64,000 nt of DNA from a virus, in the IMG/VR virus record IMGVR_UViG_3300034198_017033, positions 141,559 through 205,558 of that record, one strand, 5' to 3'. Numbering within the stretch: position 1 is the stretch's first letter; each line of letters opens with the position of its first letter. Below, one piece after another: positions 1-64,000 of this stretch. Below the pieces are notes generated by a model. That model was given only the letters and a program-made list of their open reading frames with translations. It did not search any database and was not told the origin of the DNA. Made by a program: the position numbers and the translations under genes.

Positions 1-873
1 TTTATTAAAATAACCGTTAATTATTTCATATGCGGGAAAAATACCTTTACCTCTAGCTTTTTCGTTATTTAAAGCAGACGTGAAATAATTCCAAAATGAA
101 GGTGCTTTATAAAAAGCTTTCTTTAAATTAGGGTCGTTTATGATTTCTTTATAATACTTATTAAATAAATCATTATAATAATCAGGGTTAATTTTATTTT
201 TATTTTTTTCTATGTTAATCTCTTCAAATTTTATAATTTCTTCAATTTGATTATCACCATCATTTTTAATAATTGTCATTTCTTTATTTTTATCATCTAT
301 ATTTTTAATAACAACATCAAAATTATCTTGGTCTTTACCATAAACATCATCACCTTCAATAGAAGTTATTGTAATAGAATAAGTTTCATCATTTTGATTT
401 TTAACTGTTATTACATTATTAACTTCTAAACCACTTAAATTTTTAGATTGATTATTTTGTTGTTGATTTACATTTATGTTGTTATTTGACTGATTATTTG
501 TTGGTTTAGTAATATTTTCTGGAGCGACAAATAAATCATTATCTCTCCAAATATTCATATCTTTAACATAAACTTTTTTAGGTATGTATTTTTTAGCAAC
601 ATCATCAAATTGATGATAAGTTAAAAAATCGTTTTTTTCGTTGAATTCACCAATCCTTAACATTATTTTTTCATTTTTTGGACCATAAGCTAAAATTTCA
701 TTATTAGGTATGTTTACGCTAGTGATTTTTAAATTTACGTTTTGATTATTTTTTAACGTAAAACTTAAAATATCACCATTCTTAATGTATTTAAAATCAT
801 TATTTATGTCTTCCAATAAAAATTTAGTTAACTTAAGATATTGTGTTTCAGTTAAAATTATTTTCTTTTTCAT
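1..873 (-). CDS. Leader-bearing virion-type protein, 3' end off the window
   Basis: Open from the ATG at 871-873 to the window edge, so the C terminus is missing (291 codons visible). The N terminus MKKKIILTETQYLKL closely resembles that of the 123-residue protein at 5053-5424 (MKLIITETQYNRL). A Q/N-rich linker lies at about residues 110-135, and a more ordered segment with W and F residues lies near the visible end. I do not recognise the family. The recurring N-terminal motif and the late-type motif at 880-896 suggest a structural or packaged protein made late. The ILTE/TETQ segment carries an (I/L)-x-E site of the type cut by T4 prohead protease. The function is unknown; the reading frame is certain. 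Confidence 0.75.
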   Translation of the reverse strand, partial: MKKKIILTETQYLKLTKFLLEDINNDFKYIKNGDILSFTLKNNQNVNLKITSVNIPNNEILAYGPKNEKIMLRIGEFNEKNDFLTYHQFDDVAKKYIPKKVYVKDMNIWRDNDLFVAPENITKPTNNQSNNNINVNQQQNNQSKNLSGLEVNNVITVKNQNDETYSITITSIEGDDVYGKDQDNFDVVIKNIDDKNKEMTIIKNDGDNQIEEIIKFEEINIEKNKNKINPDYYNDLFNKYYKEIINDPNLKKAFYKAPSFWNYFTSALNNEKARGKGIFPAYEIINGYFNK

Positions 874-879
874 GATAAG

Positions 880-896
880 TTTTATTTATAAATATC
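880..896 (-). promoter_or_regulatory. Candidate late promoter motif (GATATTTATAAATAAAA)
   Basis: On the minus strand GATATTTATAAATAAAA ends 6 nt before the ATG of the gene at 1-873. It belongs to the recurring ATATTTATA(A/T)(T/A)AAAA set found before structural genes in this window. Confidence 0.55.
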
Positions 897-904
897 TTAT
901 AAAT

Positions 905-928
905 TAAAAATCCCCAAAATGGGGATTA
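905..928 (-). terminator. Rho-independent terminator
   Basis: On the minus strand AATCCCC-ATTTT-GGGGATT is followed by TTTTAATTT. It lies directly after the stop of the gene at 930-1172 and ends the minus-strand tail operon. Confidence 0.7.
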
Positions 929-929
929 A

Positions 930-1172
930 TTAATTTAATGGGATTTCTCCAGATTTCATTTTTGATTTTAAAGCATCTCCAGATATTTTTGTTTTTCTAG
1001 AACCCTTAGCGTTTGAATTTGTTGTACCCGCATTATCTTCAATGTATTGTTGCTGTTTTTCATGTTGGTTTAATAATAAATTAATAAAAAACCTTCTTTC
1101 ATACACTGGCATTGACATTACGTCAATATAAGGTGTTTTCAATTGTTGCATAACGATAAAAGTTTCTTCCAA
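930..1172 (-). CDS. Tail-assembly chaperone-like second frame
   Basis: An 80-residue frame with the motif MPVYERRFFINLLL, typical of small partner proteins of phage tail or baseplate assembly. The only start codons in frame are TTG (1170-1172) and an ATG at 1149-1151, with no recognisable ribosome site. The frame is open further upstream to a TAA at 1236-1238, and that stretch reads DFFGLTSEYKPIVLEETF, which looks like the conserved beginning of the same domain. The natural product is therefore probably made by a ribosomal shift from the overlapping 421-codon gene at 1183-2448 (see 1203-1209), as with lambda G/GT. If initiated independently the protein would lack its conserved N-terminal part. 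The role in tail assembly is inferred from motif and position. Confidence 0.6.
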   Translation of the reverse strand: MEETFIVMQQLKTPYIDVMSMPVYERRFFINLLLNQHEKQQQYIEDNAGTTNSNAKGSRKTKISGDALKSKMKSGEIPLN

Positions 1173-1182
1173 AACAATTGGT

Positions 1183-2448
1183 TTATACTCGGAAGTCAGG
1201 CCAAAAAAATCTGACGTTAAGGGGAAGAAAGGTTTTTATGGACCCACCTCCAGGAGTCCCAACCTCAATATCTAAATCAATACCAGTCTCAATGGATTCA
1301 ACAAATTTATTGAATTCTTTTGAATCTTGTATTCTCATATAATTAACAAAATCTCTAATCATAGTTTTATTGGTATCACCATTAACTTCAATAATCATTT
1401 TTTCTAATTTGTAAGTATTCGCGTTGTTAACTAAAATATTGTTTTCCCTATCTCTCTCTAACATTTCTTCAATATTATCAATATCACCACATGTTAATAA
1501 TTTAAATCTAACATTTGCTTTGCTTAAAGGCATTGTAAAATTAAATAAACCATCTTCATCTGGTTCAACGTTTAAATCAATTGTTTTAAGTTCATTTAAA
1601 TTTATTTCCGTTTCAAAAGCTTCGTCGTTTTCATCCAATAAAGTAACTGGATACATTTCACCATAAGCTGTCGCTCTAAGCCAAAGCATGATTGCGTTAC
1701 GGTCCCCTGGTAATAAATCTTTATAACGTAATTCAGGTTCTAATAATTTTCTGTTTATAAGAATTTCTAAAAACTCACCACTTTTTAATAAATTAGGGCT
1801 AGTAAGGATATTTTCATCAGCCGTTGTCATATAAGCTAATCTTACATTTTGTTTTTTATTTCTATATAATTTACCCTTAGAAGGTAAAGGAATAACATCA
1901 AAAGGTGCGTTATAATTTGGTTGACTCAATTCTAATATGTATGGGTCTATTGCTTGTTGTGATGTATAAGTAGTCTTATCTTTAATAACAGGACTACTAG
2001 GTTGTGGTTGATAACTTGGTTTATTTTCCATTGTTTGTTGTTCGTAATATTCTTTATTTCTATCCATAGCTTCTTGAGATAAACGTTGATAGTTCTGAGT
2101 TTGTTGTAAATTATTTTTTAACTGCTCATCTCTAAGTCTAATTTGTTCTTCGTTGTTGTCTTTTTTAGTTGGTTGTTGAAATACTCTAGAATTGGTTTTT
2201 TCTGATAATGAAGGGTCTTTAACAACGCCAATGTCTTGTCTTTGTTTTAATTGAGCTTCAGTTCTATATCTCATTTGTTCAATCGCACTCATATGTTCAT
2301 AAGGTGTGTCTGTTTGCATTTGAGACGAATAAATTTCGTTAGTAACCATCATCTTTTCAGCTTCATACGCTGCAAGTTTTTCAGCTTCGGTTAAATTAGG
2401 TTTTTGTGGTTGATTGCTTGGGAAAACATTTGGTTTAATATCTGACAT
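1183..2448 (-). CDS. T4 gp26-like baseplate/tail assembly protein
   Basis: A 421-residue protein. Residues 1-165 are Q/E/K-rich and probably extended or coiled. From about residue 170 there is a globular domain beginning with LPSKGKLYRNK and containing AYMTTADENILTSPNL, a pattern of the T4_baseplate (gp26-type) family. Family members act in baseplate hub or tail assembly. It is followed by, and overlaps, a small ERRFFI-domain frame, an arrangement reminiscent of paired tail chaperones joined by frameshifting. The last 20 codons in the zero frame (KTFLPLNVRFFWPDFRV) look unlike a conserved domain, which fits a gene whose functional continuation lies in the other frame. It starts at the ATG at 2446-2448. 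Confidence 0.65.
   Translation of the reverse strand: MSDIKPNVFPSNQPQKPNLTEAEKLAAYEAEKMMVTNEIYSSQMQTDTPYEHMSAIEQMRYRTEAQLKQRQDIGVVKDPSLSEKTNSRVFQQPTKKDNNEEQIRLRDEQLKNNLQQTQNYQRLSQEAMDRNKEYYEQQTMENKPSYQPQPSSPVIKDKTTYTSQQAIDPYILELSQPNYNAPFDVIPLPSKGKLYRNKKQNVRLAYMTTADENILTSPNLLKSGEFLEILINRKLLEPELRYKDLLPGDRNAIMLWLRATAYGEMYPVTLLDENDEAFETEINLNELKTIDLNVEPDEDGLFNFTMPLSKANVRFKLLTCGDIDNIEEMLERDRENNILVNNANTYKLEKMIIEVNGDTNKTMIRDFVNYMRIQDSKEFNKFVESIETGIDLDIEVGTPGGGSIKTFLPLNVRFFWPDFRV
1203..1209 (-). other. Candidate ribosomal frameshift site (T7 run)
   Basis: On the minus strand the 3' end of the 421-codon gene reads C AGA TTT TTT TGG. Slipping by +1 (or -2) in the run of seven T gives GAT TTT TTT GGC and enters the frame of the ERRFFI-domain ORF, 18-20 nt before the zero-frame stop at 1183-1185. 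The shift would fuse the two products. The direction and position within the run cannot be resolved by reading alone. Confidence 0.5.
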
Positions 2449-2455
2449 ACTTTAT

Positions 2456-3151
2456 TTATTTTAATTCTAATTTACCAATATTAATTGATAAGATAATATT
2501 ATTTATTTCTTTAGATTTATAATCTAAATCACCAAAACTAAGATAAGTTAAATTACAATGACTTAATTCAAATCTATCGATTACAACACCAGTTGGGTCT
2601 AACTCTTCAATATAAAATGAGAATTTTTTTTGGGTTTCTAAATAATTTAATAGGTTTTTATTTTTATTTTGTATTTTGTCATAAAATTCAATGTTTATTT
2701 GAGAACAATTTTTTTCATAACCATAAGTTAACCCTAAAATTTTTTTTGGTTTTAAAATAACTGTAGGTCTGTTTATATTTTTAACATCCCATATATCAAT
2801 ACCAAATTCTTTTGGTAAATGAACTAAAAACCTATTTTTTAATTTAGGTTCTTTAATATTAGGATTTATCATTTTAGGTGTTTCTAACAAAGGATTTTTA
2901 TTACCAGTTAACTTTTCATAATAAGGATTTGGTTCACCTGTTTTAGGGTCATACATAGGAACCTCATTTTTCCTTTTATCTAAATATTCATTAATTGATT
3001 TAGGATAATCACCTTTAATACTTTTCGCATCCTCATGTCTATTCCCAATAGGTGGTGTTTTTTTTAAATAACTTTTAACACCATTTAAATGTTTAATCTC
3101 TAAGGTGTCTCCACTTAAAATTTCTTTTTTATTTTTAACTTGTTTATTCAT
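2456..3151 (-). CDS. Second gp19-type tail tube protein with N-terminal extension
   Basis: 231 residues. From about residue 104 it aligns by eye with the tail tube protein at 4453-4941: KNRFLVHLPKEFGI versus KNRWLITFPADLGI, then DPTGVVID at 185-192 (DPTGVVIE at 115-122 in the tube protein) and LSFGDLD versus VGFGDLS. Residues 1-100 are a basic, low-complexity extension absent from the tube protein. In T4 the tube initiators gp48 and gp54 are structurally tube-like, so a role at the baseplate-tube junction is plausible but inferred. It sits downstream of its own AT-rich motif (3161-3179) and just upstream of the gp26-like gene. Confidence 0.65.
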   Translation of the reverse strand: MNKQVKNKKEILSGDTLEIKHLNGVKSYLKKTPPIGNRHEDAKSIKGDYPKSINEYLDKRKNEVPMYDPKTGEPNPYYEKLTGNKNPLLETPKMINPNIKEPKLKNRFLVHLPKEFGIDIWDVKNINRPTVILKPKKILGLTYGYEKNCSQINIEFYDKIQNKNKNLLNYLETQKKFSFYIEELDPTGVVIDRFELSHCNLTYLSFGDLDYKSKEINNIILSINIGKLELK

Positions 3152-3160
3152 TTTAAAACT

Positions 3161-3179
3161 ATTTAAAAATAAATATAAG
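3161..3179 (-). promoter_or_regulatory. Candidate late promoter motif (variant)
   Basis: The minus strand reads CTTATATTTATTTTTAAAT, 9 nt before the start of the gene at 2456-3151. It is a weaker match to the ATATTTATAATAAAA set. Confidence 0.35.
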
Positions 3180-3204
3180 AAAGTTAATTTTTTTGTAAAT
3201 AAAA

Positions 3205-3245
3205 AATGAGCTGATTAAATTAAATTAAATAATCAACTCATTTTA
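3205..3245 (-). terminator. Hairpin terminator
   Basis: AAAATGAGCTGATTA and TAATCAACTCATTTT are complementary with one mismatch and flank an AT-rich loop. It lies just after the stop of the gene at 3262-3678. The A/T tracts on both sides could make it work in either direction. Confidence 0.6.
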
Positions 3246-3261
3246 TTTTAGTTTGTTATTA

Positions 3262-3678
3262 TTATTCTAAACCACCTTGACTTTTTATATGATTTACCAT
3301 ATCACTAGTATCACCAATAGGGCTTTCAGTACCAAATGACCTACCAATCATACTATAGGTTTGACCAAACGATTGTAATTTAGGTATATTTGTATTTTTT
3401 AATTTTTCAGCCATGGTTAAATACATTTGTTTTTTAATTTCTGGTTCAGCACCATGAACACTAAGTGTTTTTTTCATTAAATCATATATTTTAGCATCAA
3501 CCATACCTAAATCTTTATCGTTATCATAAGCATAAATATAATCTTTTAATAAATCATTGGTTACCCCATCAACATCTGTTATAGGACCTTCGTTAATCAA
3601 ACCTTTAGTCACCAAATATCTTTGTTCTGCTAATATATTTGCTTTTTTTAAATTTATTTTTTTATCAAATCTTCTCAT
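3262..3678 (-). CDS. Leader-bearing small virion-type protein
   Basis: 138 residues, no family recognised. The N terminus MRRFDKKINLKKANILAEQRYL resembles that of the next gene upstream (MRKLDKLKNIRKVNLLIEQRYL): a basic amphipathic stretch, then an (I/L)-x-E site followed by QRYL. The rest is mixed helical sequence (DLLKDYIYAYDND, MYLTMAEKLKNT) ending in GGLE. The shared N terminus with an ADP-ribosyltransferase-like neighbour suggests both are directed to the same place, possibly the capsid interior. No membrane segment is seen. It lies 8 nt downstream of the ART-like gene and is probably cotranscribed with it. Confidence 0.65.
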   Translation of the reverse strand: MRRFDKKINLKKANILAEQRYLVTKGLINEGPITDVDGVTNDLLKDYIYAYDNDKDLGMVDAKIYDLMKKTLSVHGAEPEIKKQMYLTMAEKLKNTNIPKLQSFGQTYSMIGRSFGTESPIGDTSDMVNHIKSQGGLE

Positions 3679-3686
3679 AGTTTTAT

Positions 3687-4352
3687 TTAATTATTTATTT
3701 TTATATTTTTTAAATTAGGTTTAGTGTTAAATAAATCTTCAACACCATCTTTTATTTCATTATTTAATTGGTTATTTTTATTTGCTTCAACGTATTTTTT
3801 AAAAGATAATATGTCTTTTTCATCACCCAAAATATGTATATTTTCTAAATATAAAGCAACATAAACTATATCTGAACCATAATAATCAATAATAGTATCA
3901 TACCCTTCTTTTCTAATGTATTGGTTGATAAAACCACTCAAAGAATCCCTATGGTGATAATCTGGACTATCTTTTAACTTATTTGCTAATTTACTCCATT
4001 CTTGTTTAAGTAATATATTATTAAACGCCATACTAGAATTTATCTTAACAAATATCGTATTATCACCAAACTCACCAACACTATATTTGTGGTTTCTATC
4101 AAAAAAATATACACCTGAACCATATGTTCCATCCTGAGATACCCTAAAAGACCCACCTTCAAGTTCTTTAGACTTTGTTCCATGGTATAGTATTTTTTTA
4201 ATATCAGAATTAGGGAAAATAGTATCTAAATAACCAGAGTATAACTGTTTAAGTCTAACTTCATTCTCACCACCATTAAATTCACTCAAATATCGTTGTT
4301 CTATTAATAAATTAACTTTTCTAATATTTTTTAGTTTATCTAATTTTCGCAT
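3687..4352 (-). CDS. ADP-ribosyltransferase-like protein with N-terminal leader
   Basis: 221 residues from the ATG at 4350-4352; a longer frame begins at 4394 but the late-type motif at 4358-4373 falls inside it, so the inner start is preferred. Residues 1-22 are a basic leader ending LLIEQRYL. The body has ART-fold signatures: ILYHGTK at about 54-60 (the H of an H-Y-x type site), GSGVYFF at 78-84, GYDTIIDYYGSDIVYVAL at 150-167 where families carry the third conserved motif, and ENIHIL after it. Such enzymes transfer ADP-ribose from NAD to proteins. In T4 the packaged Alt enzyme does this to host RNA polymerase on injection. The ART assignment is by motif; the third catalytic residue is not clear, and activity and target are unknown. 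Confidence 0.55.
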   Translation of the reverse strand: MRKLDKLKNIRKVNLLIEQRYLSEFNGGENEVRLKQLYSGYLDTIFPNSDIKKILYHGTKSKELEGGSFRVSQDGTYGSGVYFFDRNHKYSVGEFGDNTIFVKINSSMAFNNILLKQEWSKLANKLKDSPDYHHRDSLSGFINQYIRKEGYDTIIDYYGSDIVYVALYLENIHILGDEKDILSFKKYVEANKNNQLNNEIKDGVEDLFNTKPNLKNIKINN

Positions 4353-4357
4353 TTTTA

Positions 4358-4373
4358 TTTTATTATAAATATT
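4358..4373 (-). promoter_or_regulatory. Candidate late promoter motif
   Basis: The minus strand reads AATATTTATAATAAAA, ending 5 nt before the ATG of the ART-like gene. This is a full match to the recurring motif. Confidence 0.6.
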
Positions 4374-4385
4374 ACTATAAAATAA

Positions 4386-4411
4386 AAAAACCACCTAAAA
4401 AGATGGTTTTT
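4386..4411 (-). terminator. Rho-independent terminator of the tail tube gene
   Basis: The minus strand reads AAAAACCATCT-TTTT-AGGTGGTTTTTT, a hairpin with one mismatch and a T tract, 40 nt after the tail tube stop. Confidence 0.65.
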
Positions 4412-4452
4412 ATATTTATTTTTTATGGGTTAGGATAATATATTTTTAAATA

Positions 4453-4941
4453 TTAGAATAATAAGATTGCTCTATCAAACCTAAGAGTTGCTGTAATCTC
4501 AGCGATACCATCATCCTCAAATGATAAATCACCAAATCCTACATTTGTAAGCATAGTTCCATCTAATAACCATTTCTCGATAACAACACCTGTCGGGTCA
4601 AGCATTTCTAACTCAACTGGTCTTTTATAACCAGCAGCGTAACCTTGACGACCTGTGATTGATTCAGAGTGAAGACGAACCCATTCCATAATTGCTTGAG
4701 TAGCAGAAGGACCAATTGGGTCACGGAATGTAACGTCAATTGCTTCCCAAGTAAATCTACCAATAACCCATGTAGATGTGTTTAGGAAAGGAATCTCAAC
4801 CTCATTTTGTGTTATTGAAGGTCTAGATGCTGAAGATAACCACCATTGTTGGATACCTAAGTCAGCTGGAAATGTAATTAACCAACGATTCTTTTTCTTA
4901 GGCTCGTATGGTAGGGGCATTTTCATTAATAAATCAGCCAT
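4453..4941 (-). CDS. gp19: Tail tube protein (T4 gp19-like)
   Basis: 162 residues, the usual length for gp19. It polymerises into the inner tube of the contractile tail. Recognisable signatures are KNRWLITFPADLGI (17-30), RFTWEAIDVTFRDPIGPSA (62-80), DPTGVVIEKWLLDG (115-128) and GFGDLSFEDD. Codon use is less AT-rich than in neighbours, as expected of an abundant structural protein. It is a single-gene unit: a late-type motif lies 56 nt upstream (4997-5013) and a hairpin terminator follows. It is separated from the sheath gene by one small leader-bearing gene. Confidence 0.9.
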   Translation of the reverse strand: MADLLMKMPLPYEPKKKNRWLITFPADLGIQQWWLSSASRPSITQNEVEIPFLNTSTWVIGRFTWEAIDVTFRDPIGPSATQAIMEWVRLHSESITGRQGYAAGYKRPVELEMLDPTGVVIEKWLLDGTMLTNVGFGDLSFEDDGIAEITATLRFDRAILLF

Positions 4942-4996
4942 AATTTTTGTTTTTTTTAAGATATGTATTAGTACCTTTTTTTTGGTAATAAATTAT

Positions 4997-5013
4997 TATT
5001 TAATTATAAATAT
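4997..5013 (-). promoter_or_regulatory. Candidate late promoter motif for the tail tube gene
   Basis: The minus strand reads GATATTTATAATTAAAT, about 55 nt before the tail tube ATG, so this copy would leave a normal-length leader. Confidence 0.5.
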
Positions 5014-5052
5014 CATGAAAGAAAAAAAATTGAAGAAAAAATAAAAATTATT

Positions 5053-5424
5053 TTATTTTCTAAGTATTTTATTTAACACGGTATCCAAATTTAATGTTTT
5101 ATCCTTTGAATATTTGTTAAAATTTGTAACGATTGATTCAATATTATCATGTAGTTTTTTATCTGAATCAACCATACCTTTATTCCCCAAATCATCGATA
5201 ATTTTATTCTTCTCATTAACATTTGTCATAATTGAATAAATCTTAGATAATACTTCTTGGTTATCTAACGCTCTATCAGCTAAAAAACCGTTTTGACCTT
5301 TCATTGGTAATCCAATTAATTTTCCGAACGCCAATATGGTGTCATTATCAAAATTGAATGATACTTCTTTTTCTTCGTTTAAAAAAAGTCTATTGTATTG
5401 TGTTTCTGTAATTATAAGCTTCAT
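5053..5424 (-). CDS. Leader-bearing small virion-type protein
   Basis: 123 residues, no family recognised. It begins MKLIITETQYNRLFLNEEKE, the same N-terminal motif as the gene at 1-873, with (I/L)-x-E sites at ITE and further on. The remainder is charged and helical (NKIIDDLGNKGMVDSDKKL). It lies between sheath and tube genes with its own late-type motif (5432-5450). Position and leader suggest a virion or packaged protein; the function is unknown. Confidence 0.65.
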   Translation of the reverse strand: MKLIITETQYNRLFLNEEKEVSFNFDNDTILAFGKLIGLPMKGQNGFLADRALDNQEVLSKIYSIMTNVNEKNKIIDDLGNKGMVDSDKKLHDNIESIVTNFNKYSKDKTLNLDTVLNKILRK

Positions 5425-5431
5425 AATAGTT

Positions 5432-5450
5432 GTTTAACATAAATATCTTA
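5432..5450 (-). promoter_or_regulatory. Candidate late promoter motif (variant)
   Basis: The minus strand reads TAAGATATTTATGTTAAAC, ending 7 nt before the ATG at 5422-5424. Confidence 0.45.
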
Positions 5451-5458
5451 TAAAACAA

Positions 5459-5486
5459 AAAAAGCTCCCACTAAGGAAGCCTTTTT
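5459..5486 (-). terminator. Rho-independent terminator after the sheath gene
   Basis: The minus strand reads AAAAAGGCTTCC-TTAGT-GGGAGCTTTTT, followed by further T. It lies about 20 nt after the sheath stop. Confidence 0.75.
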
Positions 5487-5503
5487 GTTTTGTTTATTTT
5501 TTA

Positions 5504-8359
5504 TTAGATGTTATCGAAAGATGCACCAGTGTTCATAATTACGAACTCTAATTGGATGAACTCTAACGCTCTAGTTGGTTTCAAGAATATCTGACCTGTA
5601 AGTTGATTTCTATCGATATCTTCTGGGTCATTTGAAAGAACCACTCTAAAGTCTGTAAGACCTCTTTCAGCTCTAATATTATCTAAGATTGGGTTAACCA
5701 ATGATAAGAATTGATTTCTTACAACACTATCGTTTTGTTCAAATAACAATCTGATAGAAACAGCAGAGATAAGTTTTCTAGCTTGTAACAATAGTCTTCT
5801 AACGTTGATTCTGTCAAGAGCAGATTCTTTAACTTGAAGAGTTTTATTACCCCAGATTTTAACACCATCTGATGTGAAAGTTGCAATTGGGTTAACTCTA
5901 TTTTCGTATAACGCATCTCTTTCAGAAAGAGTAAGTTTTTTACGAGCTTGAATACAGTCAACATCACCTCTTTGAATACCAGCAACAGCAAACCATGGGA
6001 ATGCAATGTTGTCAGTTAACGCGATGTTTCTAACTACATCTCTTGTTGGCGGCATCCAAATGTAAACATTATTTTCAGTATCGTTTACTTGAATCCATGG
6101 CCAATAAGTACATGAGTAGTTACTATCGAAAGAACCATCAGAATAGAAATCTGAAATTTCTTCAGCTGACATAACCTCACCACCAGCATTTGTATCTGGG
6201 GTTGTTAAAATATATAATGAGTCAGCTCTATCAGTTTCAACCATTTCAATAGCAGCCTCAATTAAGTTACTGTTATCAAACGTATCAATACCTGGAGTTG
6301 CAAACACATTAATATTAACTGCTTCTGGGTTTTTAAATGTCCAAATAGCTTCTAAATATGCGTAGTAATCTGAATTAATACCTAAATCACCGTTTGTAAG
6401 TGTTCTATTAGTAAAAGCACCACTATTTAAACCTTTAACACCATTAGTACCGTTGATTAAGAATGAGTCTAAGTTACTTCTTCTAGTTCTGTATATATCC
6501 CATCCATCAAAACCACCATAAGGTGCAAATGTAAATTTACGCGCATATATTTTATTATATGGATTATTAGCATCTGCTACAGCAGTACTGTTAAACGCAG
6601 CGTCACCAGTATCAAATAAGAATATTGGATTATATGTATCACCACTATTGTTAATCACAACAAATACATTGTCGATTGTAGCGCCAGTAGCATTAACGTC
6701 CATATGGAAACCTTTTGTAAGACCAGTCCACATATCATAAGTTTGTCCTACAGGAACCCCTTTATAATCAAAGAAATCCGAATCAATACCTACAGTTTCA
6801 GATAAACCTAAATAATATTTACGTTTATTTTCAAATGTACCATAAGCTTTTTTATACTCAATAGCAGGGTTAACAACTGTTGTATTGCTATTTTCTTGGT
6901 AATCTCTAATTGGGAAACCTACGAAACCAGCTGGAACCATATCGCTAGTATCTGAATCAGTATCCATCTCAATAAGAACATAAGATGATTTAGATGGGTA
7001 TTCACCATCAAGTGTACCTATTCTTCTAGCAACGTAATTATTAGATGTTGGGCTCATAGTACAACGACTGAATGTTTCCAATACAGTTGGTTGAGCATCA
7101 GTATCGTAGAATCCTCTAACAACAACATCAAATTCACCAGAATCTAAATTAATATTTCTAATAGATATTTTAAATTGTTCGTTAGCAGCGTTACCGTCTG
7201 ATATTGTCCAGAATCTAAATAATCTAAATAAGTTAGTACCACGTAATTCAGAAACTACATAAGGTGTAACTGCTGGTTGGTATTCTTTTTGATAATCAGA
7301 AAATTCTCCACTATAATTCACAAGACTTAAATTAATACCAGCTATTTTTTCAGCAGCGTTTAAATCAGTAAACATATTGTTATAGAACTCTTCAACAAAA
7401 ATTGCTGTTGTTCCATCTTGAGCTTCTCTACCCAATACTCTAGTAATGTAGTTTTGTTTTGTTTTATCAAACGATAATACATAACTAAAAGCACCTTGAG
7501 TATTAGATGTACCAGTCAACGCGAAATCACCTAAAGCGTCACTATTTGCAGCGGTATAAGTAGGGTTAAAACCTAAATTACCTGTAGCCGCACTAACTTC
7601 AAAGTTAGGTAACTGTGTAGCTGAATTTATTGTACCTCTAGAACGTAATAAAGTTACCAACTTGTTTTCAACATCAGAATATGCTGAACCAGAATAAGTA
7701 ACTGTAGCACCTGTTGTTGTACCAGTTGTATATAAACCAGTAGTACCGATTGAATTAACAAATAAATTAAATGATACACCACTATAAGTAGCACCTGTTT
7801 TTTTGTACTCTACATCTATAGATGCGACATTACCTGTAGCACTGAAAGTACCCAATATATTCAATGGATTTACTAAAGTACCATCATTATATAATTGTTG
7901 AATTAAAGGTACGTTTGAAACAACACTAACAACCTCATTAGTAGCAGTTATTGCTGTATATGAAATTATAGGACTATATGTGGTTCCTGATGAAGTTACC
8001 CCAACAGTATCAGGGTCTAATGTACCTTGTAATGTTATACCCCATGCTTTACCTGCATCATATCCAGAAAACCCTAATACTCTAGTTACGAATAATTGGT
8101 TTGATTGAGATAAATACGATTTAGCGATATAAGGTAATTCATATCTTGGTGCACCGTTATCTTTTACTCTAGTAGCATTTTGGCCACCAAAAAAAGATTG
8201 GAATTCGCCATAATTGCCTACAAAAATTGGTTGAAATGCAGGACCTATTGTAGTCTCCCCAACTAAACCTAAAGTTGTAACACCGATTTGACGTGTAATA
8301 AATGATAAGTCTTTTTCTGAGGTATAAACCCCTGGACTTACGAACACTTTTGTTGCCAT
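5504..8359 (-). CDS. gp18: Contractile tail sheath protein (T4 gp18-like)
   Basis: 951 residues. The N terminus (FVSPGVYTSEKDLSFITRQIGVTTLGLVGET) and C-terminal part (WGNKTLQVKESALDRINVRRLL, then TGQIFLKPTRALEFIQLEFV) are characteristic of phage tail sheath proteins, which form the outer contractile cylinder. T4 gp18 has about 660 residues; here roughly residues 110-350 contain extra Gly/Ser/Thr-rich beta-type sequence, probably surface domains inserted in the sheath fold. The start ATG at 8357-8359 matches the family N terminus. A late-type motif lies about 45 nt upstream and a terminator follows. It is expected to be among the most abundant virion proteins. Confidence 0.92.
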   Translation of the reverse strand: MATKVFVSPGVYTSEKDLSFITRQIGVTTLGLVGETTIGPAFQPIFVGNYGEFQSFFGGQNATRVKDNGAPRYELPYIAKSYLSQSNQLFVTRVLGFSGYDAGKAWGITLQGTLDPDTVGVTSSGTTYSPIISYTAITATNEVVSVVSNVPLIQQLYNDGTLVNPLNILGTFSATGNVASIDVEYKKTGATYSGVSFNLFVNSIGTTGLYTTGTTTGATVTYSGSAYSDVENKLVTLLRSRGTINSATQLPNFEVSAATGNLGFNPTYTAANSDALGDFALTGTSNTQGAFSYVLSFDKTKQNYITRVLGREAQDGTTAIFVEEFYNNMFTDLNAAEKIAGINLSLVNYSGEFSDYQKEYQPAVTPYVVSELRGTNLFRLFRFWTISDGNAANEQFKISIRNINLDSGEFDVVVRGFYDTDAQPTVLETFSRCTMSPTSNNYVARRIGTLDGEYPSKSSYVLIEMDTDSDTSDMVPAGFVGFPIRDYQENSNTTVVNPAIEYKKAYGTFENKRKYYLGLSETVGIDSDFFDYKGVPVGQTYDMWTGLTKGFHMDVNATGATIDNVFVVINNSGDTYNPIFLFDTGDAAFNSTAVADANNPYNKIYARKFTFAPYGGFDGWDIYRTRRSNLDSFLINGTNGVKGLNSGAFTNRTLTNGDLGINSDYYAYLEAIWTFKNPEAVNINVFATPGIDTFDNSNLIEAAIEMVETDRADSLYILTTPDTNAGGEVMSAEEISDFYSDGSFDSNYSCTYWPWIQVNDTENNVYIWMPPTRDVVRNIALTDNIAFPWFAVAGIQRGDVDCIQARKKLTLSERDALYENRVNPIATFTSDGVKIWGNKTLQVKESALDRINVRRLLLQARKLISAVSIRLLFEQNDSVVRNQFLSLVNPILDNIRAERGLTDFRVVLSNDPEDIDRNQLTGQIFLKPTRALEFIQLEFVIMNTGASFDNI

Positions 8360-8402
8360 ATTTTTTTACTTTTTAAGTGATATTATTAAATTTAATGTTT
8401 TG

Positions 8403-8420
8403 TTTTATAATAAATATCAC
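8403..8420 (-). promoter_or_regulatory. Candidate late promoter motif for the sheath gene
   Basis: The minus strand reads GTGATATTTATTATAAAA, about 45 nt before the sheath ATG. Confidence 0.5.
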
Positions 8421-8429
8421 TGATTTTTC

Positions 8430-8495
8430 AAAAGTGGGTTTGTAAAAAAATAATAATCACTTTTAGTATGATTTTTTTCATATTTTTATCATACT
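8430..8495. promoter_or_regulatory. Two overlapping-neighbour inverted repeats, candidate operator
   Basis: AAAAGTG (8430-8436) pairs with CACTTTT (8458-8464), and directly after it AGTATGAT (8465-8472) pairs with ATCATACT (8488-8495). Both are perfect and have spacers of 21 and 15 nt. They occupy the divergent control region between the sheath gene (minus) and the small RHH-like gene (plus), where an autoregulator would bind. Confidence 0.5.
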
Positions 8496-8511
8496 TATAG
8501 GTAAAAGACAT

Positions 8512-8661
8512 ATGAAAAGGGATAAAAACATAAAAATAACACCTTTAACCCATGAACTTCTTAAAAAATATTGTGAAGAAAATGGGTTAAAGATGTTTCA
8601 GTTTGTGGAAAAACTGATTAGAGAGGGTTGCACACCTAAAAAAGACTTATACGGTGAATAA
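8512..8661 (+). CDS. Small RHH/CopG-like DNA-binding protein (49 residues)
   Basis: ATG at 8512-8514, TAA at 8659-8661. The sequence KNIKITPLTHELLKKYCEEN followed by GLKMFQFVEKLIREG has the order strand (KNIKIT), helix (HELLKKYCEEN), G-turn, helix (MFQFVEKLIRE) of a ribbon-helix-helix protein. Such dimers bind operators and often repress their own gene. It is the only plus-strand gene between 1 and 17700, and inverted repeats at 8430-8495 lie just upstream. Its stop is 2 nt from the end of the convergent fibre gene. Small size makes the assignment tentative. Confidence 0.6.
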   Translation: MKRDKNIKITPLTHELLKKYCEENGLKMFQFVEKLIREGCTPKKDLYGE

Positions 8662-8663
8662 AT

Positions 8664-11600
8664 TTATGACATACGTTCAATACTAGTGTAACCACCAGTT
8701 GTGCCTTGACAGTGTATCGCTGTTATTCTATATATTCTACTGTTTGTGGTATCAATAAGGTGTAACGTTGTAGTGTCACCACCAGCGGATAAAGTCTTCT
8801 GAACACCACTTATGTTTTGATAAGTTGTTGTAAATGTAATACCACCAGAATTAGTATCACCTTGTAGTGCTGCACCAGCAACATTACCAACTAAAGTTGT
8901 ATAAGCAGCAAAACTACCACTCACAGCACCAGCTTGTACAAGACCACCAGAACCACCAGTTCCGTTAATACGAATCTTTAAGTTATCCATGGTTATCTCG
9001 GTACCAAAAGCCACGTTAAAACCACTCTGAACTTTTGTGAAGAAACTATGTCCAACAGTAGTTGTATCTACAATAACAGCCGAGTTACCTGTATTGGTTT
9101 GTGTACCTAAACGAATAGGATTACCATCCAATGAATTAATCCATACAGAACCACTATTACTGTGTATATGAAAGTTACCATCATCAAATAATTGACCTTT
9201 AGTTCCAACATTCAACGCATTGTTAGTCGCAGAATTACTTGTAACGCTTGCTGGGCTAGTAATTGTTATGATACCATTATCTGAAATACTAAATGTTGTT
9301 GCAAGATATGTGCTGTTGATGAATTCTATAGCACCTGTGTTGTTTACACGAATTGTTTTATTTATATTTGTTGCACCAGCAGACGTATTTGTGACTTTTA
9401 TGAAATCTACATAACCAGACCCACCAACTGTGTTACTACCAACAACAACGATACCTGATTGGTTATTAGAACCATTTATTGTAGTTGTTGTAAGAGTACC
9501 AGAATTTATTGTTGATGATGCAGACATAACTGGGGTTTTAAAAGTACTAATACTTGGATTATAAGTTAAAGTGGTTGAATCAACACCTAAACCATTACTA
9601 CCCGAGACACTACCTACAAAAGTTATATTATAATCAATAGGTGCATTTGTAATTTCTGTGATATTAACATTTACCGCGGTTGTTGCTGAAGACGATAAAC
9701 CATTAAGATTATTTGCTGTTACTGTTGTAGCTGAAATTGTAGTAGCTGTTAAATTATTTGTTTGTATTGTTGTTCCAGATATATCACCATCAGCTCTAAT
9801 AAAACTAGTTGCATTTCCAGCAGCATTAAGACCCTCAAGTAATCTAGTTACGTTATCAGCATTACCAGTACCATTTTTAATAGATAATGCACCTTCTGCC
9901 GAATTTGTTACAATCTCAGGTGTTGCTGAATTATCATACGCTTGTTGAAGTGTAGTGGTTGAAATACCACCAGTTCCACCTACTGTTTCACCAAATTTTG
10001 ATGCAAACGTAATTTTGGCTTGTGCTATATTACTTAAAATTGTTGCATCTGACCTAACAGATAATATTGCAATTAATACTGCGTTATCCCTAAAGTTTGA
10101 AAATGTTGTAAATGCTTCTGTATTAACCGCTGCAATTGCTGTTGTTAAATCAGCATATTTAGTTTGACCATATTGTATCCTAAATTGACCATTTTGTAAC
10201 AAATATATTCTTTGGTTTGTCGCTTGTTTTGCTGGACTTCCAATTGAAGTGACTACACCATTTAAATCATAATTTGCTGGGTCTATTGTAGTTCTATTGG
10301 TTGCTGTACCACCTGTTTGTGTTCTATATTGAAATGTTGTTGGTGAGTTTCCTGATACACTTATACTACTTGGGTTAAGTTGATTTGTCGTAAACCCAAT
10401 ACCTAACCCAAATAAAGTTCCACTACTAGTATTAAATGTTAGATTTGAATTAGGGCTTGGATAAATATTTTCATTTATTAATTTAATCGGTGTAAACATA
10501 TCACGAAGTTGTGATAATGGTGATACGTCTAAATCGGGTTCGTTAAATGCGTTAATAAGACTAGTTCTATTACCATGACCCATTTTACCCAAATAAATAT
10601 TTTGTCTTCTTTGTTGCGGTGTTGGAAATGTTGTCTGTTGTGTTATAGTACCAGCACTAGTAAGTAACAGGTATGTTTCTGTTGCCGTATTATAATAAAG
10701 TGATGGAATATTTGTTTGACCAGAATACTTAACATAAAGAACTTCTGGAACTAAAGGATTTGTTGTATTGTCAACCAACCAAGCATCTACTGGTGCAACG
10801 TTAAACGTGTTGCTTGACGCCAACGTTATTCCAGTAAAATTAAAAACACCTGTCGATATTGTATTACCCAACAACACATTTACTTGTAGTTGTGTCAAAC
10901 TTTGTACAGCGTTTTCATTAGTAATTTGAACTAATATTTTACCTGTTGTTGCATTTGATTCCAAACAATAACCAACGGTTGAAACCCTTGAAGTGTATGC
11001 AATATCATTTGGGTCGTTGGTTAAAGCCCCATCAATAGTATCAGATAAAAATACCTCTTGCCCTGCGGTAAACGCTGATGTGTTTAAATCTCTAACTACG
11101 CCAAAGTTTGTCATAAAACCATATTGTCCGCTAGGTATATCGTGAGTTGCAACACCTGAAGTTTGTGCTAAACCTACAGTAAATACGGTTCCTAATTTTG
11201 ATGCGTTAGCCAACGCAACTGTTGGTGTACCACCTGTTATAGTAGACCCTGTAATATGTAAAACTTGACCATTGTTGATTTGGTATCCTAAATTATTGTA
11301 AATTTTAATTAAACTTTCTTGACCCAAATTTACCGTAACATCATTTTGATTTGTAACAGGTTTATAGGATAAAGCGTTTTCAGTTGAATCAAAATATAGT
11401 GTACCACCAGTTGGTGATGGAACTATTGGTGTAGTATCAAAATCTAAATAATTAACAGTAAGACCGCTAGTAAAGATAGTATTACCATATACAGTACCAC
11501 CAGACAATGGTAAATAATTTCCAAATATTGATGAACTTGAATCTGAAAAAGGTACCCAATTAACTAAACCATCTTTATTTATATACATATTCCCAGTATC

Positions 11601-11705
11601 AACGTCAGTATATACACAACCTATAGTAGCTATATGTGATGGTGTACCATTACCAGTTTGGTAATATATTGAACTTATTGGTGTTGAATTAATTTTTTGT
11701 CCCAT
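8664..11705 (-). CDS. Large tail fibre or appendage protein
   Basis: 1013 residues, rich in G, S, T, N and beta-prone sequence. The N terminus (SSIYYQTGNGTPSHIATIG, then TGNMYINKDGLVNW) is typical of phage fibre proteins that repeat such short tags. LTATTISATTVTANNLNGLS in the middle recurs in the fibres at 14024-16072 and 25375-26757, and the last about 150 residues look globular. No catalytic motif or peptidase chaperone triad is recognised. It starts the fibre block with a late-type motif immediately upstream (11709-11733). The likely role is host recognition or appendage shaft. Confidence 0.65.
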   Translation of the reverse strand: MGQKINSTPISSIYYQTGNGTPSHIATIGCVYTDVDTGNMYINKDGLVNWVPFSDSSSSIFGNYLPLSGGTVYGNTIFTSGLTVNYLDFDTTPIVPSPTGGTLYFDSTENALSYKPVTNQNDVTVNLGQESLIKIYNNLGYQINNGQVLHITGSTITGGTPTVALANASKLGTVFTVGLAQTSGVATHDIPSGQYGFMTNFGVVRDLNTSAFTAGQEVFLSDTIDGALTNDPNDIAYTSRVSTVGYCLESNATTGKILVQITNENAVQSLTQLQVNVLLGNTISTGVFNFTGITLASSNTFNVAPVDAWLVDNTTNPLVPEVLYVKYSGQTNIPSLYYNTATETYLLLTSAGTITQQTTFPTPQQRRQNIYLGKMGHGNRTSLINAFNEPDLDVSPLSQLRDMFTPIKLINENIYPSPNSNLTFNTSSGTLFGLGIGFTTNQLNPSSISVSGNSPTTFQYRTQTGGTATNRTTIDPANYDLNGVVTSIGSPAKQATNQRIYLLQNGQFRIQYGQTKYADLTTAIAAVNTEAFTTFSNFRDNAVLIAILSVRSDATILSNIAQAKITFASKFGETVGGTGGISTTTLQQAYDNSATPEIVTNSAEGALSIKNGTGNADNVTRLLEGLNAAGNATSFIRADGDISGTTIQTNNLTATTISATTVTANNLNGLSSSATTAVNVNITEITNAPIDYNITFVGSVSGSNGLGVDSTTLTYNPSISTFKTPVMSASSTINSGTLTTTTINGSNNQSGIVVVGSNTVGGSGYVDFIKVTNTSAGATNINKTIRVNNTGAIEFINSTYLATTFSISDNGIITITSPASVTSNSATNNALNVGTKGQLFDDGNFHIHSNSGSVWINSLDGNPIRLGTQTNTGNSAVIVDTTTVGHSFFTKVQSGFNVAFGTEITMDNLKIRINGTGGSGGLVQAGAVSGSFAAYTTLVGNVAGAALQGDTNSGGITFTTTYQNISGVQKTLSAGGDTTTLHLIDTTNSRIYRITAIHCQGTTGGYTSIERMS

Positions 11706-11708
11706 ATT

Positions 11709-11733
11709 TTATTTATTTATAAATAAATATCAT
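11709..11733 (-). promoter_or_regulatory. Candidate late promoter motif
   Basis: The minus strand contains GATATTTATTTATAAATAAA, just before the ATG of the 1013-residue fibre gene. It has two overlapping copies of the T/A core. Confidence 0.5.
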
Positions 11734-11750
11734 GAGTATTTTAATTTAAT

Positions 11751-12041
11751 TTAAAAACCGTAAAAAGTGTGTTTTGGGTTATTAACAATTATTTCATTAT
11801 AACCAAAATCTATTTCTCTTTCACTCATGACATCAAAGTGATACCCATCATAATATTGAGTCGGTTCAACCTCATTTCCTTCATCATCACAAACTCCATT
11901 TAGTAATATTATTCTACCAACTTCTACTACAGCGTTTATACCTGTACCAAACAATCCGTCACTATCTATAACTTCCTTATTTATTAAATCGTTTATACCC
12001 GATTCTCTATCATTATATTTTAATTTATATATCTTTATCAT
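11751..12041 (-). CDS. Small protein cotranslated with a fibre gene
   Basis: 96 residues beginning MIKIYKLKYNDRESGINDLI, with FGTGINAVVEVGRI and YYDGYHFDVMSEREIDFGYN. No known family is recognised. Its ATG overlaps the stop of the 659-residue gene by 4 nt (ATGA), so translation is probably coupled. Similar small proteins next to phage fibres often carry integer-position or completion roles, but nothing here proves one. Confidence 0.55.
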   Translation of the reverse strand: MIKIYKLKYNDRESGINDLINKEVIDSDGLFGTGINAVVEVGRIILLNGVCDDEGNEVEPTQYYDGYHFDVMSEREIDFGYNEIIVNNPKHTFYGF

Positions 12042-14017
12042 AATGTGGTTAATTGTATTACTTGTTCATCTGTTAATTGTGTTTTCCATAAAGCTACTAA
12101 TTCAAATCTAGCTGTAGCTCTTTCGCTTACTGAACCTAAGTTTAGTTCATTTAGTACTGCGGTAAAATCGGTTTGTGTTGCGTATGTGTGTGTAAAAATT
12201 ATAGCACCATTAATAAAAACTTTAAAACCTAAATTTGAATAAACAAAGGCAATGTTTTTTTTAAAAACAATTGGTGATGTCAGAACAGTTGAATTTACAG
12301 CTGTACCATTTTTAGTTATTGCGCATTCAACTTTTCCATCATTACTTGCACAGAATATTGCGATTCTGTTAAGTGTTGTACTTCCACTGTTTCTTATTCT
12401 TAAAACAATCCCTCTATCAAACTGGTACCCCTTAACTAACAAAGTACCTTCTGTTTGACCTATAAGATTTTCAATACCTACCTTAGTAAGTGTTTCAGCG
12501 TTTTTTGTAACTGATGAGGCACCTGTTGTTATTGGGTTATAGGTTAGAGGTAGTGTAGAACCTGCTGCCGCACCTTGTTGGTACCCTAACCCTAAAATAG
12601 TACTACCCGTAATTGGGACTTGACTAGTCAAGTCCCCTACAAACCCTACCCTAACTTGAGAAAATTGTCCAGTTGAGGCGTTATCCATATGCATGTATAA
12701 CGCATATGTGTTTTCATTTATTTTAGTAATAGTACCTGTATTACCACTTAAATAATAATCTCTTGCTGTTAATGTACTAAATTGATAAATAACTTGTGTT
12801 GCGTTTGTGTAGTTTATTCCAAAAAAATCTGATGATGGATTTTTAACAAAAAAACACAAACGTTGAATTGGAAACCCTCTAGTATCAAATTGTCTTATAC
12901 TAAAAGTGCTCGACAAAAACGTTCCACTACTGAAATTATAATCAAACCCATCAAAACCTTCCCCAAATGCATTAGGTATTGTTGCCACTTGAATAGCGTT
13001 TGTGTTATTTGTATAACCAGATGTAATATTGTTATTTGTCCAACTATTTGTAAGTTGTGGTTCAGTAAGGAGTGTCGGACATGTGGTACCACTATAATCC
13101 AATCTAGGTATATTTATTCTTGTACTTGTTGGCCAATAGTCTTGTACATTACCCCCAACTGTAAGTTGCAAACCCCAAATATACACACCATCCACACCAT
13201 TACCTGTTGTTTTTATTGTGTCACCTAGAGATACTGCCAATCTATTGTTTGTAGTTGATGACGCTGTGAGTATCTTAAATCCTATTCTAAACCAACCATT
13301 ACCTACATTTTCAATAAAACTATTAGAAATATTTGTTAAACCATCAGATGACGTAAGTTGAGAATTTGTGATTTCACCTGATTGTAAATTTACTTGAACA
13401 AAAACTAATGTAGTAAGGTTTAGAGAAGTTGAAACCGATAAAATAAATCTGACACTATTTAAACCATTGTATTTTAAATAAACTGAAGCATTACCGATAA
13501 ATGGATTGAATAATGTATTTGCAAACCCTTCTGAAATTATCGATGTTATTGAAGTACTTCCAGCGTAACTATAAGTAACACCTGAGTTACCTACTATATT
13601 ATAAGCTGTGTTACTGTTGTTAGGGTCGGTTAGTGTATTATTAGTTATTGTTACATTTCTTTTTGTAAATGTTGAGTTTTCTAATTGAGATGTATATTGA
13701 AGTTGGTTATACGGAACGGTTTCTAGAAGACCCTGTGAATTAACCCTTGTTGCTACTGTAGCTCTTGTAACTGCAAAATCTGTTGTTCCATCATTTGGAA
13801 CAACACTAAATAATTTAGTCTCTTCATAACCGTTTGGTGTTATAACTAAACTTGCCGAATCTAGTAACCCCTTATATTCTAAACCATTAAGTTGTGTGTA
13901 CAAACAATTCTCAGCTTCAAATCTACCTAAATCTGAAAAAATTCTATTTTTAAACAATAGAATAATATTTCTTATTTTTGATGTCAGTGTAAATAACATC
14001 AGTCTTCTTAAACTCAT
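12038..14017 (-). CDS. Tail protein with lectin-like (LamG/ConA-type) domains
   Basis: 659 residues. After a short basic N terminus come RFEAENCL and PNGYEETKLFSVVPNDGTTDFAVTRATVATRVNSQGLLE, where 'RATVATRVNSQG' is a pattern common in phage minor tail and receptor-binding proteins. Beta-rich repeats follow (YSGTTCPTLL, SVYLKYNGLNSVRF), and the end reads NIAFVYSNLGFKVFINGAIIF then LNLGSVSERATARFELVALWK, typical of a jelly-roll sugar-binding domain. Carbohydrate binding at the host surface is inferred. It is 6 nt downstream of the 682-residue fibre gene and is part of one fibre operon. Confidence 0.6.
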   Translation of the reverse strand: MSLRRLMLFTLTSKIRNIILLFKNRIFSDLGRFEAENCLYTQLNGLEYKGLLDSASLVITPNGYEETKLFSVVPNDGTTDFAVTRATVATRVNSQGLLETVPYNQLQYTSQLENSTFTKRNVTITNNTLTDPNNSNTAYNIVGNSGVTYSYAGSTSITSIISEGFANTLFNPFIGNASVYLKYNGLNSVRFILSVSTSLNLTTLVFVQVNLQSGEITNSQLTSSDGLTNISNSFIENVGNGWFRIGFKILTASSTTNNRLAVSLGDTIKTTGNGVDGVYIWGLQLTVGGNVQDYWPTSTRINIPRLDYSGTTCPTLLTEPQLTNSWTNNNITSGYTNNTNAIQVATIPNAFGEGFDGFDYNFSSGTFLSSTFSIRQFDTRGFPIQRLCFFVKNPSSDFFGINYTNATQVIYQFSTLTARDYYLSGNTGTITKINENTYALYMHMDNASTGQFSQVRVGFVGDLTSQVPITGSTILGLGYQQGAAAGSTLPLTYNPITTGASSVTKNAETLTKVGIENLIGQTEGTLLVKGYQFDRGIVLRIRNSGSTTLNRIAIFCASNDGKVECAITKNGTAVNSTVLTSPIVFKKNIAFVYSNLGFKVFINGAIIFTHTYATQTDFTAVLNELNLGSVSERATARFELVALWKTQLTDEQVIQLTTL

Positions 14018-14023
14018 AACTTA

Positions 14024-16072
14024 TTACCTTTGATTTATAGAATAAATAATTTCTGTTGGTGCTATATATGTACAAAAAATATAATTTATCGTACCAGCAG
14101 AATAATTACCACTACCACTTAATTTTTTATATTGACTCTCAAATGTAGGTGTAGTGCTACCACTATGTATTAAAATGTTTGTAACACCCAAAAGAGCACC
14201 AGTAACATTTGCTGTAATAGCGCTGCTAGTTTCTGGTGTTAAAAGTGTTCCATATACAGTATCTGTAATAAAAGATAATGTAACACCACTACTAATTGCC
14301 GCTTGTGTCGGTAAAGGGTTATATCCGTTATATGTTGTCGCAGTAAGACCACCTTGTATCCTTGTATCACCAGATACATGTAATGAATGTGTTGGTTGCA
14401 CCACATTAATACCAATTCTACCAGTGGATAAAGCACCAGTAAATGGATTGGTACTACCATTACTGTTAAAATATGTGTTAGAACCAAACAACACACCACC
14501 TATATTGATACTATCTTGTGTACCAGTTGGTAAACTAATATTAGTCCCTATAATTATATTATTTGAACCTATTGATAAACTAGCACCAGTAGCACTCCCA
14601 ACATTAAAACCAATAAGTGTTGAATAACTGGCACCTGTTACTTGAGAACCAGCTAGATAACCAATAAAGTTAGAACTACTTGAATTTATAGTTTTATAAC
14701 CAGCTCTATACCCAAAAAAGTTAGAAAAAGTAGCATTAGTTGCCTCACGACCAGTTTCTTGACCTAAAAAGTTTGAATCATTAGCATTGGTTGCATAAAA
14801 ACCAGCATTTTCACCAATAAAGTTTGAATTACTTGCATCGGTTGCATAAACACCAGCTTGATTACCAAAAAAGTTAGAATTATTAACATCGGTTGCTAGA
14901 GCACCAGCATAACCAAAAAAGTTAGAATAATTTGCTTCTATTGTTTGATAACCAGCACTATTACCAATAAAGTTAGAACCACTTACAGTAGTTGCAGAAA
15001 AACCAGCGCTATTACCTAAAAAATTACAATTACTTGCATCGGTTGCTTCACGACCAGCACCATTGCCAAAAAAGTTTGAATTAGACGCATTGGTTGCACT
15101 GTTACCAGCAACATAACCAAAAAAGTTAGAATCACTTACAGTAGTTGCATTATATCCAGCTTGATAACCAAAAAAGTTAGAACTTTCCGCTTCGGTTGAA
15201 TCAAAACCAGCTTCATAACCTATAAAGTTAGAATTATTAGCAGTTGTACCACTACCAGCATATTGTCCAACAACAAACATATTTTCATTTAAGGCTTCAG
15301 CGCCATCACCTATTGCAATACTATTAGCCGAATACACTATAGGTCTAATGCTTGGTGAACCAGAAAATTCAGCATAGTATTTTATTGGTAAATTTTCATA
15401 TGTTGTAGCTGATATTGTGTTAGCAGTTAATGAATCAAATTTATTTATGGCTACATTAATATTGTTGTTATCGTTTCTAGTTAACCTTAAATTATCATTA
15501 TTAAATGTTGCACCAGTAACAAAAATATCTGTAAAACCAGTTAAAAAACCAGTAACATTAAAGGTTCCACCAGTATTATTAGTAAAAGTAGCGGTACCTG
15601 TCGATGGGTTATAAGTACCACCAGTTATAGTAAGGTCACTTGCAAGAATAGAAAGGCTTTGCGTAAAATTAACACCATCATTTCTTTTTACTGTTAAATC
15701 ATAATTAGACGTATTAAACGTTAAACCACTAACATATATGTCATCTGACGGTGTAAAATACCCACCAATTGTAATTGTGTTTCCACTACTATCAAATAAT
15801 CTAGTAGTACCAGCAGAATATGTACCACCAGTAATATACGTATCTTGAGTTGAAATACCAGTTAAATTTGAACCATCACCATAAAAAGTAACAGCACTAA
15901 AAGCTAAATTAGTGCTCACTCCACCAATACCCATAATTATTTCAGTGTTTCCACTACATGATATAAGGTTGTTAGTATAAAATGCTGTACATGCACTATA
16001 CACTTCAACACCGTCTACTGGTTCTATAATAAACGTTTCGTTTATACTTAAAGATTTTGTTCCATTATTCAT
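14024..16072 (-). CDS. Tail fibre with 17-residue beta-helix repeats
   Basis: 682 residues. The N-terminal third has alternating GGTYSAGT and GGTFNVTGF blocks. Residues about 260-480 consist of at least eleven 17-residue repeats of the form NSNFFGYxAGxxATxAS (for example SNFFGYQAGYNATTVSD), which should form a trimeric beta-prism or beta-helix shaft. The C-terminal part has GRIGINVVQPTHSLHVSGD, a typical junction before a receptor-binding tip. The same plan, including NSIAIGDxAEA and MFVVGxxAG, recurs at 25375-26757, so the two are paralogues. The stop and start with the gp15-like gene overlap by one base. Confidence 0.75.
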   Translation of the reverse strand: MNNGTKSLSINETFIIEPVDGVEVYSACTAFYTNNLISCSGNTEIIMGIGGVSTNLAFSAVTFYGDGSNLTGISTQDTYITGGTYSAGTTRLFDSSGNTITIGGYFTPSDDIYVSGLTFNTSNYDLTVKRNDGVNFTQSLSILASDLTITGGTYNPSTGTATFTNNTGGTFNVTGFLTGFTDIFVTGATFNNDNLRLTRNDNNNINVAINKFDSLTANTISATTYENLPIKYYAEFSGSPSIRPIVYSANSIAIGDGAEALNENMFVVGQYAGSGTTANNSNFIGYEAGFDSTEAESSNFFGYQAGYNATTVSDSNFFGYVAGNSATNASNSNFFGNGAGREATDASNCNFLGNSAGFSATTVSGSNFIGNSAGYQTIEANYSNFFGYAGALATDVNNSNFFGNQAGVYATDASNSNFIGENAGFYATNANDSNFLGQETGREATNATFSNFFGYRAGYKTINSSSSNFIGYLAGSQVTGASYSTLIGFNVGSATGASLSIGSNNIIIGTNISLPTGTQDSINIGGVLFGSNTYFNSNGSTNPFTGALSTGRIGINVVQPTHSLHVSGDTRIQGGLTATTYNGYNPLPTQAAISSGVTLSFITDTVYGTLLTPETSSAITANVTGALLGVTNILIHSGSTTPTFESQYKKLSGSGNYSAGTINYIFCTYIAPTEIIYSINQR
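14650..15230 (-). repeat. Tandem 51-bp coding repeats of the fibre shaft
   Basis: Degenerate 51-bp units encode 17-residue repeats (visible on the plus strand as recurring ccaaaaaagttagaat and accagc blocks). Units differ mostly at the ATxAS part. Such arrays change length by slippage or recombination. Confidence 0.75.
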
Positions 16073-17133
16073 TATGATGTAATTGTTGTTCCTACTAATT
16101 TAAATTCACTTACAGCTAAATAGTTTTTAGTGACTTTTATTGTTATAATATCATTTGCACTTAATATTAAAGGTGTGTTCATTATTGTACCATCAAATAT
16201 CGTTGAACCATTAGATATAATTGTTATTCTAGATATATTCTTAACATCTATTAATTGAGTAAAGTTTACATCATATTGTAAAGTAAAACTAAATTGATTA
16301 TTAGACCTAGGTTTAAAAATAAAAGCATAATTAGCTATATTATCTTTTCTAGACGCATCAAATAAAACATCGTTAAATATTTTTCTCTCATCAATTTCTA
16401 AAGCCATTACAGTTCTATTTATAGTTGGAATTACCTCATATTGAGATTCATCTAACAAATAACCCAATAAAGTCACTTCAAAAGTTTGAACATAAAATCT
16501 TTTATTTTCAAAGTCATCAATATTACTCTCATCACCTATAGACTCTAAATGCAATGGCATCGGATGACCTTTTACGTTTATATAACATTGTCTAGATTGA
16601 AAGGCTAATTGAATAGCTGTATTAAATAAATTTAAGTCTTTCATTTTAGTTGTAAAGATTCTAATCTCATAAGTTAAATCAACTGAGACTGGTTGTGGTA
16701 CTTTGTATAAATCAACACCACTTCTAGCACCATCCCATGTTGGTACTTTCATATAAGTGTAAGTACGACGACCTGGGATGTTCCATAAACCAGCTTGATT
16801 TTGACCTTGTTGTATATCTGGTTTTCTAAGTATTGTTATAAATGGCATGCTTATATTTTTATACTTATCGGTGAAACTCCATGTTTTAGTAAATTCATTC
16901 CATCTTTGTATCGTTAAAAATATAACAGGTACCTTCTCTCCATCAATACTGATAGATAAACCATCTTCAGAATTAAAAAAATCAACAACTGAAGAATCCA
17001 TATCTTCAGCGTTTACACCCCTAGGTAAAAAAGTACCTTGGTCAGCAATACCGTCAAGAATTTCTTGACGTCTCTCTGGACCAATCTTACCATTGGTAAT
17101 ATCTATATTTGTTATGTATCCTTTTGGCATCAT
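16072..17133 (-). CDS. gp15-like tail terminator / sheath stabiliser
   Basis: 353 residues. The central part VPQPVSVDLTYEIRIFTTKMKDLN, then AFQSRQCYINVKGHPMPLHL and FYVQTFEVTLLGYLLDESQYEV, follows the pattern of T4 gp15 (P-x-x-I-x-YELSIFT-x-x-x-D, then a conserved strand-rich block and F-E-V-x-G). gp15 caps the tail tube and sheath and joins it to the neck. T4 gp15 has 272 residues; this protein has a C-terminal extension of about 110 residues. The adjacent upstream gene looks like gp14, as in T4 order (13-14-15), which supports the call. An alternative is a gp3-like tube terminator. Confidence 0.55.
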   Translation of the reverse strand: MMPKGYITNIDITNGKIGPERRQEILDGIADQGTFLPRGVNAEDMDSSVVDFFNSEDGLSISIDGEKVPVIFLTIQRWNEFTKTWSFTDKYKNISMPFITILRKPDIQQGQNQAGLWNIPGRRTYTYMKVPTWDGARSGVDLYKVPQPVSVDLTYEIRIFTTKMKDLNLFNTAIQLAFQSRQCYINVKGHPMPLHLESIGDESNIDDFENKRFYVQTFEVTLLGYLLDESQYEVIPTINRTVMALEIDERKIFNDVLFDASRKDNIANYAFIFKPRSNNQFSFTLQYDVNFTQLIDVKNISRITIISNGSTIFDGTIMNTPLILSANDIITIKVTKNYLAVSEFKLVGTTITS

Positions 17134-17138
17134 AATTA

Positions 17139-17666
17139 TTAAACTCCTTTAAATTCGTTATATTCAACACTTGCACACAATATAGTTCTAAAGGCACCCT
17201 TATAACCCATAATTGTATGTTTATTGTCATAGTTTTTCACACCATCATTAACAACACTAAAATATCTTATTTCAGTTTCAGTAACTGGGTATCCAATATA
17301 ATCACCATAACTTATCTGTGTTTTTAAATCAGTTAGTTGAGCATCATAAATTCCAAAAGTCAATTGCCCATCTTGTAAGTATCTAAGGCTACCGTTTCCA
17401 TTATACGCTTTATTTTCAGCTTCAGCCATTATAGGAATTACCTTTAACTCAACTGGTGGGAAATATCTTATACCATCAGCCGATGCTTCACCATAAACAT
17501 TATCGAATTCTGTCATATCGCGGTCAACTCTATAAAGGATAACTGTAAAATTTCCATCACCTTCAATTGCCTCGCGACCCATTGAAATCTCTAAATTAAA
17601 ATCTTCTTCAGAGAAAAATTTATTGATTCTAGTTATGGGTGTGATATTGTTATTTTGATTGTTCAT
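17139..17666 (-). CDS. gp14-like neck protein
   Basis: 175 residues. The layout resembles T4 gp14: ILYRVDRDMTEFDNVYGEA (x-L-Y-x-x-R-E-x-x-x-x-D-x-x-Y-G-E), a strand-rich middle (FPPVELKVIPIMAEAENKAY), then FGIYDAQLTDLKTQISYGDYIGY (I-x-x-GD-x-I-x-Y) and RYFSVVNDGVKNY. gp14 forms the neck with gp13 below the portal. It is shorter than T4 gp14 (256 residues). It has its own late-type motif (17674-17690) and is followed 5 nt later by the gp15-like gene. The assignment is by pattern and neighbourhood. Confidence 0.5.
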   Translation of the reverse strand: MNNQNNNITPITRINKFFSEEDFNLEISMGREAIEGDGNFTVILYRVDRDMTEFDNVYGEASADGIRYFPPVELKVIPIMAEAENKAYNGNGSLRYLQDGQLTFGIYDAQLTDLKTQISYGDYIGYPVTETEIRYFSVVNDGVKNYDNKHTIMGYKGAFRTILCASVEYNEFKGV

Positions 17667-17673
17667 ATATGTA

Positions 17674-17690
17674 TTTTTATTATAAATATT
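17674..17690 (-). promoter_or_regulatory. Candidate late promoter motif
   Basis: The minus strand reads AATATTTATAATAAAAA, ending 7 nt before the ATG of the gp14-like gene. Confidence 0.6.
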
Positions 17691-17717
17691 TATATTTTAA
17701 ATAATAACTTAAAACCC

Positions 17718-17748
17718 TTGATTTTTATTTATTTTTTTATTATATTTA
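17718..17748 (+). promoter_or_regulatory. Host-type (Bacteroidota) promoter for the helicase operon
   Basis: TTG at 17718-17720, exactly 20 nt, then TATATTTA at 17741-17748. The predicted transcript start is at about 17752, 30 nt before the TTG start codon. Confidence 0.6.
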
Positions 17749-17781
17749 AATGTTATAACGTAAAAAAAAAGAATATGTAGA

Positions 17782-19608
17782 TTGATTAAATTAGACGATA
17801 TAAAAGGTCGTTCAGCATTAGATATGTTAGAAACATATGATGGGTATAATCCATACATACTAACACTTAAGGCTGAATATTTAAAGACAAAAAAATTGCT
17901 GTTAACTGACACGCAATCAAGATATATTATAGATAATGTAGATAGAGACCCACAATTCATGAATCGTGTGGTTAATATTACCGAATATTTAGGTGAAGAA
18001 TTAAAAACAAAAATGGAATTAGATTTTACACCCAAAAGAATTCTTATCGAATTTATGTTAGCTGAAACAGAAAAAGCTTACCACGTTTATGGGAAACTAA
18101 CTAAAAAAAGTGAATCTAAATTGCTTTGGTTACCAAAAACACAAGTAACAGATGACCCATATTTTGAATCCATAAATGTCAATGTTGATTTTACTAAATA
18201 CAATGATGTGTTAAGTAAATTAGGTAAAAAATTATATCAACACCAAGAAGAAGGTATAAAATTTTTATTATCTAGAAACGGGTGTATACTTGCTGATGAT
18301 ATGGGTCTAGGTAAATCTATCCAATCAATTATCGCTGCAATAGAAAGTGGTGCAAAAAAAATACTTATCGTATGCCCATCATCAACAAAGATTAACTGGG
18401 AACGAGAAATAAACGTTTTTTCTAATGAAACAACAATTATTGATGGAAAGAAATTTTCAGATTCTAAATTCACGATAATAAACTTTGATATCCTTAAAAA
18501 TTTTCACACACTAGTAAAAAAAGGTAAAGAAAACGAACACCCTACAATACATAGACAATTAGCTGAAGCTGGTTATGATTTATGTATAATAGATGAAGCT
18601 CACTATCTTAAAAATAATGATAGTATTAGAGGTAAAATTATGGTCGAACTATCAACTAAACATAATATAGAAAAAGTTTGGTTATTAACTGGTACACCAG
18701 TTGCTAACAGACCTATGGATTTCTTTAATTTATTAAAGATTATAAAGTCTCCTATAGCTAATAATTGGCAACACTATGCAACTAGATACTGTGAAGGTAG
18801 AAAGTTCTTTAGAACGCTTAAAAATGGTCAAAAAAAACAAATATGGCTTACTGATGGTGCTAGTAATTTAGAAGAATTGGCATCTAAGACTAAAAATATT
18901 ATTCTTAGAAGACTTAAAACAGAAGTTTTGGATATGCCAGATAAAGTTGTTTCTCCAATGTATCATTTGTTGGATAGTAAGCAAAAAAAACAATATGAAT
19001 ATTTATGGGAAGAATACATATTGGCTAAAAAAGCTGCTGGTAAAAAAGTGAGAGAAGAACAGAAGGATTTAGTAGAATTAATTCTTCTTAGACAATTTAT
19101 TGCACAACAAGCAATACCCTACACAATTGAAATGGTTGAAAATGCAATCGAAATGGGTCGTAAGGTTATTGTATTTACAAGTTTCACAGATGAATTAAAT
19201 ACAATTGCTGACCATTTTGGTAAAGCGGCTGTTAAACATAACGGACCTATGTCTAATTCTATGAAACAAAAATCTGTTGACGCTTTTCAAAACAATGATA
19301 AGGTTAAAGTTTTTGTTGGTAATATTAAATCAGCTGGTGTTGGGATTACACTTACTGAGGGTACGGTTGTTATTTTTAACTCATTTGATTGGGTGCCAGG
19401 GAATAACGAGCAAGCCGAAGATAGAGCATTCCGTATAGGTCAAAAAAACGATGTTAATGTTTACTATCAATTATTCGATGATACCATATCAACTAGAATG
19501 TGGGATATGCTTAACACTAAAAAAGATGTAATATCAATTATAATGGGTGAAAAAGAATTTACCGAAGAAGAAATAACAGAAAAATTAATAGAAAAATTAT
19601 ATGAATAA
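17782..19608 (+). CDS. SNF2-family DEAH helicase (UvsW-like role)
   Basis: 608 residues in the longest form, starting with TTG at 17782; the first in-frame ATG is codon 15 (17824). An ATG at 17775 is followed at once by TAG and cannot serve. Helicase motifs are in order: Q-motif-like LYQHQEEGIKFLL (151-163), Walker A ILADDMGLGKS (169-179), DEAH at 271-274, LTGTPVANRP, and C-terminal VGITLTEGTVVIFNSFDW and QAEDRAFRIGQ, a typical SNF2 motif VI. It would translocate on dsDNA and remodel forks or recombination intermediates, as T4 UvsW does. It overlaps the glutaredoxin gene by 8 nt, so the two are an operon read from the host-type promoter at 17718. Confidence 0.88.
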   Translation: MIKLDDIKGRSALDMLETYDGYNPYILTLKAEYLKTKKLLLTDTQSRYIIDNVDRDPQFMNRVVNITEYLGEELKTKMELDFTPKRILIEFMLAETEKAYHVYGKLTKKSESKLLWLPKTQVTDDPYFESINVNVDFTKYNDVLSKLGKKLYQHQEEGIKFLLSRNGCILADDMGLGKSIQSIIAAIESGAKKILIVCPSSTKINWEREINVFSNETTIIDGKKFSDSKFTIINFDILKNFHTLVKKGKENEHPTIHRQLAEAGYDLCIIDEAHYLKNNDSIRGKIMVELSTKHNIEKVWLLTGTPVANRPMDFFNLLKIIKSPIANNWQHYATRYCEGRKFFRTLKNGQKKQIWLTDGASNLEELASKTKNIILRRLKTEVLDMPDKVVSPMYHLLDSKQKKQYEYLWEEYILAKKAAGKKVREEQKDLVELILLRQFIAQQAIPYTIEMVENAIEMGRKVIVFTSFTDELNTIADHFGKAAVKHNGPMSNSMKQKSVDAFQNNDKVKVFVGNIKSAGVGITLTEGTVVIFNSFDWVPGNNEQAEDRAFRIGQKNDVNVYYQLFDDTISTRMWDMLNTKKDVISIIMGEKEFTEEEITEKLIEKLYE

Positions 19609-19861
19609 AGTAACTATTTACACAATGAGTGAATGTCCTTATTGTACGGAATTAAAAAACTTGTTAGAACAAGAAAATATTGAATATAGAAATGTTGATA
19701 TAGATTTACCAGAAAATCAAGAAGAATTTCAACAAATATTAGAAGTATCTAACGCCGAAGAAGTGCCGATTGTTAGAATTGAAAAACAACTATTTGTACC
19801 AAACGTTTCGTTTAAAACCATTACCGAAGCCGTCGAATTAACTAAGAAGTTTTTAGTTTAA
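19601..19861 (+). CDS. Glutaredoxin
   Basis: 86 residues with the active site CPYC at 11-14 (TMSECPYCTEL), then the thioredoxin-fold cis-proline region EVPIVRIEKQ. It is a dithiol glutaredoxin that could supply reducing power to ribonucleotide reductase, as T4 NrdC does; no reductase gene is in this window. Its start overlaps the end of the helicase gene by 8 nt. Confidence 0.9.
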   Translation: MNKVTIYTMSECPYCTELKNLLEQENIEYRNVDIDLPENQEEFQQILEVSNAEEVPIVRIEKQLFVPNVSFKTITEAVELTKKFLV

Positions 19862-19872
19862 TTTGATTTTTT

Positions 19873-19891
19873 CTTATATTTATAAGAAAAG
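19873..19891 (+). promoter_or_regulatory. Candidate late promoter motif for gp13
   Basis: CTTATATTTATAAGAAAAG ends 7 nt before the ATG at 19899. It has the ATATTTATAA core. It also holds a TATATTTA, but no TTG sits 20 nt upstream, so it is not the host type. Confidence 0.45.
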
Positions 19892-19898
19892 AAAAAAT

Positions 19899-21038
19899 AT
19901 GGGCGTTAGTTTAGAAGAAAAAGATAAACTTTTTAGACAATTTAGACATTCAGTAGGTGCTCCAATCCGTCAAATAGAATTGACAGATGAACAACTATGT
20001 ACTCTATTGGAGATTTCAATAGAAGACTACGCACAATATGTGCAAGAATGGCTTATAGAACATCAATGGCAATCAATTATAGGTCAAAACATGGATACTA
20101 TTGATATGGCATTTGCTTTAAGTGTTAGAAATTTTGATTTTATGACACAATATACTTATGCGTATTCAAAACAAGTTGGTTTACAAACTAGAGGACCATG
20201 GGAACTTAAAAAAGACTATGTTGAATTAGAATCTGGTCGTCAAGTATATCAAATACCAGCTGGCCGTGAAATAAACGAAGTTCTTTGGATAACACCTCCA
20301 GCGACTAGTCAAGCATTGTTAGCTAATTATGGTGGTATCGATTATGGTTTTGGTGGTGGTTTTTCACAAGTTGGTGGTGGTGTTGGTACTGGTGGTCCTA
20401 ACGGAAGAATGGGGTATTATGTTGCACCAGCATTTGATATTTTACTTACCGCTGCTGATATGAATTTAAAAAACAGAATCATTAGAAGTGAGTTGGTTTA
20501 TAAAATAACCGCTGGACCTGAAGGTACTAAATTATTACATTTAATGAGCACCCCAGGTTCTAAACTTTCTTTCGGTCAAGGTATTGGTGGTGTTGGTAGT
20601 TCTATTAACATGACAGGATGTCAAGTATGGTACCACTATTATGATACTACACCAGAAAATATTGACCAATGTAGACAAGACAACCCAGATATTATAAAAA
20701 TGCCTAACCAAGTTCCGTTGGCAAAACTGGATTTTGCTGATTTTAACGAACCAACAAAAACTCTTATCCGTCAATTATTTATTGCTGAAGCTAAAAGAGC
20801 GTTGGGTAGAACTAGAGGTAAATTTGGTGGTATTGTAGGACCGCCTGAGGCTGAAAGAACTATGGATTATGAAACATTGATATCTGAGGGTAACGAAGAG
20901 AAAAAAGCAGTTCTGGAAAGACTAGACGCGCGACTTGAAAGACTTTCTAGTACAAAACAATTAGAAAGAGGTGCGACAGAAGCTGAGAGTCTTAATAAAG
21001 CTATGAAATACAGACCATTAGGGTTCTGGGTATATTAA
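19899..21038 (+). CDS. gp13: Neck protein (T4 gp13-like)
   Basis: 379 residues from the ATG at 19899; a longer TTG-started frame from 19863 runs over the promoter-like motif and is not preferred. Signatures are RHSVGAPIRQIELTDEQLC, EDYAQYVQEWLIEHQW, YAYSKQVGLQTRGPWELKKD and VYQIPAGREINEVLWITPP, which are strongly conserved in gp13 of T4-like phages. A Gly-rich loop (FGGGFSQVGGGVGTGG) interrupts the middle. gp13 docks the tail onto the head. It lies on the opposite strand from the gp14-like and gp15-like genes, unlike T4, and ends at a bidirectional terminator facing the polymerase gene. Confidence 0.88.
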   Translation: MGVSLEEKDKLFRQFRHSVGAPIRQIELTDEQLCTLLEISIEDYAQYVQEWLIEHQWQSIIGQNMDTIDMAFALSVRNFDFMTQYTYAYSKQVGLQTRGPWELKKDYVELESGRQVYQIPAGREINEVLWITPPATSQALLANYGGIDYGFGGGFSQVGGGVGTGGPNGRMGYYVAPAFDILLTAADMNLKNRIIRSELVYKITAGPEGTKLLHLMSTPGSKLSFGQGIGGVGSSINMTGCQVWYHYYDTTPENIDQCRQDNPDIIKMPNQVPLAKLDFADFNEPTKTLIRQLFIAEAKRALGRTRGKFGGIVGPPEAERTMDYETLISEGNEEKKAVLERLDARLERLSSTKQLERGATEAESLNKAMKYRPLGFWVY

Positions 21039-21042
21039 AAAT

Positions 21043-21063
21043 AAAAGGGGCGAAAGCCCCTTT
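21043..21063. terminator. Bidirectional GNRA-loop terminator
   Basis: AAAAGGGGC-GAAA-GCCCCTTTA is a perfect GC stem with a GAAA tetraloop between convergent gp13 and DNA polymerase, with A and T tracts on both sides. Confidence 0.85.
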
Positions 21064-21070
21064 ATTATTT

Positions 21071-24000
21071 TTAAAAACCCCAATCTTCTTCTGATTCTTC
21101 TTTAACTACAACTTCAGGAGTTTCATGAAGTTCAGCTTCTTTATCCATAACATTTACAATTGCTGTTTCATCCACAACGTAACCTTCAGGTACTTCACTG
21201 AATGTATCATCAAATTCATCATCTAACAATAATTCTTCATCACTTCTGATAAGGTTTCCTTCTTCATCTTCTTCTAATTCTTCTTCATCATCCTCATTTT
21301 CAGAGTAAGTTCTCTTTTTCTTTTCAATGACTGGTTTTTCAATTACAATACTATCAGCTTTTTCTTTTAATTTACCCAATAAAGTCAAATCATCAATTTC
21401 AACTTCTTCTGTGTTAATATTAATTGTTTCACCACTCATGATTCTACATTCTTCTAAATAATCAAGCCATAAATCATAACGATTATCTCCATCTGAATAT
21501 TTTTTAAGTTTGTAAAAATTATCTCTTTCTCTAGATTCTTTTTCATATTTAAAGATTTCTCTAATATGACACAAAGTTTCTCCCCACTTTCTAGAAATCA
21601 AAGTTCCGTTCTCACCAATATCACATAATATAAAAATATCGATAGGTAATTCACCTTTTTTTCTTATAAGTGAAAAATCCTTAACTTCTAATCTTTTAAA
21701 GATTTCATCTAATTTTTCTTTTTCTTCTACGACACCCTCTTCTTTAGCTATTCTCATTCTTTCATAGTAATCTATTTTGATTTCTTCCCACTCAGATAGT
21801 TCCATATTATTTGGGACTTTATTAACGCGTTCCCAGAACTTAATCTCTTTATCTTCCATAACCATTAAATCCTCATATGAATCTTGGTCGACTGGTCTAA
21901 AAGGTTTACCTGAAATTAAACTACATTGAGATTTAGTAAAAATAATTCTATCCTTTAAGACCTCAAATGTTTTTTTAGTTTCCTTATCTTTAATTTTAAT
22001 TATAGATAATTGAATTTGGTCTCTGATTTCTGGACTAAAACAAACTAACAATGGTTTAACTTTTTTATTGAAAGCTTCTAAATATCTAGCAACGTTGTAT
22101 TCATCAGTAAATAAAGTAGATTCCAGTTCTTTTATTCTAGCATCAAATTGGTTAACATCACCACCTTCTTCACCTACTTTTTCAACAGCTTTTTTCAACA
22201 TTTCAAGTTCTTTAATAGCCTCAAAATCTCGCTCAACCGTATCAGGCATGATTAGCTTACAGTTTATTTTAAGAGTGCTTTTAGCTTCAGGTGGAGTAGA
22301 GTCTTGACCATTGTTAATATACCATTTTTCAAGCTGTTTTTTGGTCATTTTATTTTCCCAGATAGTTTGCAAATCACCTTGAGATTTAGAAGTACCAGTG
22401 TTTATATAATACAATACATCACCTAAACTAGTATCCAAATTATTTAACATAGCTAATTCCATGTGCGCTTGTTTTGGCATAGGGTTACCAGCTTTGTTTT
22501 TCATTTTTGCTTTTTTCTTATAATCAGTTATTGATAATTTAACCTTAGATTTAGAAGCCATTTTAATCAATGGGATTTTATAGTTGTATATTTTATCAAC
22601 GTATTCATAATAATGGTTAATAAATGAATAACCATCACCATCTAATAACATTCTAATACCCTTATTTAAGAATTCCTCAATATAAACTGGCATTTTCTTA
22701 GATTTAATAGAGTTTCCTACTAATTTAATCTTACCACCAATATCATTAGCATAATTCTTTCTAGCAAAATTAATTGTAGAGGTACACACGTCATCTAAAT
22801 CCAGACCCATTCGGCCAATCATAAATGTTTCGTTAAATTCAGCCAATACAGCATCGATACCATAAAGTGTTTTACCACCTTCACCCTCAGTTTTCCAATG
22901 AGTACCGTTAGCAACATATGAAAAATCGTTTAAATTATCAGGAGCTGCAAAGTTACAACCATCAGTGTCTAATACTAGCGCTCTAAATCCGTATTTTTCC
23001 GTAAAATGACGTACCATAAGCCTCAAGTATTGACGACCACGACATGTTGTTTCTTCAGCTGAATCTGTATCACCCCAGTTAAAGATATATGGTGCCCCAT
23101 ATGAACCAAACCATGAGTTTGCAAGAATCTTAAGAGGTAACTGTTTTTTATCATACAAGTTAGCCAAAGCCTTATGCTCTTGAATTTCTTTTTTAAGTTT
23201 ATCAATCTCAGCTTGTGACATATTAGCACTTTCTTCTTTTAATTTTTTCTCCAAAGATTTAAAAACACCCTTCTCTTTACCATTTAAGAACTTGTATTTA
23301 TCACGCGTATCCACAACATATGTTAATGTACCTTTCATCACACCAGTTATATCTAATTCTGGGAAAATATCCCAAGTTAACTGTGTTTTAGGGTATAATG
23401 CAGCAAAGTCTAATTTATATACGTTTCTAGCAAAACCTACTTCTAACAAACGTGACAAACCACCAGTAAAATCTCTTTTAGGTTGTGTTTCTGGAATAGC
23501 CAATCCATTTTCATATGACCATGCGGCCATAATAAGTTTCCATTGTCCAGCCGTTCCCATAGTTGATGAACGTTGAAACGTAGTAGGTAAAATTTTTGCG
23601 ATAAGAAAACTAGCTTGATTGAAAATATTATCAATTTGTTCAGTCTCCCAAAGGTCATCAATCAAATATCTTTGAACAATGAAAGCACCTGTTTTAACCA
23701 CATAACCATCTTGTATTTGATTTGTCTCAGTTATTTTATACCAATCACCATTGGTATCATTAAACGCGTATTTGTTTTCTTTATCGGCCCATGTTGCGTT
23801 TATTTTATCACCTGGCACATAAACACGATTAGGTTTTGCAATTTCAGAATATTGTGTAATATACTTCAATCCCCAAGACTTAATCTCAGAGTTGATAGCC
23901 ATTGCTCTACGAACAGCATGTGAAATATCCAAAATATTATAACCAAACATATGTGTTTGATTATAAGCTTCTGTTTCACCACCTAATTTAAGTGTTGCTG

Positions 24001-24832
24001 GTTTTCTTTTAATCTTTGATGCTCTGCTAAGAGTAATTGCAACCTCAGTAACTGGTAATCCAAGTCTTTCGGCGCGCTCAAATATAAAAGGCCAGTCAAA
24101 ATTTTCAGAATTGTAACCAGCAATAATGTCTGGTTTTAAAAATTCTATTATTTTAAAGAATTTAATAATATTTTGACGTTCACTTTCACGTTTATCTTTA
24201 GGTGAATCACCTATTGTTTCTATAACCGCTTCGTTACCCTTATTGTCTTTAACACCGATTTGAAATATTGCATCTCTAGTTGCAAATAACCCCTCGGTTT
24301 CCAAGTCAAATTGTAATCTATGCAAATCATCGTAATCCTCAAACCCTTTGAATAAACGCTTACCTGATTGAATTAAAAATTGTTCAGTAGGGCTGAACAT
24401 GATAAAAGATTTTTGGTGTTCTTTACTAAAGATATCGACACCACCGTTTTTAAAAAAATTAATTAAATCGTTAGAGTTTTTTTTACACTTAGCCATATAA
24501 ATATAACCATTTTCCATCCTATCAGGAATAAAACCATCTTCAGACCATGTTCTTAATTTGGTGATTTTAACACCAAAATGTTTACTAGCCTCAATAACTT
24601 TCATTCGTTTTCCTTGATAAAGATATTGTGTCACATCTTCTTTAAACCAAAGAAATGGTTGGAAATTGTGTTCCTCTATTCGTTTATTACCTTCCTCTAC
24701 ATCATTAACTACTAATGATACGTAAGGTTTATCATAATAAGACTCAACAGCGACAATATATTTTTGAGGGTCACTACCTTGTAAGAAAGATTCTATTCTT
24801 TCATTGCTAACTTTTTGTTCAGTATGGCTCAT
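21071..24832 (-). CDS. gp43: Family B DNA polymerase (T4 gp43-like)
   Basis: 1253 residues, much longer than T4 gp43 (898). Proofreading exonuclease: FDLETEG (catalytic D176, E178) and AGYNSENFDWPFI (238-250). Polymerase: motif A KLDFAALYPK (473-482), motif B LKILANSWFGSYG (567-579), motif C LVLDTDGCNF (619-628). Motif C is DTDG rather than the usual DTDS; the metal-binding aspartates D622 and D624 are kept. A GDTDS at 587-591 is just after motif B and is not the active site. Long insertions separate the palm motifs. The last about 90 residues are very acidic and end EEDWGF, possibly a sliding-clamp contact. It is read from a host-type promoter (24849-24879) with a 13-nt leader. Confidence 0.93.
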   Translation of the reverse strand: MSHTEQKVSNERIESFLQGSDPQKYIVAVESYYDKPYVSLVVNDVEEGNKRIEEHNFQPFLWFKEDVTQYLYQGKRMKVIEASKHFGVKITKLRTWSEDGFIPDRMENGYIYMAKCKKNSNDLINFFKNGGVDIFSKEHQKSFIMFSPTEQFLIQSGKRLFKGFEDYDDLHRLQFDLETEGLFATRDAIFQIGVKDNKGNEAVIETIGDSPKDKRESERQNIIKFFKIIEFLKPDIIAGYNSENFDWPFIFERAERLGLPVTEVAITLSRASKIKRKPATLKLGGETEAYNQTHMFGYNILDISHAVRRAMAINSEIKSWGLKYITQYSEIAKPNRVYVPGDKINATWADKENKYAFNDTNGDWYKITETNQIQDGYVVKTGAFIVQRYLIDDLWETEQIDNIFNQASFLIAKILPTTFQRSSTMGTAGQWKLIMAAWSYENGLAIPETQPKRDFTGGLSRLLEVGFARNVYKLDFAALYPKTQLTWDIFPELDITGVMKGTLTYVVDTRDKYKFLNGKEKGVFKSLEKKLKEESANMSQAEIDKLKKEIQEHKALANLYDKKQLPLKILANSWFGSYGAPYIFNWGDTDSAEETTCRGRQYLRLMVRHFTEKYGFRALVLDTDGCNFAAPDNLNDFSYVANGTHWKTEGEGGKTLYGIDAVLAEFNETFMIGRMGLDLDDVCTSTINFARKNYANDIGGKIKLVGNSIKSKKMPVYIEEFLNKGIRMLLDGDGYSFINHYYEYVDKIYNYKIPLIKMASKSKVKLSITDYKKKAKMKNKAGNPMPKQAHMELAMLNNLDTSLGDVLYYINTGTSKSQGDLQTIWENKMTKKQLEKWYINNGQDSTPPEAKSTLKINCKLIMPDTVERDFEAIKELEMLKKAVEKVGEEGGDVNQFDARIKELESTLFTDEYNVARYLEAFNKKVKPLLVCFSPEIRDQIQLSIIKIKDKETKKTFEVLKDRIIFTKSQCSLISGKPFRPVDQDSYEDLMVMEDKEIKFWERVNKVPNNMELSEWEEIKIDYYERMRIAKEEGVVEEKEKLDEIFKRLEVKDFSLIRKKGELPIDIFILCDIGENGTLISRKWGETLCHIREIFKYEKESRERDNFYKLKKYSDGDNRYDLWLDYLEECRIMSGETININTEEVEIDDLTLLGKLKEKADSIVIEKPVIEKKKRTYSENEDDEEELEEDEEGNLIRSDEELLLDDEFDDTFSEVPEGYVVDETAIVNVMDKEAELHETPEVVVKEESEEDWGF

Positions 24833-24848
24833 AATTTATTTTTTATTG

Positions 24849-24879
24849 CAAATATACTAAACATTTTATTATTAGACAA
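24849..24879 (-). promoter_or_regulatory. Host-type (Bacteroidota) promoter for DNA polymerase
   Basis: On the minus strand TTG (24877-24879), exactly 20 nt, then TATATTTG (24849-24856). The predicted start is at about 24845. Confidence 0.7.
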
Positions 24880-24892
24880 GTAAAATGAGTGT

Positions 24893-24925
24893 AAAAAAAA
24901 ATAACTTTGTGACACACAAAGTTAT
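24893..24925 (-). terminator. Strong hairpin terminator
   Basis: ATAACTTTGTG (24901-24911) pairs perfectly with CACAAAGTTAT (24915-24925) over a 3-nt loop. On the minus strand it is followed by a run of eight T. It ends the fibre operon that finishes at 24958 and insulates the polymerase promoter. Confidence 0.8.
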
Positions 24926-24957
24926 GATTTTATTTTTAAAAAAGCAAGTTTTTAATG

Positions 24958-25329
24958 TTATTTTTTTATTGTTCTTTCTAAAATGTTAATAAAAAGTTCT
25001 TCTCTAATTGGAACTATAAGGGTTCCAGTACCGTCTAAAAAATCAATTTCAAACTGACCAACATATCTACCAGATACTGAAGAATCTCTTTCAGTAAATT
25101 GATAAGTTAGATAAAATTCATCACCAACACAATTAGTTGGTTCTACTTGTTCAATTCCAGTAGGTTTTTTTGCTATACGTTTAACACCTGTGATAACATC
25201 TGTCATAGTAAAATAAATGCTAGCGTTTTGCACTTTTTCGTGAAACTTTTGAAAATCGTTTCTACCGTCCTGTATTAATTCTAATTTTAACACAGGAAGT
25301 GTAGAGTTTTTATTTATTGAGAATTCCAT
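24958..25329 (-). CDS. Small beta-rich baseplate or fibre-associated protein
   Basis: 123 residues. The pattern IYFTMTDVITGVKRIAKKPTG, then YLTYQFTERDSSVSGRYVGQFEIDFLDGTGTLIVPIREELFINIL resembles the N-terminal module of baseplate upper proteins (BppU-like), an immunoglobulin-type beta fold that attaches receptor-binding proteins. The match is by eye. It is the last gene of the second fibre block. Confidence 0.5.
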   Translation of the reverse strand: MEFSINKNSTLPVLKLELIQDGRNDFQKFHEKVQNASIYFTMTDVITGVKRIAKKPTGIEQVEPTNCVGDEFYLTYQFTERDSSVSGRYVGQFEIDFLDGTGTLIVPIREELFINILERTIKK

Positions 25330-25349
25330 ATTTTTAATTATTTTATTTG

Positions 25350-25370
25350 TTTTATTATAATTATAAAAAT
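25350..25370 (-). promoter_or_regulatory. Weak late-type motif
   Basis: The minus strand reads ATTTTTATAATTATAATAAAA, 20 nt before the gene at 24958-25329. It is a partial match to the recurring motif. Confidence 0.3.
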
Positions 25371-25374
25371 AATT

Positions 25375-26757
25375 TTAAGTTATATTTATTGTTCTTGTTA
25401 CACCACTTATTCTTATTTTTAAACCAGTTAAAGTATTACTTTCTAACCAAATATCACCGTCATTTGGACTTGAAGGTGCTGGTCCAACTTCAAGTCTCAT
25501 AAGAGCTTGGTCTGTTGTTGATGGACCTATATGTAAATTAGCTCGTGGTTCAACAACATTTATACCAATAGCACCATCTGTTCTAGCTGAATAAATAGGT
25601 TCAGTTTCAGTGTTATTGTAAACATTTGCACCAAACAATATACCACCAATGTTAATTTGACGTTTAGTATTTGGTGGTAATGTTATATTAGTACCTATGA
25701 TAATGTTATTGTCACTAACACTACCAGCTGAATTTAAACCAGCTTTGTGACCGATTATAATAGAATAATCTGAATTAGTATTATAACCAGCTTGATATCC
25801 AATAAATGTTGAATATCTAGTCTTAGTAGCCCCAGATGCTACCTGATATCCAATAAAATTACAGTATTCAGCAACATCGGTTCTAATACCAGCGCTATTA
25901 CCTAAAAAATTAGAATTTCTAGCATTTGTAGCCCTATAACCAGCTTGATACCCAATAAAATTAGATTGATTAGAACCATTAGACCCATCACCAGCTTCTC
26001 TACCAATAAAGTTAGAATAATAAGATTCACCAGCATCACGACCAGCAGAAGTCCCAATAAAATTAGAGAAAGCAGAACCATTAGCCGCAACACCAGCACT
26101 ATTACCAACAACAAACATATGTTCAGCCGATGCATTTGCACTATCACCAATTGCAATACTGTTAGTACCAGCCACAATTGGTGAGGCGCCAGGTGCTGAA
26201 CTAGGTTCAGCATACCATAAAGGTTTATAAAAACCAGGAACTTCAAATGTACCACCAGTGTTGTTAGTGAATGTGGCAACACGACTATTTTCATCATAAG
26301 TACCACCAGTTACTCTAATATCTAAAGGTAAATTTTGATATGTAGTAGCTGATATTGTAGTCGCTGTTAATCCGTTGGTAAATCTAGTTGCTCCAGATAC
26401 CGTACCTCCAGTAAATGATGGTAAATTTTGATATGTAGTAGCTGATATTGTACTTGCTGTTAATCCGTTAGTAAATCTAGTTGCACCAGATACCGTACCT
26501 CCAGTAAATGAACTACCAGTACTAAACCCAGAAACGCTAAATGTACCGCCAGTGCTGTTGGTAAACACAGCAGTACCAGCAGAATATGTACCACCTGTGA
26601 TATAAAGTTCTGTGTTACCACTAAAATAAGGTGTTAAAAAATTTAATAACCCTTGTATGTCTTGTTTTTTTGTTGTCCCACTGTTAACAATAGGGAATAT
26701 ATCACTAACTGTTAGATTAGCGTTTGCTTGTAATTGACTTATTTTTCTATTTGGCAT
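25375..26757 (-). CDS. Tail fibre, paralogue of the 682-residue fibre
   Basis: 460 residues. After RKISQLQANANLTVSDIFPIV, a common phage fibre start, come two copies of a 31-residue unit (SFTGGTVSGATRFTNGLTA...), then NSIAIGDSANASAEHMFVVG and about eight 17-residue repeats of the type SNFIGYQAGYRATNARN. The end has GAIGINVVEPRANLHIGPS and a short C-terminal domain (LRVTIN-like strands). Architecture and several blocks are shared with 14024-16072. The role is a trimeric fibre shaft and tip. Confidence 0.75.
   Translation of the reverse strand: MPNRKISQLQANANLTVSDIFPIVNSGTTKKQDIQGLLNFLTPYFSGNTELYITGGTYSAGTAVFTNSTGGTFSVSGFSTGSSFTGGTVSGATRFTNGLTASTISATTYQNLPSFTGGTVSGATRFTNGLTATTISATTYQNLPLDIRVTGGTYDENSRVATFTNNTGGTFEVPGFYKPLWYAEPSSAPGASPIVAGTNSIAIGDSANASAEHMFVVGNSAGVAANGSAFSNFIGTSAGRDAGESYYSNFIGREAGDGSNGSNQSNFIGYQAGYRATNARNSNFLGNSAGIRTDVAEYCNFIGYQVASGATKTRYSTFIGYQAGYNTNSDYSIIIGHKAGLNSAGSVSDNNIIIGTNITLPPNTKRQINIGGILFGANVYNNTETEPIYSARTDGAIGINVVEPRANLHIGPSTTDQALMRLEVGPAPSSPNDGDIWLESNTLTGLKIRISGVTRTINIT
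25740..26110 (-). repeat. Tandem 51-bp coding repeats of the fibre shaft
   Basis: Degenerate units encode 17-residue SNFIGxxAG repeats, as in the array at 14650-15230. Confidence 0.7.
26327..26512 (-). repeat. Tandem 93-bp duplication inside the fibre gene
   Basis: 26327-26419 and 26420-26512 are near-identical (a few substitutions) and each encodes 31 residues. The short divergence suggests a recent in-frame duplication. Confidence 0.8.
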
Positions 26758-26765
26758 TTTATGTG

Positions 26766-26783
26766 TTTTTATATAAATATTAA
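26766..26783 (-). promoter_or_regulatory. Candidate late promoter motif
   Basis: The minus strand reads TTTAATATTTATATAAAA, ending 8 nt before the fibre ATG at 26755-26757. Confidence 0.5.
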
Positions 26784-26790
26784 ATTTTTT

Positions 26791-28656
26791 CTATTCTAAC
26801 GAAATATTTTCATCGTCTTCAGTCACTATATCAAATTCGTTTTCAGTTAACAAATAATTTGTTGCACTTAACCCATATTGGTTTAACCCAGCATTGTAAT
26901 TTTCTACTATATTACAATATTTCAATTCACATATATTATATTTAAATTGAGAAATAGAACCAACAAAAGTACCAGCAAAATTTGTTTCGATTGGTAAATC
27001 CCTGTCTCTTGGGTCTAACCCATCAAAGGTCTGACTTTCCATAAGACCTTGAGAACCACCACCAAGACTAAAGTTAAAAGGAACACCAATTTGTTTATCC
27101 TTATATTCTTGAAGTCTTTTAGCGATAAATTCATCAAAATCGTTAACAACAAATTTAAGTTTAGCGTTTACATAAAACATAAGTTTACCCTTACGCCTAG
27201 ATGCTGTTTTTAAATCACAATCATCTTTATAATCTGTTACAAATTTAATAACAATATAATTCCATTCATCGAAATTAACCATATCTGGTAGCGAGTATTT
27301 TTCTTCAATAGTGATTCCACTAACATATACTCTTTCGTTGTTAATTGTTTGACAACCGCCAGTTACAGTTAATAACCTATAACCTATTTTACCATCATCA
27401 GTAATTCTGAACCCTAAAGCATTATCTATTATGTCTAATTTATAATCTAATTCAGTCATAGGTTTAGAAAAACCACTAAATGAATGTACTGTTTGATTAC
27501 CAAAACCATCGTTAGGGCCATGACAATAAGTTGAACAACCACCACTTAGTGCTGCTCTACCGTATACTAAAAATGGGTTATTTTCATTTGAAATCACCAT
27601 TCTAGTTCTAGCAACAGCTATTCCTTTTCCATCATAATTACAAACATGCTTAGAACCCAAACCATCCATAGGACCATTACATCTACTACATCTACAATTA
27701 GGGTTATATATTTCATGACTTTCATCGTGTATAACTAAACTACCAGTGTCACCAGTATACGTTTCAAAATTTTTTCGACCAGAACCTCTACCATATATAA
27801 GGAATTGATTTGTTATTAAATCAATTGTAACTTGAGGTGGTGATAAAGGTATTCCGATTCCAAAATCACCCACAATTGTAATGTCTGTTTCTTTAGGTAT
27901 TGTACACCATTCACTAACGGTTTCTCCACTAGTACACGCGGTTGCAGTACACGCGCTAGTACAACCTGTATCAGCACCGTAAAATTGATTCCAAAATTTG
28001 TTTTCAGCTCTAGTACCCATATAAAAGAAAAAACCTTTATTATTAGGGTATAAGTCATTAAGTGTTGTTCCTACTGGGTCAATATCCTCAGGTTTTAACC
28101 AAAATTCAGCACCCCATGATTGATTTACTCTAGTAGGTAATACTTCATAAGTGTAACCATCTAACTTAAAGAATCCTTGATAAAAACCACCTAAAAATTG
28201 AATATATTCACCTTCAGGACCAGATGTAGGTAATAAAGTATACGTTAAACCAGATGTTGTTCCAGTAACCCTATTCATAATTAAACCATTGTCACCAGAT
28301 TCTATTACTAAAGTGCTAGTTGTTAATGCTGATAATAATGCTTGGTTCGTTGTATCACCGCTTTGTTTATCAAAAGTTATCAAACCGTTATCAATACCAG
28401 TAAGACCTATTGTGTTTAACGTATAACCAGAATTTGTGGCCCCAGACCAACTAACAAGACTATGTATGTTGTTAGTAGAACCGCTTAAAAACGTATCTGG
28501 GTTATTAAAATCATACCAAACAACAAAACATGAACCTGACAACAACGAATCACAACCACCTGATGTTTCATCATTGGCCAAATAAAAATCCCAATAATCA
28601 CTATTAGAGATTTGTAATTTTAGTTTGTCGAAGTTAAAATTTTTAATATTTCCCAT
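26791..28656 (-). CDS. Tail protein with LamG/ConA-like domain and Cys-rich insert
   Basis: 621 residues. SGSCFVVWYDFNNPDTFLSGSTNNIHSLVSWSGAT and QSWGAEFWLKPEDI, later GFFFYMGTRAENKFW and LMFYVNAKLKFVVNDFDEFI, are patterns of jelly-roll (LamG/concanavalin-like) domains that bind sugars. The middle contains cysteine clusters (TGCTSACTATACTSG; NPNCRCSRCNGPMDG with HVCNYDG after; SGGCSTYCHGPNDG), possibly metal-binding knuckles. PRDRDLP and FAGTFVGSISQFKYN near the C terminus again fit LamG. It is a likely receptor-binding or virion surface protein, 10 nt after the 595-residue fibre gene. Confidence 0.6.
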   Translation of the reverse strand: MGNIKNFNFDKLKLQISNSDYWDFYLANDETSGGCDSLLSGSCFVVWYDFNNPDTFLSGSTNNIHSLVSWSGATNSGYTLNTIGLTGIDNGLITFDKQSGDTTNQALLSALTTSTLVIESGDNGLIMNRVTGTTSGLTYTLLPTSGPEGEYIQFLGGFYQGFFKLDGYTYEVLPTRVNQSWGAEFWLKPEDIDPVGTTLNDLYPNNKGFFFYMGTRAENKFWNQFYGADTGCTSACTATACTSGETVSEWCTIPKETDITIVGDFGIGIPLSPPQVTIDLITNQFLIYGRGSGRKNFETYTGDTGSLVIHDESHEIYNPNCRCSRCNGPMDGLGSKHVCNYDGKGIAVARTRMVISNENNPFLVYGRAALSGGCSTYCHGPNDGFGNQTVHSFSGFSKPMTELDYKLDIIDNALGFRITDDGKIGYRLLTVTGGCQTINNERVYVSGITIEEKYSLPDMVNFDEWNYIVIKFVTDYKDDCDLKTASRRKGKLMFYVNAKLKFVVNDFDEFIAKRLQEYKDKQIGVPFNFSLGGGSQGLMESQTFDGLDPRDRDLPIETNFAGTFVGSISQFKYNICELKYCNIVENYNAGLNQYGLSATNYLLTENEFDIVTEDDENISLE

Positions 28657-28660
28657 TTTA

Positions 28661-28674
28661 TTTTTATTAATATC
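28661..28674 (-). promoter_or_regulatory. Weak late-type motif
   Basis: The minus strand reads GATATTAATAAAAA just before the ATG at 28654-28656, overlapping the stop of the gene upstream. It is partial. Confidence 0.25.
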
Positions 28675-30454
28675 TAATCATTAATTGACCTGCTGATGTT
28701 CTGTAAACTGTACCAACTTCTAAACCAAGACCTATAGCTGCTGCGTTATCAGCGGCAACAAGTACTGACTGTAAATTTAAAGTATTAGTATATAAAGTAT
28801 CTGAAGTAGTACCTGAAATACCAGCACCTAATACTATTGAATTCGTCGCACCGCTATCAACAACTGACTGCTCACCATGCACAAAAGAAAAATCAGCTAA
28901 AGCCCTAGAATTTAACCCACCAACAAATGAATAATTACCACTAGCTGTTGAACCTGAACCACTAGCATGTGAATAATTACCGCTAGCTATTGTTGCACCA
29001 CCTTCAGCATGACTAGCAATACCACTAGCTGTTGTCCCAGAACCTTCAGCGTGTGAACCAGTATTACTAGCTATAGTAAAAAAACCTTCAGAATGTGATG
29101 CAAAACCACTAGCTATCGTATTCCAACCTTCAGCGTGTGATGTTGTACCAGTCGCTCTCGTATACCAACCTTCAGCATGACTAGCATCACCATTAGCTAT
29201 TGTCCCTTGACCCTCAGCATGTGTTGTACTACCACTAGCTATAGTATTTGAACCTTCAGCATGTGAATTATTGCCTCTAGCTATTGTACCATTACCCTCA
29301 GCATGTGAATATTCACCACTAGCAGTTGTACCACCACCTTCAGCATGTGATGCATCACCAGTTGCTTTAGTGTTGTAACATTCAGCATGGCTACCAACAC
29401 CACTAGCTATTGTTCCAACACCTTCAGCGTGTGAACTATCAGTTGTTGCAGTAGTTGGTAAATACCCAGTTTTAAAACTATACCCACCTTCAGCATGACT
29501 ACCAATACCGATAGCAAAATTACCAACACCTTCAGCATGTGAATAATCACCATCAGCAGTTGTACCGCTACCTTCAGCATGTGAATAATCACCATTAGCA
29601 ATTGATTCTTTACCTTCAGCATGTGATGCATCACCTTTAGCTTCTGTAGAATAACCTTCAGCGTGTGAATAAACACCAGCTCCAGTTAAATAACCTTCCG
29701 TATGTGAGTAATTACCGCTAGCTATCGTTCCAAAACCATAAGCGACTGAATAATCTCCACTAGCTACAGAACCATGATTTTTAGCTGCTAAAGAATAAGT
29801 ACCAGTACCAGAAGACCATAATATCGACCCACCACTAATAGTAACACCAGTAACTGGGCTCCATGTTGCCATACCTTCGGAATCATTACATGTTAAAACA
29901 TAACCAATTTGTGGACTGTTAGTCACGATAAGTCTTTCAGTTCTAGTCATTCCAGAAACATCAACCCATATAGTTCTACCTGTATAATCTAAACTAGTAG
30001 CAGAATAAAAAACCAATTCTTCGGTTTCAACTGTACCAGAATAAGCACCACCACCTAAACTATACATAGCTATAGCTGTTATATCAAAACCAACACCAGA
30101 ATAAGATAGCGCTACTGTGTTCCCATCAATTACCGTTGTGCTACTAACACCAAAAACAGAATCAACTGTTTGTGTTGTCGCTGAGTTTGAAGGTGTTAAC
30201 GCAGAAAAATAAGGTTCAGCCAAAGCCATTGCTGGGTTAAACCAATTGAAAACTGTTGTCGCACTGTTTCCAGAGAATGTACTAGCAACAAATGATTGAC
30301 TAGTTGTTTCACCACTTGTTAAAGGGTTTGGTCCTGTTGTTAAATCGTTAAATGTTAAACCAAATGATGTACCACCCGATAAAATCGTTTTTGTTTTCTC
30401 AAATTGTTTAACTTGTCTATTACTTGAAAAGTCTAATTTTGTTCTAAAAGGCAT
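28667..30454 (-). CDS. Fibre with YadA-like 14-residue head repeats
   Basis: 595 residues. Residues about 230-520 carry around twenty repeats of the form SHAEGxxTxAxGxx (for example SHAEGSGTTADGDY), the signature of YadA-type left-handed beta-roll head domains found in trimeric autotransporter adhesins. The N-terminal 200 residues are a beta-rich attachment region (PFRTKLDFSSNRQVKQFEKT), and the C-terminal end GLGLEVGTVYRTSAGQLMIRY is typical of phage fibres with this repeat. The likely role is trimeric receptor-binding fibre. It is the first gene of the minus-strand block, with a late-type motif at 30464-30480. Confidence 0.8.
   Translation of the reverse strand: MPFRTKLDFSSNRQVKQFEKTKTILSGGTSFGLTFNDLTTGPNPLTSGETTSQSFVASTFSGNSATTVFNWFNPAMALAEPYFSALTPSNSATTQTVDSVFGVSSTTVIDGNTVALSYSGVGFDITAIAMYSLGGGAYSGTVETEELVFYSATSLDYTGRTIWVDVSGMTRTERLIVTNSPQIGYVLTCNDSEGMATWSPVTGVTISGGSILWSSGTGTYSLAAKNHGSVASGDYSVAYGFGTIASGNYSHTEGYLTGAGVYSHAEGYSTEAKGDASHAEGKESIANGDYSHAEGSGTTADGDYSHAEGVGNFAIGIGSHAEGGYSFKTGYLPTTATTDSSHAEGVGTIASGVGSHAECYNTKATGDASHAEGGGTTASGEYSHAEGNGTIARGNNSHAEGSNTIASGSTTHAEGQGTIANGDASHAEGWYTRATGTTSHAEGWNTIASGFASHSEGFFTIASNTGSHAEGSGTTASGIASHAEGGATIASGNYSHASGSGSTASGNYSFVGGLNSRALADFSFVHGEQSVVDSGATNSIVLGAGISGTTSDTLYTNTLNLQSVLVAADNAAAIGLGLEVGTVYRTSAGQLMIRY
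28930..29760 (-). repeat. 42-bp coding repeats (SHAEG array)
   Basis: Degenerate 42-bp units, seen on the plus strand as ccttcagcatgtgaa alternating with accactagct, encode the 14-residue YadA-like repeats. Confidence 0.8.
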
Positions 30455-30463
30455 ATTTATATG

Positions 30464-30480
30464 TTTTATTATAAATATTC
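30464..30480 (-). promoter_or_regulatory. Candidate late promoter motif
   Basis: The minus strand reads GAATATTTATAATAAAA, ending 9 nt before the YadA-like fibre ATG. A divergent copy of the core serves the plus-strand gene at 30516. Confidence 0.6.
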
Positions 30481-30488
30481 TATGTTTT

Positions 30489-30507
30489 CAATATATTTAT
30501 ATGAAAA
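30489..30507 (+). promoter_or_regulatory. Candidate late promoter motif (divergent partner)
   Basis: CAATATATTTATATGAAAA has the ATATTTATA core and ends 8 nt before the ATG at 30516. Confidence 0.4.
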
Positions 30508-30515
30508 GATAAATT

Positions 30516-31016
30516 ATGAGTAGATTTATGAATAAAAAACAATTGGACGAACTAGTTGGTGGTGATATATTTTCAGATGGTGGTGATAGAAACCAAGTAA
30601 AAGACAAAGAAATAGAGACTGGACCAGTTGATAAACCCTTTAACGATTATTCAGATTATCAAAAAGGTAAGTCAACAACAACAGATAAAGTTTTTTCTAG
30701 ATATAGACAAAACATACCATGGTTTGCTGTTTATAGCTTTGGTGGTTCAACTACAGGTGGTTTACCTATGTACTATGGTCAAATTAGTAAATTAAGTGAA
30801 GATAAAAAAATTCTATCTAAAAAAGACTTAGATGAAATTATTGAGGATTTGGTTAAAAAAAAGTTAACAAATGACGTTACCGATAAAAACTATAATCCTA
30901 AAGTAGCTAAACTTGTTGACTCAATAGAAGATAGTAATTTATCAGATGAACAATTAGATGAATTAAAAAAAGCTATAGAAGCTAAAAAAAATAAACCTAA
31001 AAATAAAAATATATAA
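30516..31016 (+). CDS. Virion-type protein of unknown function
   Basis: 166 residues. The N-terminal part is acidic (KKQLDELVGGDIFSDGGD), the middle is RYRQNIPWFAVYSFGGSTTGGLPMYYGQ, and the C-terminal half is helical and charged, ending in a K/N-rich tail. I do not recognise a family. It shares a TAATG stop-start overlap with the next gene and heads a five-gene plus-strand operon (30516-33239) that ends at a strong terminator. Confidence 0.55.
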   Translation: MSRFMNKKQLDELVGGDIFSDGGDRNQVKDKEIETGPVDKPFNDYSDYQKGKSTTTDKVFSRYRQNIPWFAVYSFGGSTTGGLPMYYGQISKLSEDKKILSKKDLDEIIEDLVKKKLTNDVTDKNYNPKVAKLVDSIEDSNLSDEQLDELKKAIEAKKNKPKNKNI

Positions 31017-31447
31017 TGAATAGTAATATAGCCGATAAGCAAATTAATAGTAAAAATGGTGAAACAAAAGCTCATCAAGCATATGCTATGGAATTTTCTA
31101 GGTTAAAGAATGCTAAAAAAGTTTGTGAAGGAAACGGAAACTGTTTTGAATATAATAATTTAGGTGGGCAAAATAGATATGTTGAAATTGAAAGGTTAGT
31201 ACAAGCTGAAAGAAAAAAAGATAAATTATCTAAAAAAATAACAAATACTACAGACCCTAACAATACATATCAAGATGAAAAAAACGGTACTGAAGTTAGT
31301 ATAGCTAAAGTTACTAAAAAAGCTGACCACTCTGGTGGGGAAACAAAAAAAATTCTTTCGAATAGTCAAGCCTTAACCGAAGAAATTTCAAATATCAAAT
31401 ATTTAATAGAATACATGAATAACAATAACATAAATAAAATAATATAA
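31016..31447 (+). CDS. Charged protein of unknown function
   Basis: 143 residues. KAHQAYAMEFSRLKNAKKVCEGNGNCFEYNNLGG contains two cysteines seven residues apart. The rest is lysine-rich and probably extended or helical (YVEIERLVQAERKKDKLSKK). Start and stop overlap with the gene before it (TAATG). No family is recognised. Confidence 0.5.
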   Translation: MNSNIADKQINSKNGETKAHQAYAMEFSRLKNAKKVCEGNGNCFEYNNLGGQNRYVEIERLVQAERKKDKLSKKITNTTDPNNTYQDEKNGTEVSIAKVTKKADHSGGETKKILSNSQALTEEISNIKYLIEYMNNNNINKII

Positions 31448-31451
31448 AGTT

Positions 31452-31910
31452 ATGCCACAAATTTATAACGGTGCTCAGTCACCATTAGAATATTACGCGA
31501 TAAACGGTAATCCGTTATACCCAGGTTCGGGTCGTCTTTCAATAATCCAACAATCTAGAATTGGTACGACAAAATACGCGTTTCAAGGACCTTATAAAAA
31601 CCCACAAATAACTGGTGACATCAATGACCAATACGGTTTAAGTCACACAAATGCTGTTTCTGATACTTTATCACCTTACAATGGTAGAGGTACTGGTGAT
31701 GGTGTTAGTAATGGTGTTTATGGTGCTATTTTTAATTATAACGGTGGTAACGTTGAAGATATAAATGGCGCAACAGCTATCATCGGTTCTGGACGTAACC
31801 CACAAGTTACTTTAAATGCAGGTACTTGGGGTTACGGGCCAACACAAATTGCTGGTTCAAACTATGTAACACCTAACACGGCGTTAAACGTAGGACAAGT
31901 AATCATCTAA
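31452..31910 (+). CDS. Gly-rich virion-type protein
   Basis: 152 residues, rich in G, N, Y and T: QIYNGAQSPLEYYAINGNPLYPGSGRLSIIQQSRIGTTKYAFQGPY, then GDGVSNGVYGAIFNYNGG and GSGRNPQVTLNAGTWGYGPTQ. Codon use is less AT-biased than in its neighbours, as in the tube and capsid genes, suggesting high expression. It is probably a structural protein; no specific family is recognised. Confidence 0.5.
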   Translation: MPQIYNGAQSPLEYYAINGNPLYPGSGRLSIIQQSRIGTTKYAFQGPYKNPQITGDINDQYGLSHTNAVSDTLSPYNGRGTGDGVSNGVYGAIFNYNGGNVEDINGATAIIGSGRNPQVTLNAGTWGYGPTQIAGSNYVTPNTALNVGQVII

Positions 31911-31922
31911 AAAAAATAAAAC

Positions 31923-32624
31923 ATGAAACTTTACAATATTTATCAAAACATTATATTAGAAGAAATTTTTAATGCGGTTCAGCTTTTAGAAGCGGTTCCT
32001 GTTAGTGATATTGAAAAAATATTGGCTGGTGATAATGGTAAGTTTTATCATGTTTCATTTGATTATACTGATGATTACGGTAACACATCAAACAGATTCG
32101 TTCAAATACATCAAAGAAACATTTCAACAAAAAAACCCATAGCTAATGACTTAATCGATGCTTATCAAATAAGTAGAGATGGGATGGAAAGAGGTGTCAA
32201 CCCAAGAACTGGTAATATTGAAAGTTTTGAAGGTTGGAAAAAATTTAATTTAGCTAAAATGTCGAATTTAAAAATAACTAAAGTTCCTTTTTATCAACCT
32301 AAATTTAAATTTAATAAAGATGGTAATCGCTCAAGTTCAGTTGCTTCAACACCAACTATAGCACAATTTGATTACGTGTATTCACCAAGTACTACCAAAA
32401 AAATGGAAAAAACACAACAAAGTTTATTTCCAAAAGTTGGTACACCTGTTACACAATCTCAAACTGCAAAACCACAAGTGGGTCCAGAAACTAAACCAGC
32501 CAAACAACCTAAACCAGTGGTTAGACCAATGAAAAGAGTTGTACCTAAACCAGTTCCTAAACCAGTTGAACCAATAGTTGAACCAGAAGAAGATGATGAA
32601 AATAATTTAGAATTAAATAAATAA
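31923..32624 (+). CDS. Leader-bearing protein with WYL-like domain and Pro-rich tail
   Basis: 233 residues. The N terminus MKLYNIYQNIILEE carries I-L-E/L-E-E sites like the other leaders. Residues 30-125 resemble a WYL domain: KFYHVSFDYTDDYGNTSNRFVQIHQ, DLIDAYQISRDGM and GWKKFNLAKMSNLKI, matching the Y-x-x-x-x-G-x-x-x-R / A-Y / F-x-L-x-x-I spacing. WYL domains sense nucleic acids or nucleotides and regulate defence and DNA-damage genes. Residues 165-233 are a lysine/proline-rich linker (PKPVVRPMKRVVPKPVPKPV) and an acidic tail. The function is unknown; the WYL assignment is tentative. Confidence 0.5.
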   Translation: MKLYNIYQNIILEEIFNAVQLLEAVPVSDIEKILAGDNGKFYHVSFDYTDDYGNTSNRFVQIHQRNISTKKPIANDLIDAYQISRDGMERGVNPRTGNIESFEGWKKFNLAKMSNLKITKVPFYQPKFKFNKDGNRSSSVASTPTIAQFDYVYSPSTTKKMEKTQQSLFPKVGTPVTQSQTAKPQVGPETKPAKQPKPVVRPMKRVVPKPVPKPVEPIVEPEEDDENNLELNK

Positions 32625-32627
32625 AAT

Positions 32628-33239
32628 ATGGACCCAAAACCAGTTGACGTAAGTGCATTAGAAAGACTTGGTATATTAAATAAAGCTAAACAAGTGATGA
32701 ATGTCGTTGAATCCAGAGAACCTGAAAAGAAAGCGACTAAAGGTAGGGATTTTGACCCTAGAGAATCTTATAATCAATCTATGTTTGATGATAGCCCAAT
32801 ATATAATGAATCTGATGAAAAAGAACCGTTGTATGAAAATCATCAAACTAATACCAATAGTGTTATCTCAAATAATAATTATACAGCAGAACAAATCATG
32901 GCATCTAATTTACCACCAATTGTAAAAGAAGCTATGTTAAAAAACCCAATCCCTAGACTTAGTGGACCACCTTCAAAAGTTAGCGCGGAAGCAATAGCTA
33001 AATTAACAGGTGCTACTATTAGAAAACCTAATGAAATTGGACAAAGAAAAGTTTTAAGAGAAAGTGAAAATTCTGAAATGATAACAATTAGTAGAGTTGA
33101 TTTACAAAATATGATTGACGAATCGATTAACCGATTTTTTAAACAAGTTTATGATAAAACAGTTACAGAAGAAACTATTAAAAAAACCATAAACACTTTA
33201 ATTAAAGAAGGTAAAATACAAACAAAAAGAAAAAATTAA
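32628..33239 (+). CDS. Charged virion-type protein of unknown function
   Basis: 203 residues. ALERLGILNKAKQVMNVV at the start, a low-complexity middle, then MASNLPPIVKEAMLKNPIP (a short helical motif) and KKTINTLIKEGKIQTKRKN at the end. The ISRVDLQNMIDESINRFF stretch is probably a coiled coil. No family is recognised. It is the last gene of the operon and is followed by a terminator. Confidence 0.5.
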   Translation: MDPKPVDVSALERLGILNKAKQVMNVVESREPEKKATKGRDFDPRESYNQSMFDDSPIYNESDEKEPLYENHQTNTNSVISNNNYTAEQIMASNLPPIVKEAMLKNPIPRLSGPPSKVSAEAIAKLTGATIRKPNEIGQRKVLRESENSEMITISRVDLQNMIDESINRFFKQVYDKTVTEETIKKTINTLIKEGKIQTKRKN

Positions 33240-33240
33240 A

Positions 33241-33266
33241 AAAAAGGGGTATTTTACCCCTTTTTT
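33241..33266 (+). terminator. Rho-independent terminator
   Basis: AAAAAGGGGTA-TT-TACCCCTTTTTT directly follows the stop at 33239. Confidence 0.85.
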
Positions 33267-33327
33267 ATTTACTATTATTTTAACTTTAATATATTTAAAA
33301 TTAATAAAAAAGTTTTAAAATATTTTT
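33267..33327 (+). promoter_or_regulatory. Upstream region of the glycosyltransferase cluster
   Basis: TATATTTA at 33290-33297 fits a -7 element, but no TTG is found 20 nt before it. A promoter here is likely from the preceding terminator, but its type is unresolved. Confidence 0.3.
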
Positions 33328-34587
33328 ATGAAAAAAATTAAAGTTTTAGTAGTACCCTCAGATAGAACTGGGGTTGGTTATTTTCGTTCTACAAATCCAC
33401 ACATCGCATTAGAAACATTATATTCAGATGAATTTTCAATCGATATCGATTATGAACCACAATTAAATGATGATGAATGGTTAAAACAATATGATGTTAT
33501 TCATTACCATAGAACATTAGGGTCTTATGAAACAATGCCTCAATTGTTAGATAAATTAGATAGTCTAGGGATTATTAGTATTATGGATTTGGATGATTAT
33601 TGGGCTCCAGGTACTCACCACCCAGCTTATCATATTATTAAATCAGCTGGTCTAGATAAAAAAATATTAGATAATATTAAAGTTGCTAGAAATGTAACGA
33701 CAACAACACCGTTATTTGCTGATGAGATTAAAAAATACAATAAAAATGTATTTGTAATCCCTAACGCTGTTGACCCAAAAGAAAAACAATTTACACCCAA
33801 TTTAGAAAAATCTGATAGAATTAGAATTGGATGGTTAGGTGGTTCTTCTCACTTAAAAGATTTAGAAATTCTTAGTGGTGTTGTTTCAAAATTAAAAAGT
33901 GATAACCTTATCGATAAAGTACAATTTGTATTGTGTGGTTTTGATACTAGAGGTACACATACTGATATTGACACAAATACTGGTGAACAAAAAGTTAGAG
34001 CAATAACACCTATGGAAAGCGTTTGGTATCGTTATGAAAAAATCTTTACTGATAATTACAATATTGTTAGTCCAGAATATAAAAACTTTTTAATGAGATT
34101 TACACAGGATGAATTCCCAAATATCGCTAACGAACCATATAGAAGAGTTTGGACAAAACCAATTTCAACTTACGCTTCAAACTATAATTTGTTTGATATT
34201 TCTTTGGCACCATTAGAAGAAAATGTTTTTAATAAAGTTAAAAGTCAATTAAAAGTAATTGAAGCTGGTTTTCACCATAAAGCAATTATTGCACAAGATT
34301 TTGGACCTTATAAATTAGATTTAACCAACGCGATTAAGTTTGGTGGTGAATTTGATAAAACAGCCAACGGTATTCTTATTGAAACTAGAAAAAACCACAA
34401 AGACTGGTATTCTTCACTTAAAAAACTTATTCAAAACCCAGATATGATTTCTGTTTTACAAGAAAACTTATACAATACTGTAAAAGATGTTTATTCAATG
34501 GAAAGTGTTACTGGACAAAGAAGAGAATTATATTTACAATTAACAAAAAATAAAAAATCAGAACTATGTCTAGAAAAGATGATGTAA
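33328..34587 (+). CDS. GT4-like glycosyltransferase
   Basis: 419 residues with a GT-B plan. N-terminal: KVLVVPSDRTGVGYFRSTNPH, then YDVIHYHRTLGSYETMP and IISIMDLDDYW. C-terminal: RIGWLGGSSHLKDLEIL, VQFVLCGFDTRG and LFDISLAPLEENVFNKVKSQLKVIEAGFHHKAIIAQDFGPY, a typical nucleotide-sugar binding block with conserved E. It transfers a sugar from an activated donor; donor and acceptor cannot be read. It is the first gene of the sugar cluster, and the next gene begins inside its last 22 nt. Confidence 0.75.
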   Translation: MKKIKVLVVPSDRTGVGYFRSTNPHIALETLYSDEFSIDIDYEPQLNDDEWLKQYDVIHYHRTLGSYETMPQLLDKLDSLGIISIMDLDDYWAPGTHHPAYHIIKSAGLDKKILDNIKVARNVTTTTPLFADEIKKYNKNVFVIPNAVDPKEKQFTPNLEKSDRIRIGWLGGSSHLKDLEILSGVVSKLKSDNLIDKVQFVLCGFDTRGTHTDIDTNTGEQKVRAITPMESVWYRYEKIFTDNYNIVSPEYKNFLMRFTQDEFPNIANEPYRRVWTKPISTYASNYNLFDISLAPLEENVFNKVKSQLKVIEAGFHHKAIIAQDFGPYKLDLTNAIKFGGEFDKTANGILIETRKNHKDWYSSLKKLIQNPDMISVLQENLYNTVKDVYSMESVTGQRRELYLQLTKNKKSELCLEKMM

Positions 34588-34928
34588 AAATGCTTTTAAA
34601 TTTCATGATTGAAATGTTAAAAGATGAGGAAAAAGAAGATATTAAAATTTCAGAAGTAAAATCAAATAGACCTTTATTGTTTGAAGAGCCAAAACAAAAA
34701 ACAACAAACTTTGGTTCTTTTGACCCATCCAGAATTAAAAATATTATGGATAAAATTGAAATCAAAGGTCATGAAAACGCTGTTGTTAAGCACGCTTTAA
34801 ATACTCAAGCTAAAGACTATAAAAAAGAAATTGAAGAACTAAGAGAATCTTTTATCCAAAAAACATTAAAACAAGATAAATTAGAAGAGGATGGGGATAC
34901 TGTCACATCTGGTATGACAAGGTCTTAA
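34566..34928 (+). CDS. Small charged protein of unknown function
   Basis: 120 residues (MSRKDDVKMLLNFMIEMLKD) with a coiled-coil-like C-terminal half (KKEIEELRESFIQKTLKQDKLEEDG). It overlaps the glycosyltransferase gene by 22 nt in another frame and is followed by a promoter. No family is recognised. Confidence 0.5.
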   Translation: MSRKDDVKMLLNFMIEMLKDEEKEDIKISEVKSNRPLLFEEPKQKTTNFGSFDPSRIKNIMDKIEIKGHENAVVKHALNTQAKDYKKEIEELRESFIQKTLKQDKLEEDGDTVTSGMTRS

Positions 34929-34953
34929 TTAAATAAATATTTTAAAAAAAACA

Positions 34954-34984
34954 TTGATTTTTATGTTTTTTATGCGTATATTTG
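34954..34984 (+). promoter_or_regulatory. Host-type (Bacteroidota) promoter
   Basis: TTG at 34954-34956, exactly 20 nt, TATATTTG at 34977-34984. The predicted transcript start is at about 34988, 31 nt before the ATG at 35019. Confidence 0.7.
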
Positions 34985-35018
34985 TAAAAACGAATAACAA
35001 TTATTTAATATAAAATCA

Positions 35019-35579
35019 ATGTCTTTAACACAAGAAAAAATTGTTTCTAATACTAAAAAATATTTTGAAACAGCAACAAAGTATGAGTTCATGACAGATG
35101 AACTCATGAAATTTTTGGGTGAATCTTTCATAAAAGCCCCAGCATCTACAATGGACAGCTTACATAATGCCTTTGAAGGTGGTCTTGTTGACCATTTACT
35201 TAGAGTCGCGTTTTACGCTGTCCGTTTTAATAATGCGTTACCTGAGGATAAACAAGTAAACCAAGCATCATTACTTAAAATTTGTTTACTTCACCAAATT
35301 GGTAAGGCAAATTTATACGTACCATGTGATTCAGAATGGCACCGAAAAAACCAAGGTAAAATGTATGACTTTAATAATAACTTAGTTTCAATGCGTGTTA
35401 GTGAAAGAAGTATTTACTATGCGTTATCTAACGGTGTTAAGTTTACAGATGAAGAATACGCTGCTATTTTAATGTTTGATAAAACTGATGACCAAATGGC
35501 ACAATATCATAACACCACTCTTGGTGAATTATTAAAAATGGCTAACATTTTTGCAATTAAACACGAAAAATCTGAATAA
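35019..35579 (+). CDS. HD-domain-like protein with altered HD pair
   Basis: 186 residues. SLHNAFEGGLVDHLLRVAFYA (48-68) and LKICLLHQIGKANL (86-99) match the helices carrying H...HD in HD-family phosphohydrolases, with H49, H59 and H92, but the aspartate of the HD pair is Q93. Family members remove phosphates from nucleotides or cut RNA, and the loss of the metal-binding Asp suggests no or altered catalysis. It sits directly before dUTPase and the IMPDH/GMP reductase gene, which points to nucleotide metabolism, but a non-catalytic role is equally possible. Confidence 0.55.
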   Translation: MSLTQEKIVSNTKKYFETATKYEFMTDELMKFLGESFIKAPASTMDSLHNAFEGGLVDHLLRVAFYAVRFNNALPEDKQVNQASLLKICLLHQIGKANLYVPCDSEWHRKNQGKMYDFNNNLVSMRVSERSIYYALSNGVKFTDEEYAAILMFDKTDDQMAQYHNTTLGELLKMANIFAIKHEKSE

Positions 35580-35580
35580 T

Positions 35581-36156
35581 ATGTTTAATATAGAATACAT
35601 GCGTGAAAAAGTTCTTAGGATGATTGACCCTAATGACCCATACACTGAAGAAGATTTTAATTCAGAGTTTTCTCAAAAAAATTTAACAAATGAAAACCCT
35701 TTTAAATTTAATGTTAATTTTAAAAACGAATCAACAAACCCAGACCCAGAATATGCAACATCTGGGTCTTCTGGGTTTGACCTTAGAGCTAATTTAACAG
35801 AAACTATTAAGTTGTCACCACAAGGAGGTTTCGCTATCATACCAACTGGTTTATATTTTGAATTACCAGAAGGGTTTGAAATTCAAGTTAGAAGTAGAAG
35901 TGGTTTAGCTGCTAAGAATCAAGTTTGTGTTTTGAATTCCCCAGGAACTGTAGATGCTGATTACAGAGGTGAAATTAAAGTAATCCTAATCAACCATGGT
36001 TTAAATGAATTTTATGTTGAAAATGGAGATAGAATAGCACAAGGTGTTATCGCTTCAGTTATTGGTAAAAATGTGTTAACTTTAAATACAGTTAAAGAAA
36101 TAAATGAAAACACTGAAAGAAATTCTGGTGGTTTTGGTAGTACAGGTATAAAATAA
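35581..36156 (+). CDS. dut: dUTPase
   Basis: 191 residues from the ATG at 35581 (a longer frame from 35551 overlaps the previous gene and adds nothing conserved). Trimeric dUTPase motifs: SGSSGFDLRAN (motif 1), RSRSGLAAKNQV (motif 2), NSPGTVDADYRGEIKVILINHG (motif 3), GDRIAQGVI (motif 4) and C-terminal RNSGGFGSTGIK (motif 5). It hydrolyses dUTP to dUMP and pyrophosphate, keeping uracil out of phage DNA. The N-terminal about 45 residues before motif 1 are extra. It is 1 nt before the next gene. Confidence 0.93.
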   Translation: MFNIEYMREKVLRMIDPNDPYTEEDFNSEFSQKNLTNENPFKFNVNFKNESTNPDPEYATSGSSGFDLRANLTETIKLSPQGGFAIIPTGLYFELPEGFEIQVRSRSGLAAKNQVCVLNSPGTVDADYRGEIKVILINHGLNEFYVENGDRIAQGVIASVIGKNVLTLNTVKEINENTERNSGGFGSTGIK

Positions 36157-36157
36157 T

Positions 36158-37153
36158 ATGGCAACAAAATTCGATTTTAACGATATTTTAATCAAACCTT
36201 CTATAACATCTAAAATAGATAGTAGAAAAGAAGTAGAACCGTTTATTAATGGTTATTTACCACTAATAACAGCACCAATGGATTCTGTTATCGATGAAAA
36301 TAATGAAAAACTATATGATGGGTTAAAAATTATCACATGTTCACCTAGAGGTGAAAAAAACACAACTGGTTTTATGTCTTTTTCATTATCTGAATTTGAT
36401 GAATTGTTTGATAAAAAAGAATTAAATCAAACTGGTTTTTATTTAATTGATATTGCAAATGGTCATATGGGTAAGCTTTTAGAAACTGTTAAAAAAACAA
36501 AAGAGAATTATCCTAATTTGATTTTAATGGTTGGTAATGTTGCTAACCCTAAAACCTATGAAAAATTATCCTTAGCTGGCGCTGATTTTGTTAGGATTGG
36601 TATCGGAAATGGTGGTGGTTGTAGTACAACAGTACATACTGGTGTTGGTTACCCTATGGCGTCTTTGATTAAAGAATGTTATGATATAGCTAAAACATAT
36701 GATGATGCAGCGTATATTGTAGCAGATGGTGGTATGCAAAATTATTCAGATGTTATAAAAGCATTGGCGTTAGGTGCTAACTTTGTTATGGTTGGTAGTC
36801 TTTTTAACAAAGCTATCGATTCTTGTGGTGAAAACTATTTGTTCAAAAAAATATGGATACCACAAAGAATTGCTAATTTATGTTATAAAAATAAAATTAC
36901 TGTATATAAGAAATTCAGAGGTATGAGTACCAAAGAAGTTCAAAAAAAATGGGGTAAAAAAGAATTAACAACGTCTGAAGGTGTTGTTAGATTTAGAAAG
37001 GTTGAATATAACCTAAAACAATGGGTTAATAATTTTGAAGATTATCTTCGTTCAGCGATGAGTTATTCTAATACTAAAACCCTAGCTCAATTTATTGGGA
37101 AAGCTGATACAATAAAAATAAGCGACAACGCTTATAATCGTTTTAATAAATAA
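36158..37153 (+). CDS. IMP dehydrogenase / GMP reductase family enzyme
   Basis: 331 residues, no CBS domains, near GMP reductase length. TIM-barrel signatures: LPLITAPMDSV (34-44), LIDIANGHMG (97-106), GADFVRIGIGNGGGCSTTVHTGVGYPM (141-167, with catalytic-type C155), YIVADGGMQNYSDVIKALALGANFVMVGS (186-214) and YKKFRGMSTKEVQKKWG. The order fits GMPR (NADPH-dependent GMP to IMP) as well as IMPDH; the loop reads GGGCSTTVHTGVGYP where GMPR has SxCTTR-x-x-TGVGYPQ, so the usual Arg is missing. It could adjust guanine nucleotide pools for DNA synthesis and GDP-sugar supply. Which reaction it performs is not decided. Confidence 0.8.
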   Translation: MATKFDFNDILIKPSITSKIDSRKEVEPFINGYLPLITAPMDSVIDENNEKLYDGLKIITCSPRGEKNTTGFMSFSLSEFDELFDKKELNQTGFYLIDIANGHMGKLLETVKKTKENYPNLILMVGNVANPKTYEKLSLAGADFVRIGIGNGGGCSTTVHTGVGYPMASLIKECYDIAKTYDDAAYIVADGGMQNYSDVIKALALGANFVMVGSLFNKAIDSCGENYLFKKIWIPQRIANLCYKNKITVYKKFRGMSTKEVQKKWGKKELTTSEGVVRFRKVEYNLKQWVNNFEDYLRSAMSYSNTKTLAQFIGKADTIKISDNAYNRFNK

Positions 37154-37156
37154 TAC

Positions 37157-39190
37157 ATGGTAAGTATAGTATATTGTACAAGAGAAACAAACCCAGAACA
37201 TAAAGAACACTTAATTAAGTCTTCTGGCTTACATAAACACGTCGAGGTGATAGAAATCATTAATAATGGTGAATCATTAACTCACGCGTATAATCGTGGC
37301 TTAAAACAAGCGAAATACGATATAGTAGTATTCTGTCACGACGATTTGACGGTGGAAACTAAACAATGGGGTAACAAACTAGTTAAATTGTTTGGTAAAA
37401 ATCCAGAATATGGCATCATAGGTGTTGCTGGTAGTAAAAACATGCCAGTATCTGGTCAATGGTGGGAAAATAGGTCTAAAATGTTTGGTAGAGTCGCGCA
37501 CACGCACGAAGGAAAGACTTGGTTATCTACTTATAGTGATGATTTAGGTCAAAACTTAGAAGAAGTTGTTGTTGTTGATGGTGTTTGGTTTGCAGTACAT
37601 AAAAATAGAATTAAAAAACAATTTAACGAAAATGTAGAAGGGTTTCATTTTTATGATGTAACTTTTGCGTTTGAAAACTTTATAGAAGGGGTTAAGGTTG
37701 GTGTTACTACTGTAGTAAGAGTTAATCACAAATCTATTGGGATGACTAACGAAGCTTGGGAAAAAAACAGAGTTAATTTCTCCGAAAAATTTAAAGATAA
37801 TTTACCAGCTAATATAAAAAAAACTATTAGACAAGGACAGAGACTTAAAATTATGGTTAGTGGTTTTATCATGACTCCAAATGATGAAAAAAATATTATT
37901 GACATAATAAAAAGTTTTAAAAATAATTCAGATATTCATCTAGTAACAAATTATAATATAAACAACGCTAATAAATTTAAAAAATTAGGGGTTAAATTAT
38001 ATTCGTTTGAAGAACCACCATCATTTAAGCTAGGTGATGGGAAATGGGTTCTTAAAACTCAAAATGGTGATATGGTATCAAAGGAAAAAACATTGTATAA
38101 AATAGCAGATGTTAATTTTGATTTTTTATATCTAATTAAAAAACAAATAAGTGAACATTTTACTAACTTGTACCCAGATTTTGACGTAGTTAACGTAATC
38201 ACATCTAACGATTTTAACACAGATGAACCAATAAAAAACAAAAATGTTTTTAAATATTTAGCGATTAATGATTCTATAAAAGATAATTTAATTAAAACAT
38301 ATGGAATTGAAGACGATTTAATAGAAACGTTAAAAAGTAATGAAAATTTTAATAATTTAAAAAAACAAACTTTTTTTAAATTAAAAAATAGATTAATCGG
38401 TAACAAAGTAAAAATAGTTTCTGGTTGGTCAGATAAAGGCGGTTCGACACAAGCGTTAATAAATTTAACAAATTTATTAAATGAATCTGGTTATGATGCG
38501 ACATTTTATGGACCACATACTTGGCATTTAGATAAATGTAAATCTGAATTATATGACAGTAAAAATTTTGTTGTTGATAAAAATGATAGGTTGATAATGC
38601 ATTTTATGGTACCACCAGTAAGACCTAATGCTGGTATAGTTATTCTTACTTGTCATGAAAAAAACTTATATGAAGTTTCTAATATAAACAAATTTTGGGA
38701 TGTGGCTGTATTTTTAAATGAAAAACATAAAAATTATCATAGTGGTTATAATGACGCTTATGAAATTATACCTAATTTAAAAACAGAATTAAAACCATCA
38801 AACAAAACTGGTTTAGAAAAAATTGCTGGTATCATAGGTTCATTTGATGATAACAAACAAACCCATATTTCAATAGAAAGGGCATTAGCTGACGGATGTG
38901 ATAAGGTTTATTTATTTGGTGAACCTTATGGTGTTTATTATGAGAATATGGTAAAACCATTATTGAGTGATAAAGTTATTTTAAAAGGGTTCTTAAATAA
39001 TAAGCAAGATATGTATGACATGATTGGTTGTGTATATCATTCGTCTAAAAGTGAAGTTGCTTGTTTAGTTAAAGACGAATGTTTCATGACAAATACTGTA
39101 TTTTATGGTAACGAAAATACAGACCATGAAGTGTCTAGTTTAACAAACAAAGAAATAATAAATAAATGGATTAAATTATTTAATGATTAA
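37157..39190 (+). CDS. Two-domain glycosyltransferase
   Basis: 677 residues. Residues 1-220 are a GT-A type domain: VSIVYCTRETNPEHKEHLIKS, ESLTHAYNRGLKQAKYDIVVFCHDDLTVE (DD of the metal-binding motif), then VVVVDGVWFAVHKN and FHFYDVTF. From about residue 410, KVKIVSGWSDKGGSTQALINLTNLLNESGYDATFYGPHTW begins a GT-B type domain, with GIIGSFDDNKQTHISIERA and LADGCDKVYLFGEPYG, and an EVACLVKDECFMTN tail. A linker separates them. Two-domain transferases usually add two sugars in a row. The acceptor is unknown. The next gene starts 8 nt before its stop. Confidence 0.75.
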   Translation: MVSIVYCTRETNPEHKEHLIKSSGLHKHVEVIEIINNGESLTHAYNRGLKQAKYDIVVFCHDDLTVETKQWGNKLVKLFGKNPEYGIIGVAGSKNMPVSGQWWENRSKMFGRVAHTHEGKTWLSTYSDDLGQNLEEVVVVDGVWFAVHKNRIKKQFNENVEGFHFYDVTFAFENFIEGVKVGVTTVVRVNHKSIGMTNEAWEKNRVNFSEKFKDNLPANIKKTIRQGQRLKIMVSGFIMTPNDEKNIIDIIKSFKNNSDIHLVTNYNINNANKFKKLGVKLYSFEEPPSFKLGDGKWVLKTQNGDMVSKEKTLYKIADVNFDFLYLIKKQISEHFTNLYPDFDVVNVITSNDFNTDEPIKNKNVFKYLAINDSIKDNLIKTYGIEDDLIETLKSNENFNNLKKQTFFKLKNRLIGNKVKIVSGWSDKGGSTQALINLTNLLNESGYDATFYGPHTWHLDKCKSELYDSKNFVVDKNDRLIMHFMVPPVRPNAGIVILTCHEKNLYEVSNINKFWDVAVFLNEKHKNYHSGYNDAYEIIPNLKTELKPSNKTGLEKIAGIIGSFDDNKQTHISIERALADGCDKVYLFGEPYGVYYENMVKPLLSDKVILKGFLNNKQDMYDMIGCVYHSSKSEVACLVKDECFMTNTVFYGNENTDHEVSSLTNKEIINKWIKLFND

Positions 39191-40130
39191 TATGATAAAT
39201 TGGGTAAAAAATAAAATAGTGGGGCTATTAATGAGTTTTTATGGTGTAGAAAAAAATATTTTATCAAGTAAAAACTCATTAGAAGAGAATATAAATGTTA
39301 TTAGTGAAAAAGACACTGGAACACTTTTACATTCGTTGAAAAATAATATTGTTACACAAGAAGTTTTAAATCTAAAATGGAGAACATATAAAATCCTTAA
39401 AGCGACTGAAGGTGTTAAATCGACAATTATTGGTTATGATGAAGACGGGATGCCAATTGTTAAAACAACGAAAAAAAATCCAAAATTAGGTCTTAAAAAA
39501 ATAAAAGTTGACGATTACGATGATTATAAATTAGAAATGGTTTTAGACAACACAGAAATTGCTTTAAACACTACTGACGTTATGGGTAATGAAGAATTAT
39601 CTATATTAGATAGTGTTTTAGAAAATTATGATGATGATGGGAATTTAATCAGCGTTTCCCATGCTACTATAGGTGCTACAGAACACATGGCAACACAAAA
39701 AGGTGATAGACCTATAAAAATAGAAAGAATCGATTACCCAAATTTTTTAATTGAAAATTACACAAAAAAATTAAATGTTAGAAAAATAAATAAAAAAGAA
39801 AAAATGTTGGAGTTCTATATTAGTAGTTACCCAGACGAATACAACAAAACAACTAATTTACTTTTATCAGCAATAAAAAAAGTTATTAACGGTAAACATA
39901 GTACTTTTTTAGATTTTGAAGCTGTTGAATTTTTAACTTTTAAAACAATCGGTTCTGAAGATTTTTTATTGTATCGATATGAAAATATTAAATTTGATAA
40001 AATTGTGGAGTTTAATGGTTTTTATATTATTAAATTTAAATCTGATGTTGTTATAAATGGTAAGGATATTTTAGAACAACATAAAGTAGAAGAATTAGAT
40101 AAAAAATATGAAAAAAAATTAAAAAAATGA
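39183..40130 (+). CDS. Unknown protein within the sugar cluster
   Basis: 315 residues. The start is either the ATG at 39183 (inside the previous gene) or 39192. The sequence has no signal peptide beyond a moderately hydrophobic start (MINWVKNKIVGLLMSFYG). The middle is acidic (SVLENYDDDGNLISVSH), and the C-terminal half is lysine-rich with FYISSYPDEYNKTTNLLL and FLDFEAVEFLTFKTIGSEDFLLYRYEN. I do not recognise a family. Its gene ends with ATGA overlap to a GT2 gene, so it is cotranslated with the cluster. It could be an acceptor or partner protein. Confidence 0.45.
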   Translation: MINMINWVKNKIVGLLMSFYGVEKNILSSKNSLEENINVISEKDTGTLLHSLKNNIVTQEVLNLKWRTYKILKATEGVKSTIIGYDEDGMPIVKTTKKNPKLGLKKIKVDDYDDYKLEMVLDNTEIALNTTDVMGNEELSILDSVLENYDDDGNLISVSHATIGATEHMATQKGDRPIKIERIDYPNFLIENYTKKLNVRKINKKEKMLEFYISSYPDEYNKTTNLLLSAIKKVINGKHSTFLDFEAVEFLTFKTIGSEDFLLYRYENIKFDKIVEFNGFYIIKFKSDVVINGKDILEQHKVEELDKKYEKKLKK

Positions 40131-40870
40131 AAAAACCTATAGTACACGCTTTTTTCTTATGTTACAACGAGGCTAACATATTACCACATTTATTAAAACA
40201 TTATTTGTCATTTTGCGAACAAGTAACTATTTTAGATAACAATTCAACAGATAACAGTGTTGAAATAGTTAAATCTTTTTCAAATACAGATATAATCCCA
40301 TTCGATTCAAAAGGTGAGTTTCACGATGGGTTACATGTTAAATTAAAAAACCATGTTTGGAAGTCTAGCGTTGGTGTTGCTGATTATGTTATTTTAGGTG
40401 ATACTGATGAATTTTTATATCATGAAAACATGGTTGAGTTTTTAAAAGAATCAAAAGAAAAAAATATCACTTTTTTTGTACCAGAAGGTTACCATATGGT
40501 TGCAGACGAAGATTTCATTGTTTCACCAGAATTAAATTTACTTGAAAAAGTTAAAGAAGGTGTTAGAACACCTGTGCTAGACAAACCAATGATGTTTGAT
40601 TGTAATAAAATATCAAACATCAATTATAATTTTGGTTGTCATAGCGCTAGACCAGAAGGTGATATTGTTGTTCATCAACATAATGGTTTAAAAATGCTTC
40701 ATTATAAATTTTTAGGTATGGAAGACCATAAATACAAACAAAAAATAAGAGCTGAACGTCTTAGTAGTTTTAACAAACAACATGGTTTCGGTTTGTATTA
40801 TTTAATAAGTGAAAAAGAACAAGAAGAAGATTATCGTTCTTATTTAAATAAAAGAATTAAAGCGTTTTAA
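40127..40870 (+). CDS. GT2-type glycosyltransferase
   Basis: 247 residues. PIVHAFFLCYNEANILPHLLKHYL, then VTILDNNSTDNSVEIV and ADYVILGDTDEFLYH (D-x-D metal site) are typical of the Glyco_tranf_2_4 group. FNKQHGFGLYY near the end is a common tail. It overlaps the preceding stop by 4 nt (ATGA). Confidence 0.8.
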   Translation: MKKPIVHAFFLCYNEANILPHLLKHYLSFCEQVTILDNNSTDNSVEIVKSFSNTDIIPFDSKGEFHDGLHVKLKNHVWKSSVGVADYVILGDTDEFLYHENMVEFLKESKEKNITFFVPEGYHMVADEDFIVSPELNLLEKVKEGVRTPVLDKPMMFDCNKISNINYNFGCHSARPEGDIVVHQHNGLKMLHYKFLGMEDHKYKQKIRAERLSSFNKQHGFGLYYLISEKEQEEDYRSYLNKRIKAF

Positions 40871-40872
40871 AA

Positions 40873-41586
40873 ATGATAATAGTAACAACATTATATAATT
40901 GTGAACCATATATTGAACAATGTTTAGCTTCAATAATGGGACAAACGTACACCAATTTTAAATGCTACATAACTGATGATTTATCTACGGACAATTCTAA
41001 AAATGTTGTTAAAGAGATGATTAAGGGTGATGATAGATTTATATTGATTGAAAATACTGAAAAATTATACCAACCTGGTAATTACGACCAAGTAATTAGA
41101 AATAATCCCGATATAGATGATAATGAAGTTGTGGTTGAAATAGATGGTGATGATTGGTTACCAGACGGTAAAACACTTGAAAGAATCAATGAAGTTTATT
41201 CAGATGATAATGTTTGGATAGCGAATGGTAGTTTTAGGTATTCTGATGGAAGTTTAGGTTTTTCAAGTAGACAAAAAAATATTTCAAATCTAAGGTTCGA
41301 AAGATTTACAGCATCACACATAAGAACTTGGAGAGCATTTTTATGGAGAAAAATAAAACAAGAAGACCTTAAAGACGAGGATGGTGTATTTTGGAAAGTT
41401 AGTGGTGACGTTGCTTTCATGTTTCCAATGTTAGAAATGTCTGGTGATGAACACTATGTTTTTATGGATAAAATAAATTACGTTTACAATGGTGAAAATC
41501 CATTAAATGACCACAAAGTTAATATGGACATAGTAAACGTGATAGCTGACAAAATAAGAAGTAAAAAACCTTATGATAAGTTGTAA
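40873..41586 (+). CDS. GT2-type glycosyltransferase
   Basis: 237 residues. IIVTTLYNCEPYIEQCLASIMGQTYTNFKCYITDDLSTDNS is the canonical GT-A nucleotide-binding start, with EIDGDDWLPDG as the D-x-D site. SGDVAFMFPMLEM follows as the catalytic region. The last 14 nt overlap the fucosyltransferase gene in another frame. Confidence 0.85.
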   Translation: MIIVTTLYNCEPYIEQCLASIMGQTYTNFKCYITDDLSTDNSKNVVKEMIKGDDRFILIENTEKLYQPGNYDQVIRNNPDIDDNEVVVEIDGDDWLPDGKTLERINEVYSDDNVWIANGSFRYSDGSLGFSSRQKNISNLRFERFTASHIRTWRAFLWRKIKQEDLKDEDGVFWKVSGDVAFMFPMLEMSGDEHYVFMDKINYVYNGENPLNDHKVNMDIVNVIADKIRSKKPYDKL

Positions 41587-42322
41587 ATTACAAGGAGGAT
41601 TAGGAAATCAAATGTTTCAAATATCAGCTGCGCATGCGTTGGCATTAAGAAACAATGATTTAGCGTGTTTTAATTTATCTACTTGTTACACACCATTACA
41701 AGGGAATGAAGCGAATATGTATTCAGACACTTTGTTTTCTAAGTTATGTAACACTAAAAATTTAAACATTGAAAAAATATACAATGAACCTAAATTTTCT
41801 TTTGATGAAATAAAATATGAAGATAATTTACACTTAAACGGTTATTTTCAGTCTGAAAAATATTTTTCAGATTACAAAAAAGAAATAATCGATTTATTTC
41901 AGTTACCCACAGATAAAATAGAAATACCAATTAACAATTTAACATCAGTGCATGTTAGAAGAGGTGATTATTTAAAGTTACAAAACTATCATAACGTTTT
42001 AAGTGTGGAATATTATTTAACCGCAATGGAAATGTTAGGTGGTAATTTTATTTTTTTCTCAGATGATATGGATTGGGTTAAAGATAACTTCAAAGGTGAT
42101 AACATATTATATTCAAATAACTACGATGAAACCTTAGATATGGCTTTAATGAGTTTATGTGATAATAATATAATAGCCAATAGTAGTTTTAGTTGGTGGG
42201 GAGCTTATTTAAATAAAAATGAAAACAAGAGAGTAATCGCACCAAAAAATTGGTTTGGTTTAACGGGCCCTAAAGATATTCAAGATATCTACCCTAATGA
42301 TTGGATAATACTTGACAAATAA
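41573..42322 (+). CDS. GT11 alpha-fucosyltransferase
   Basis: 249 residues. GGLGNQMFQ (8-16), SVHVRRGDYL (125-134), LSVEYYLTAM, FFSDDMDWVK, and NSSFSWWGAYLN near 202-213 are the conserved motifs of family 11 fucosyltransferases, where the HxRRxDY block binds GDP-fucose. It would transfer L-fucose, typically to galactose in alpha-1,2 linkage. The gene lies 6 kb before gmd and fcl, which make its donor. It is slightly shorter than the bacterial family (about 290). Confidence 0.88.
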   Translation: MISCKLQGGLGNQMFQISAAHALALRNNDLACFNLSTCYTPLQGNEANMYSDTLFSKLCNTKNLNIEKIYNEPKFSFDEIKYEDNLHLNGYFQSEKYFSDYKKEIIDLFQLPTDKIEIPINNLTSVHVRRGDYLKLQNYHNVLSVEYYLTAMEMLGGNFIFFSDDMDWVKDNFKGDNILYSNNYDETLDMALMSLCDNNIIANSSFSWWGAYLNKNENKRVIAPKNWFGLTGPKDIQDIYPNDWIILDK

Positions 42323-42342
42323 ATTTTTTTACGCTATATTTG
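42312..42342 (+). promoter_or_regulatory. Host-type promoter inside the sugar cluster (leaderless)
   Basis: TTG at 42312-42314 and TATATTTG at 42335-42342, exactly 20 nt apart. The predicted transcript start falls at 42346, the A of the next gene's ATG. The TTG lies in the end of the fucosyltransferase coding region. Confidence 0.55.
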
Positions 42343-42345
42343 TCT

Positions 42346-43041
42346 ATGAGTTATTTAAGCATATGTATACCGACATACGAAATGAAAAATATTGGCACGA
42401 TATTTTTAGACCATAGTTTTAATATTTTAAGTAAACAAACTTTTAAAGATTTTGAAGTTGTGATATCAGACCATTCGTCAAACGATGGTATAAAAGAAAT
42501 TTGTGAAAAATATAGTGATTTAATAAAAATAAAATATGTTAAAAATTTAGATAATTTAGGTAGTTCTTCAGCCAACATAAATAACGCTATAAAACACGCA
42601 TCTGGTAAACTAATAAAAGTATTGTTTCAAGATGATTTTTTGTTTAATGAAGATAGCCTAGAAATTACTGTTTCAAATTTTAACATAGAAAAAGACACGT
42701 GGTTAGTGAGTAGATGTGAACATTCAACTGACGGTCAAACATTTATTAGAGATTTTAAACCACATTATAACGATAACATCCATTTAGGGTTGAACACTAT
42801 AAGTTCACCTTCGGTTTTGACGATATTAAATGACAACCCATTATTTTTTGATGAAAAATTGATATGGTTAATGGATTGTGATTATTATAAGAGGTGTTAT
42901 CTAAAATTTGGGTCTCCAAAAATACTTAATGCTGTCACTGTTGTTAATAGAATAGGAGAACATCAAGTCACAAATTCAATAGTGAATCGTGAAATAGAAA
43001 TAAAAGAATTAGAATATATAAAACAAAAATTTAATGATTAA
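42346..43041 (+). CDS. GT2-type glycosyltransferase
   Basis: 231 residues from the ATG at 42346 (an in-frame TTG 6 nt earlier lies within the promoter). YLSICIPTYEMKNIGTIFLDHSFNILSKQTFKDFEVVISDHSSNDG is the GT-A start, with IKVLFQDDFLF as metal site and LIWLMDCDYYKRCY after it. It is probably transcribed from its own leaderless promoter as well as from upstream. Confidence 0.85.
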   Translation: MSYLSICIPTYEMKNIGTIFLDHSFNILSKQTFKDFEVVISDHSSNDGIKEICEKYSDLIKIKYVKNLDNLGSSSANINNAIKHASGKLIKVLFQDDFLFNEDSLEITVSNFNIEKDTWLVSRCEHSTDGQTFIRDFKPHYNDNIHLGLNTISSPSVLTILNDNPLFFDEKLIWLMDCDYYKRCYLKFGSPKILNAVTVVNRIGEHQVTNSIVNREIEIKELEYIKQKFND

Positions 43042-43657
43042 ATTACCAAATATAACCTTAGTTTCGGTTTCTTCAGTTAAAATAGAAGAAACCATTTTTG
43101 CTTTAACTTCTTCAATGACTGGGATTGAATTTGGAGATGTTATATTAATATCTGATGAATGTCCTGAAAACCTACCAAATGGAATTAGGTTTGAAAAATG
43201 TGATAAACTTAAAAATATTGATGAATATAGTAAGTTTATTTTATATGATTTAGCAAAGTACATAAAAACAGATTATGCTATGTTAGTACAATACGATGGT
43301 TATGTTTTAAGACCACATAAATGGATTGATGAGTTTTTAAATTATGATTACATTGGCGCGCCGTGGCCTAAAAATATTCATTTCAATGGAGACCTGAATA
43401 TTAGAGTTGGTAACGGTGGTTTTACTCTAAGAAGTAAAAAGTTAATGAATTGTTTAAACGAACTTAATTTACCATTTACCGATAATGGAACTGGCTTCTA
43501 TAACGAAGATGGTGTTTTATGTAATTATTATCGAAGAGAATTAGAAAACTATGGGGTTAAATTTGCAACACCAGAAATTGCGGCTATGTTCAGTCATGAA
43601 ACAAATTGCGATGAAGATGTTGCCGAACCTTTTGGTTTTCATAAATATAAAAAATAA
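43034..43657 (+). CDS. DUF5672-type glycosyltransferase
   Basis: 207 residues. TDYAMLVQYDGYVLRPHKWIDEFLNYDYIGAPWPKN and NIRVGNGGFTLRSKKLMN are the hallmark blocks of DUF5672, a GT-A-like family in phage and bacterial surface sugar clusters. GFYNEDGVLCNYYRRELE supplies the later acidic residues. Overlaps the previous gene by 8 nt. Confidence 0.8.
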   Translation: MIKLPNITLVSVSSVKIEETIFALTSSMTGIEFGDVILISDECPENLPNGIRFEKCDKLKNIDEYSKFILYDLAKYIKTDYAMLVQYDGYVLRPHKWIDEFLNYDYIGAPWPKNIHFNGDLNIRVGNGGFTLRSKKLMNCLNELNLPFTDNGTGFYNEDGVLCNYYRRELENYGVKFATPEIAAMFSHETNCDEDVAEPFGFHKYKK

Positions 43658-43660
43658 ATT

Positions 43661-44281
43661 ATGAACAAATTAGAAATTAAAAATTTAATTAACAAAGAAA
43701 ACCCTATTATATTTGAAATAGGTTGTGCTGATGGTGGTGACACACTAGAATTTATAAACACTTTTAACGATTTAGAAATTTATTGTTTCGAACCAGAACC
43801 AAAAAACATAAAATTAGTTAAAGAAAGAATCAATTACCCAAAACATCATTTATTTGAAGGTGTTATCTCTGATGTTAATGGTCAATTAACGTTTAATCGT
43901 TCTAGAACTGATAACCCAGATGATTTATCTTACTCTGGAAGTATTAAAAAACCGAAAGAACATTTAAATGAATGGTCTTTTATTAAATTTGACGAACAAA
44001 TTACCGTTGAATCAATTACTTTAGATAAATTCTGTGAAGATAAAAACATTGAATTAATAGATTTTATTTGGGCTGATGTACAAGGAGCTGAAGAAAATTT
44101 AATTTTAGGTGGTTTAAATACTTTAAACGCAAAAGTTAGGTATTTGTATACCGAATATTCAAATAAAGAATATTATGAAGGTCAGTTAAAATTAGAAAAC
44201 CTATTAAATTTAATGGGTGATAATTGGGAGCTAATAAGAGATTTTGGTTCTGACGTATTATTAAAAAATAAAAGTTTATGA
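43661..44281 (+). CDS. FkbM-family methyltransferase
   Basis: 206 residues. IIFEIGCADGGDTLEFINTF (SAM motif I), LEIYCFEPEPKNIKLVKERI (motif II), VESITLDKFCEDKNIELIDFIWADVQGAEENLILGG, the typical FkbM end with D-V-Q-G-x-E. These O-methyltransferases cap sugars, so it may block or modify the terminal residue of the glycan made by the neighbours. It ends by ATGA overlap with the next gene. Confidence 0.85.
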   Translation: MNKLEIKNLINKENPIIFEIGCADGGDTLEFINTFNDLEIYCFEPEPKNIKLVKERINYPKHHLFEGVISDVNGQLTFNRSRTDNPDDLSYSGSIKKPKEHLNEWSFIKFDEQITVESITLDKFCEDKNIELIDFIWADVQGAEENLILGGLNTLNAKVRYLYTEYSNKEYYEGQLKLENLLNLMGDNWELIRDFGSDVLLKNKSL

Positions 44282-45267
44282 TACATATTTTTACTTATGC
44301 ACATAAAAGACCAGATTTTATAAAACTTCAATTTGAGTCTATTAAAAAACATGTTAAAAGTGAATATGAATACGTTGTTTTTAACAACGCAATTGATTCT
44401 ATTGAACAATATAATGAAATCCATAAAATATGTGAAGAACTAAACGTTAAATGTGTTGATATTGTTATTGACCAAAATATTGCATCGTCATTAATAATGG
44501 GTCATATATCAAATAATCAATATAGTAACGCAAACGTCGGAACTTCTTATCCTATTATCTACACATTTAAACATTATTTAACTGATGAACCAAAAATTTG
44601 TATCATAGATTCAGATATGTTTTTTATACAAGATATTAATTTTGAAGAATTAATGGCAGATAAAGACGTTGCTTATATACCACAATATAGAGATAATAAT
44701 AATTTAAAATATATGTGGAACGCTTTAGTTTGTTTAAATTTTGAAAGAAACGAAAAATTAAAAAATTTAGATTGGAATTGTGATTATGTTGGTAAGATAG
44801 GTTTAGATGTCGGTGGAAAAACCAGACATTTTTTAGCTGAAAACCAATTAGACGCTAGTATAATGGAAGAATATTGTATTTACGATTATTTAAATGACGG
44901 GTCTACTAAAAAAATACATTTCATTTTAAATGGGAATATAAACTATAATTTGGTGTTAGACCAAAATAATAATTTATTATCTTTTTCACACATAGGTGGT
45001 GATAAAGTTTTTGACAACAAATCGTTCCCACACGAACCAGATTTTTTAGATTACTCTTCGTATATTTTAAGTAAGGTGAATAAGATTATTGACATATTGG
45101 ACAAATATGGTGTGGATTTACCAAACCCAAAACATATTGGGTTTATTGGTTTTATTGGTAGCGATGATTATTTTGTTGTTCACTATAAATCTGGTTCTAA
45201 TTACTTAGGTTTCACAACTAAAGAGTATAACGACAAAAAAACAAACGAACTTAAAAAAATATTATGA
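44278..45267 (+). CDS. Putative GT-A glycosyltransferase
   Basis: 329 residues. IHIFTYAHKRPDFIKLQFESIKKHVKSEYEYVVFNNAID followed by PKICIIDSDMFFIQDINFEE (D-S-D metal-binding site after a hydrophobic strand) gives a GT-A pattern. No named family is recognised. The C-terminal part is aromatic-rich (IGFIGFIGSDDYFVVHYKSGSNYLGF). ATGA overlap on both sides with neighbours. Confidence 0.65.
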   Translation: MIHIFTYAHKRPDFIKLQFESIKKHVKSEYEYVVFNNAIDSIEQYNEIHKICEELNVKCVDIVIDQNIASSLIMGHISNNQYSNANVGTSYPIIYTFKHYLTDEPKICIIDSDMFFIQDINFEELMADKDVAYIPQYRDNNNLKYMWNALVCLNFERNEKLKNLDWNCDYVGKIGLDVGGKTRHFLAENQLDASIMEEYCIYDYLNDGSTKKIHFILNGNINYNLVLDQNNNLLSFSHIGGDKVFDNKSFPHEPDFLDYSSYILSKVNKIIDILDKYGVDLPNPKHIGFIGFIGSDDYFVVHYKSGSNYLGFTTKEYNDKKTNELKKIL

Positions 45268-46172
45268 TAATTACAGAACTATATGATGGTCAAGGATTAG
45301 GTAATCAATTATGGTGTTACACGGTAACTAGGTTAATAGCTGAAAAAAATGGTTATGATTTTGGTATTATGTCAACTAACAAATTTAAAGGTAAAGAATT
45401 TATTAATTTAGATTTTGGTAAAACGGTTATTAACGGCTCAGGTCCAGAAGGCGGTCCACCAACATCATTACCTGACGGTATAGTAAATTATTACAAAGAA
45501 AATTTAATTAGACATCAAACTAGTGGTTTAGATATTTCACCAAAAGATGATAACTTAATAGCAATACCTGATAACACTAAAATTGATGGTACGATGCAAT
45601 CCTTTGAATATGTTAAGAATGATAGGGATAAAATAGTTAGTTATTTTAAAACATCTTACCCTAGTGAAATTTTAAAATATGATGATAATGTTTGTATTAT
45701 ACATATCAGAGGTGGTGATTTTAGAAATAGTTCCGCTATGTTGTATTCAAGTTATTACACCAATGCAATGAATTATTTTAGAGAAAAAAACAAAGACATT
45801 GTTTTTTATATCGTTACTGATGACATCAACACAGCTAGACAAATATTACCATCAGTTGAAATCATAGGTTCGTCCGTTACTAATTATACAGATGCTAACA
45901 AAGCTTCACATCATTTAGGTGGACCAATATGGTTGGATTATGCAATATTAAACAACGCTAAAAACATAATAATATCAGCATCAAGTTTTAGTTGGTGGCC
46001 AGTTTGGACAAATCAAAATAACCCAAATGTTATAGCACCAAAATATTGGGCTGCACATAAACTTAATGCTGGTTATTGGTCATGCGGTGAATCTTTAGTT
46101 GATAGATGGAATTATATTGATGTTAATGGAGTTGTTAGTGATTATGAAACATGTAAAAAAGAAATACAATGA
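45264..46172 (+). CDS. Second GT11-type fucosyltransferase
   Basis: 302 residues, usual family length. YDGQGLGNQLWCYTVTRL (7-24), VCIIHIRGGDFRNSS, VFYIVTDDINTARQILPSVEI and SASSFSWWPVWTN are the GT11 motifs, with HIRGGD in place of HxRRxD. SFSWW is shared with the protein at 41573-42322, but overall similarity is low, so the two are not a recent duplication. It would use GDP-fucose or a related GDP-sugar. Overlaps its neighbours by 4 nt on both sides. Confidence 0.75.
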   Translation: MIITELYDGQGLGNQLWCYTVTRLIAEKNGYDFGIMSTNKFKGKEFINLDFGKTVINGSGPEGGPPTSLPDGIVNYYKENLIRHQTSGLDISPKDDNLIAIPDNTKIDGTMQSFEYVKNDRDKIVSYFKTSYPSEILKYDDNVCIIHIRGGDFRNSSAMLYSSYYTNAMNYFREKNKDIVFYIVTDDINTARQILPSVEIIGSSVTNYTDANKASHHLGGPIWLDYAILNNAKNIIISASSFSWWPVWTNQNNPNVIAPKYWAAHKLNAGYWSCGESLVDRWNYIDVNGVVSDYETCKKEIQ

Positions 46173-46873
46173 TTACTTTAATTACTACTGTTTACGAAAA
46201 AGATTTTGAACATGTTTTAAATTTTGATGGTTGGTTTTTTAATTATTCTCATGATTTGATTACTAAAAAAATAGTATTAATAAATAATATAGAAAGTTTA
46301 GACAAATTTAATTTGTTAAAAGAAAAATTTGATAAACATTTTGATTTCTATTATACTAACCAATATTTGGATGAGATTAATGAGTGTTTTAACTTAAACA
46401 TCAATCAAAACGAAAAATCATATTATTACTCAGTACAACATTATTGTGGGTTACTTTTAGGTAAAACGAAATATATTTTTTATGTTGGTCCTGATTGTGA
46501 AATTTATTCAGAAGATTTAAGTGGTTTTTTTAAAAAATCAATAAAAACCATTGATAACGACAATGATATAATATCAACCACATTATTTTGGGATAACATA
46601 AAATTCTTACCTGAAACAATAAAACATGAAGAGGCAACAATAGATAAAAAACACGATGATTTTTTTCTATCTAAAATTTTTAGCGACCAAGTTTACTTCA
46701 TATCAAAAAATAAAGGTATGTCGGTCGATTTTACCAACGATAGTCCATTACATAATTTTCCATCATATGGTGTTAATTCGTTTGAATATCGATTAACCAA
46801 TTATTTAATTACCAATAAAAAATATAGGGGTATAATCAAAAACAACTCTTATTATATACATAAATCATTTTAA
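46169..46873 (+). CDS. Putative glycosyltransferase
   Basis: 234 residues. ITLITTVYEKDFEHVLNFDGWFFNY and LLGKTKYIFYVGPDCEIYSEDLSGFF (a P-D-C-E in place of D-x-D) suggest a divergent GT-A fold. DSPLHNFPSYGVNSFEYRL fits a late conserved block. Position in the cluster supports the call, but no family is recognised. Confidence 0.5.
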   Translation: MITLITTVYEKDFEHVLNFDGWFFNYSHDLITKKIVLINNIESLDKFNLLKEKFDKHFDFYYTNQYLDEINECFNLNINQNEKSYYYSVQHYCGLLLGKTKYIFYVGPDCEIYSEDLSGFFKKSIKTIDNDNDIISTTLFWDNIKFLPETIKHEEATIDKKHDDFFLSKIFSDQVYFISKNKGMSVDFTNDSPLHNFPSYGVNSFEYRLTNYLITNKKYRGIIKNNSYYIHKSF

Positions 46874-46874
46874 T

Positions 46875-47714
46875 ATGGCAAAAATTTATGATACATTTAT
46901 TTTTTTTAACGAATTGGATTTGTTAGAAATTAGGCTAAACATACTTAACGATTATGTTGACTATTTCGTTTTAGTTGAAGCGACTAAAACATTTACTGGT
47001 AAAGATAAACCTTTATATTACCTAGAAAATAAAGCTAGATTTGAAAAATTTAATGATAAAATAATCCATATTATAGTTAATGATATGCCAGATTCTTTTG
47101 ATGAATTAATATCTAGAAGTGGTGATGAATTAGATAAATCTATTCATCATGATTGTTTAACTACACCTAATGTACCAAAAAATGAGGTACATTGGTTAAG
47201 AGAATTTTATCAAAAAGAACAAATAAAACAAGGTTTAAGAGAAGCTTCTGACAATGATTTTATTTATGTTTCTGATTTAGATGAAATTTGGTTACCAGAA
47301 ATAAAATTAGATATGGAATCGGGTAAAATATTTAGACTTAACCAAAAAGTCTACACATATTTTTTAAATATTCGTTCTTCTGAATATTGGTTTGGAACCG
47401 TAGCTACAAAATATGTTAATTTAAAAAACTACAGTATTAACCATATAAGAACACCAAACAGAAATGTTTACGAAGAAGTTTTAAACGCTGGTTGGCATTT
47501 TACTTTTCAAGGTGGTGAAACTATGATAAAAAATAAAATAGAATCTTATGGTCACCAAGAATTAAATAGAGAAGATATCAAATCAAGGATATCAAGTAGA
47601 ATGGAAAGCTCTATTGACATTTTCGGTAGAAATCATATATTAACAATTGATAATGACAATCTACCGTTATACATTAAAAATAATTTAGAAAAATATAAAC
47701 ATTTAATAAAATGA
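46875..47714 (+). CDS. GT17-type N-acetylglucosaminyltransferase-like protein
   Basis: 279 residues. KIYDTFIFFNELDLLEIRLNILNDYVDYFVLVEATKTFTGKDKPLYY, HWLREFYQKEQIKQGL and FIYVSDLDEIWLP (D-x-D-E) are the GT17 signatures. Family members transfer GlcNAc in beta-1,4 linkage in eukaryotic N-glycans; bacterial and phage members have unknown acceptors. It ends by ATGA overlap with the next gene. Confidence 0.82.
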   Translation: MAKIYDTFIFFNELDLLEIRLNILNDYVDYFVLVEATKTFTGKDKPLYYLENKARFEKFNDKIIHIIVNDMPDSFDELISRSGDELDKSIHHDCLTTPNVPKNEVHWLREFYQKEQIKQGLREASDNDFIYVSDLDEIWLPEIKLDMESGKIFRLNQKVYTYFLNIRSSEYWFGTVATKYVNLKNYSINHIRTPNRNVYEEVLNAGWHFTFQGGETMIKNKIESYGHQELNREDIKSRISSRMESSIDIFGRNHILTIDNDNLPLYIKNNLEKYKHLIK

Positions 47715-48304
47715 CAAGAACAGAAATAATAAACGGATTAATTGAAAAAAATAAATACACTTCTTATTTAGAGATTGGTGTAAACACACCAGCACAACCT
47801 GGGTATAATTGGGTTGGTGTTAACGTTCCAACTAAACACGGTGTCGACCCAAATGTGGATACAACTTACAAAATGACCTCGGATGACTTTTTTGAAAAAC
47901 ATGTTTCTCAAAAATATGATATTGTTTTTGTTGATGGGTTACATTTACATGAACAAGTTTATAGAGACATAACAAATTCCTTAGAATTTTTAAATGACAA
48001 TGGTGTTATTGTTGTACACGATTGTAATCCAGTTACCGAAATAACTCAAAGAAGAGAGCGCGCGAGTGATGCATGGCATGGTGATGTGTGGAAAGCTATT
48101 GTACAATTAAGAATGGAAAACCCAGAATTGGAAATATTTACCGTAAACACTGATGAAGGTTGTGGTATTATTAAAAAGGGTTCTCAAGAATTATTAAAAA
48201 TTAATGATGGTGAAAATTGTTATGATTATAGTTTTTTAGAAAAAAATAGAGAAAAGGCAATAAATTTAATTTCAATAGAAGCGTTTAAAGAAAAATATTT
48301 ATAA
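47711..48304 (+). CDS. Class I SAM methyltransferase
   Basis: 197 residues. TSYLEIGVNTPAQPGYNWVGVN (motif I-like), GVDPNVDTTYKMTSDDFFE, KYDIVFVDGLHLHEQVYRDITNSLEFLNDNGVIVVHDCNP is the pattern of the Methyltransf_24 group. It is often next to glycan genes. Shares a TAATG stop-start with gmd. Confidence 0.8.
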   Translation: MTRTEIINGLIEKNKYTSYLEIGVNTPAQPGYNWVGVNVPTKHGVDPNVDTTYKMTSDDFFEKHVSQKYDIVFVDGLHLHEQVYRDITNSLEFLNDNGVIVVHDCNPVTEITQRRERASDAWHGDVWKAIVQLRMENPELEIFTVNTDEGCGIIKKGSQELLKINDGENCYDYSFLEKNREKAINLISIEAFKEKYL

Positions 48305-49284
48305 TGAAAAATAAAATAGCTTTAATATTGGGTGCCAATGGACAAGACGCTTCTTATCTTGCTGAATTATTGATAGAAAAGGGGTATGTGGTACATGGTA
48401 CTATTAGAAGAAATTCAGTACCAGAATCTCAAACTACTAGAATACAGCATTTAAGAGACTCAAACCAAATAACATTACATTATATGGATTTAACAGACCC
48501 AATAAGTGTTGAGTCTATTATAAATGAATTAAAACCAGATGAAATTTATCATTTGGCGGCGCAAAGTCATGTCCAAATTAGTTTTGAATTACCAAAGTAT
48601 ACGCTAGATGTTAATTCTGGTGGAACCTTAGCTGTTTTAGAAGCTGTAAGAAAATTTTCACCTAATTCTAAAGTATATCACGCTGCAACTTCTGAGATGT
48701 TCGGAAACCAATCAGACCAAGATTATTTCCAAAGAGAAACCACTAAAATGATTCCAGTATCACCATACGGTTGTAGTAAACTTTACGCTCACAGTCTTTG
48801 CCATAACTATAGAAACTCTTACAATATGTTTATAAGTTCTGGTATCTTATTTAACCACGAGAGCCCTAGAAGAGGGATAAATTTTGTGACTAACAAAGTA
48901 GTACTTGAAGCGGTAAAGATTAAACTAGGGCTCTCTAATGAGCTTGTGCTGGGTAATCTAGATGCTATGAGAGATTGGGGTCACGCTAAAGACTATGTTG
49001 AAGGTATGTGGTTAATGTTACAACAAGAAAAACCAGATGATTATGTATTAGCGACTGGTATGTCAAATAAAGTTAAAGATTTAGTTGAGTATGTTTTTAA
49101 TAAATTAGAATTAGATTCTGAAAAATATGTTAAATCAGATAAAAAATTTGAAAGAGCTGAAGAATTACATTATCTAAGAGGTGACGCAACTAAAGCTAAA
49201 ACTAAATTGGGTTGGCAACCTAAATATACTTTCGAAAGTATGTTAGATGAAATGATAGAATATTGGTTAAATAAATTAAGTTAA
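48304..49284 (+). CDS. gmd: GDP-mannose 4,6-dehydratase
   Basis: 326 residues (bacterial enzymes about 345-375). Rossmann start ALILGANGQDASYLAELL (6-23), RRNSVPESQTTRI, AAQSHVQISFELPKYTLDVN, catalytic ATSEMFG (128-134) and SPYGCSKLYA (Y155, K159), then NHESPRRG and DWGHAKDYVEGMW. It converts GDP-D-mannose to GDP-4-keto-6-deoxymannose. With fcl directly after it (2-nt gap), the pair makes GDP-L-fucose, the donor for the two GT11 genes. All catalytic residues are present. Confidence 0.95.
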   Translation: MKNKIALILGANGQDASYLAELLIEKGYVVHGTIRRNSVPESQTTRIQHLRDSNQITLHYMDLTDPISVESIINELKPDEIYHLAAQSHVQISFELPKYTLDVNSGGTLAVLEAVRKFSPNSKVYHAATSEMFGNQSDQDYFQRETTKMIPVSPYGCSKLYAHSLCHNYRNSYNMFISSGILFNHESPRRGINFVTNKVVLEAVKIKLGLSNELVLGNLDAMRDWGHAKDYVEGMWLMLQQEKPDDYVLATGMSNKVKDLVEYVFNKLELDSEKYVKSDKKFERAEELHYLRGDATKAKTKLGWQPKYTFESMLDEMIEYWLNKLS

Positions 49285-49286
49285 TT

Positions 49287-50222
49287 ATGGGTAGATTATT
49301 AGTAACAGGTTCAAATGGATTAGTTGGCTCACAATTCAAAGGAGATTTAATTGCGATTACATCTAAAGTTTGTGACCTTAGAGATAAAAAACAGACTGAA
49401 GACGTTTTTAATTTTTACACTAATATAGAAACACAAAAAGATTTTGCTGTTGATAAAATTATTCATTGTGCGGCTAAAGTTGGGGGTGTTGGTGGTAACA
49501 TGAAATACAAAGGTGATTTTTTTTACGATAACATCATGATTAATACCAATGTTATTGAAGCAGCTAGAAAATATGGTGTTAAAAAGTTGGTAGCCTTTTT
49601 ATCGACATGTGTGTTTCCTAACGATATTGAATATCCATTAACAGAATCTAAAATTCATTTAGGACCACCACACAATTCAAATGATGCGTATGCTTATTCT
49701 AAAAGAATGTCAGAAGTTCAAATAAGAGCTTATAGAGAACAATATGGTTTAAACTATACTTCGGTAATACCAACAAATATTTATGGTCCTAATGACAATT
49801 TTGACATTGAAAACGGACATGTTATACCTTCTTTGATTCACAAATGTTATTTGGCTAGAGAAAACGGTACCGATTTAAAAATTTGGGGTTCTGGTCAACC
49901 ACTTAGAGAGTTTATATATTCTAAAGATGTCGCTGAATTAACTTTATGGGTTTTAGAAAATTATAACGAATCAGAACCAATCATTTTATCAACTTCAGAA
50001 GAAATTTCAATAAAAGATGTTGTTGGTGTTATCGTAGAAGCTATGAATTTTAAAGGTAATGTTATTTTTGATAAAACAAAACCAGATGGACAATTTAGAA
50101 AACCTAGTGATAACTCAAAGTTAATGAGTTATTTACCAGATTTTAAATTTACACCTTTTGATGTTGGTATAAAAGAAACAGTTGAATGGTTTGAAAAAAA
50201 CTACCCTAACATAAAACAATAA
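49287..50222 (+). CDS. fcl: GDP-L-fucose synthase
   Basis: 311 residues, the normal length. LLVTGSNGLVGSQF (4-17), AAKVGGVGGN (62-71), FLSTCVFPND (104-113 with S106 and C108), HNSNDAYAYSKRMSE (Y135, K139) and PTNIYGPNDNFD are characteristic. It epimerises and reduces the Gmd product to GDP-L-fucose using NADPH. With gmd it forms a complete two-step pathway from GDP-mannose, which the host would have to supply. It is followed by a late-type motif and phoH. Confidence 0.95.
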   Translation: MGRLLVTGSNGLVGSQFKGDLIAITSKVCDLRDKKQTEDVFNFYTNIETQKDFAVDKIIHCAAKVGGVGGNMKYKGDFFYDNIMINTNVIEAARKYGVKKLVAFLSTCVFPNDIEYPLTESKIHLGPPHNSNDAYAYSKRMSEVQIRAYREQYGLNYTSVIPTNIYGPNDNFDIENGHVIPSLIHKCYLARENGTDLKIWGSGQPLREFIYSKDVAELTLWVLENYNESEPIILSTSEEISIKDVVGVIVEAMNFKGNVIFDKTKPDGQFRKPSDNSKLMSYLPDFKFTPFDVGIKETVEWFEKNYPNIKQ

Positions 50223-50242
50223 GATATTTATTAATAAAAAAA
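50223..50242 (+). promoter_or_regulatory. Candidate late promoter motif for phoH
   Basis: GATATTTATTAATAAAAAA ends 5 nt before the phoH ATG at 50247. Close to the recurring set. Confidence 0.5.
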
Positions 50243-50246
50243 GCGT

Positions 50247-51128
50247 ATGACTAGAAAAGTTACACCAGCTCCAAAAAGTGGTACCACAAAAACCACTAGA
50301 GCTAAAAAAGCGGTTTCACCTAAAGAATCAACAATTAACCTTAAACAAGATTTATTGTCTCAAATTAAAATAGATTTAAAACACAAAAACGAAACTCAAA
50401 AGAAATTAACTAATTCTATTAAAAATGGTGATGTAACCGTTTGTATTGGCCCAGCTGGTACTGGTAAAACCCTTCTTAGTGTAGCTGAAGCTTTATTGTT
50501 ACTTAAAACAAACCCAGATAAATACCACGACATTAAACTAGTTAAATCAATAGTTCAATTAAAAGACGAAGATTTAGGTACGTTGCCAGGTGATGAGCGT
50601 GATAAATTAAAATTTATCATGATGTCATTTTTTGACGCGTTCTACAAATTGATTGGTGAAGAGTTGACAAATAAAATGTTAGATGCTGGTTATATTAAAA
50701 TGGAAGTTTTTGGTTCTTTGAGAGGTAGGTCATTAGCCAACACCATTCTATTATTTGATGAATTTCAAAACGTAAACGATGGTAATGCTAAAACTTTCCT
50801 TACTCGTTTTTCTGAAGACACTAGAATAGTTTTATTAGGTGATACTAATCAAATAGACCTTAAAAAGAAAGAAGATAGTTCTTTAAGTGAACTAATTAAA
50901 ATGATTAAAGATTTACCAGAAGAAGGTGTTTCAATAGTAGAATTTGTTGAAGATGAAATTGTTAGACACAGACTTACAAAGTATTTCGTAAGACTTTTTG
51001 AACATCCTAACTATAAAAAGAAACAACATTTTGTACCTGAACTTGATAAGGTAATAAAAACACAACCTAGTGTTATTAATGAGGGTGGCTCGCCGTTTAT
51101 TAGAAAAATTATTAATTTTTTTAAATAA
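50247..51128 (+). CDS. phoH: PhoH-family ATPase
   Basis: 293 residues. After a K/T-rich tail (1-45) come Walker A IGPAGTGKT (67-75), VKSIVQLKDEDLGTLPGDERDKL, RGRSLANTILLFDEFQN (Walker B DE) and LLGDTNQIDL (sensor). PhoH proteins are common in large phages, with proposed roles as RNA-handling ATPases or helicases. It is the first gene of a set that includes two transferases and the sigma factor. Confidence 0.9.
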   Translation: MTRKVTPAPKSGTTKTTRAKKAVSPKESTINLKQDLLSQIKIDLKHKNETQKKLTNSIKNGDVTVCIGPAGTGKTLLSVAEALLLLKTNPDKYHDIKLVKSIVQLKDEDLGTLPGDERDKLKFIMMSFFDAFYKLIGEELTNKMLDAGYIKMEVFGSLRGRSLANTILLFDEFQNVNDGNAKTFLTRFSEDTRIVLLGDTNQIDLKKKEDSSLSELIKMIKDLPEEGVSIVEFVEDEIVRHRLTKYFVRLFEHPNYKKKQHFVPELDKVIKTQPSVINEGGSPFIRKIINFFK

Positions 51129-51177
51129 AGAGTTATTTTTACTTTACTTATAGGTATTTAGCCAGTAAATTTCGTTT

Positions 51178-51807
51178 ATGAAAATAGCTATTAGCATAAA
51201 TGAGGTTTTACGAGATTATATTGGCCAATTCATTTATACTTATGAAAAATACATTGTACCAGAATTAGAAAAAGAAGGTAAAAAATATTCAGAAGTAGAA
51301 ATTGAAGATGTAACCAGTTTTAATTTATTAGACCATTTTGAGTTTGGTGACATCAACAGACTCAATACGTTTCTTTATAAAGAAGCACCTCTAGAAATTT
51401 TTGGTCACGCTGATTTGATGTCAGATGGGTTGATGATTCACTTTAATCGTTTTTTATCAGACATAAAAGATGATGAAGAACATGAAATTGAATTAGTAAG
51501 TCGAGAAGTCGATAAAAGCATCCCATCAACCTTTTTCTTTTTATCTAAAACAGCATGTTTAATTGATAAAATTAGATTTGTTAAGGACAATGAAGATGAA
51601 TGGGGAGACGCTGATGTTTTAATCACATCAAACCCAATTTCGCTTTCAAAAAAACCTAACAGTAAAATATCTGTTAAAATTAATTCATCGTATAATCATG
51701 ATGTAAAAGGTGATTATGAACTAAATTCAATCTTAGAATTTATTAACGATGAAGATTTAAGAAATAAAATTTTAAACACAAAAATCACTACTTATGAAGA
51801 ACTATGA
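51178..51807 (+). CDS. Degenerate HAD/5'-nucleotidase-like protein
   Basis: 209 residues. The C-terminal half (STFFFLSKTACLIDKIRF, then DADVLITSNPISLSKKPNSKISVKI and YNHD) resembles deoxyribonucleotidases of the HAD fold, but the N-terminal nucleophile motif expected as DxDGVL reads SINEVL (KIAISINEVLRDY), so both aspartates are lost. A structural or regulatory descendant is likely. It overlaps the next gene by 14 nt. Confidence 0.5.
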   Translation: MKIAISINEVLRDYIGQFIYTYEKYIVPELEKEGKKYSEVEIEDVTSFNLLDHFEFGDINRLNTFLYKEAPLEIFGHADLMSDGLMIHFNRFLSDIKDDEEHEIELVSREVDKSIPSTFFFLSKTACLIDKIRFVKDNEDEWGDADVLITSNPISLSKKPNSKISVKINSSYNHDVKGDYELNSILEFINDEDLRNKILNTKITTYEEL

Positions 51808-52165
51808 TAACCTGCTAGATTTTGGTGGTTCGGTATATTATTTTGACGTGGACAAGTTCACAGAAATTATTAAAATAGACCACCCAAACGGTAATTTCAT
51901 TACCGAATCGGTAACCAAAGAAATTAAAGATGAAAAGGGTAAAACAATTACATCTGAAGTTGTAACAACAAAAAAAGAAAGAGAGATGTACATTCAACAA
52001 ACAATGTACGAACTACTAAGAGAAATGATTGATATCGTTTTAAATGAAACAGATGAAATGGATGAAGAATTAGGTTCTGAAAGAGCCTTAGATAAAATGA
52101 GTATTTCATATAAAATAGCTTTTAACACACTAATACACTACGAAATACTAGTAGAGGTACAATAA
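51794..52165 (+). CDS. Small protein of unknown function
   Basis: 123 residues. NLLDFGGSVYYFDVDKFTEIIKI, then a lysine/glutamate-rich segment and a helical C-terminal half (QTMYELLREMIDIVLNETDEMDEELG). No family is recognised. It starts inside the preceding gene and is 18 nt from the next one. Confidence 0.5.
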   Translation: MKNYDNLLDFGGSVYYFDVDKFTEIIKIDHPNGNFITESVTKEIKDEKGKTITSEVVTTKKEREMYIQQTMYELLREMIDIVLNETDEMDEELGSERALDKMSISYKIAFNTLIHYEILVEVQ

Positions 52166-52183
52166 TAATTAATAATAAAAAAA

Positions 52184-53332
52184 ATGGAAGAAAATAAAAA
52201 CCAAATTGAAAACCAAATTTCTCAATTAAAAGAAATTATCGGTAATTTAGAAAATAAAAATTTTAAAATGTATTTTTTCACGTTGGATACTAAAGGTAAC
52301 CCAACAGCAGGTATTGCTAACATTTACGAACATGTAAAAATTCTTAACGAATTAGGTTACAACGCAAGTATCTTACACGAAAAAAATGATTATAAACTTA
52401 GAGGTGACGAAAACGGGCAAGGTGTTGCAGATTGGTTAGGCGAAGAATACGCACAATTACCACATGCATCTATTGAAGGTCAAGAACTAATGATTACACC
52501 TTCAGATTTTATTATAATCCCAGAAATCTTCGCGAATATTATGGACCAAGTAAAAAGCTTCCCATGTAAAAAAATTGTATTATCACAAAGTTATGATTAT
52601 TTATTAGAACTTTTACCTATTGGTAAAAAATGGGATTTTGATTTTGGATTTAATGATGTTATTACAACTTCAAAAAAACAAGCAGATTATATCAAATCTC
52701 TTTTCCCTTCAATTATGACACACGTTGTTCCAGTGTCAATCCCTGAATATTTTAAACCTTCAGATAAACCTAAAACACCAGTTGTTGCTTTGTTAACTAG
52801 AAATGCTGGTGATGCAACAAAATTAGCTAAAGCGTTTTATTTACAATTCCCTATTTACAAATGGGTTACTTTTAAAGAATTAAGAGGTTTTTCTAGAGAA
52901 AAATTCGCTAGAGAATTAGAAAAATGTTGTTTAGCTGTTTGGATTGATGACCAAGCTGGGTTTGGTACCTTCCCTTTAGAAGCTATTGAATGTAATACAC
53001 CAGTAATTGGAAAAATACCTAATATGGTTCCAGAGTGGTTAGAAAGTGTAGATGAAAACGGTGATGTTTCAGTAAAAAATAATGGTGTTTGGACTAACAC
53101 AACTTTAAACATACCTGAATTAATTGCAACTTACTTAAAAATATGGTTAGAAGACGCGGTGCCAAGTGATTTATTAGAAGGTATGGCTGAATCTAAAGGT
53201 CTTTATACTTTAGAAAACCAAAAACAAGCAATTACTGATGTATATGGGGCTATTTTTGAAAATAGAACTTCAGAATTAAAAATAACTTTAGAGAGATTTG
53301 AAGACGCTCTAAAAGAAACTACAAACGCTTAA
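52184..53332 (+). CDS. GT4-like glycosyltransferase
   Basis: 382 residues. Coiled-coil start (MEENKNQIENQISQLKEI), FTLDTKGNPTAGIANIYEHVKIL, then VPVSIPEYFKPSDKPKTPVVALLTRNAGDATKLAKAFY and LAVWIDDQAGFGTFPLEAIECNTPVIGKI, a classical E-x7-E-like donor-binding block of GT-B enzymes. It lies outside the main sugar cluster, between small unknown genes and a GT2 gene. The codons are richer in G/C than those of the 40-46 kb cluster, so it may be a longer-standing phage gene. Confidence 0.75.
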   Translation: MEENKNQIENQISQLKEIIGNLENKNFKMYFFTLDTKGNPTAGIANIYEHVKILNELGYNASILHEKNDYKLRGDENGQGVADWLGEEYAQLPHASIEGQELMITPSDFIIIPEIFANIMDQVKSFPCKKIVLSQSYDYLLELLPIGKKWDFDFGFNDVITTSKKQADYIKSLFPSIMTHVVPVSIPEYFKPSDKPKTPVVALLTRNAGDATKLAKAFYLQFPIYKWVTFKELRGFSREKFARELEKCCLAVWIDDQAGFGTFPLEAIECNTPVIGKIPNMVPEWLESVDENGDVSVKNNGVWTNTTLNIPELIATYLKIWLEDAVPSDLLEGMAESKGLYTLENQKQAITDVYGAIFENRTSELKITLERFEDALKETTNA

Positions 53333-53337
53333 TAAAA

Positions 53338-54132
53338 ATGGAAAATAAAAAAACAGATATCTCGGTAATTTTACCAATTCACGAATTAGACGACGTGACT
53401 AAAAATTCATTATCTAACGCAATTAAAAGTGTTGAACTACAAATTGTTAGACCTGATGAACTTATCATTGTTACACCTAAAGGTAGCGATGTTTCAAAAT
53501 ATGTTAAAAAATTAGATTTTGGTGAAATTAAAGACATTGTAACTATTGTCGAAAATGACGGTGAAACAGATTTTTGTTCACAAATTAACTTTGGTGTAGC
53601 TGCTGCTAAATCAGAATGGATTTCTATCTTAGAGTATGATGATGAATATGCTAAGATTTGGTTTAAAAACGCTGTTGAATACAGAGAAGCTCATCCTAAT
53701 GTAGATTTATTCTTACCAATTGTTATCGATGTTGATTCTGAAGGTCGTTTTATTGGTTTTACAAACGAAGCTGTTTGGGCTAATAGTTTTTCAGATGAAT
53801 TAGGTGTTTTAGATAACAACGCTTTGTTAGCTTATCAAAACTTTAACATTGATGGAATGGTGGTTAGAAAATCAACCTATGAAGATATGGGTAAACTTAA
53901 ACCTAGTATCAAATTAACGTTTATTTATGAATTCTTGTTAAGATTAACATTTAAAGATGTTAGAATCATGACAGTACCAAAATTTGGGTATAAACACGTA
54001 AATCAAAGACCAAAATCTTTATTTTCTAGTTACAAAGAAACTATGAACCCAGCCGAAGCAAAATGGTGGCTACAAACAGCTAAAAAAGAATATTATTTTG
54101 CTAATGATAGAAAAATAACGTATGAAGTATAA
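53338..54132 (+). CDS. GT2-type glycosyltransferase
   Basis: 264 residues. ISVILPIHELDDVTKNSLSNAIKSVELQ and CSQINFGVAAAKSEWISILEYDDEYAKIW (D-D metal site after a hydrophobic strand) give a GT-A plan, while VFDIDGMVVRKSTYEDMG-like residues follow at about 180. It lies 6 nt after the GT4-like gene and probably acts with it. Confidence 0.75.
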   Translation: MENKKTDISVILPIHELDDVTKNSLSNAIKSVELQIVRPDELIIVTPKGSDVSKYVKKLDFGEIKDIVTIVENDGETDFCSQINFGVAAAKSEWISILEYDDEYAKIWFKNAVEYREAHPNVDLFLPIVIDVDSEGRFIGFTNEAVWANSFSDELGVLDNNALLAYQNFNIDGMVVRKSTYEDMGKLKPSIKLTFIYEFLLRLTFKDVRIMTVPKFGYKHVNQRPKSLFSSYKETMNPAEAKWWLQTAKKEYYFANDRKITYEV

Positions 54133-54141
54133 GAATGATAA

Positions 54142-54870
54142 ATGGCTACTAAACGAGGACGCAAAAGAACAAATGAAATGTATTTTGGTCCCGAAGAAGA
54201 AGAAGCAGTTATCAGATTTTTAGAATCAGAAGATTCCAACGAAAGAAATTTAATATTCAATGAATGGTTAAAAGCCCCTTTGGATAAAATGATAGAAGCA
54301 ATCATCAGGAGATATAAATTATATAGAAAGGGTGAAACTTATGAAGAACTTCATAGTGACACCGTTTCTTTCTTGATGACGAAAGTACATAAATTTGAAG
54401 CTGGACGAGGTAAAAAAGCTTATTCATACTTCGGGACCATTAGTAAAAATTATATATTAGGTTTATTAATCAAAGACGAAAAACACTTAAGACAAACATC
54501 ATCTTACGAAGATATGATGACTGATTTTGAGGAACGCCAAGATTTAACTTATGTAATTGATAATGATAGTTTTGTTATGGATGATTTCATCTTAAACCTT
54601 ATTGAAGGTATCAAAGAAGAAATGAACGACGAAAAACTACCACCAAAAAAGAAACTAAACGAAAACGAAAAGAAAGTAGGTTTAGCCTTAATTTACATAT
54701 TGGAAAATTGGGAATCTGCTTTTGAAGGTTTTGACGGTGGTTCAAAATATAATAAAAACTCTGTTTTAGAAACTATGAGAAATTACACAAATCTTTCAAC
54801 CAAAGACATACGTATTGCGATGAAAAGATTTAAAGATTTGTATGAAATCTTAACAAAACGAGGCTTGTAG
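54142..54870 (+). CDS. gp55: Late sigma factor (T4 gp55-like)
   Basis: 242 residues. After a basic start (ATKRGRKRTNEMYFG), the sequence IIRRYKLYRKGETYEELHSDTVSFLMTKVHKFEAGRGKKAYSYFGTISKNYILGLLIKDEKHLR matches region 2 of T4 gp55-type sigma factors (conserved K-F-x-P-x-x-G-x-x-A-F-x-Y-F-x-x-I). The C-terminal half is helical and charged. gp55 directs host polymerase to late promoters, so this is the likely reader of the ATATTTATAATAAAA motif. It lies at the junction between the sugar genes and the baseplate genes. Confidence 0.8.
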   Translation: MATKRGRKRTNEMYFGPEEEEAVIRFLESEDSNERNLIFNEWLKAPLDKMIEAIIRRYKLYRKGETYEELHSDTVSFLMTKVHKFEAGRGKKAYSYFGTISKNYILGLLIKDEKHLRQTSSYEDMMTDFEERQDLTYVIDNDSFVMDDFILNLIEGIKEEMNDEKLPPKKKLNENEKKVGLALIYILENWESAFEGFDGGSKYNKNSVLETMRNYTNLSTKDIRIAMKRFKDLYEILTKRGL

Positions 54871-54886
54871 ATATTTATAATAAAAA
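54870..54886 (+). promoter_or_regulatory. Candidate late promoter motif
   Basis: GATATTTATAATAAAAA starts at the last base of the sigma gene and ends 9 nt before the ATG at 54896. It is a full consensus copy. Confidence 0.6.
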
Positions 54887-54895
54887 CTAATAACA

Positions 54896-55279
54896 ATGCC
54901 TAGAAAAAGAAAACATGATGTTAAAGTAAACAATAACGAATCATTAGAAGGTCTTATGCAAGAAACTTATAATGACGCGTGTTTACAAATCAACGACGTT
55001 CAAAGAACAATCAACGAATTAACAACTGGTGTAAACCCAGATGGGGTTGATGATTTGACTAAAATAGCAAAAGAAAAAGGTAACTTACTTAAAGTTAAAG
55101 ATTCTGCAATAAGAGTAAAATTAGAAATTGCTAAATTACAAAGTGATATTATTAAGAATAGAGGGGACGCTAATGCCGCTATCGCTGAAAGAAGTGATGG
55201 AAAAGTATCTTTAGATGATTTCAAATCAATTAGAGAACTGTTTAAGAATAAACACGACAACACAGAAACAGACGAATAA
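54896..55279 (+). CDS. Helical protein, possibly terminase small subunit
   Basis: 127 residues. Mostly alpha-helical and charged: NESLEGLMQETYNDACLQINDVQRTINELT, then KEKGNLLKVKDSAIRVKLEIAKLQSDIIKNRGDAN. The basic start PRKRKHDVK could bind DNA. Length and helical pattern are compatible with a terminase small subunit, but there is no decisive motif. It begins the baseplate/virion operon after a full late-type motif. Confidence 0.35.
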   Translation: MPRKRKHDVKVNNNESLEGLMQETYNDACLQINDVQRTINELTTGVNPDGVDDLTKIAKEKGNLLKVKDSAIRVKLEIAKLQSDIIKNRGDANAAIAERSDGKVSLDDFKSIRELFKNKHDNTETDE

Positions 55280-55284
55280 CCACG

Positions 55285-56706
55285 ATGAGTATCAAAGATA
55301 AAAAACAAAAAGTTTTTGGTGAAATTGCCGCTGCAAAAACAATGGTTTCTGGGTTACCAAAACTAAAAACAACTAATTCGTTCCCATCGGTAAACAATGG
55401 GAACGATATTATTTTGTTTTTAAGCGATTTGGTTAAATCTTTGGTGGGTCAAAAAGAATTTGTTAAGGTGATTGTTGAAACTTTAACAAAATATTTAGAT
55501 AGAATTGAAAAAGATTTAAAACAAACAATAAAAACAGTTTTAAAAAGTATGGTTTCTTGTGGTCTAAACCCAAGTATACCTAGTTTTTTAAAACCACCAT
55601 CTGGTAACGGAGTGGTGATTAGTGTTAATAAAATAGATTTTTTTGACCAATTAAAAATAGACCCTAACACACCTGTCGGTGGTTTATTATATAATGATAT
55701 AACATCACCATTAACTGATAGTAGTGATTTTAACACTTTTTTATATGGTGTTATCCAAGACCCTGATGTAACACATACATGGCAAAATATTTTAGATGTT
55801 AAATTTGAACAAAACGGTACAGGAAATAACCCAAACAATTCATTAATCATAAAAGTTAATCCAAGTTATAATAATAAATCAATTAATCAATTAAACGATA
55901 ATTATGTTGGTTCATTAAATATAATTGGCGCGCAAAATATCATAAACAAAATTATCGATATATTATTTGGTTCTATTACGGTTCAAACTCCTAAAACAAG
56001 AAAGCAATTAGAAAAAGAAACCGAGATAAATGATATTATAGATAGGTTAGCAAATGCTGATGTTAATAGTGAAATAAATGATGATTATTTTACATTTACA
56101 AATTCAGAAATTGCTAGACAACAAGAAATTGCTAACAATAGAAAAAATGGTATAATAAAATTAAAAACTAGCGTTTCGTTTAATGGGTCGATGCCAATTG
56201 AACAATTAACTAGTTTTACTGATGAATACAATCAAACATCAAGTTTAGTTGAAAAAAGAACAGTTATCACAAATTCTATAAACAACATGGCTGAAGACTT
56301 AGCGTCTCAAACACCAGACAATCAAGACAAACAAACTATCAAAATAAGTTTTGTTGGTGATATGATAAAAAGTTTAATCAAATCAATCGCTAATGTTGTT
56401 ATTTCACCAAAAATTATTATAATATTTTTAATTAATTTTAAAATATTATATGGTGAAAACGCTGAATACACTGACGCTAAAGATTTTATAAAAAAGAACA
56501 GAAGTTTGTTCACAGCAATATTTAAAGAAGTTACTCAAATTATTGTTAAAGAATTAATGGCGTATGCTATGAAAGAAGTGACTAGGTTAGCAGGTGAAGC
56601 AGCGTTAATTAAATTAAATGAAAAAACCCAAAATAGAAAACAACAATTATTAAGCCTAGTAGGTGTTTCACAAGAGGCTTTAAGAACAATAAAAGGTTTA
56701 ATATAA
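55285..56706 (+). CDS. Large virion/baseplate-type protein of unknown function
   Basis: 473 residues. Helical N terminus (IILFLSDLVKSLVGQKEFVKVIVETLTKYLDRIEKDLKQT), a central beta-rich part (NPNNSLIIKVNPSYNNKSINQL), and one clearly hydrophobic stretch, SPKIIIIFLINFKILYG, at about 390-405. The C-terminal part is helical (KELMAYAMKEVTRLAGEAAL). No family is recognised. TAATG coupling to the next gene and the gp5-like gene nearby suggest a hub or baseplate component. Confidence 0.5.
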   Translation: MSIKDKKQKVFGEIAAAKTMVSGLPKLKTTNSFPSVNNGNDIILFLSDLVKSLVGQKEFVKVIVETLTKYLDRIEKDLKQTIKTVLKSMVSCGLNPSIPSFLKPPSGNGVVISVNKIDFFDQLKIDPNTPVGGLLYNDITSPLTDSSDFNTFLYGVIQDPDVTHTWQNILDVKFEQNGTGNNPNNSLIIKVNPSYNNKSINQLNDNYVGSLNIIGAQNIINKIIDILFGSITVQTPKTRKQLEKETEINDIIDRLANADVNSEINDDYFTFTNSEIARQQEIANNRKNGIIKLKTSVSFNGSMPIEQLTSFTDEYNQTSSLVEKRTVITNSINNMAEDLASQTPDNQDKQTIKISFVGDMIKSLIKSIANVVISPKIIIIFLINFKILYGENAEYTDAKDFIKKNRSLFTAIFKEVTQIIVKELMAYAMKEVTRLAGEAALIKLNEKTQNRKQQLLSLVGVSQEALRTIKGLI

Positions 56707-57173
56707 TGAGTGACTTAGGTAAAAATGTAAAAGAAAAATTTTCAGAAACTGGAATAAACAAAGAAAGTAATTTTAATTTAACATCAATATACGGTGTTTT
56801 AAATATGATTTTATCAGCATTTAAATTACCAGAAACACCAGTGGAACCATTACCACCACCATTGATTATGGTTGGTAGTAATTTAAGACCAGGGGTTTCA
56901 AGTAAACAAATTGCTTCTAGAATTATCTCTAGACAATCAGAAGCTGGTTTAGTTGTTGGTGATGTTTTTGCTGACGGTCCAAACACTTCTGAAGCTATGT
57001 TAGCGATTCAATGTGAGGAAATAATAAATGCCATATTAACCGAAAGTGTTGTTAATGTTGTCATCCCACCTGGAGTTGGTATAATGGGTGTGGGTATTGG
57101 AAACTTAGGTGCGCCAGTATTAATACAAGGTGTTACAACAACTATGGGTATTGGTAATGGAATAATTAGATAA
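56706..57173 (+). CDS. Small virion-type protein
   Basis: 155 residues. IYGVLNMILSAFKLPETPVEPLPPPLIMVGSNLRPGVSSKQIASRIISRQSEAG is followed by a Gly/Val/Ile-rich C terminus (VVNVVIPPGVGIMGVGIGNLGAPVLIQG). This pattern is seen in phage baseplate-associated proteins, but no family is assigned. It starts at the last base of the preceding stop. Confidence 0.5.
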   Translation: MSDLGKNVKEKFSETGINKESNFNLTSIYGVLNMILSAFKLPETPVEPLPPPLIMVGSNLRPGVSSKQIASRIISRQSEAGLVVGDVFADGPNTSEAMLAIQCEEIINAILTESVVNVVIPPGVGIMGVGIGNLGAPVLIQGVTTTMGIGNGIIR

Positions 57174-57177
57174 TATT

Positions 57178-57360
57178 ATGAATGAAGATTTAGAAGAAAA
57201 ATCAAACAATGAAATCTTGTTTGAAATAAAACAAATGGAAGCTGATTATGAAGCTTTAAAATTAAAAATGGTTCAAGATTACGATAAATTAATCGAAATT
57301 GAAAAACGATTTGAAAGTGCTAATAAAATTATTTTAAAAAGACTTAAAAACGAAGCTTAA
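57178..57360 (+). CDS. Short coiled-coil protein
   Basis: 60 residues with heptad-like spacing throughout (NEILFEIKQMEADYEALKLKM, then YDKLIEIEKRFESANKIILKRL). The stop overlaps the start of the gp5-like gene (TAATG). It might be a scaffold or connector for the baseplate. The frame is well placed, but the function is unknown. Confidence 0.55.
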   Translation: MNEDLEEKSNNEILFEIKQMEADYEALKLKMVQDYDKLIEIEKRFESANKIILKRLKNEA

Positions 57361-58361
57361 TGTTAGAAGGTAGTAATAGATTAACTAGAGGTGTAAAAAA
57401 CAACGACAACGACCCATTAAATTTTCAATATTTAAAATTTGGTGAGGTTATGGCCGTTGATGACCCTTTGGGTTTAGATAGAGTTAAAGTTTGGGTAAAA
57501 GGTTCAGTCACAACTGGTGGTGATGACGAGTTATTAGGTGAAGGTGTTAGTGGATATGACGCTTTACCATGGTGTTTACCTTTATTACCAAAACACTTAT
57601 CAATAAAACCTAAAGTGGGTGAAATGGTGTTAATCTTTTTACTAAACAAACAAAAAGAAAGCGCTGACCGTTTATATATCGGGCCAATTATTTCTCAGTT
57701 AAATAAACTTAGTTTTGATTCTGCCAGAACAACTGCGTTGGCTGGGTTTACCTTTGGTCCAGTGGCACCAAACGTTACACCAGCTAATATTCCTGAATTA
57801 AAAGGTGTTTTCCCGAACCCAAACGATATTTCAATTCAAGGTAGATACAATACAGACATCACACAAAAAGATAATGAAATAGTTATTAGAGCTGGTAAAT
57901 TTGTGGAGTCTCAAATCACACAAACAAACCCTTACCCTATTAAATTTAATACGGAAACTCAAGCTTATATTCAAATCAAAAACAAAGTTAATTTACCAAA
58001 ATTAACTGAAACTGAAGTTTCTGATAGAGTAGGTAGCGTAACCAATATCGTATCAAATAAAATAAATTTTATAACTCATGGTGGTTCACCTAATTTTAAC
58101 ACTACAAATAACGTTGATTTAATATCAACAGATGAATTGGAAAAAATATTAACCACCGCTCATCAATTACCATTTGGCGACGTGTTATTACAATACCTTA
58201 TTTTACTTAAAGAAGCTTTCTTATCACACGTACATAACGGTAACGGTAAACCACCAACTGATTTAACAATAGATGGTAATAAACAAGCTGTTTTTGAATT
58301 TCAAAAGAACGCTGCCAAACTTGAAGAAACTATGTTATCTAAAAACATTAGAATCAATTAA
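57360..58361 (+). CDS. Baseplate protein with gp5-like OB-fold domain
   Basis: 333 residues. The N-terminal part reads GEVMAVDDPLGLDRVKVWVKG, LPWCLPLLPKHLSIKPKVGEMVLIFLLN and ADRLYIGPIISQ, the pattern of the OB-fold domain at the start of T4 gp5 (and of gp5/VgrG-type hub proteins). Unlike T4 gp5, no lysozyme domain and no triple-helix repeats follow; the rest has NEIVIRAGKFV and FGDVLLQYLILLKEAFLSHVHNGNG. It would sit in the baseplate hub at the tip of the tube. Overlaps the 60-residue gene by 1 nt. Confidence 0.6.
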   Translation: MLEGSNRLTRGVKNNDNDPLNFQYLKFGEVMAVDDPLGLDRVKVWVKGSVTTGGDDELLGEGVSGYDALPWCLPLLPKHLSIKPKVGEMVLIFLLNKQKESADRLYIGPIISQLNKLSFDSARTTALAGFTFGPVAPNVTPANIPELKGVFPNPNDISIQGRYNTDITQKDNEIVIRAGKFVESQITQTNPYPIKFNTETQAYIQIKNKVNLPKLTETEVSDRVGSVTNIVSNKINFITHGGSPNFNTTNNVDLISTDELEKILTTAHQLPFGDVLLQYLILLKEAFLSHVHNGNGKPPTDLTIDGNKQAVFEFQKNAAKLEETMLSKNIRIN

Positions 58362-58377
58362 TTTTATTAAGTTTTGT

Positions 58378-58394
58378 GATATTTATAATAAAAA
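58378..58394 (+). promoter_or_regulatory. Candidate late promoter motif
   Basis: GATATTTATAATAAAAA, a full consensus copy, ends 6 nt before the ATG at 58401. Confidence 0.6.
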
Positions 58395-58400
58395 CAAAAC

Positions 58401-59807
58401 ATGGTAATACGTACATATTTCGACAAAAATAATACTATAATCAGTAATACAATAGCAAACACAGGTTTAAATCCTGTTACTGAATTGTTTTATGGTGGTT
58501 ATGATGGTATTGAAAAATATAGCAGATTTTTATTTCATTTTGATGAAACTAATTTAAAACAGTTGTACACTGGTGGTACTTATACTGATTTATCGAAATT
58601 AAAACATACACTTAGACTTACAAACACTGCATCTTTTGATACTGGGTTATTAAACGGTACTATGGCTGCCAAAGATAGAGCTACTTCGTTTGACTTAATA
58701 CTCTTTAAAATAAACCAAGATTGGGATAACGGTGTTGGTTATGATTACGAAGTTCCAATATTAACTAGCGGTGATTATCTGTACTCAACAGGACCATCAA
58801 ACTGGGTTAACCCAAAAACAGGTTTTAATTGGAGTGGCGGTACTGGTGTTTATTCTGGTTCACCTTCTAGTATCACAGTAACAACACAACATTTTGACAA
58901 GGGTAATGAAAATATTGAAATGGACATTACTGATTATGTTAATGGTGTGTTAACTGGTAATACGAACTATGGTTTAGGGATTGCGTTTGCTAGAGGTTAC
59001 GAACTTTTAAACACAACGGCACTTCAATATGTTGGTTTCTTTACTAACAACACGCAAACATTCTACGAACCATATATTGAAACAACTTATGAGAACCACA
59101 TTAAAGACGATAGAAACAACTTTTTCTTAGATAAGAATAACAAACTATATCTTTACGTAAATATTGGCGGAAACCCAACAAATTTAGACCAAATACCTAA
59201 TGTAGATGTATACGATAGTAATGGTAATTTATTTAGCGCTTATACTTCTTCAGATGTTAACCATGTTACGAAGGGTGTGTATAGTATTGATATAATTGTA
59301 CCTACTAATAGTGGAAATGTAGAAACAATGTTTAATGATGTTTGGAAAAATGTTGTAATTAACGGAGTTTCTAGACCAGAATTATCATTAGATTTTGTAG
59401 TTAAATCCTCTTTTGAATATTATAATATAGGAACCAACGATATGTTACCTAAAAAAGTTGCTGTAAATATAAGCGGTGTTAGAAACCAAGAGAACATATT
59501 AAGAGGTGACGTTAGAAGGGTTATTGTTTCTGCTAGAATACCATATACAGTAGAACAAACACAATATATCGATAACTTACAATATAGATTATATGTAAAA
59601 GAAGGTGGTGCTGAATTAACAGTGATTGATTTTCAACCTGTAGAAATGGCCAATAATTATTATTATTTCTTATTGGACACACCTAGTCTTATCCCTAACA
59701 CATATTACTTAGATGTATTAGCAACATCAAATTTAGAAGTAACAACACTTAAAAATGTTTGTCAATTTAATATTGTTAATCAAGTAGAATTAAGAAAAGG
59801 ACAATAA
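58401..59807 (+). CDS. Beta-rich virion protein
   Basis: 468 residues. SRFLFHFDETNLKQLY, KINQDWDNGVGYDY, NIEMDITDYVNGVLTGNTNYGLGIAFARGYE and TFYEPYIETTYENHI follow the pattern of DNRLRE-type (disaggregatase-related) beta-sandwich repeats often found in phage and bacterial surface proteins. The C-terminal half is Ig-like (YLYVNIGGNPTNLDQIPNVDVYDSNG). It may be a baseplate or appendage protein. Stop overlaps the next start (TAATG). Confidence 0.55.
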   Translation: MVIRTYFDKNNTIISNTIANTGLNPVTELFYGGYDGIEKYSRFLFHFDETNLKQLYTGGTYTDLSKLKHTLRLTNTASFDTGLLNGTMAAKDRATSFDLILFKINQDWDNGVGYDYEVPILTSGDYLYSTGPSNWVNPKTGFNWSGGTGVYSGSPSSITVTTQHFDKGNENIEMDITDYVNGVLTGNTNYGLGIAFARGYELLNTTALQYVGFFTNNTQTFYEPYIETTYENHIKDDRNNFFLDKNNKLYLYVNIGGNPTNLDQIPNVDVYDSNGNLFSAYTSSDVNHVTKGVYSIDIIVPTNSGNVETMFNDVWKNVVINGVSRPELSLDFVVKSSFEYYNIGTNDMLPKKVAVNISGVRNQENILRGDVRRVIVSARIPYTVEQTQYIDNLQYRLYVKEGGAELTVIDFQPVEMANNYYYFLLDTPSLIPNTYYLDVLATSNLEVTTLKNVCQFNIVNQVELRKGQ

Positions 59808-60145
59808 TGAAAAAATTTATAAAAAAATTACTAAGAGAGGAACTTATTGATGGTCAAGAAATGAATTCAGCGATGGAATCACTATGTAATAAAATGACTA
59901 TAGGTTCATACACCGAAGCAATTAGATATGTAAAAGCTGCCACAAAAGATATGGATGAAGCGACAAAGACAAAAGTAATGAAAAGAATTTACGCGCCTTT
60001 GAAAAATTTAAAAAACGAACAAATTGAAATTGATGGTGAAATAAAACAATATGGTATGTCTGGGGATTCAATGCCAGATGAAGCTGATACTTATTGGCAC
60101 CAAATCCAATCAACATTATGTGAAATGGGTTCAGATTTTCAATAA
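59807..60145 (+). CDS. Leader-bearing small protein
   Basis: 112 residues. N terminus MKKFIKKLLREELIDG, the same basic amphipathic leader as the proteins at 61253 and 62421. The body is helical (SYTEAIRYVKAATKDMDEATKTKVMKRIYAPLKNLKN) and acidic at the end. No family is recognised. The leader contains L-L-R-E, an (I/L)-x-E site. It is the last gene of the operon before the zinc-ribbon unit. Confidence 0.6.
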   Translation: MKKFIKKLLREELIDGQEMNSAMESLCNKMTIGSYTEAIRYVKAATKDMDEATKTKVMKRIYAPLKNLKNEQIEIDGEIKQYGMSGDSMPDEADTYWHQIQSTLCEMGSDFQ

Positions 60146-60150
60146 AAGTA

Positions 60151-60181
60151 TTGACAAATAAAAAAAAAATTATTATATTTA
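60151..60181 (+). promoter_or_regulatory. Host-type promoter of the zinc-ribbon gene
   Basis: TTG at 60151-60153 (within TTGACA), exactly 20 nt, TATATTTA at 60174-60181. The predicted transcript start is at about 60185, the first base of the 15-bp inverted repeat. Confidence 0.65.
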
Positions 60182-60184
60182 TAT

Positions 60185-60199
60185 TATATACGTTAACTC
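60185..60199 (+). repeat. 15-bp inverted repeat, left arm (predicted mRNA 5' end)
   Basis: TATATACGTTAACTC is the exact reverse complement of 61214-61228 (GAGTTAACGTATATA). It begins where the host-type promoter should start transcription, and contains the palindrome GTTAAC. Confidence 0.75.
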
Positions 60200-60291
60200 A
60201 CGTATTGGTTTCGAGTCTTAATAGGCTTTAGAGTTGTCTAGGCAATAAAGAAATTGGTACAATAATAACAAAAATTAAAAGTTAATTAAAA
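60200..60291 (+). other. Long 5' leader of the zinc-ribbon gene
   Basis: Together with the repeat this gives a leader of about 107 nt, much longer than any other in the window. It is less AT-rich than intergenic DNA here, includes GGTTTCGAGTC and TTTAGAGTTGTCTAGGC, and can form only weak hairpins by eye. No riboswitch or ORF is recognised. Confidence 0.4.
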
Positions 60292-61200
60292 ATGAAACAA
60301 TTAAACTATGTGGCACCAAAAATGCCAACAGCAAACATTGCTGTGAACAAAAGTAGAGTTAAACTTTACAAAAAAGAAGGTGATTTGCCAACTTATTATT
60401 TACAAAAAGGGCAAGAGTTCCAGATTGAACTTTTCAATCCAACTACGGAATCTGTACTTGCTAAAATTACACTTAACGGAAATGTTATCTCACAGGGTGG
60501 TCTTGTATTGAGCCCAGGTCAACGTGTATTCTTAGATAGATACTTAGACGTTGCCAAAAAATTCTTATTCGACACATACGAAGTAGCTAACACTCAAGAA
60601 GTGAAAGAAGCAATAGTAAATAATGGTGATTTCAAGGTTCAATTTTACAGAGAGTCAAAACCTAGACCAAGAAACCCAATATTAAGAATTGGTGGTACTA
60701 GAGATATCTGGGGTGGACAAAACTACGACCAAGGTATTATCCGTTACGATAACACTAACACTGGTGGTTACGTTTATGGTTCAACTACACCAATAACTAA
60801 CACCTTCACAACCACTAACACAATCATTGGAGGTAGTAGTAATTTATCAACTAGCGCGTTTTATAGTTCAAGCGTACATGACGGTTCAGCAACGATGGAT
60901 TGGATGCAAACTGAAAAAAGTGTTGAAACACCTTTAAATCTAACTAAAGGGGTTGCTAAGAAATCTAAATCAATTGAAACTGGTAGAGTTGAAGAAGGTT
61001 CTGATTCTGACCAAAAATTCAAAACAGTAAATAAAGATTTTGAATATTTTGCTTTTTATACTATTGAAGCTAAGTTGCTTCCAGTATCTCAAAAAGTTAA
61101 CACAGTTGAAGATATCAATGTAAAAAGATATTGCACAAACTGTGGTGCCAAATTAGGTAAAGGACACAAGTTCTGTGCTAGTTGCGGTACAAAAGCATAA
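60292..61200 (+). CDS. Zinc-ribbon protein expressed from its own unit
   Basis: 302 residues. Residues 1-120 are beta-rich (KLYKKEGDLPTYYLQKGQEFQIELFNPTTESVLAKI, VLSPGQRVFLDRYLD), then a low-complexity S/T/N-rich middle (GGYVYGSTTPITNTF) and a C-terminal CxxC-x(12)-CxxC zinc ribbon: YCTNCGAKLGKGHKFCASCG. Codon use is noticeably less AT-biased than in most genes here, as in capsid and tube genes, suggesting abundant expression. Own host-type promoter, 107-nt leader, complementary mRNA ends and terminator. It may be a virion or abundant nucleic-acid-binding protein; the family is not recognised. Confidence 0.7.
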   Translation: MKQLNYVAPKMPTANIAVNKSRVKLYKKEGDLPTYYLQKGQEFQIELFNPTTESVLAKITLNGNVISQGGLVLSPGQRVFLDRYLDVAKKFLFDTYEVANTQEVKEAIVNNGDFKVQFYRESKPRPRNPILRIGGTRDIWGGQNYDQGIIRYDNTNTGGYVYGSTTPITNTFTTTNTIIGGSSNLSTSAFYSSSVHDGSATMDWMQTEKSVETPLNLTKGVAKKSKSIETGRVEEGSDSDQKFKTVNKDFEYFAFYTIEAKLLPVSQKVNTVEDINVKRYCTNCGAKLGKGHKFCASCGTKA

Positions 61201-61213
61201 TAAATAATTAATC

Positions 61214-61228
61214 GAGTTAACGTATATA
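61214..61228 (+). repeat. 15-bp inverted repeat, right arm (mRNA 3' region)
   Basis: GAGTTAACGTATATA pairs perfectly with 60185-60199 and lies 2 nt before the terminator hairpin. In the transcript it could close the molecule as a panhandle. Confidence 0.75.
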
Positions 61229-61230
61229 TA

Positions 61231-61254
61231 AAAAGGGCCATATGGCCCTTTTTT
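61231..61254. terminator. Bidirectional rho-independent terminator
   Basis: AAAAGGGCCATATGGCCCTTTTTT: a palindromic GGGCCATATGGCCC stem with A and T tracts, between convergent genes. Its last bases overlap the stop of the gene at 61253 (minus). Confidence 0.85.
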
Positions 61255-61774
61255 ATTGTATTAATTTTGATTTTTTAAGCATATTAGGTGCCCATATACA
61301 ACCAGAAGCTACATCCCACGTATAATACCAAAGCATTTCATATCTAGCTTCATAAATATATGGTACTATTTCTATACCACCATATTTTTCACTAACTCTT
61401 TTCCAATCAACATAATAATTATCAATAACATATTCTTCATTAAATAATTTTAAATCTTCATAAGTATTAATTTTTAATAATCTACTATCATCAATATCCA
61501 AAAGAAATGCGTGGTCACGTTCCCATTGTGGCATTTCCATTCTTACCCAATCAATCCATTCAGTACCTATAGAATACCATAATCCAAAAGGTTTAGCCAT
61601 AGGTTTATCAGGTTGTTGTTTAGGTTTATATATTATCTTATCACCATCAACAGAACCTCTAGCTTCCATCATAATTCTAGCATTAGGGTATTGGGTTCTA
61701 ATTATTTCATAAATATCATCACTAACCTCGCTTAAAAGATTTTCTCGAAGTAATTGTTTAATCAAATTTTTCAT
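61253..61774 (-). CDS. Leader-bearing protein with ART-like pattern
   Basis: 173 residues. Leader MKNLIKQLLRENLLSE, then KPFGLWYSIGTEWIDWV, WERDHAFLLDIDDSRLLKI, EKYGGIEIVPYI and WYYTWDVASGCIW. This set (KPxGLWyS ... idW ... YxGIEI ... WDvaSGCIW) recurs in phage proteins and looks like a compact ADP-ribosyltransferase-type or related NAD-site fold, with E in GIEI as a possible catalytic residue; I am not certain. With the leader it would be a second packaged effector. It is translated right after the nuclease (0-nt gap) in a three-gene operon. Confidence 0.5.
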   Translation of the reverse strand: MKNLIKQLLRENLLSEVSDDIYEIIRTQYPNARIMMEARGSVDGDKIIYKPKQQPDKPMAKPFGLWYSIGTEWIDWVRMEMPQWERDHAFLLDIDDSRLLKINTYEDLKLFNEEYVIDNYYVDWKRVSEKYGGIEIVPYIYEARYEMLWYYTWDVASGCIWAPNMLKKSKLIQ

Positions 61775-62419
61775 TTATTGTATTGTTAAATTCATTTTGT
61801 TCTTTTTGAATAATTCGTTTAAATCCTTTAAAGTAATAGTCACTATCAAACCATTAATATTTGAACCAACCCAACATTGTGTTTTACCGTTCATGAATAA
61901 AACCTTAAAAAATGCTGATGGTATAGGAATTCTAGATTTACCCATAAACCTTATGTTGTTTGGGTCGTATATAACACCAGTAATAATAACAACATCTTGT
62001 TTGTTATCAGATATTATGCGTTCAACATCTCCTTCCATCTGGGCCCATTTACCTCTGTTAAATCCAGCCAACTGTGGCGCTGCATTGAACAAGCTAAAAG
62101 ACATATGGTTTAATTCGTTATCATAAGATGTAATGTGCGACGGTGTTAGATGACCAATATCATATCCAGTTTTCAAATATGCGTCTTTATAATATCTACC
62201 CTTATACGTATCTTGAAACCAACGATTATCACGCTCTTTATCAAGCTTTAGAAAGCTCGAATACTTTAAAACATGTTTAGATAACAAAGCACATGTATCT
62301 TTCGTTAAATACAACGTAATGTCCCCGTGAGGTATTATTAGTTTATTATCTGTTGTAACTGTTTGTGAAAACACGTTCATTGTCATGAACAATGTTATTA
62401 TTAAAAATATTTTTTTCAT
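61775..62419 (-). CDS. Secreted DNA/RNA non-specific endonuclease
   Basis: 214 residues from the ATG at 62417-62419 (the frame opens slightly earlier). The signal peptide MKKIFLIITLFMTMNVFSQ-T is a typical Bacteroidota type. The mature part has the NUC-family core: GYDIGHLTPSH (DRGH in the family; here R is I, H90 retained), HMSFSLFNAAPQLAGFNRGKWAQMEGDVERII with N112, N121 and E129, and VVIITGVIY. The enzyme would degrade DNA or RNA in the periplasm or outside. Phage genomes rarely carry a signal-peptide nuclease next to the capsid gene. Its neighbours both bear packaging-type leaders. Confidence 0.8.
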   Translation of the reverse strand: MKKIFLIITLFMTMNVFSQTVTTDNKLIIPHGDITLYLTKDTCALLSKHVLKYSSFLKLDKERDNRWFQDTYKGRYYKDAYLKTGYDIGHLTPSHITSYDNELNHMSFSLFNAAPQLAGFNRGKWAQMEGDVERIISDNKQDVVIITGVIYDPNNIRFMGKSRIPIPSAFFKVLFMNGKTQCWVGSNINGLIVTITLKDLNELFKKNKMNLTIQ

Positions 62420-62420
62420 A

Positions 62421-63182
62421 TTAACCAAATACTACATCACCCATAACGCATAATTGTAAAAATATATCAGCATCGTTTGCATCGTATTGCTCATCAAGTA
62501 TATTTTCCCAAACATCTGGGTAATCTCTTTTTATTATTGTTATTGCTTCTAGAATTGAATCCATATCTACTGTACCCAACAATCCATTATCTGAATGTGT
62601 TTCAGTATAATCATCTTCGTCATATTCTTCTTCAGCATCATAAAATTGAACATAACCACCTTTAAGAATATACTCACCTATAGCTTCAGATACTGATTGA
62701 CCCATTTCCTTGGCTTTATAGCGAACTTCGTTAGGTAAATGACGTATCTCATACCAATAGTTAGAACCTCCTTCTAAAGCGTCTACAAATAGGTTTATAA
62801 TGTCTTCTTTACCAAAGGTTCTAGACTCTCTAGCTTTAACTATATCATCTTCATATCTTTTCCATGATAAATAATTTCTAGCTATTTCATGATACACAGC
62901 TTTTCTATCTCTATTTTTAGCAGCATTAATTGTATTTTGTAATGCACTAATTTGGTCTTTAAAAGCTTTTGGAATCCATTCTTGGTTGGCAAATTTTGGG
63001 TCGCTTATTACCTTATTGTAATGGTCAAGTTGTTTTTTAGCTTTAACAGCGCTTTCAGTATCAGATAAAACAAACTCTTTATATCTTCTATCGATTTCTT
63101 TGCGTTCCTCTGGTGTTATGTTTGTAAAACCAGCGATGTCTTCTAAACTTTCTCTAATTAACTTTTTTATTAATTTTTTCAT
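62421..63182 (-). CDS. Leader-bearing helical/acidic protein
   Basis: 253 residues from the ATG at 63180-63182; the longer frame up to 63311 lacks support because the promoter region and small plus-strand gene lie there. The leader MKKLIKKLIRESLEDI matches those at 59807 and 61253. The body is helical (EIDRRYKEFVLSDTESAVKAKKQLDHYNKVI), then FVDALEGGSNYWYEIRHLP and ILKGGYVQFYDAEEEYDEDDY, blocks known in uncharacterised phage proteins. It heads the three-gene operon; the late-type motif at 63184-63197 precedes it. Function unknown. Confidence 0.6.
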   Translation of the reverse strand: MKKLIKKLIRESLEDIAGFTNITPEERKEIDRRYKEFVLSDTESAVKAKKQLDHYNKVISDPKFANQEWIPKAFKDQISALQNTINAAKNRDRKAVYHEIARNYLSWKRYEDDIVKARESRTFGKEDIINLFVDALEGGSNYWYEIRHLPNEVRYKAKEMGQSVSEAIGEYILKGGYVQFYDAEEEYDEDDYTETHSDNGLLGTVDMDSILEAITIIKRDYPDVWENILDEQYDANDADIFLQLCVMGDVVFG

Positions 63183-63183
63183 A

Positions 63184-63197
63184 CTTATAAATATTTG
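63184..63197 (-). promoter_or_regulatory. Candidate late promoter motif, overlapping a host-type promoter
   Basis: The minus strand reads CAAATATTTATAAG, 1 nt before the ATG at 63180-63182. On the plus strand the same bases contain the TTG of the promoter at 63195-63225. Confidence 0.4.
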
Positions 63198-63225
63198 CAA
63201 ATTAATAAAAAAATTAGTATCTTTG
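63195..63225 (+). promoter_or_regulatory. Host-type (Bacteroidota) promoter
   Basis: TTG at 63195-63197, exactly 20 nt, TATCTTTG at 63218-63225. The predicted start is at about 63229, 9 nt before the ATG at 63238. Confidence 0.7.
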
Positions 63226-63237
63226 TAAAAAAAAAAT

Positions 63238-63345
63238 ATGGAAAATAAAGAACTTTTAGAAAAAATTATTGAACTGGTTAAATCAACACCAAATGATACA
63301 TTATTAGGCACTGCTATACGAGCTGAAATTAATAAATTATCATAA
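63238..63345 (+). CDS. 35-residue protein of unknown function
   Basis: ATG at 63238-63240, TAA at 63343-63345. MENKELLEKIIELVKSTPND is followed by TLLGTAIRAEINKLS: two short amphipathic helices. No family is recognised. A consensus host-type promoter directly upstream and a terminator after it make it a self-contained unit, likely read early, next to the capsid gene. Confidence 0.55.
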   Translation: MENKELLEKIIELVKSTPNDTLLGTAIRAEINKLS

Positions 63346-63350
63346 AATAA

Positions 63351-63379
63351 AAAAGGCCACCGTAATGGTAGCCTTTTTT
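63351..63379. terminator. Bidirectional hairpin terminator
   Basis: AAAAGGCCACC-GTAAT-GGTAGCCTTTTTT, a stem with one mismatch, lies between the 35-residue ORF and the convergent capsid gene. Confidence 0.75.
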
Positions 63380-63399
63380 AAATTTATATAAGATTATGA

Positions 63400-64000
63400 T
63401 TATCTTAATTCGTTGATGTTGAATGTTTGTACACCGTCAACTCTCAAGTGTCCGTAGAATCTGTTGTTAACCACTTTTTTAGCGTAACGAGTCATGATAC
63501 CTTTCACTGGAGCGAAGTTGAATGGGTTATACATTGTTGGAGTCAACTGTAATGGCACATACGGAGCGTAGATGTATCCAGTATCCAATAATGATTTCCC
63601 TTTGTGACCGATGATGATTGAGTATGCTGGTGCATATGGGTCACGATATACTTGATATCTACCACCTAATGAACCGATTCTCTCAATACCCATGTTGTAT
63701 TGGTCTTGCTCTGGGTTAGCGTCTGACACGTGGAAGTATTCTAAATCGTCGAAGATTGCAGAAATCTCTGAAGATACAACGATGAAGTTAGCACCACCTC
63801 TAAGTGTAGATTTATGGATTTGAGCTGAAATTTGGTTTAATTTAGTAATTAAAGTTTGGTTCCACTCTTTTTGAGTATATGGGCTCGCAGCAGAAGAAGC
63901 TTTTCTCCATCCATTGTAATCCCAACGTAATTGCCATGCAGCAGCTTTACGTAAATCTCTAAGGATTTCACGGTCAATTTCAGCAGCAACTTGCTCAGAA
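63400..64000 (-). CDS. gp23: Major capsid protein (T4 gp23-like), 5' end off the window
   Basis: The C-terminal 199 residues are visible, and the frame stays open to the edge. Conserved gp23 blocks: RGGANFIVVSSEISAIFDDL, GRYQVYRDPYAPAYSIIIGHKGKSLLDTGYIYAPYVPLQLTPTMYNPFNFAPVKGIMTRYAKKVVNNRFYG. It forms the head lattice after cleavage by the prohead protease. Codons are much richer in C and G than those of neighbours, in keeping with very high expression. The protease, scaffold and portal genes are expected just to the right of the window. Confidence 0.92.
   Translation of the reverse strand, partial: SEQVAAEIDREILRDLRKAAAWQLRWDYNGWRKASSAASPYTQKEWNQTLITKLNQISAQIHKSTLRGGANFIVVSSEISAIFDDLEYFHVSDANPEQDQYNMGIERIGSLGGRYQVYRDPYAPAYSIIIGHKGKSLLDTGYIYAPYVPLQLTPTMYNPFNFAPVKGIMTRYAKKVVNNRFYGHLRVDGVQTFNINELR

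Follow-up and report, generated by a model that had tools for sequence, protein, structure and literature searches.

The predicted mRNA of a zinc-ribbon gene begins with a segment that is exactly complementary to a second segment just before its terminator, and the two would join the ends of the message in a panhandle. The window used throughout is the whole 64,000-nt stretch that we analysed, positions 141,559-205,558 of the record IMGVR_UViG_3300034198_017033, a 205,558-bp virus fragment. From the comparison of the window with its relatives, both the arm pairing and a three-way-junction RNA, the latter absent from the preliminary description of the locus, are shown to be selected at the RNA level; on the same comparative grounds, the paired mRNA ends are very probably a real device. 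The preliminary description had proposed a panhandle transcript with a lengthened life. The end pairing stands, on the covariation of the arms, their placement relative to promoter and terminator and their persistence through insertions, and the longer mRNA life is retained as plausible.

Features of the locus are as follows.

60151..60181, + strand: Bacteroidota-type promoter, with the -33 side TTGACA at 60151-60156 and the -7 box TATATTTA at 60174-60181
60185..60199, + strand: left (5') arm TATATACGTTAACTC, exact complement of 61214-61228, beginning at the predicted transcription start
60202..60260, + strand: three-way-junction RNA, with helices P1 (60202-60212/60250-60260), P2 (60213-60218/60223-60228) and P3 (60233-60237/60242-60246)
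60277..60285, + strand: conserved pre-AUG segment AAAAGTTAA, from the alignment; local pairing with the left arm possible
60292..61200, + strand: gene of a 302-aa protein with a beta-rich domain, a disordered middle, a second beta segment and a C-terminal zinc ribbon
61214..61228, + strand: right (3') arm GAGTTAACGTATATA, all 15 bp paired in the full-length fold
61230..61254, + strand: intrinsic terminator hairpin AAAAAGGGCC-ATAT-GGCCCTTTTTT, palindromic, from sequence and fold

Arms, promoter and terminator of the zinc-ribbon gene

The arms TATATACGTTAACTC and GAGTTAACGTATATA are 15-nt exact reverse complements lying 1014 nt apart in the window sequence, in agreement with the preliminary description in both coordinates and sequences. 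All 15 of the 15 arm pairs form in the minimum-energy as well as the centroid structure of the full-length fold. No further match to the arms was found elsewhere in the window with up to 2 mismatches allowed, and none of the other terminators among the 10 checked in the window has a comparable promoter-proximal partner. No other distant perfect inverted repeat in the 64-kb window is as long as the arm pair. In order-2 Markov simulations, however, a distant repeat of this kind turns up about once per 64 kb (at least 15 bp in 14 of 20 simulations), so the 15-bp length by itself is not significant in this AT-rich window and we do not use it as evidence; the case rests on position and conservation.

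The -7 box of Flavobacterium spans -12 to -5 (PMC9723704). Because this convention places the predicted +1 at 60186, the left arm is the predicted beginning of the mRNA, with 14-15 of the 15 arm base pairs within the RNA, and the earlier claim that the arm begins at the promoter-predicted start is borne out. Among the relatives, the -33/-7 spacer is 19-20 nt in 46 of 50, and the first paired base lies 11-12 nt past the start of the -7 box, which is -1/+1 of the predicted start, in 37 of 50. On the predicted start site, the 5' terminal nucleotide is in or adjoining the helix, as in a 5'-terminal protective duplex. The left arm occupies -107 to -93 relative to the AUG. At the other end of the transcript, the G+C core of the terminator begins at 61235, 6 nt past the right arm; when the A-T extension is counted the hairpin begins at ~61230, and the right arm then stops 2 nt short of it, as had been described. 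In the relatives the gap between right arm and terminator is 4-14 nt, although the terminator hairpins differ in sequence. In the window the hairpin is probably common to the convergent gene too.

The zinc-ribbon gene stands alone: on one side is a baseplate-like operon on the same strand (assigned by eye, with no family match), and on the other, convergent genes extend towards a T4 gp23-like major capsid gene. The codon bias described earlier is confirmed: the gene has a C-ending codon use of 0.53, at the top of the 53 window ORFs, second only to the partial capsid gene with 0.74. This codon bias supports, and does not prove, strong late expression of the gene. The zinc ribbon of the protein scores above the cut-off of Pfam PF13240, and the domain layout was taken from an AlphaFold model. 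Homologues are present in 78 viral loci and in Lak phages and other 460-640 kb phages. The homologues of L115 and L116 (634-642 kb phages) end in a SHOCT-like helix pair, not a zinc ribbon; both loci keep the arms and L116 keeps the junction fold too.

The predicted fold of the 302-aa protein has no significant match in the PDB (best E 0.08), and a PDB sequence search was likewise negative. The fold matches uncharacterised proteins of many large eukaryotic DNA viruses, the Marseillevirus LCMAC101 with E 7.6e-12 among them, with further matches in a pithovirus, mimivirus relatives, an iridovirus, nudiviruses and a nimavirus wsv390-like protein, and it also matches a marine phage SHOCT protein (6e-23). 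A protein family common to huge phages and giant viruses is possible on the basis of this model. Near the gene, otherwise different proteins encoded at 59807-60145 (+), 61253-61774 (-) and 62421-63182 (-) have the common N-terminal MKxLIKxLLREsL, also found in neighbours of the gene at L037 and L036; near a capsid gene, the motif could be a capsid- or export-targeting leader. With regard to the bS21-phage idea (PMC9723584), no bS21 was found in five records.

Compensatory changes and inserted genes in relatives

The sample consisted of 78 viral loci with the zinc-ribbon gene, plus homologues from 460-640 kb phages and from Lak phages, and the arm comparison rests on ~55 non-redundant viral relatives. 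Both arms are present in the flanks of virtually all complete loci, forming helices of 7-16 bp (median 11.5) that close a loop of ~0.85-1.1 kb when there is no insertion. The arm sequences diverge widely among relatives and every left arm complements its own right arm. Left-arm types include TATATACGTTAACTC, TAACGTTAACTC, TGTGTTAACTC, TTGCGTTAACTA, TACATTAGCTCAAGT, AACGTGATTGAACTAG, ATCGTGATTGAT, AGACCTTGTGGTTGA and ATGGTTAACA, with TTTATAGCTGTTCG in a 642-kb phage, and unrelated arms with perfect or near-perfect pairing are found in L067 (AACGUGAUUGAACUAG), L073 (AGACCUUGUGGUUGA) and the 642-kb phage L116 (UUUAUAGCUGUUCG / CGAACAGCUAUAAA).

Inside the arm helices, 668 cells are Watson-Crick and 11 are G-U. 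In a sequence-only alignment 81% of arm cells are paired compared to 67% in shuffled data, and a second count gave 83.8% compared to 68.7%, with none of 500 shuffles reaching 83.8%; the arm segments were excised around found helices, which somewhat favours pairing in these figures. Two controls are a partial answer to this: native arm pairs have an average helix score of 27.2 compared to 17.4 with exchanged partners, and pairing falls to 24-48% when the partner is slid by 1-3 columns. The arm covariation score is 0.213 compared to 0.079 in shuffled data, these covariation figures being counts, distinct from a formal R-scape test. An independent count found alignment columns with TA/AT/GC and AT/GC/TA swaps. 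On the protein tree, some branches of which are weak, the four inner positions (8-11) require a minimum of 22 Watson-Crick pair-state changes. Full-length folds have the panhandle in 18 of 19 homologues. The check originally proposed for this locus, covariation of the arms in relatives, thus gave compensatory changes in both arms and points to RNA pairing; complementary UTR segments at the predicted transcript ends and compensatory changes are both present, as in other cases of 5'-3' UTR pairing in cis.

Several relatives contain additional genes. The stop codon and the right arm are separated by a gene on the opposite strand, a LAGLIDADG endonuclease gene in L021, L023 and L036 and a GIY-YIG gene in L037; the right arm is displaced by 870-1140 nt, is still complementary and still lies ahead of the terminator. 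L008 and L022 have a GIY-YIG gene inserted between the left arm with its junction and the zinc-ribbon gene. The transcript of L066 also continues through a von Willebrand-type (vWA) gene, assigned by eye, and its right arm GCTAATCACG precedes the terminator of the longer unit, ~2.7 kb from the left arm. Because the arms stay at the ends despite inserted genes, they track the transcript ends and not the gene.

The exceptions are of two kinds. L059 and L060 have only the left arm left, the zinc-ribbon end or 3' part of the gene having been lost together with the right arm. No arms were recognisable in L110 (636-kb phage) and the Lak phages, which keep the gene; the junction is kept without arms in L110 and, by single-sequence fold only, in Lak phages. 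Because of these armless and one-armed loci, we consider the arms dispensable in some lineages.

The zinc-ribbon gene, UTRs included, is a hotspot for homing endonuclease genes of the LAGLIDADG and GIY-YIG types (L021, L023, L036, L037, L008, L022, L066). L021 and L036 come from divergent host phages, yet their LAGLIDADG proteins look near-identical, which suggests recent transfer. At L050:3001-4967, a zinc-ribbon homologue is interrupted by ~1.1 kb of sequence rich in in-frame stops, probably a mobile insertion or an intron.

Three-way-junction RNA in the 5' UTR

The junction sits between the left arm and the start codon. RNAalifold gave 20 pairs in three helices, 15 of them with double changes; in the junction alignment A2, 99.1% of cells are paired, with both-side changes in 16 of the 20 pairs. 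The covariation score is 0.467 compared to 0.235 in shuffled data and at most 0.147 in slid data. The unpaired letters UUUAGAG and AAAG are strictly conserved. The single-sequence fold of the window junction has a z value of -2.31, and the covariance model R1 matches 60202-60264 at 79.7 bits.

A covariance-model search of 18 records gave one strong match at the zinc-ribbon gene in 17 of them and none in the record of L073. The only extra match, a weak one and the only one away from the zinc-ribbon gene with E <0.01, is G003:C1:268833-268886 in a 362-kb phage record (L097), at 28.3 bits and E 0.0013. The model also matches L110 and L113 (460-636 kb phages) and, more weakly, L112. Single sequences of the 642-kb phage L116 and of one Lak phage fold like the junction, the Lak fold (z -0.02) being no better than shuffles. 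In L008 (2866-2933) and L022 (2877-2944), the zinc-ribbon gene is immediately preceded by a second, divergent copy of the junction, placed after the GIY-YIG insert. A search of the window and loci against Rfam 15 gave no family above the gathering cut-off, with chance-level scores only (E up to 5). The role of the junction would probably be in translation initiation or in locking the 5' end.

Function of the paired mRNA ends

We consider it rather likely that the main function of the panhandle is to protect the mRNA from decay. The first 10-16 nt of the message would pair with the segment directly before the terminator and bring the 5' end, the 3' end and the hairpin together in a panhandle, with the three-way junction directly behind the left arm forming the 5' UTR. 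A paired 5' end near the terminator may block an RppH-type pyrophosphohydrolase, RNase E/G or a 5' exonuclease, and no free 3' tail would be left, giving a long-lived mRNA for a late, abundant protein. Only full-length transcripts would be protected, because there is no right arm until transcription gets to the terminator. RNase E cuts RNAs whose 5' end is paired or circular >10-fold more slowly than RNAs whose 5' monophosphate is accessible, and at least 2 unpaired 5' nucleotides are required by BsRppH of B. subtilis (PMC3997798). The Bacteroides control genome encodes RNase E/G. Counting against protection, ribosomes translating the gene pass between the arms; moreover, RNase III could be drawn to a duplex of 10-16 bp, as happens in icaR. 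Chances are about even that the 5' junction and the end pairing together make a functionally closed-loop mRNA, in which only finished transcripts would be protected and perhaps re-translated.

Translational control is possible, at appreciably lower probability than protection. The panhandle and the junction would then act mainly on ribosome loading or recycling, with stability secondary, either by closed-loop reinitiation or as a gate that passes only finished transcripts. The position of the junction between left arm and start codon is consistent with this, as is the fact that it is kept more widely than the arms (in L110 and L113 and, by fold, in Lak phages and L116), and the second junction before the gene in L008 and L022 looks as if each reading frame needs one. 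The pre-AUG AAAAGUUAA is able to pair with the left arm, the pairing being thermodynamically possible. However, this helix scores 12.8 for native and 12.3 for exchanged partners, and it is lost in GUGAUUGA lineages; a start-codon switch by this pairing, without covariation, was rejected. The right arm leaves the start-codon region uncovered, which also argues against control of translation.

A protein-binding RNA is unlikely. In this reading the zinc-ribbon protein or another phage protein would bind the junction, the panhandle or both for autoregulation, in keeping with the C-terminal zinc ribbon of the gene product, the strict conservation of the unpaired UUUAGAG and AAAG and the occurrence of one junction per genome, at the zinc-ribbon gene. 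However, the junction fold is also found beside the homologues with SHOCT ends (L115/L116), and the arm sequences vary freely provided that pairing holds.

Function at the DNA level, with the arms as looping sites for a repressor or activator or as inverted repeats of an invertible segment, is very improbable. In the window alone the arms share a palindromic GTTAAC core and flank one gene, and the preliminary description had offered sites for a DNA-binding protein with this palindrome as its alternative. That alternative is not supported by the relatives: the core is dispensable, entire lineages carrying GTGATTGA or GCTGTTCG in its place with complementarity retained. Also against the DNA level are the 11 G-U cells within the helix, the exact register with the predicted RNA start and the terminator, and the covarying RNA structure that adjoins the left arm. 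As for DNA inversion, no inverted locus was found, the orientation of the gene relative to its two neighbours being constant in 70 of 70 and 65 of 65 loci. Chance complementarity, which one expected perfect 15-bp distant repeat per ~64 kb would allow and the simulations by themselves cannot exclude, is excluded for practical purposes by the ~55 relatives in which different sequences pair at the same two places, and none of the other terminators among the 10 in the window has such a partner.

Comparison with known systems and significance

The panhandle is closest in anatomy to the hbs mRNA of Bacillus subtilis, in which, according to the account of Braun, Durand and Condon (2017) given in PMC7821165, a 14-nt pairing of 5' and 3' UTR is reported to be protective against RNase Y cleavage in the 5' UTR. 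The two have 5'-3' UTR pairing within one mRNA in common. As far as that account goes, the phage system differs in that its pairing begins with the first nucleotides and reaches close to the terminator, and that it has an adjoining three-way junction and covariation in ~55 Bacteroidota phages; the likeness is one of anatomy, and protection in the phage system would be a prediction. In Staphylococcus aureus icaR, the 3' UTR also pairs with the 5' UTR of its own mRNA, at the Shine-Dalgarno region, blocking translation and feeding RNase III (PMC3868564), whereas the paired part of the phage message lies ~90 nt ahead of the AUG, leaving the initiation region uncovered, so that pairing of the icaR type was not found. 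S. aureus RNAIII, a regulatory RNA, has a long-range pairing of both UTRs (A24-G30 with 452-458; PMC7821165) but it is short, not terminal and non-phage. The ompA, papA and aprE leaders, cited in PMC3997798 for 5'-terminal stem-loops that slow 5'-end-dependent decay, likewise have base pairing at the mRNA 5' end; as cited there, they are local hairpins, whereas the phage partner is found at the 3' end, ~1 kb and at most 2.7 kb further down.

In the limited library of literature searched, no report of a panhandle mRNA in phages was found. Bacterial 5'-3' UTR pairing so far consists of a few single cases, and a 2021 review treats its application to other genes as open (PMC7821165). Covariation in some 55 phage lineages shows long-term selection for joining the mRNA ends, and the inserted genes and the one-armed and armless relatives are natural experiments in a compact, testable case of closed-loop mRNA protection. 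The elements may be possible parts for mRNA stabilisation, and the RNA could be a conserved marker for huge phages of Bacteroidota. If true, the finding would mean that a closed-loop mRNA has been maintained phylogenetically in prokaryotic systems, in phages of ~300 kb to 642 kb and through homing-endonuclease insertions.
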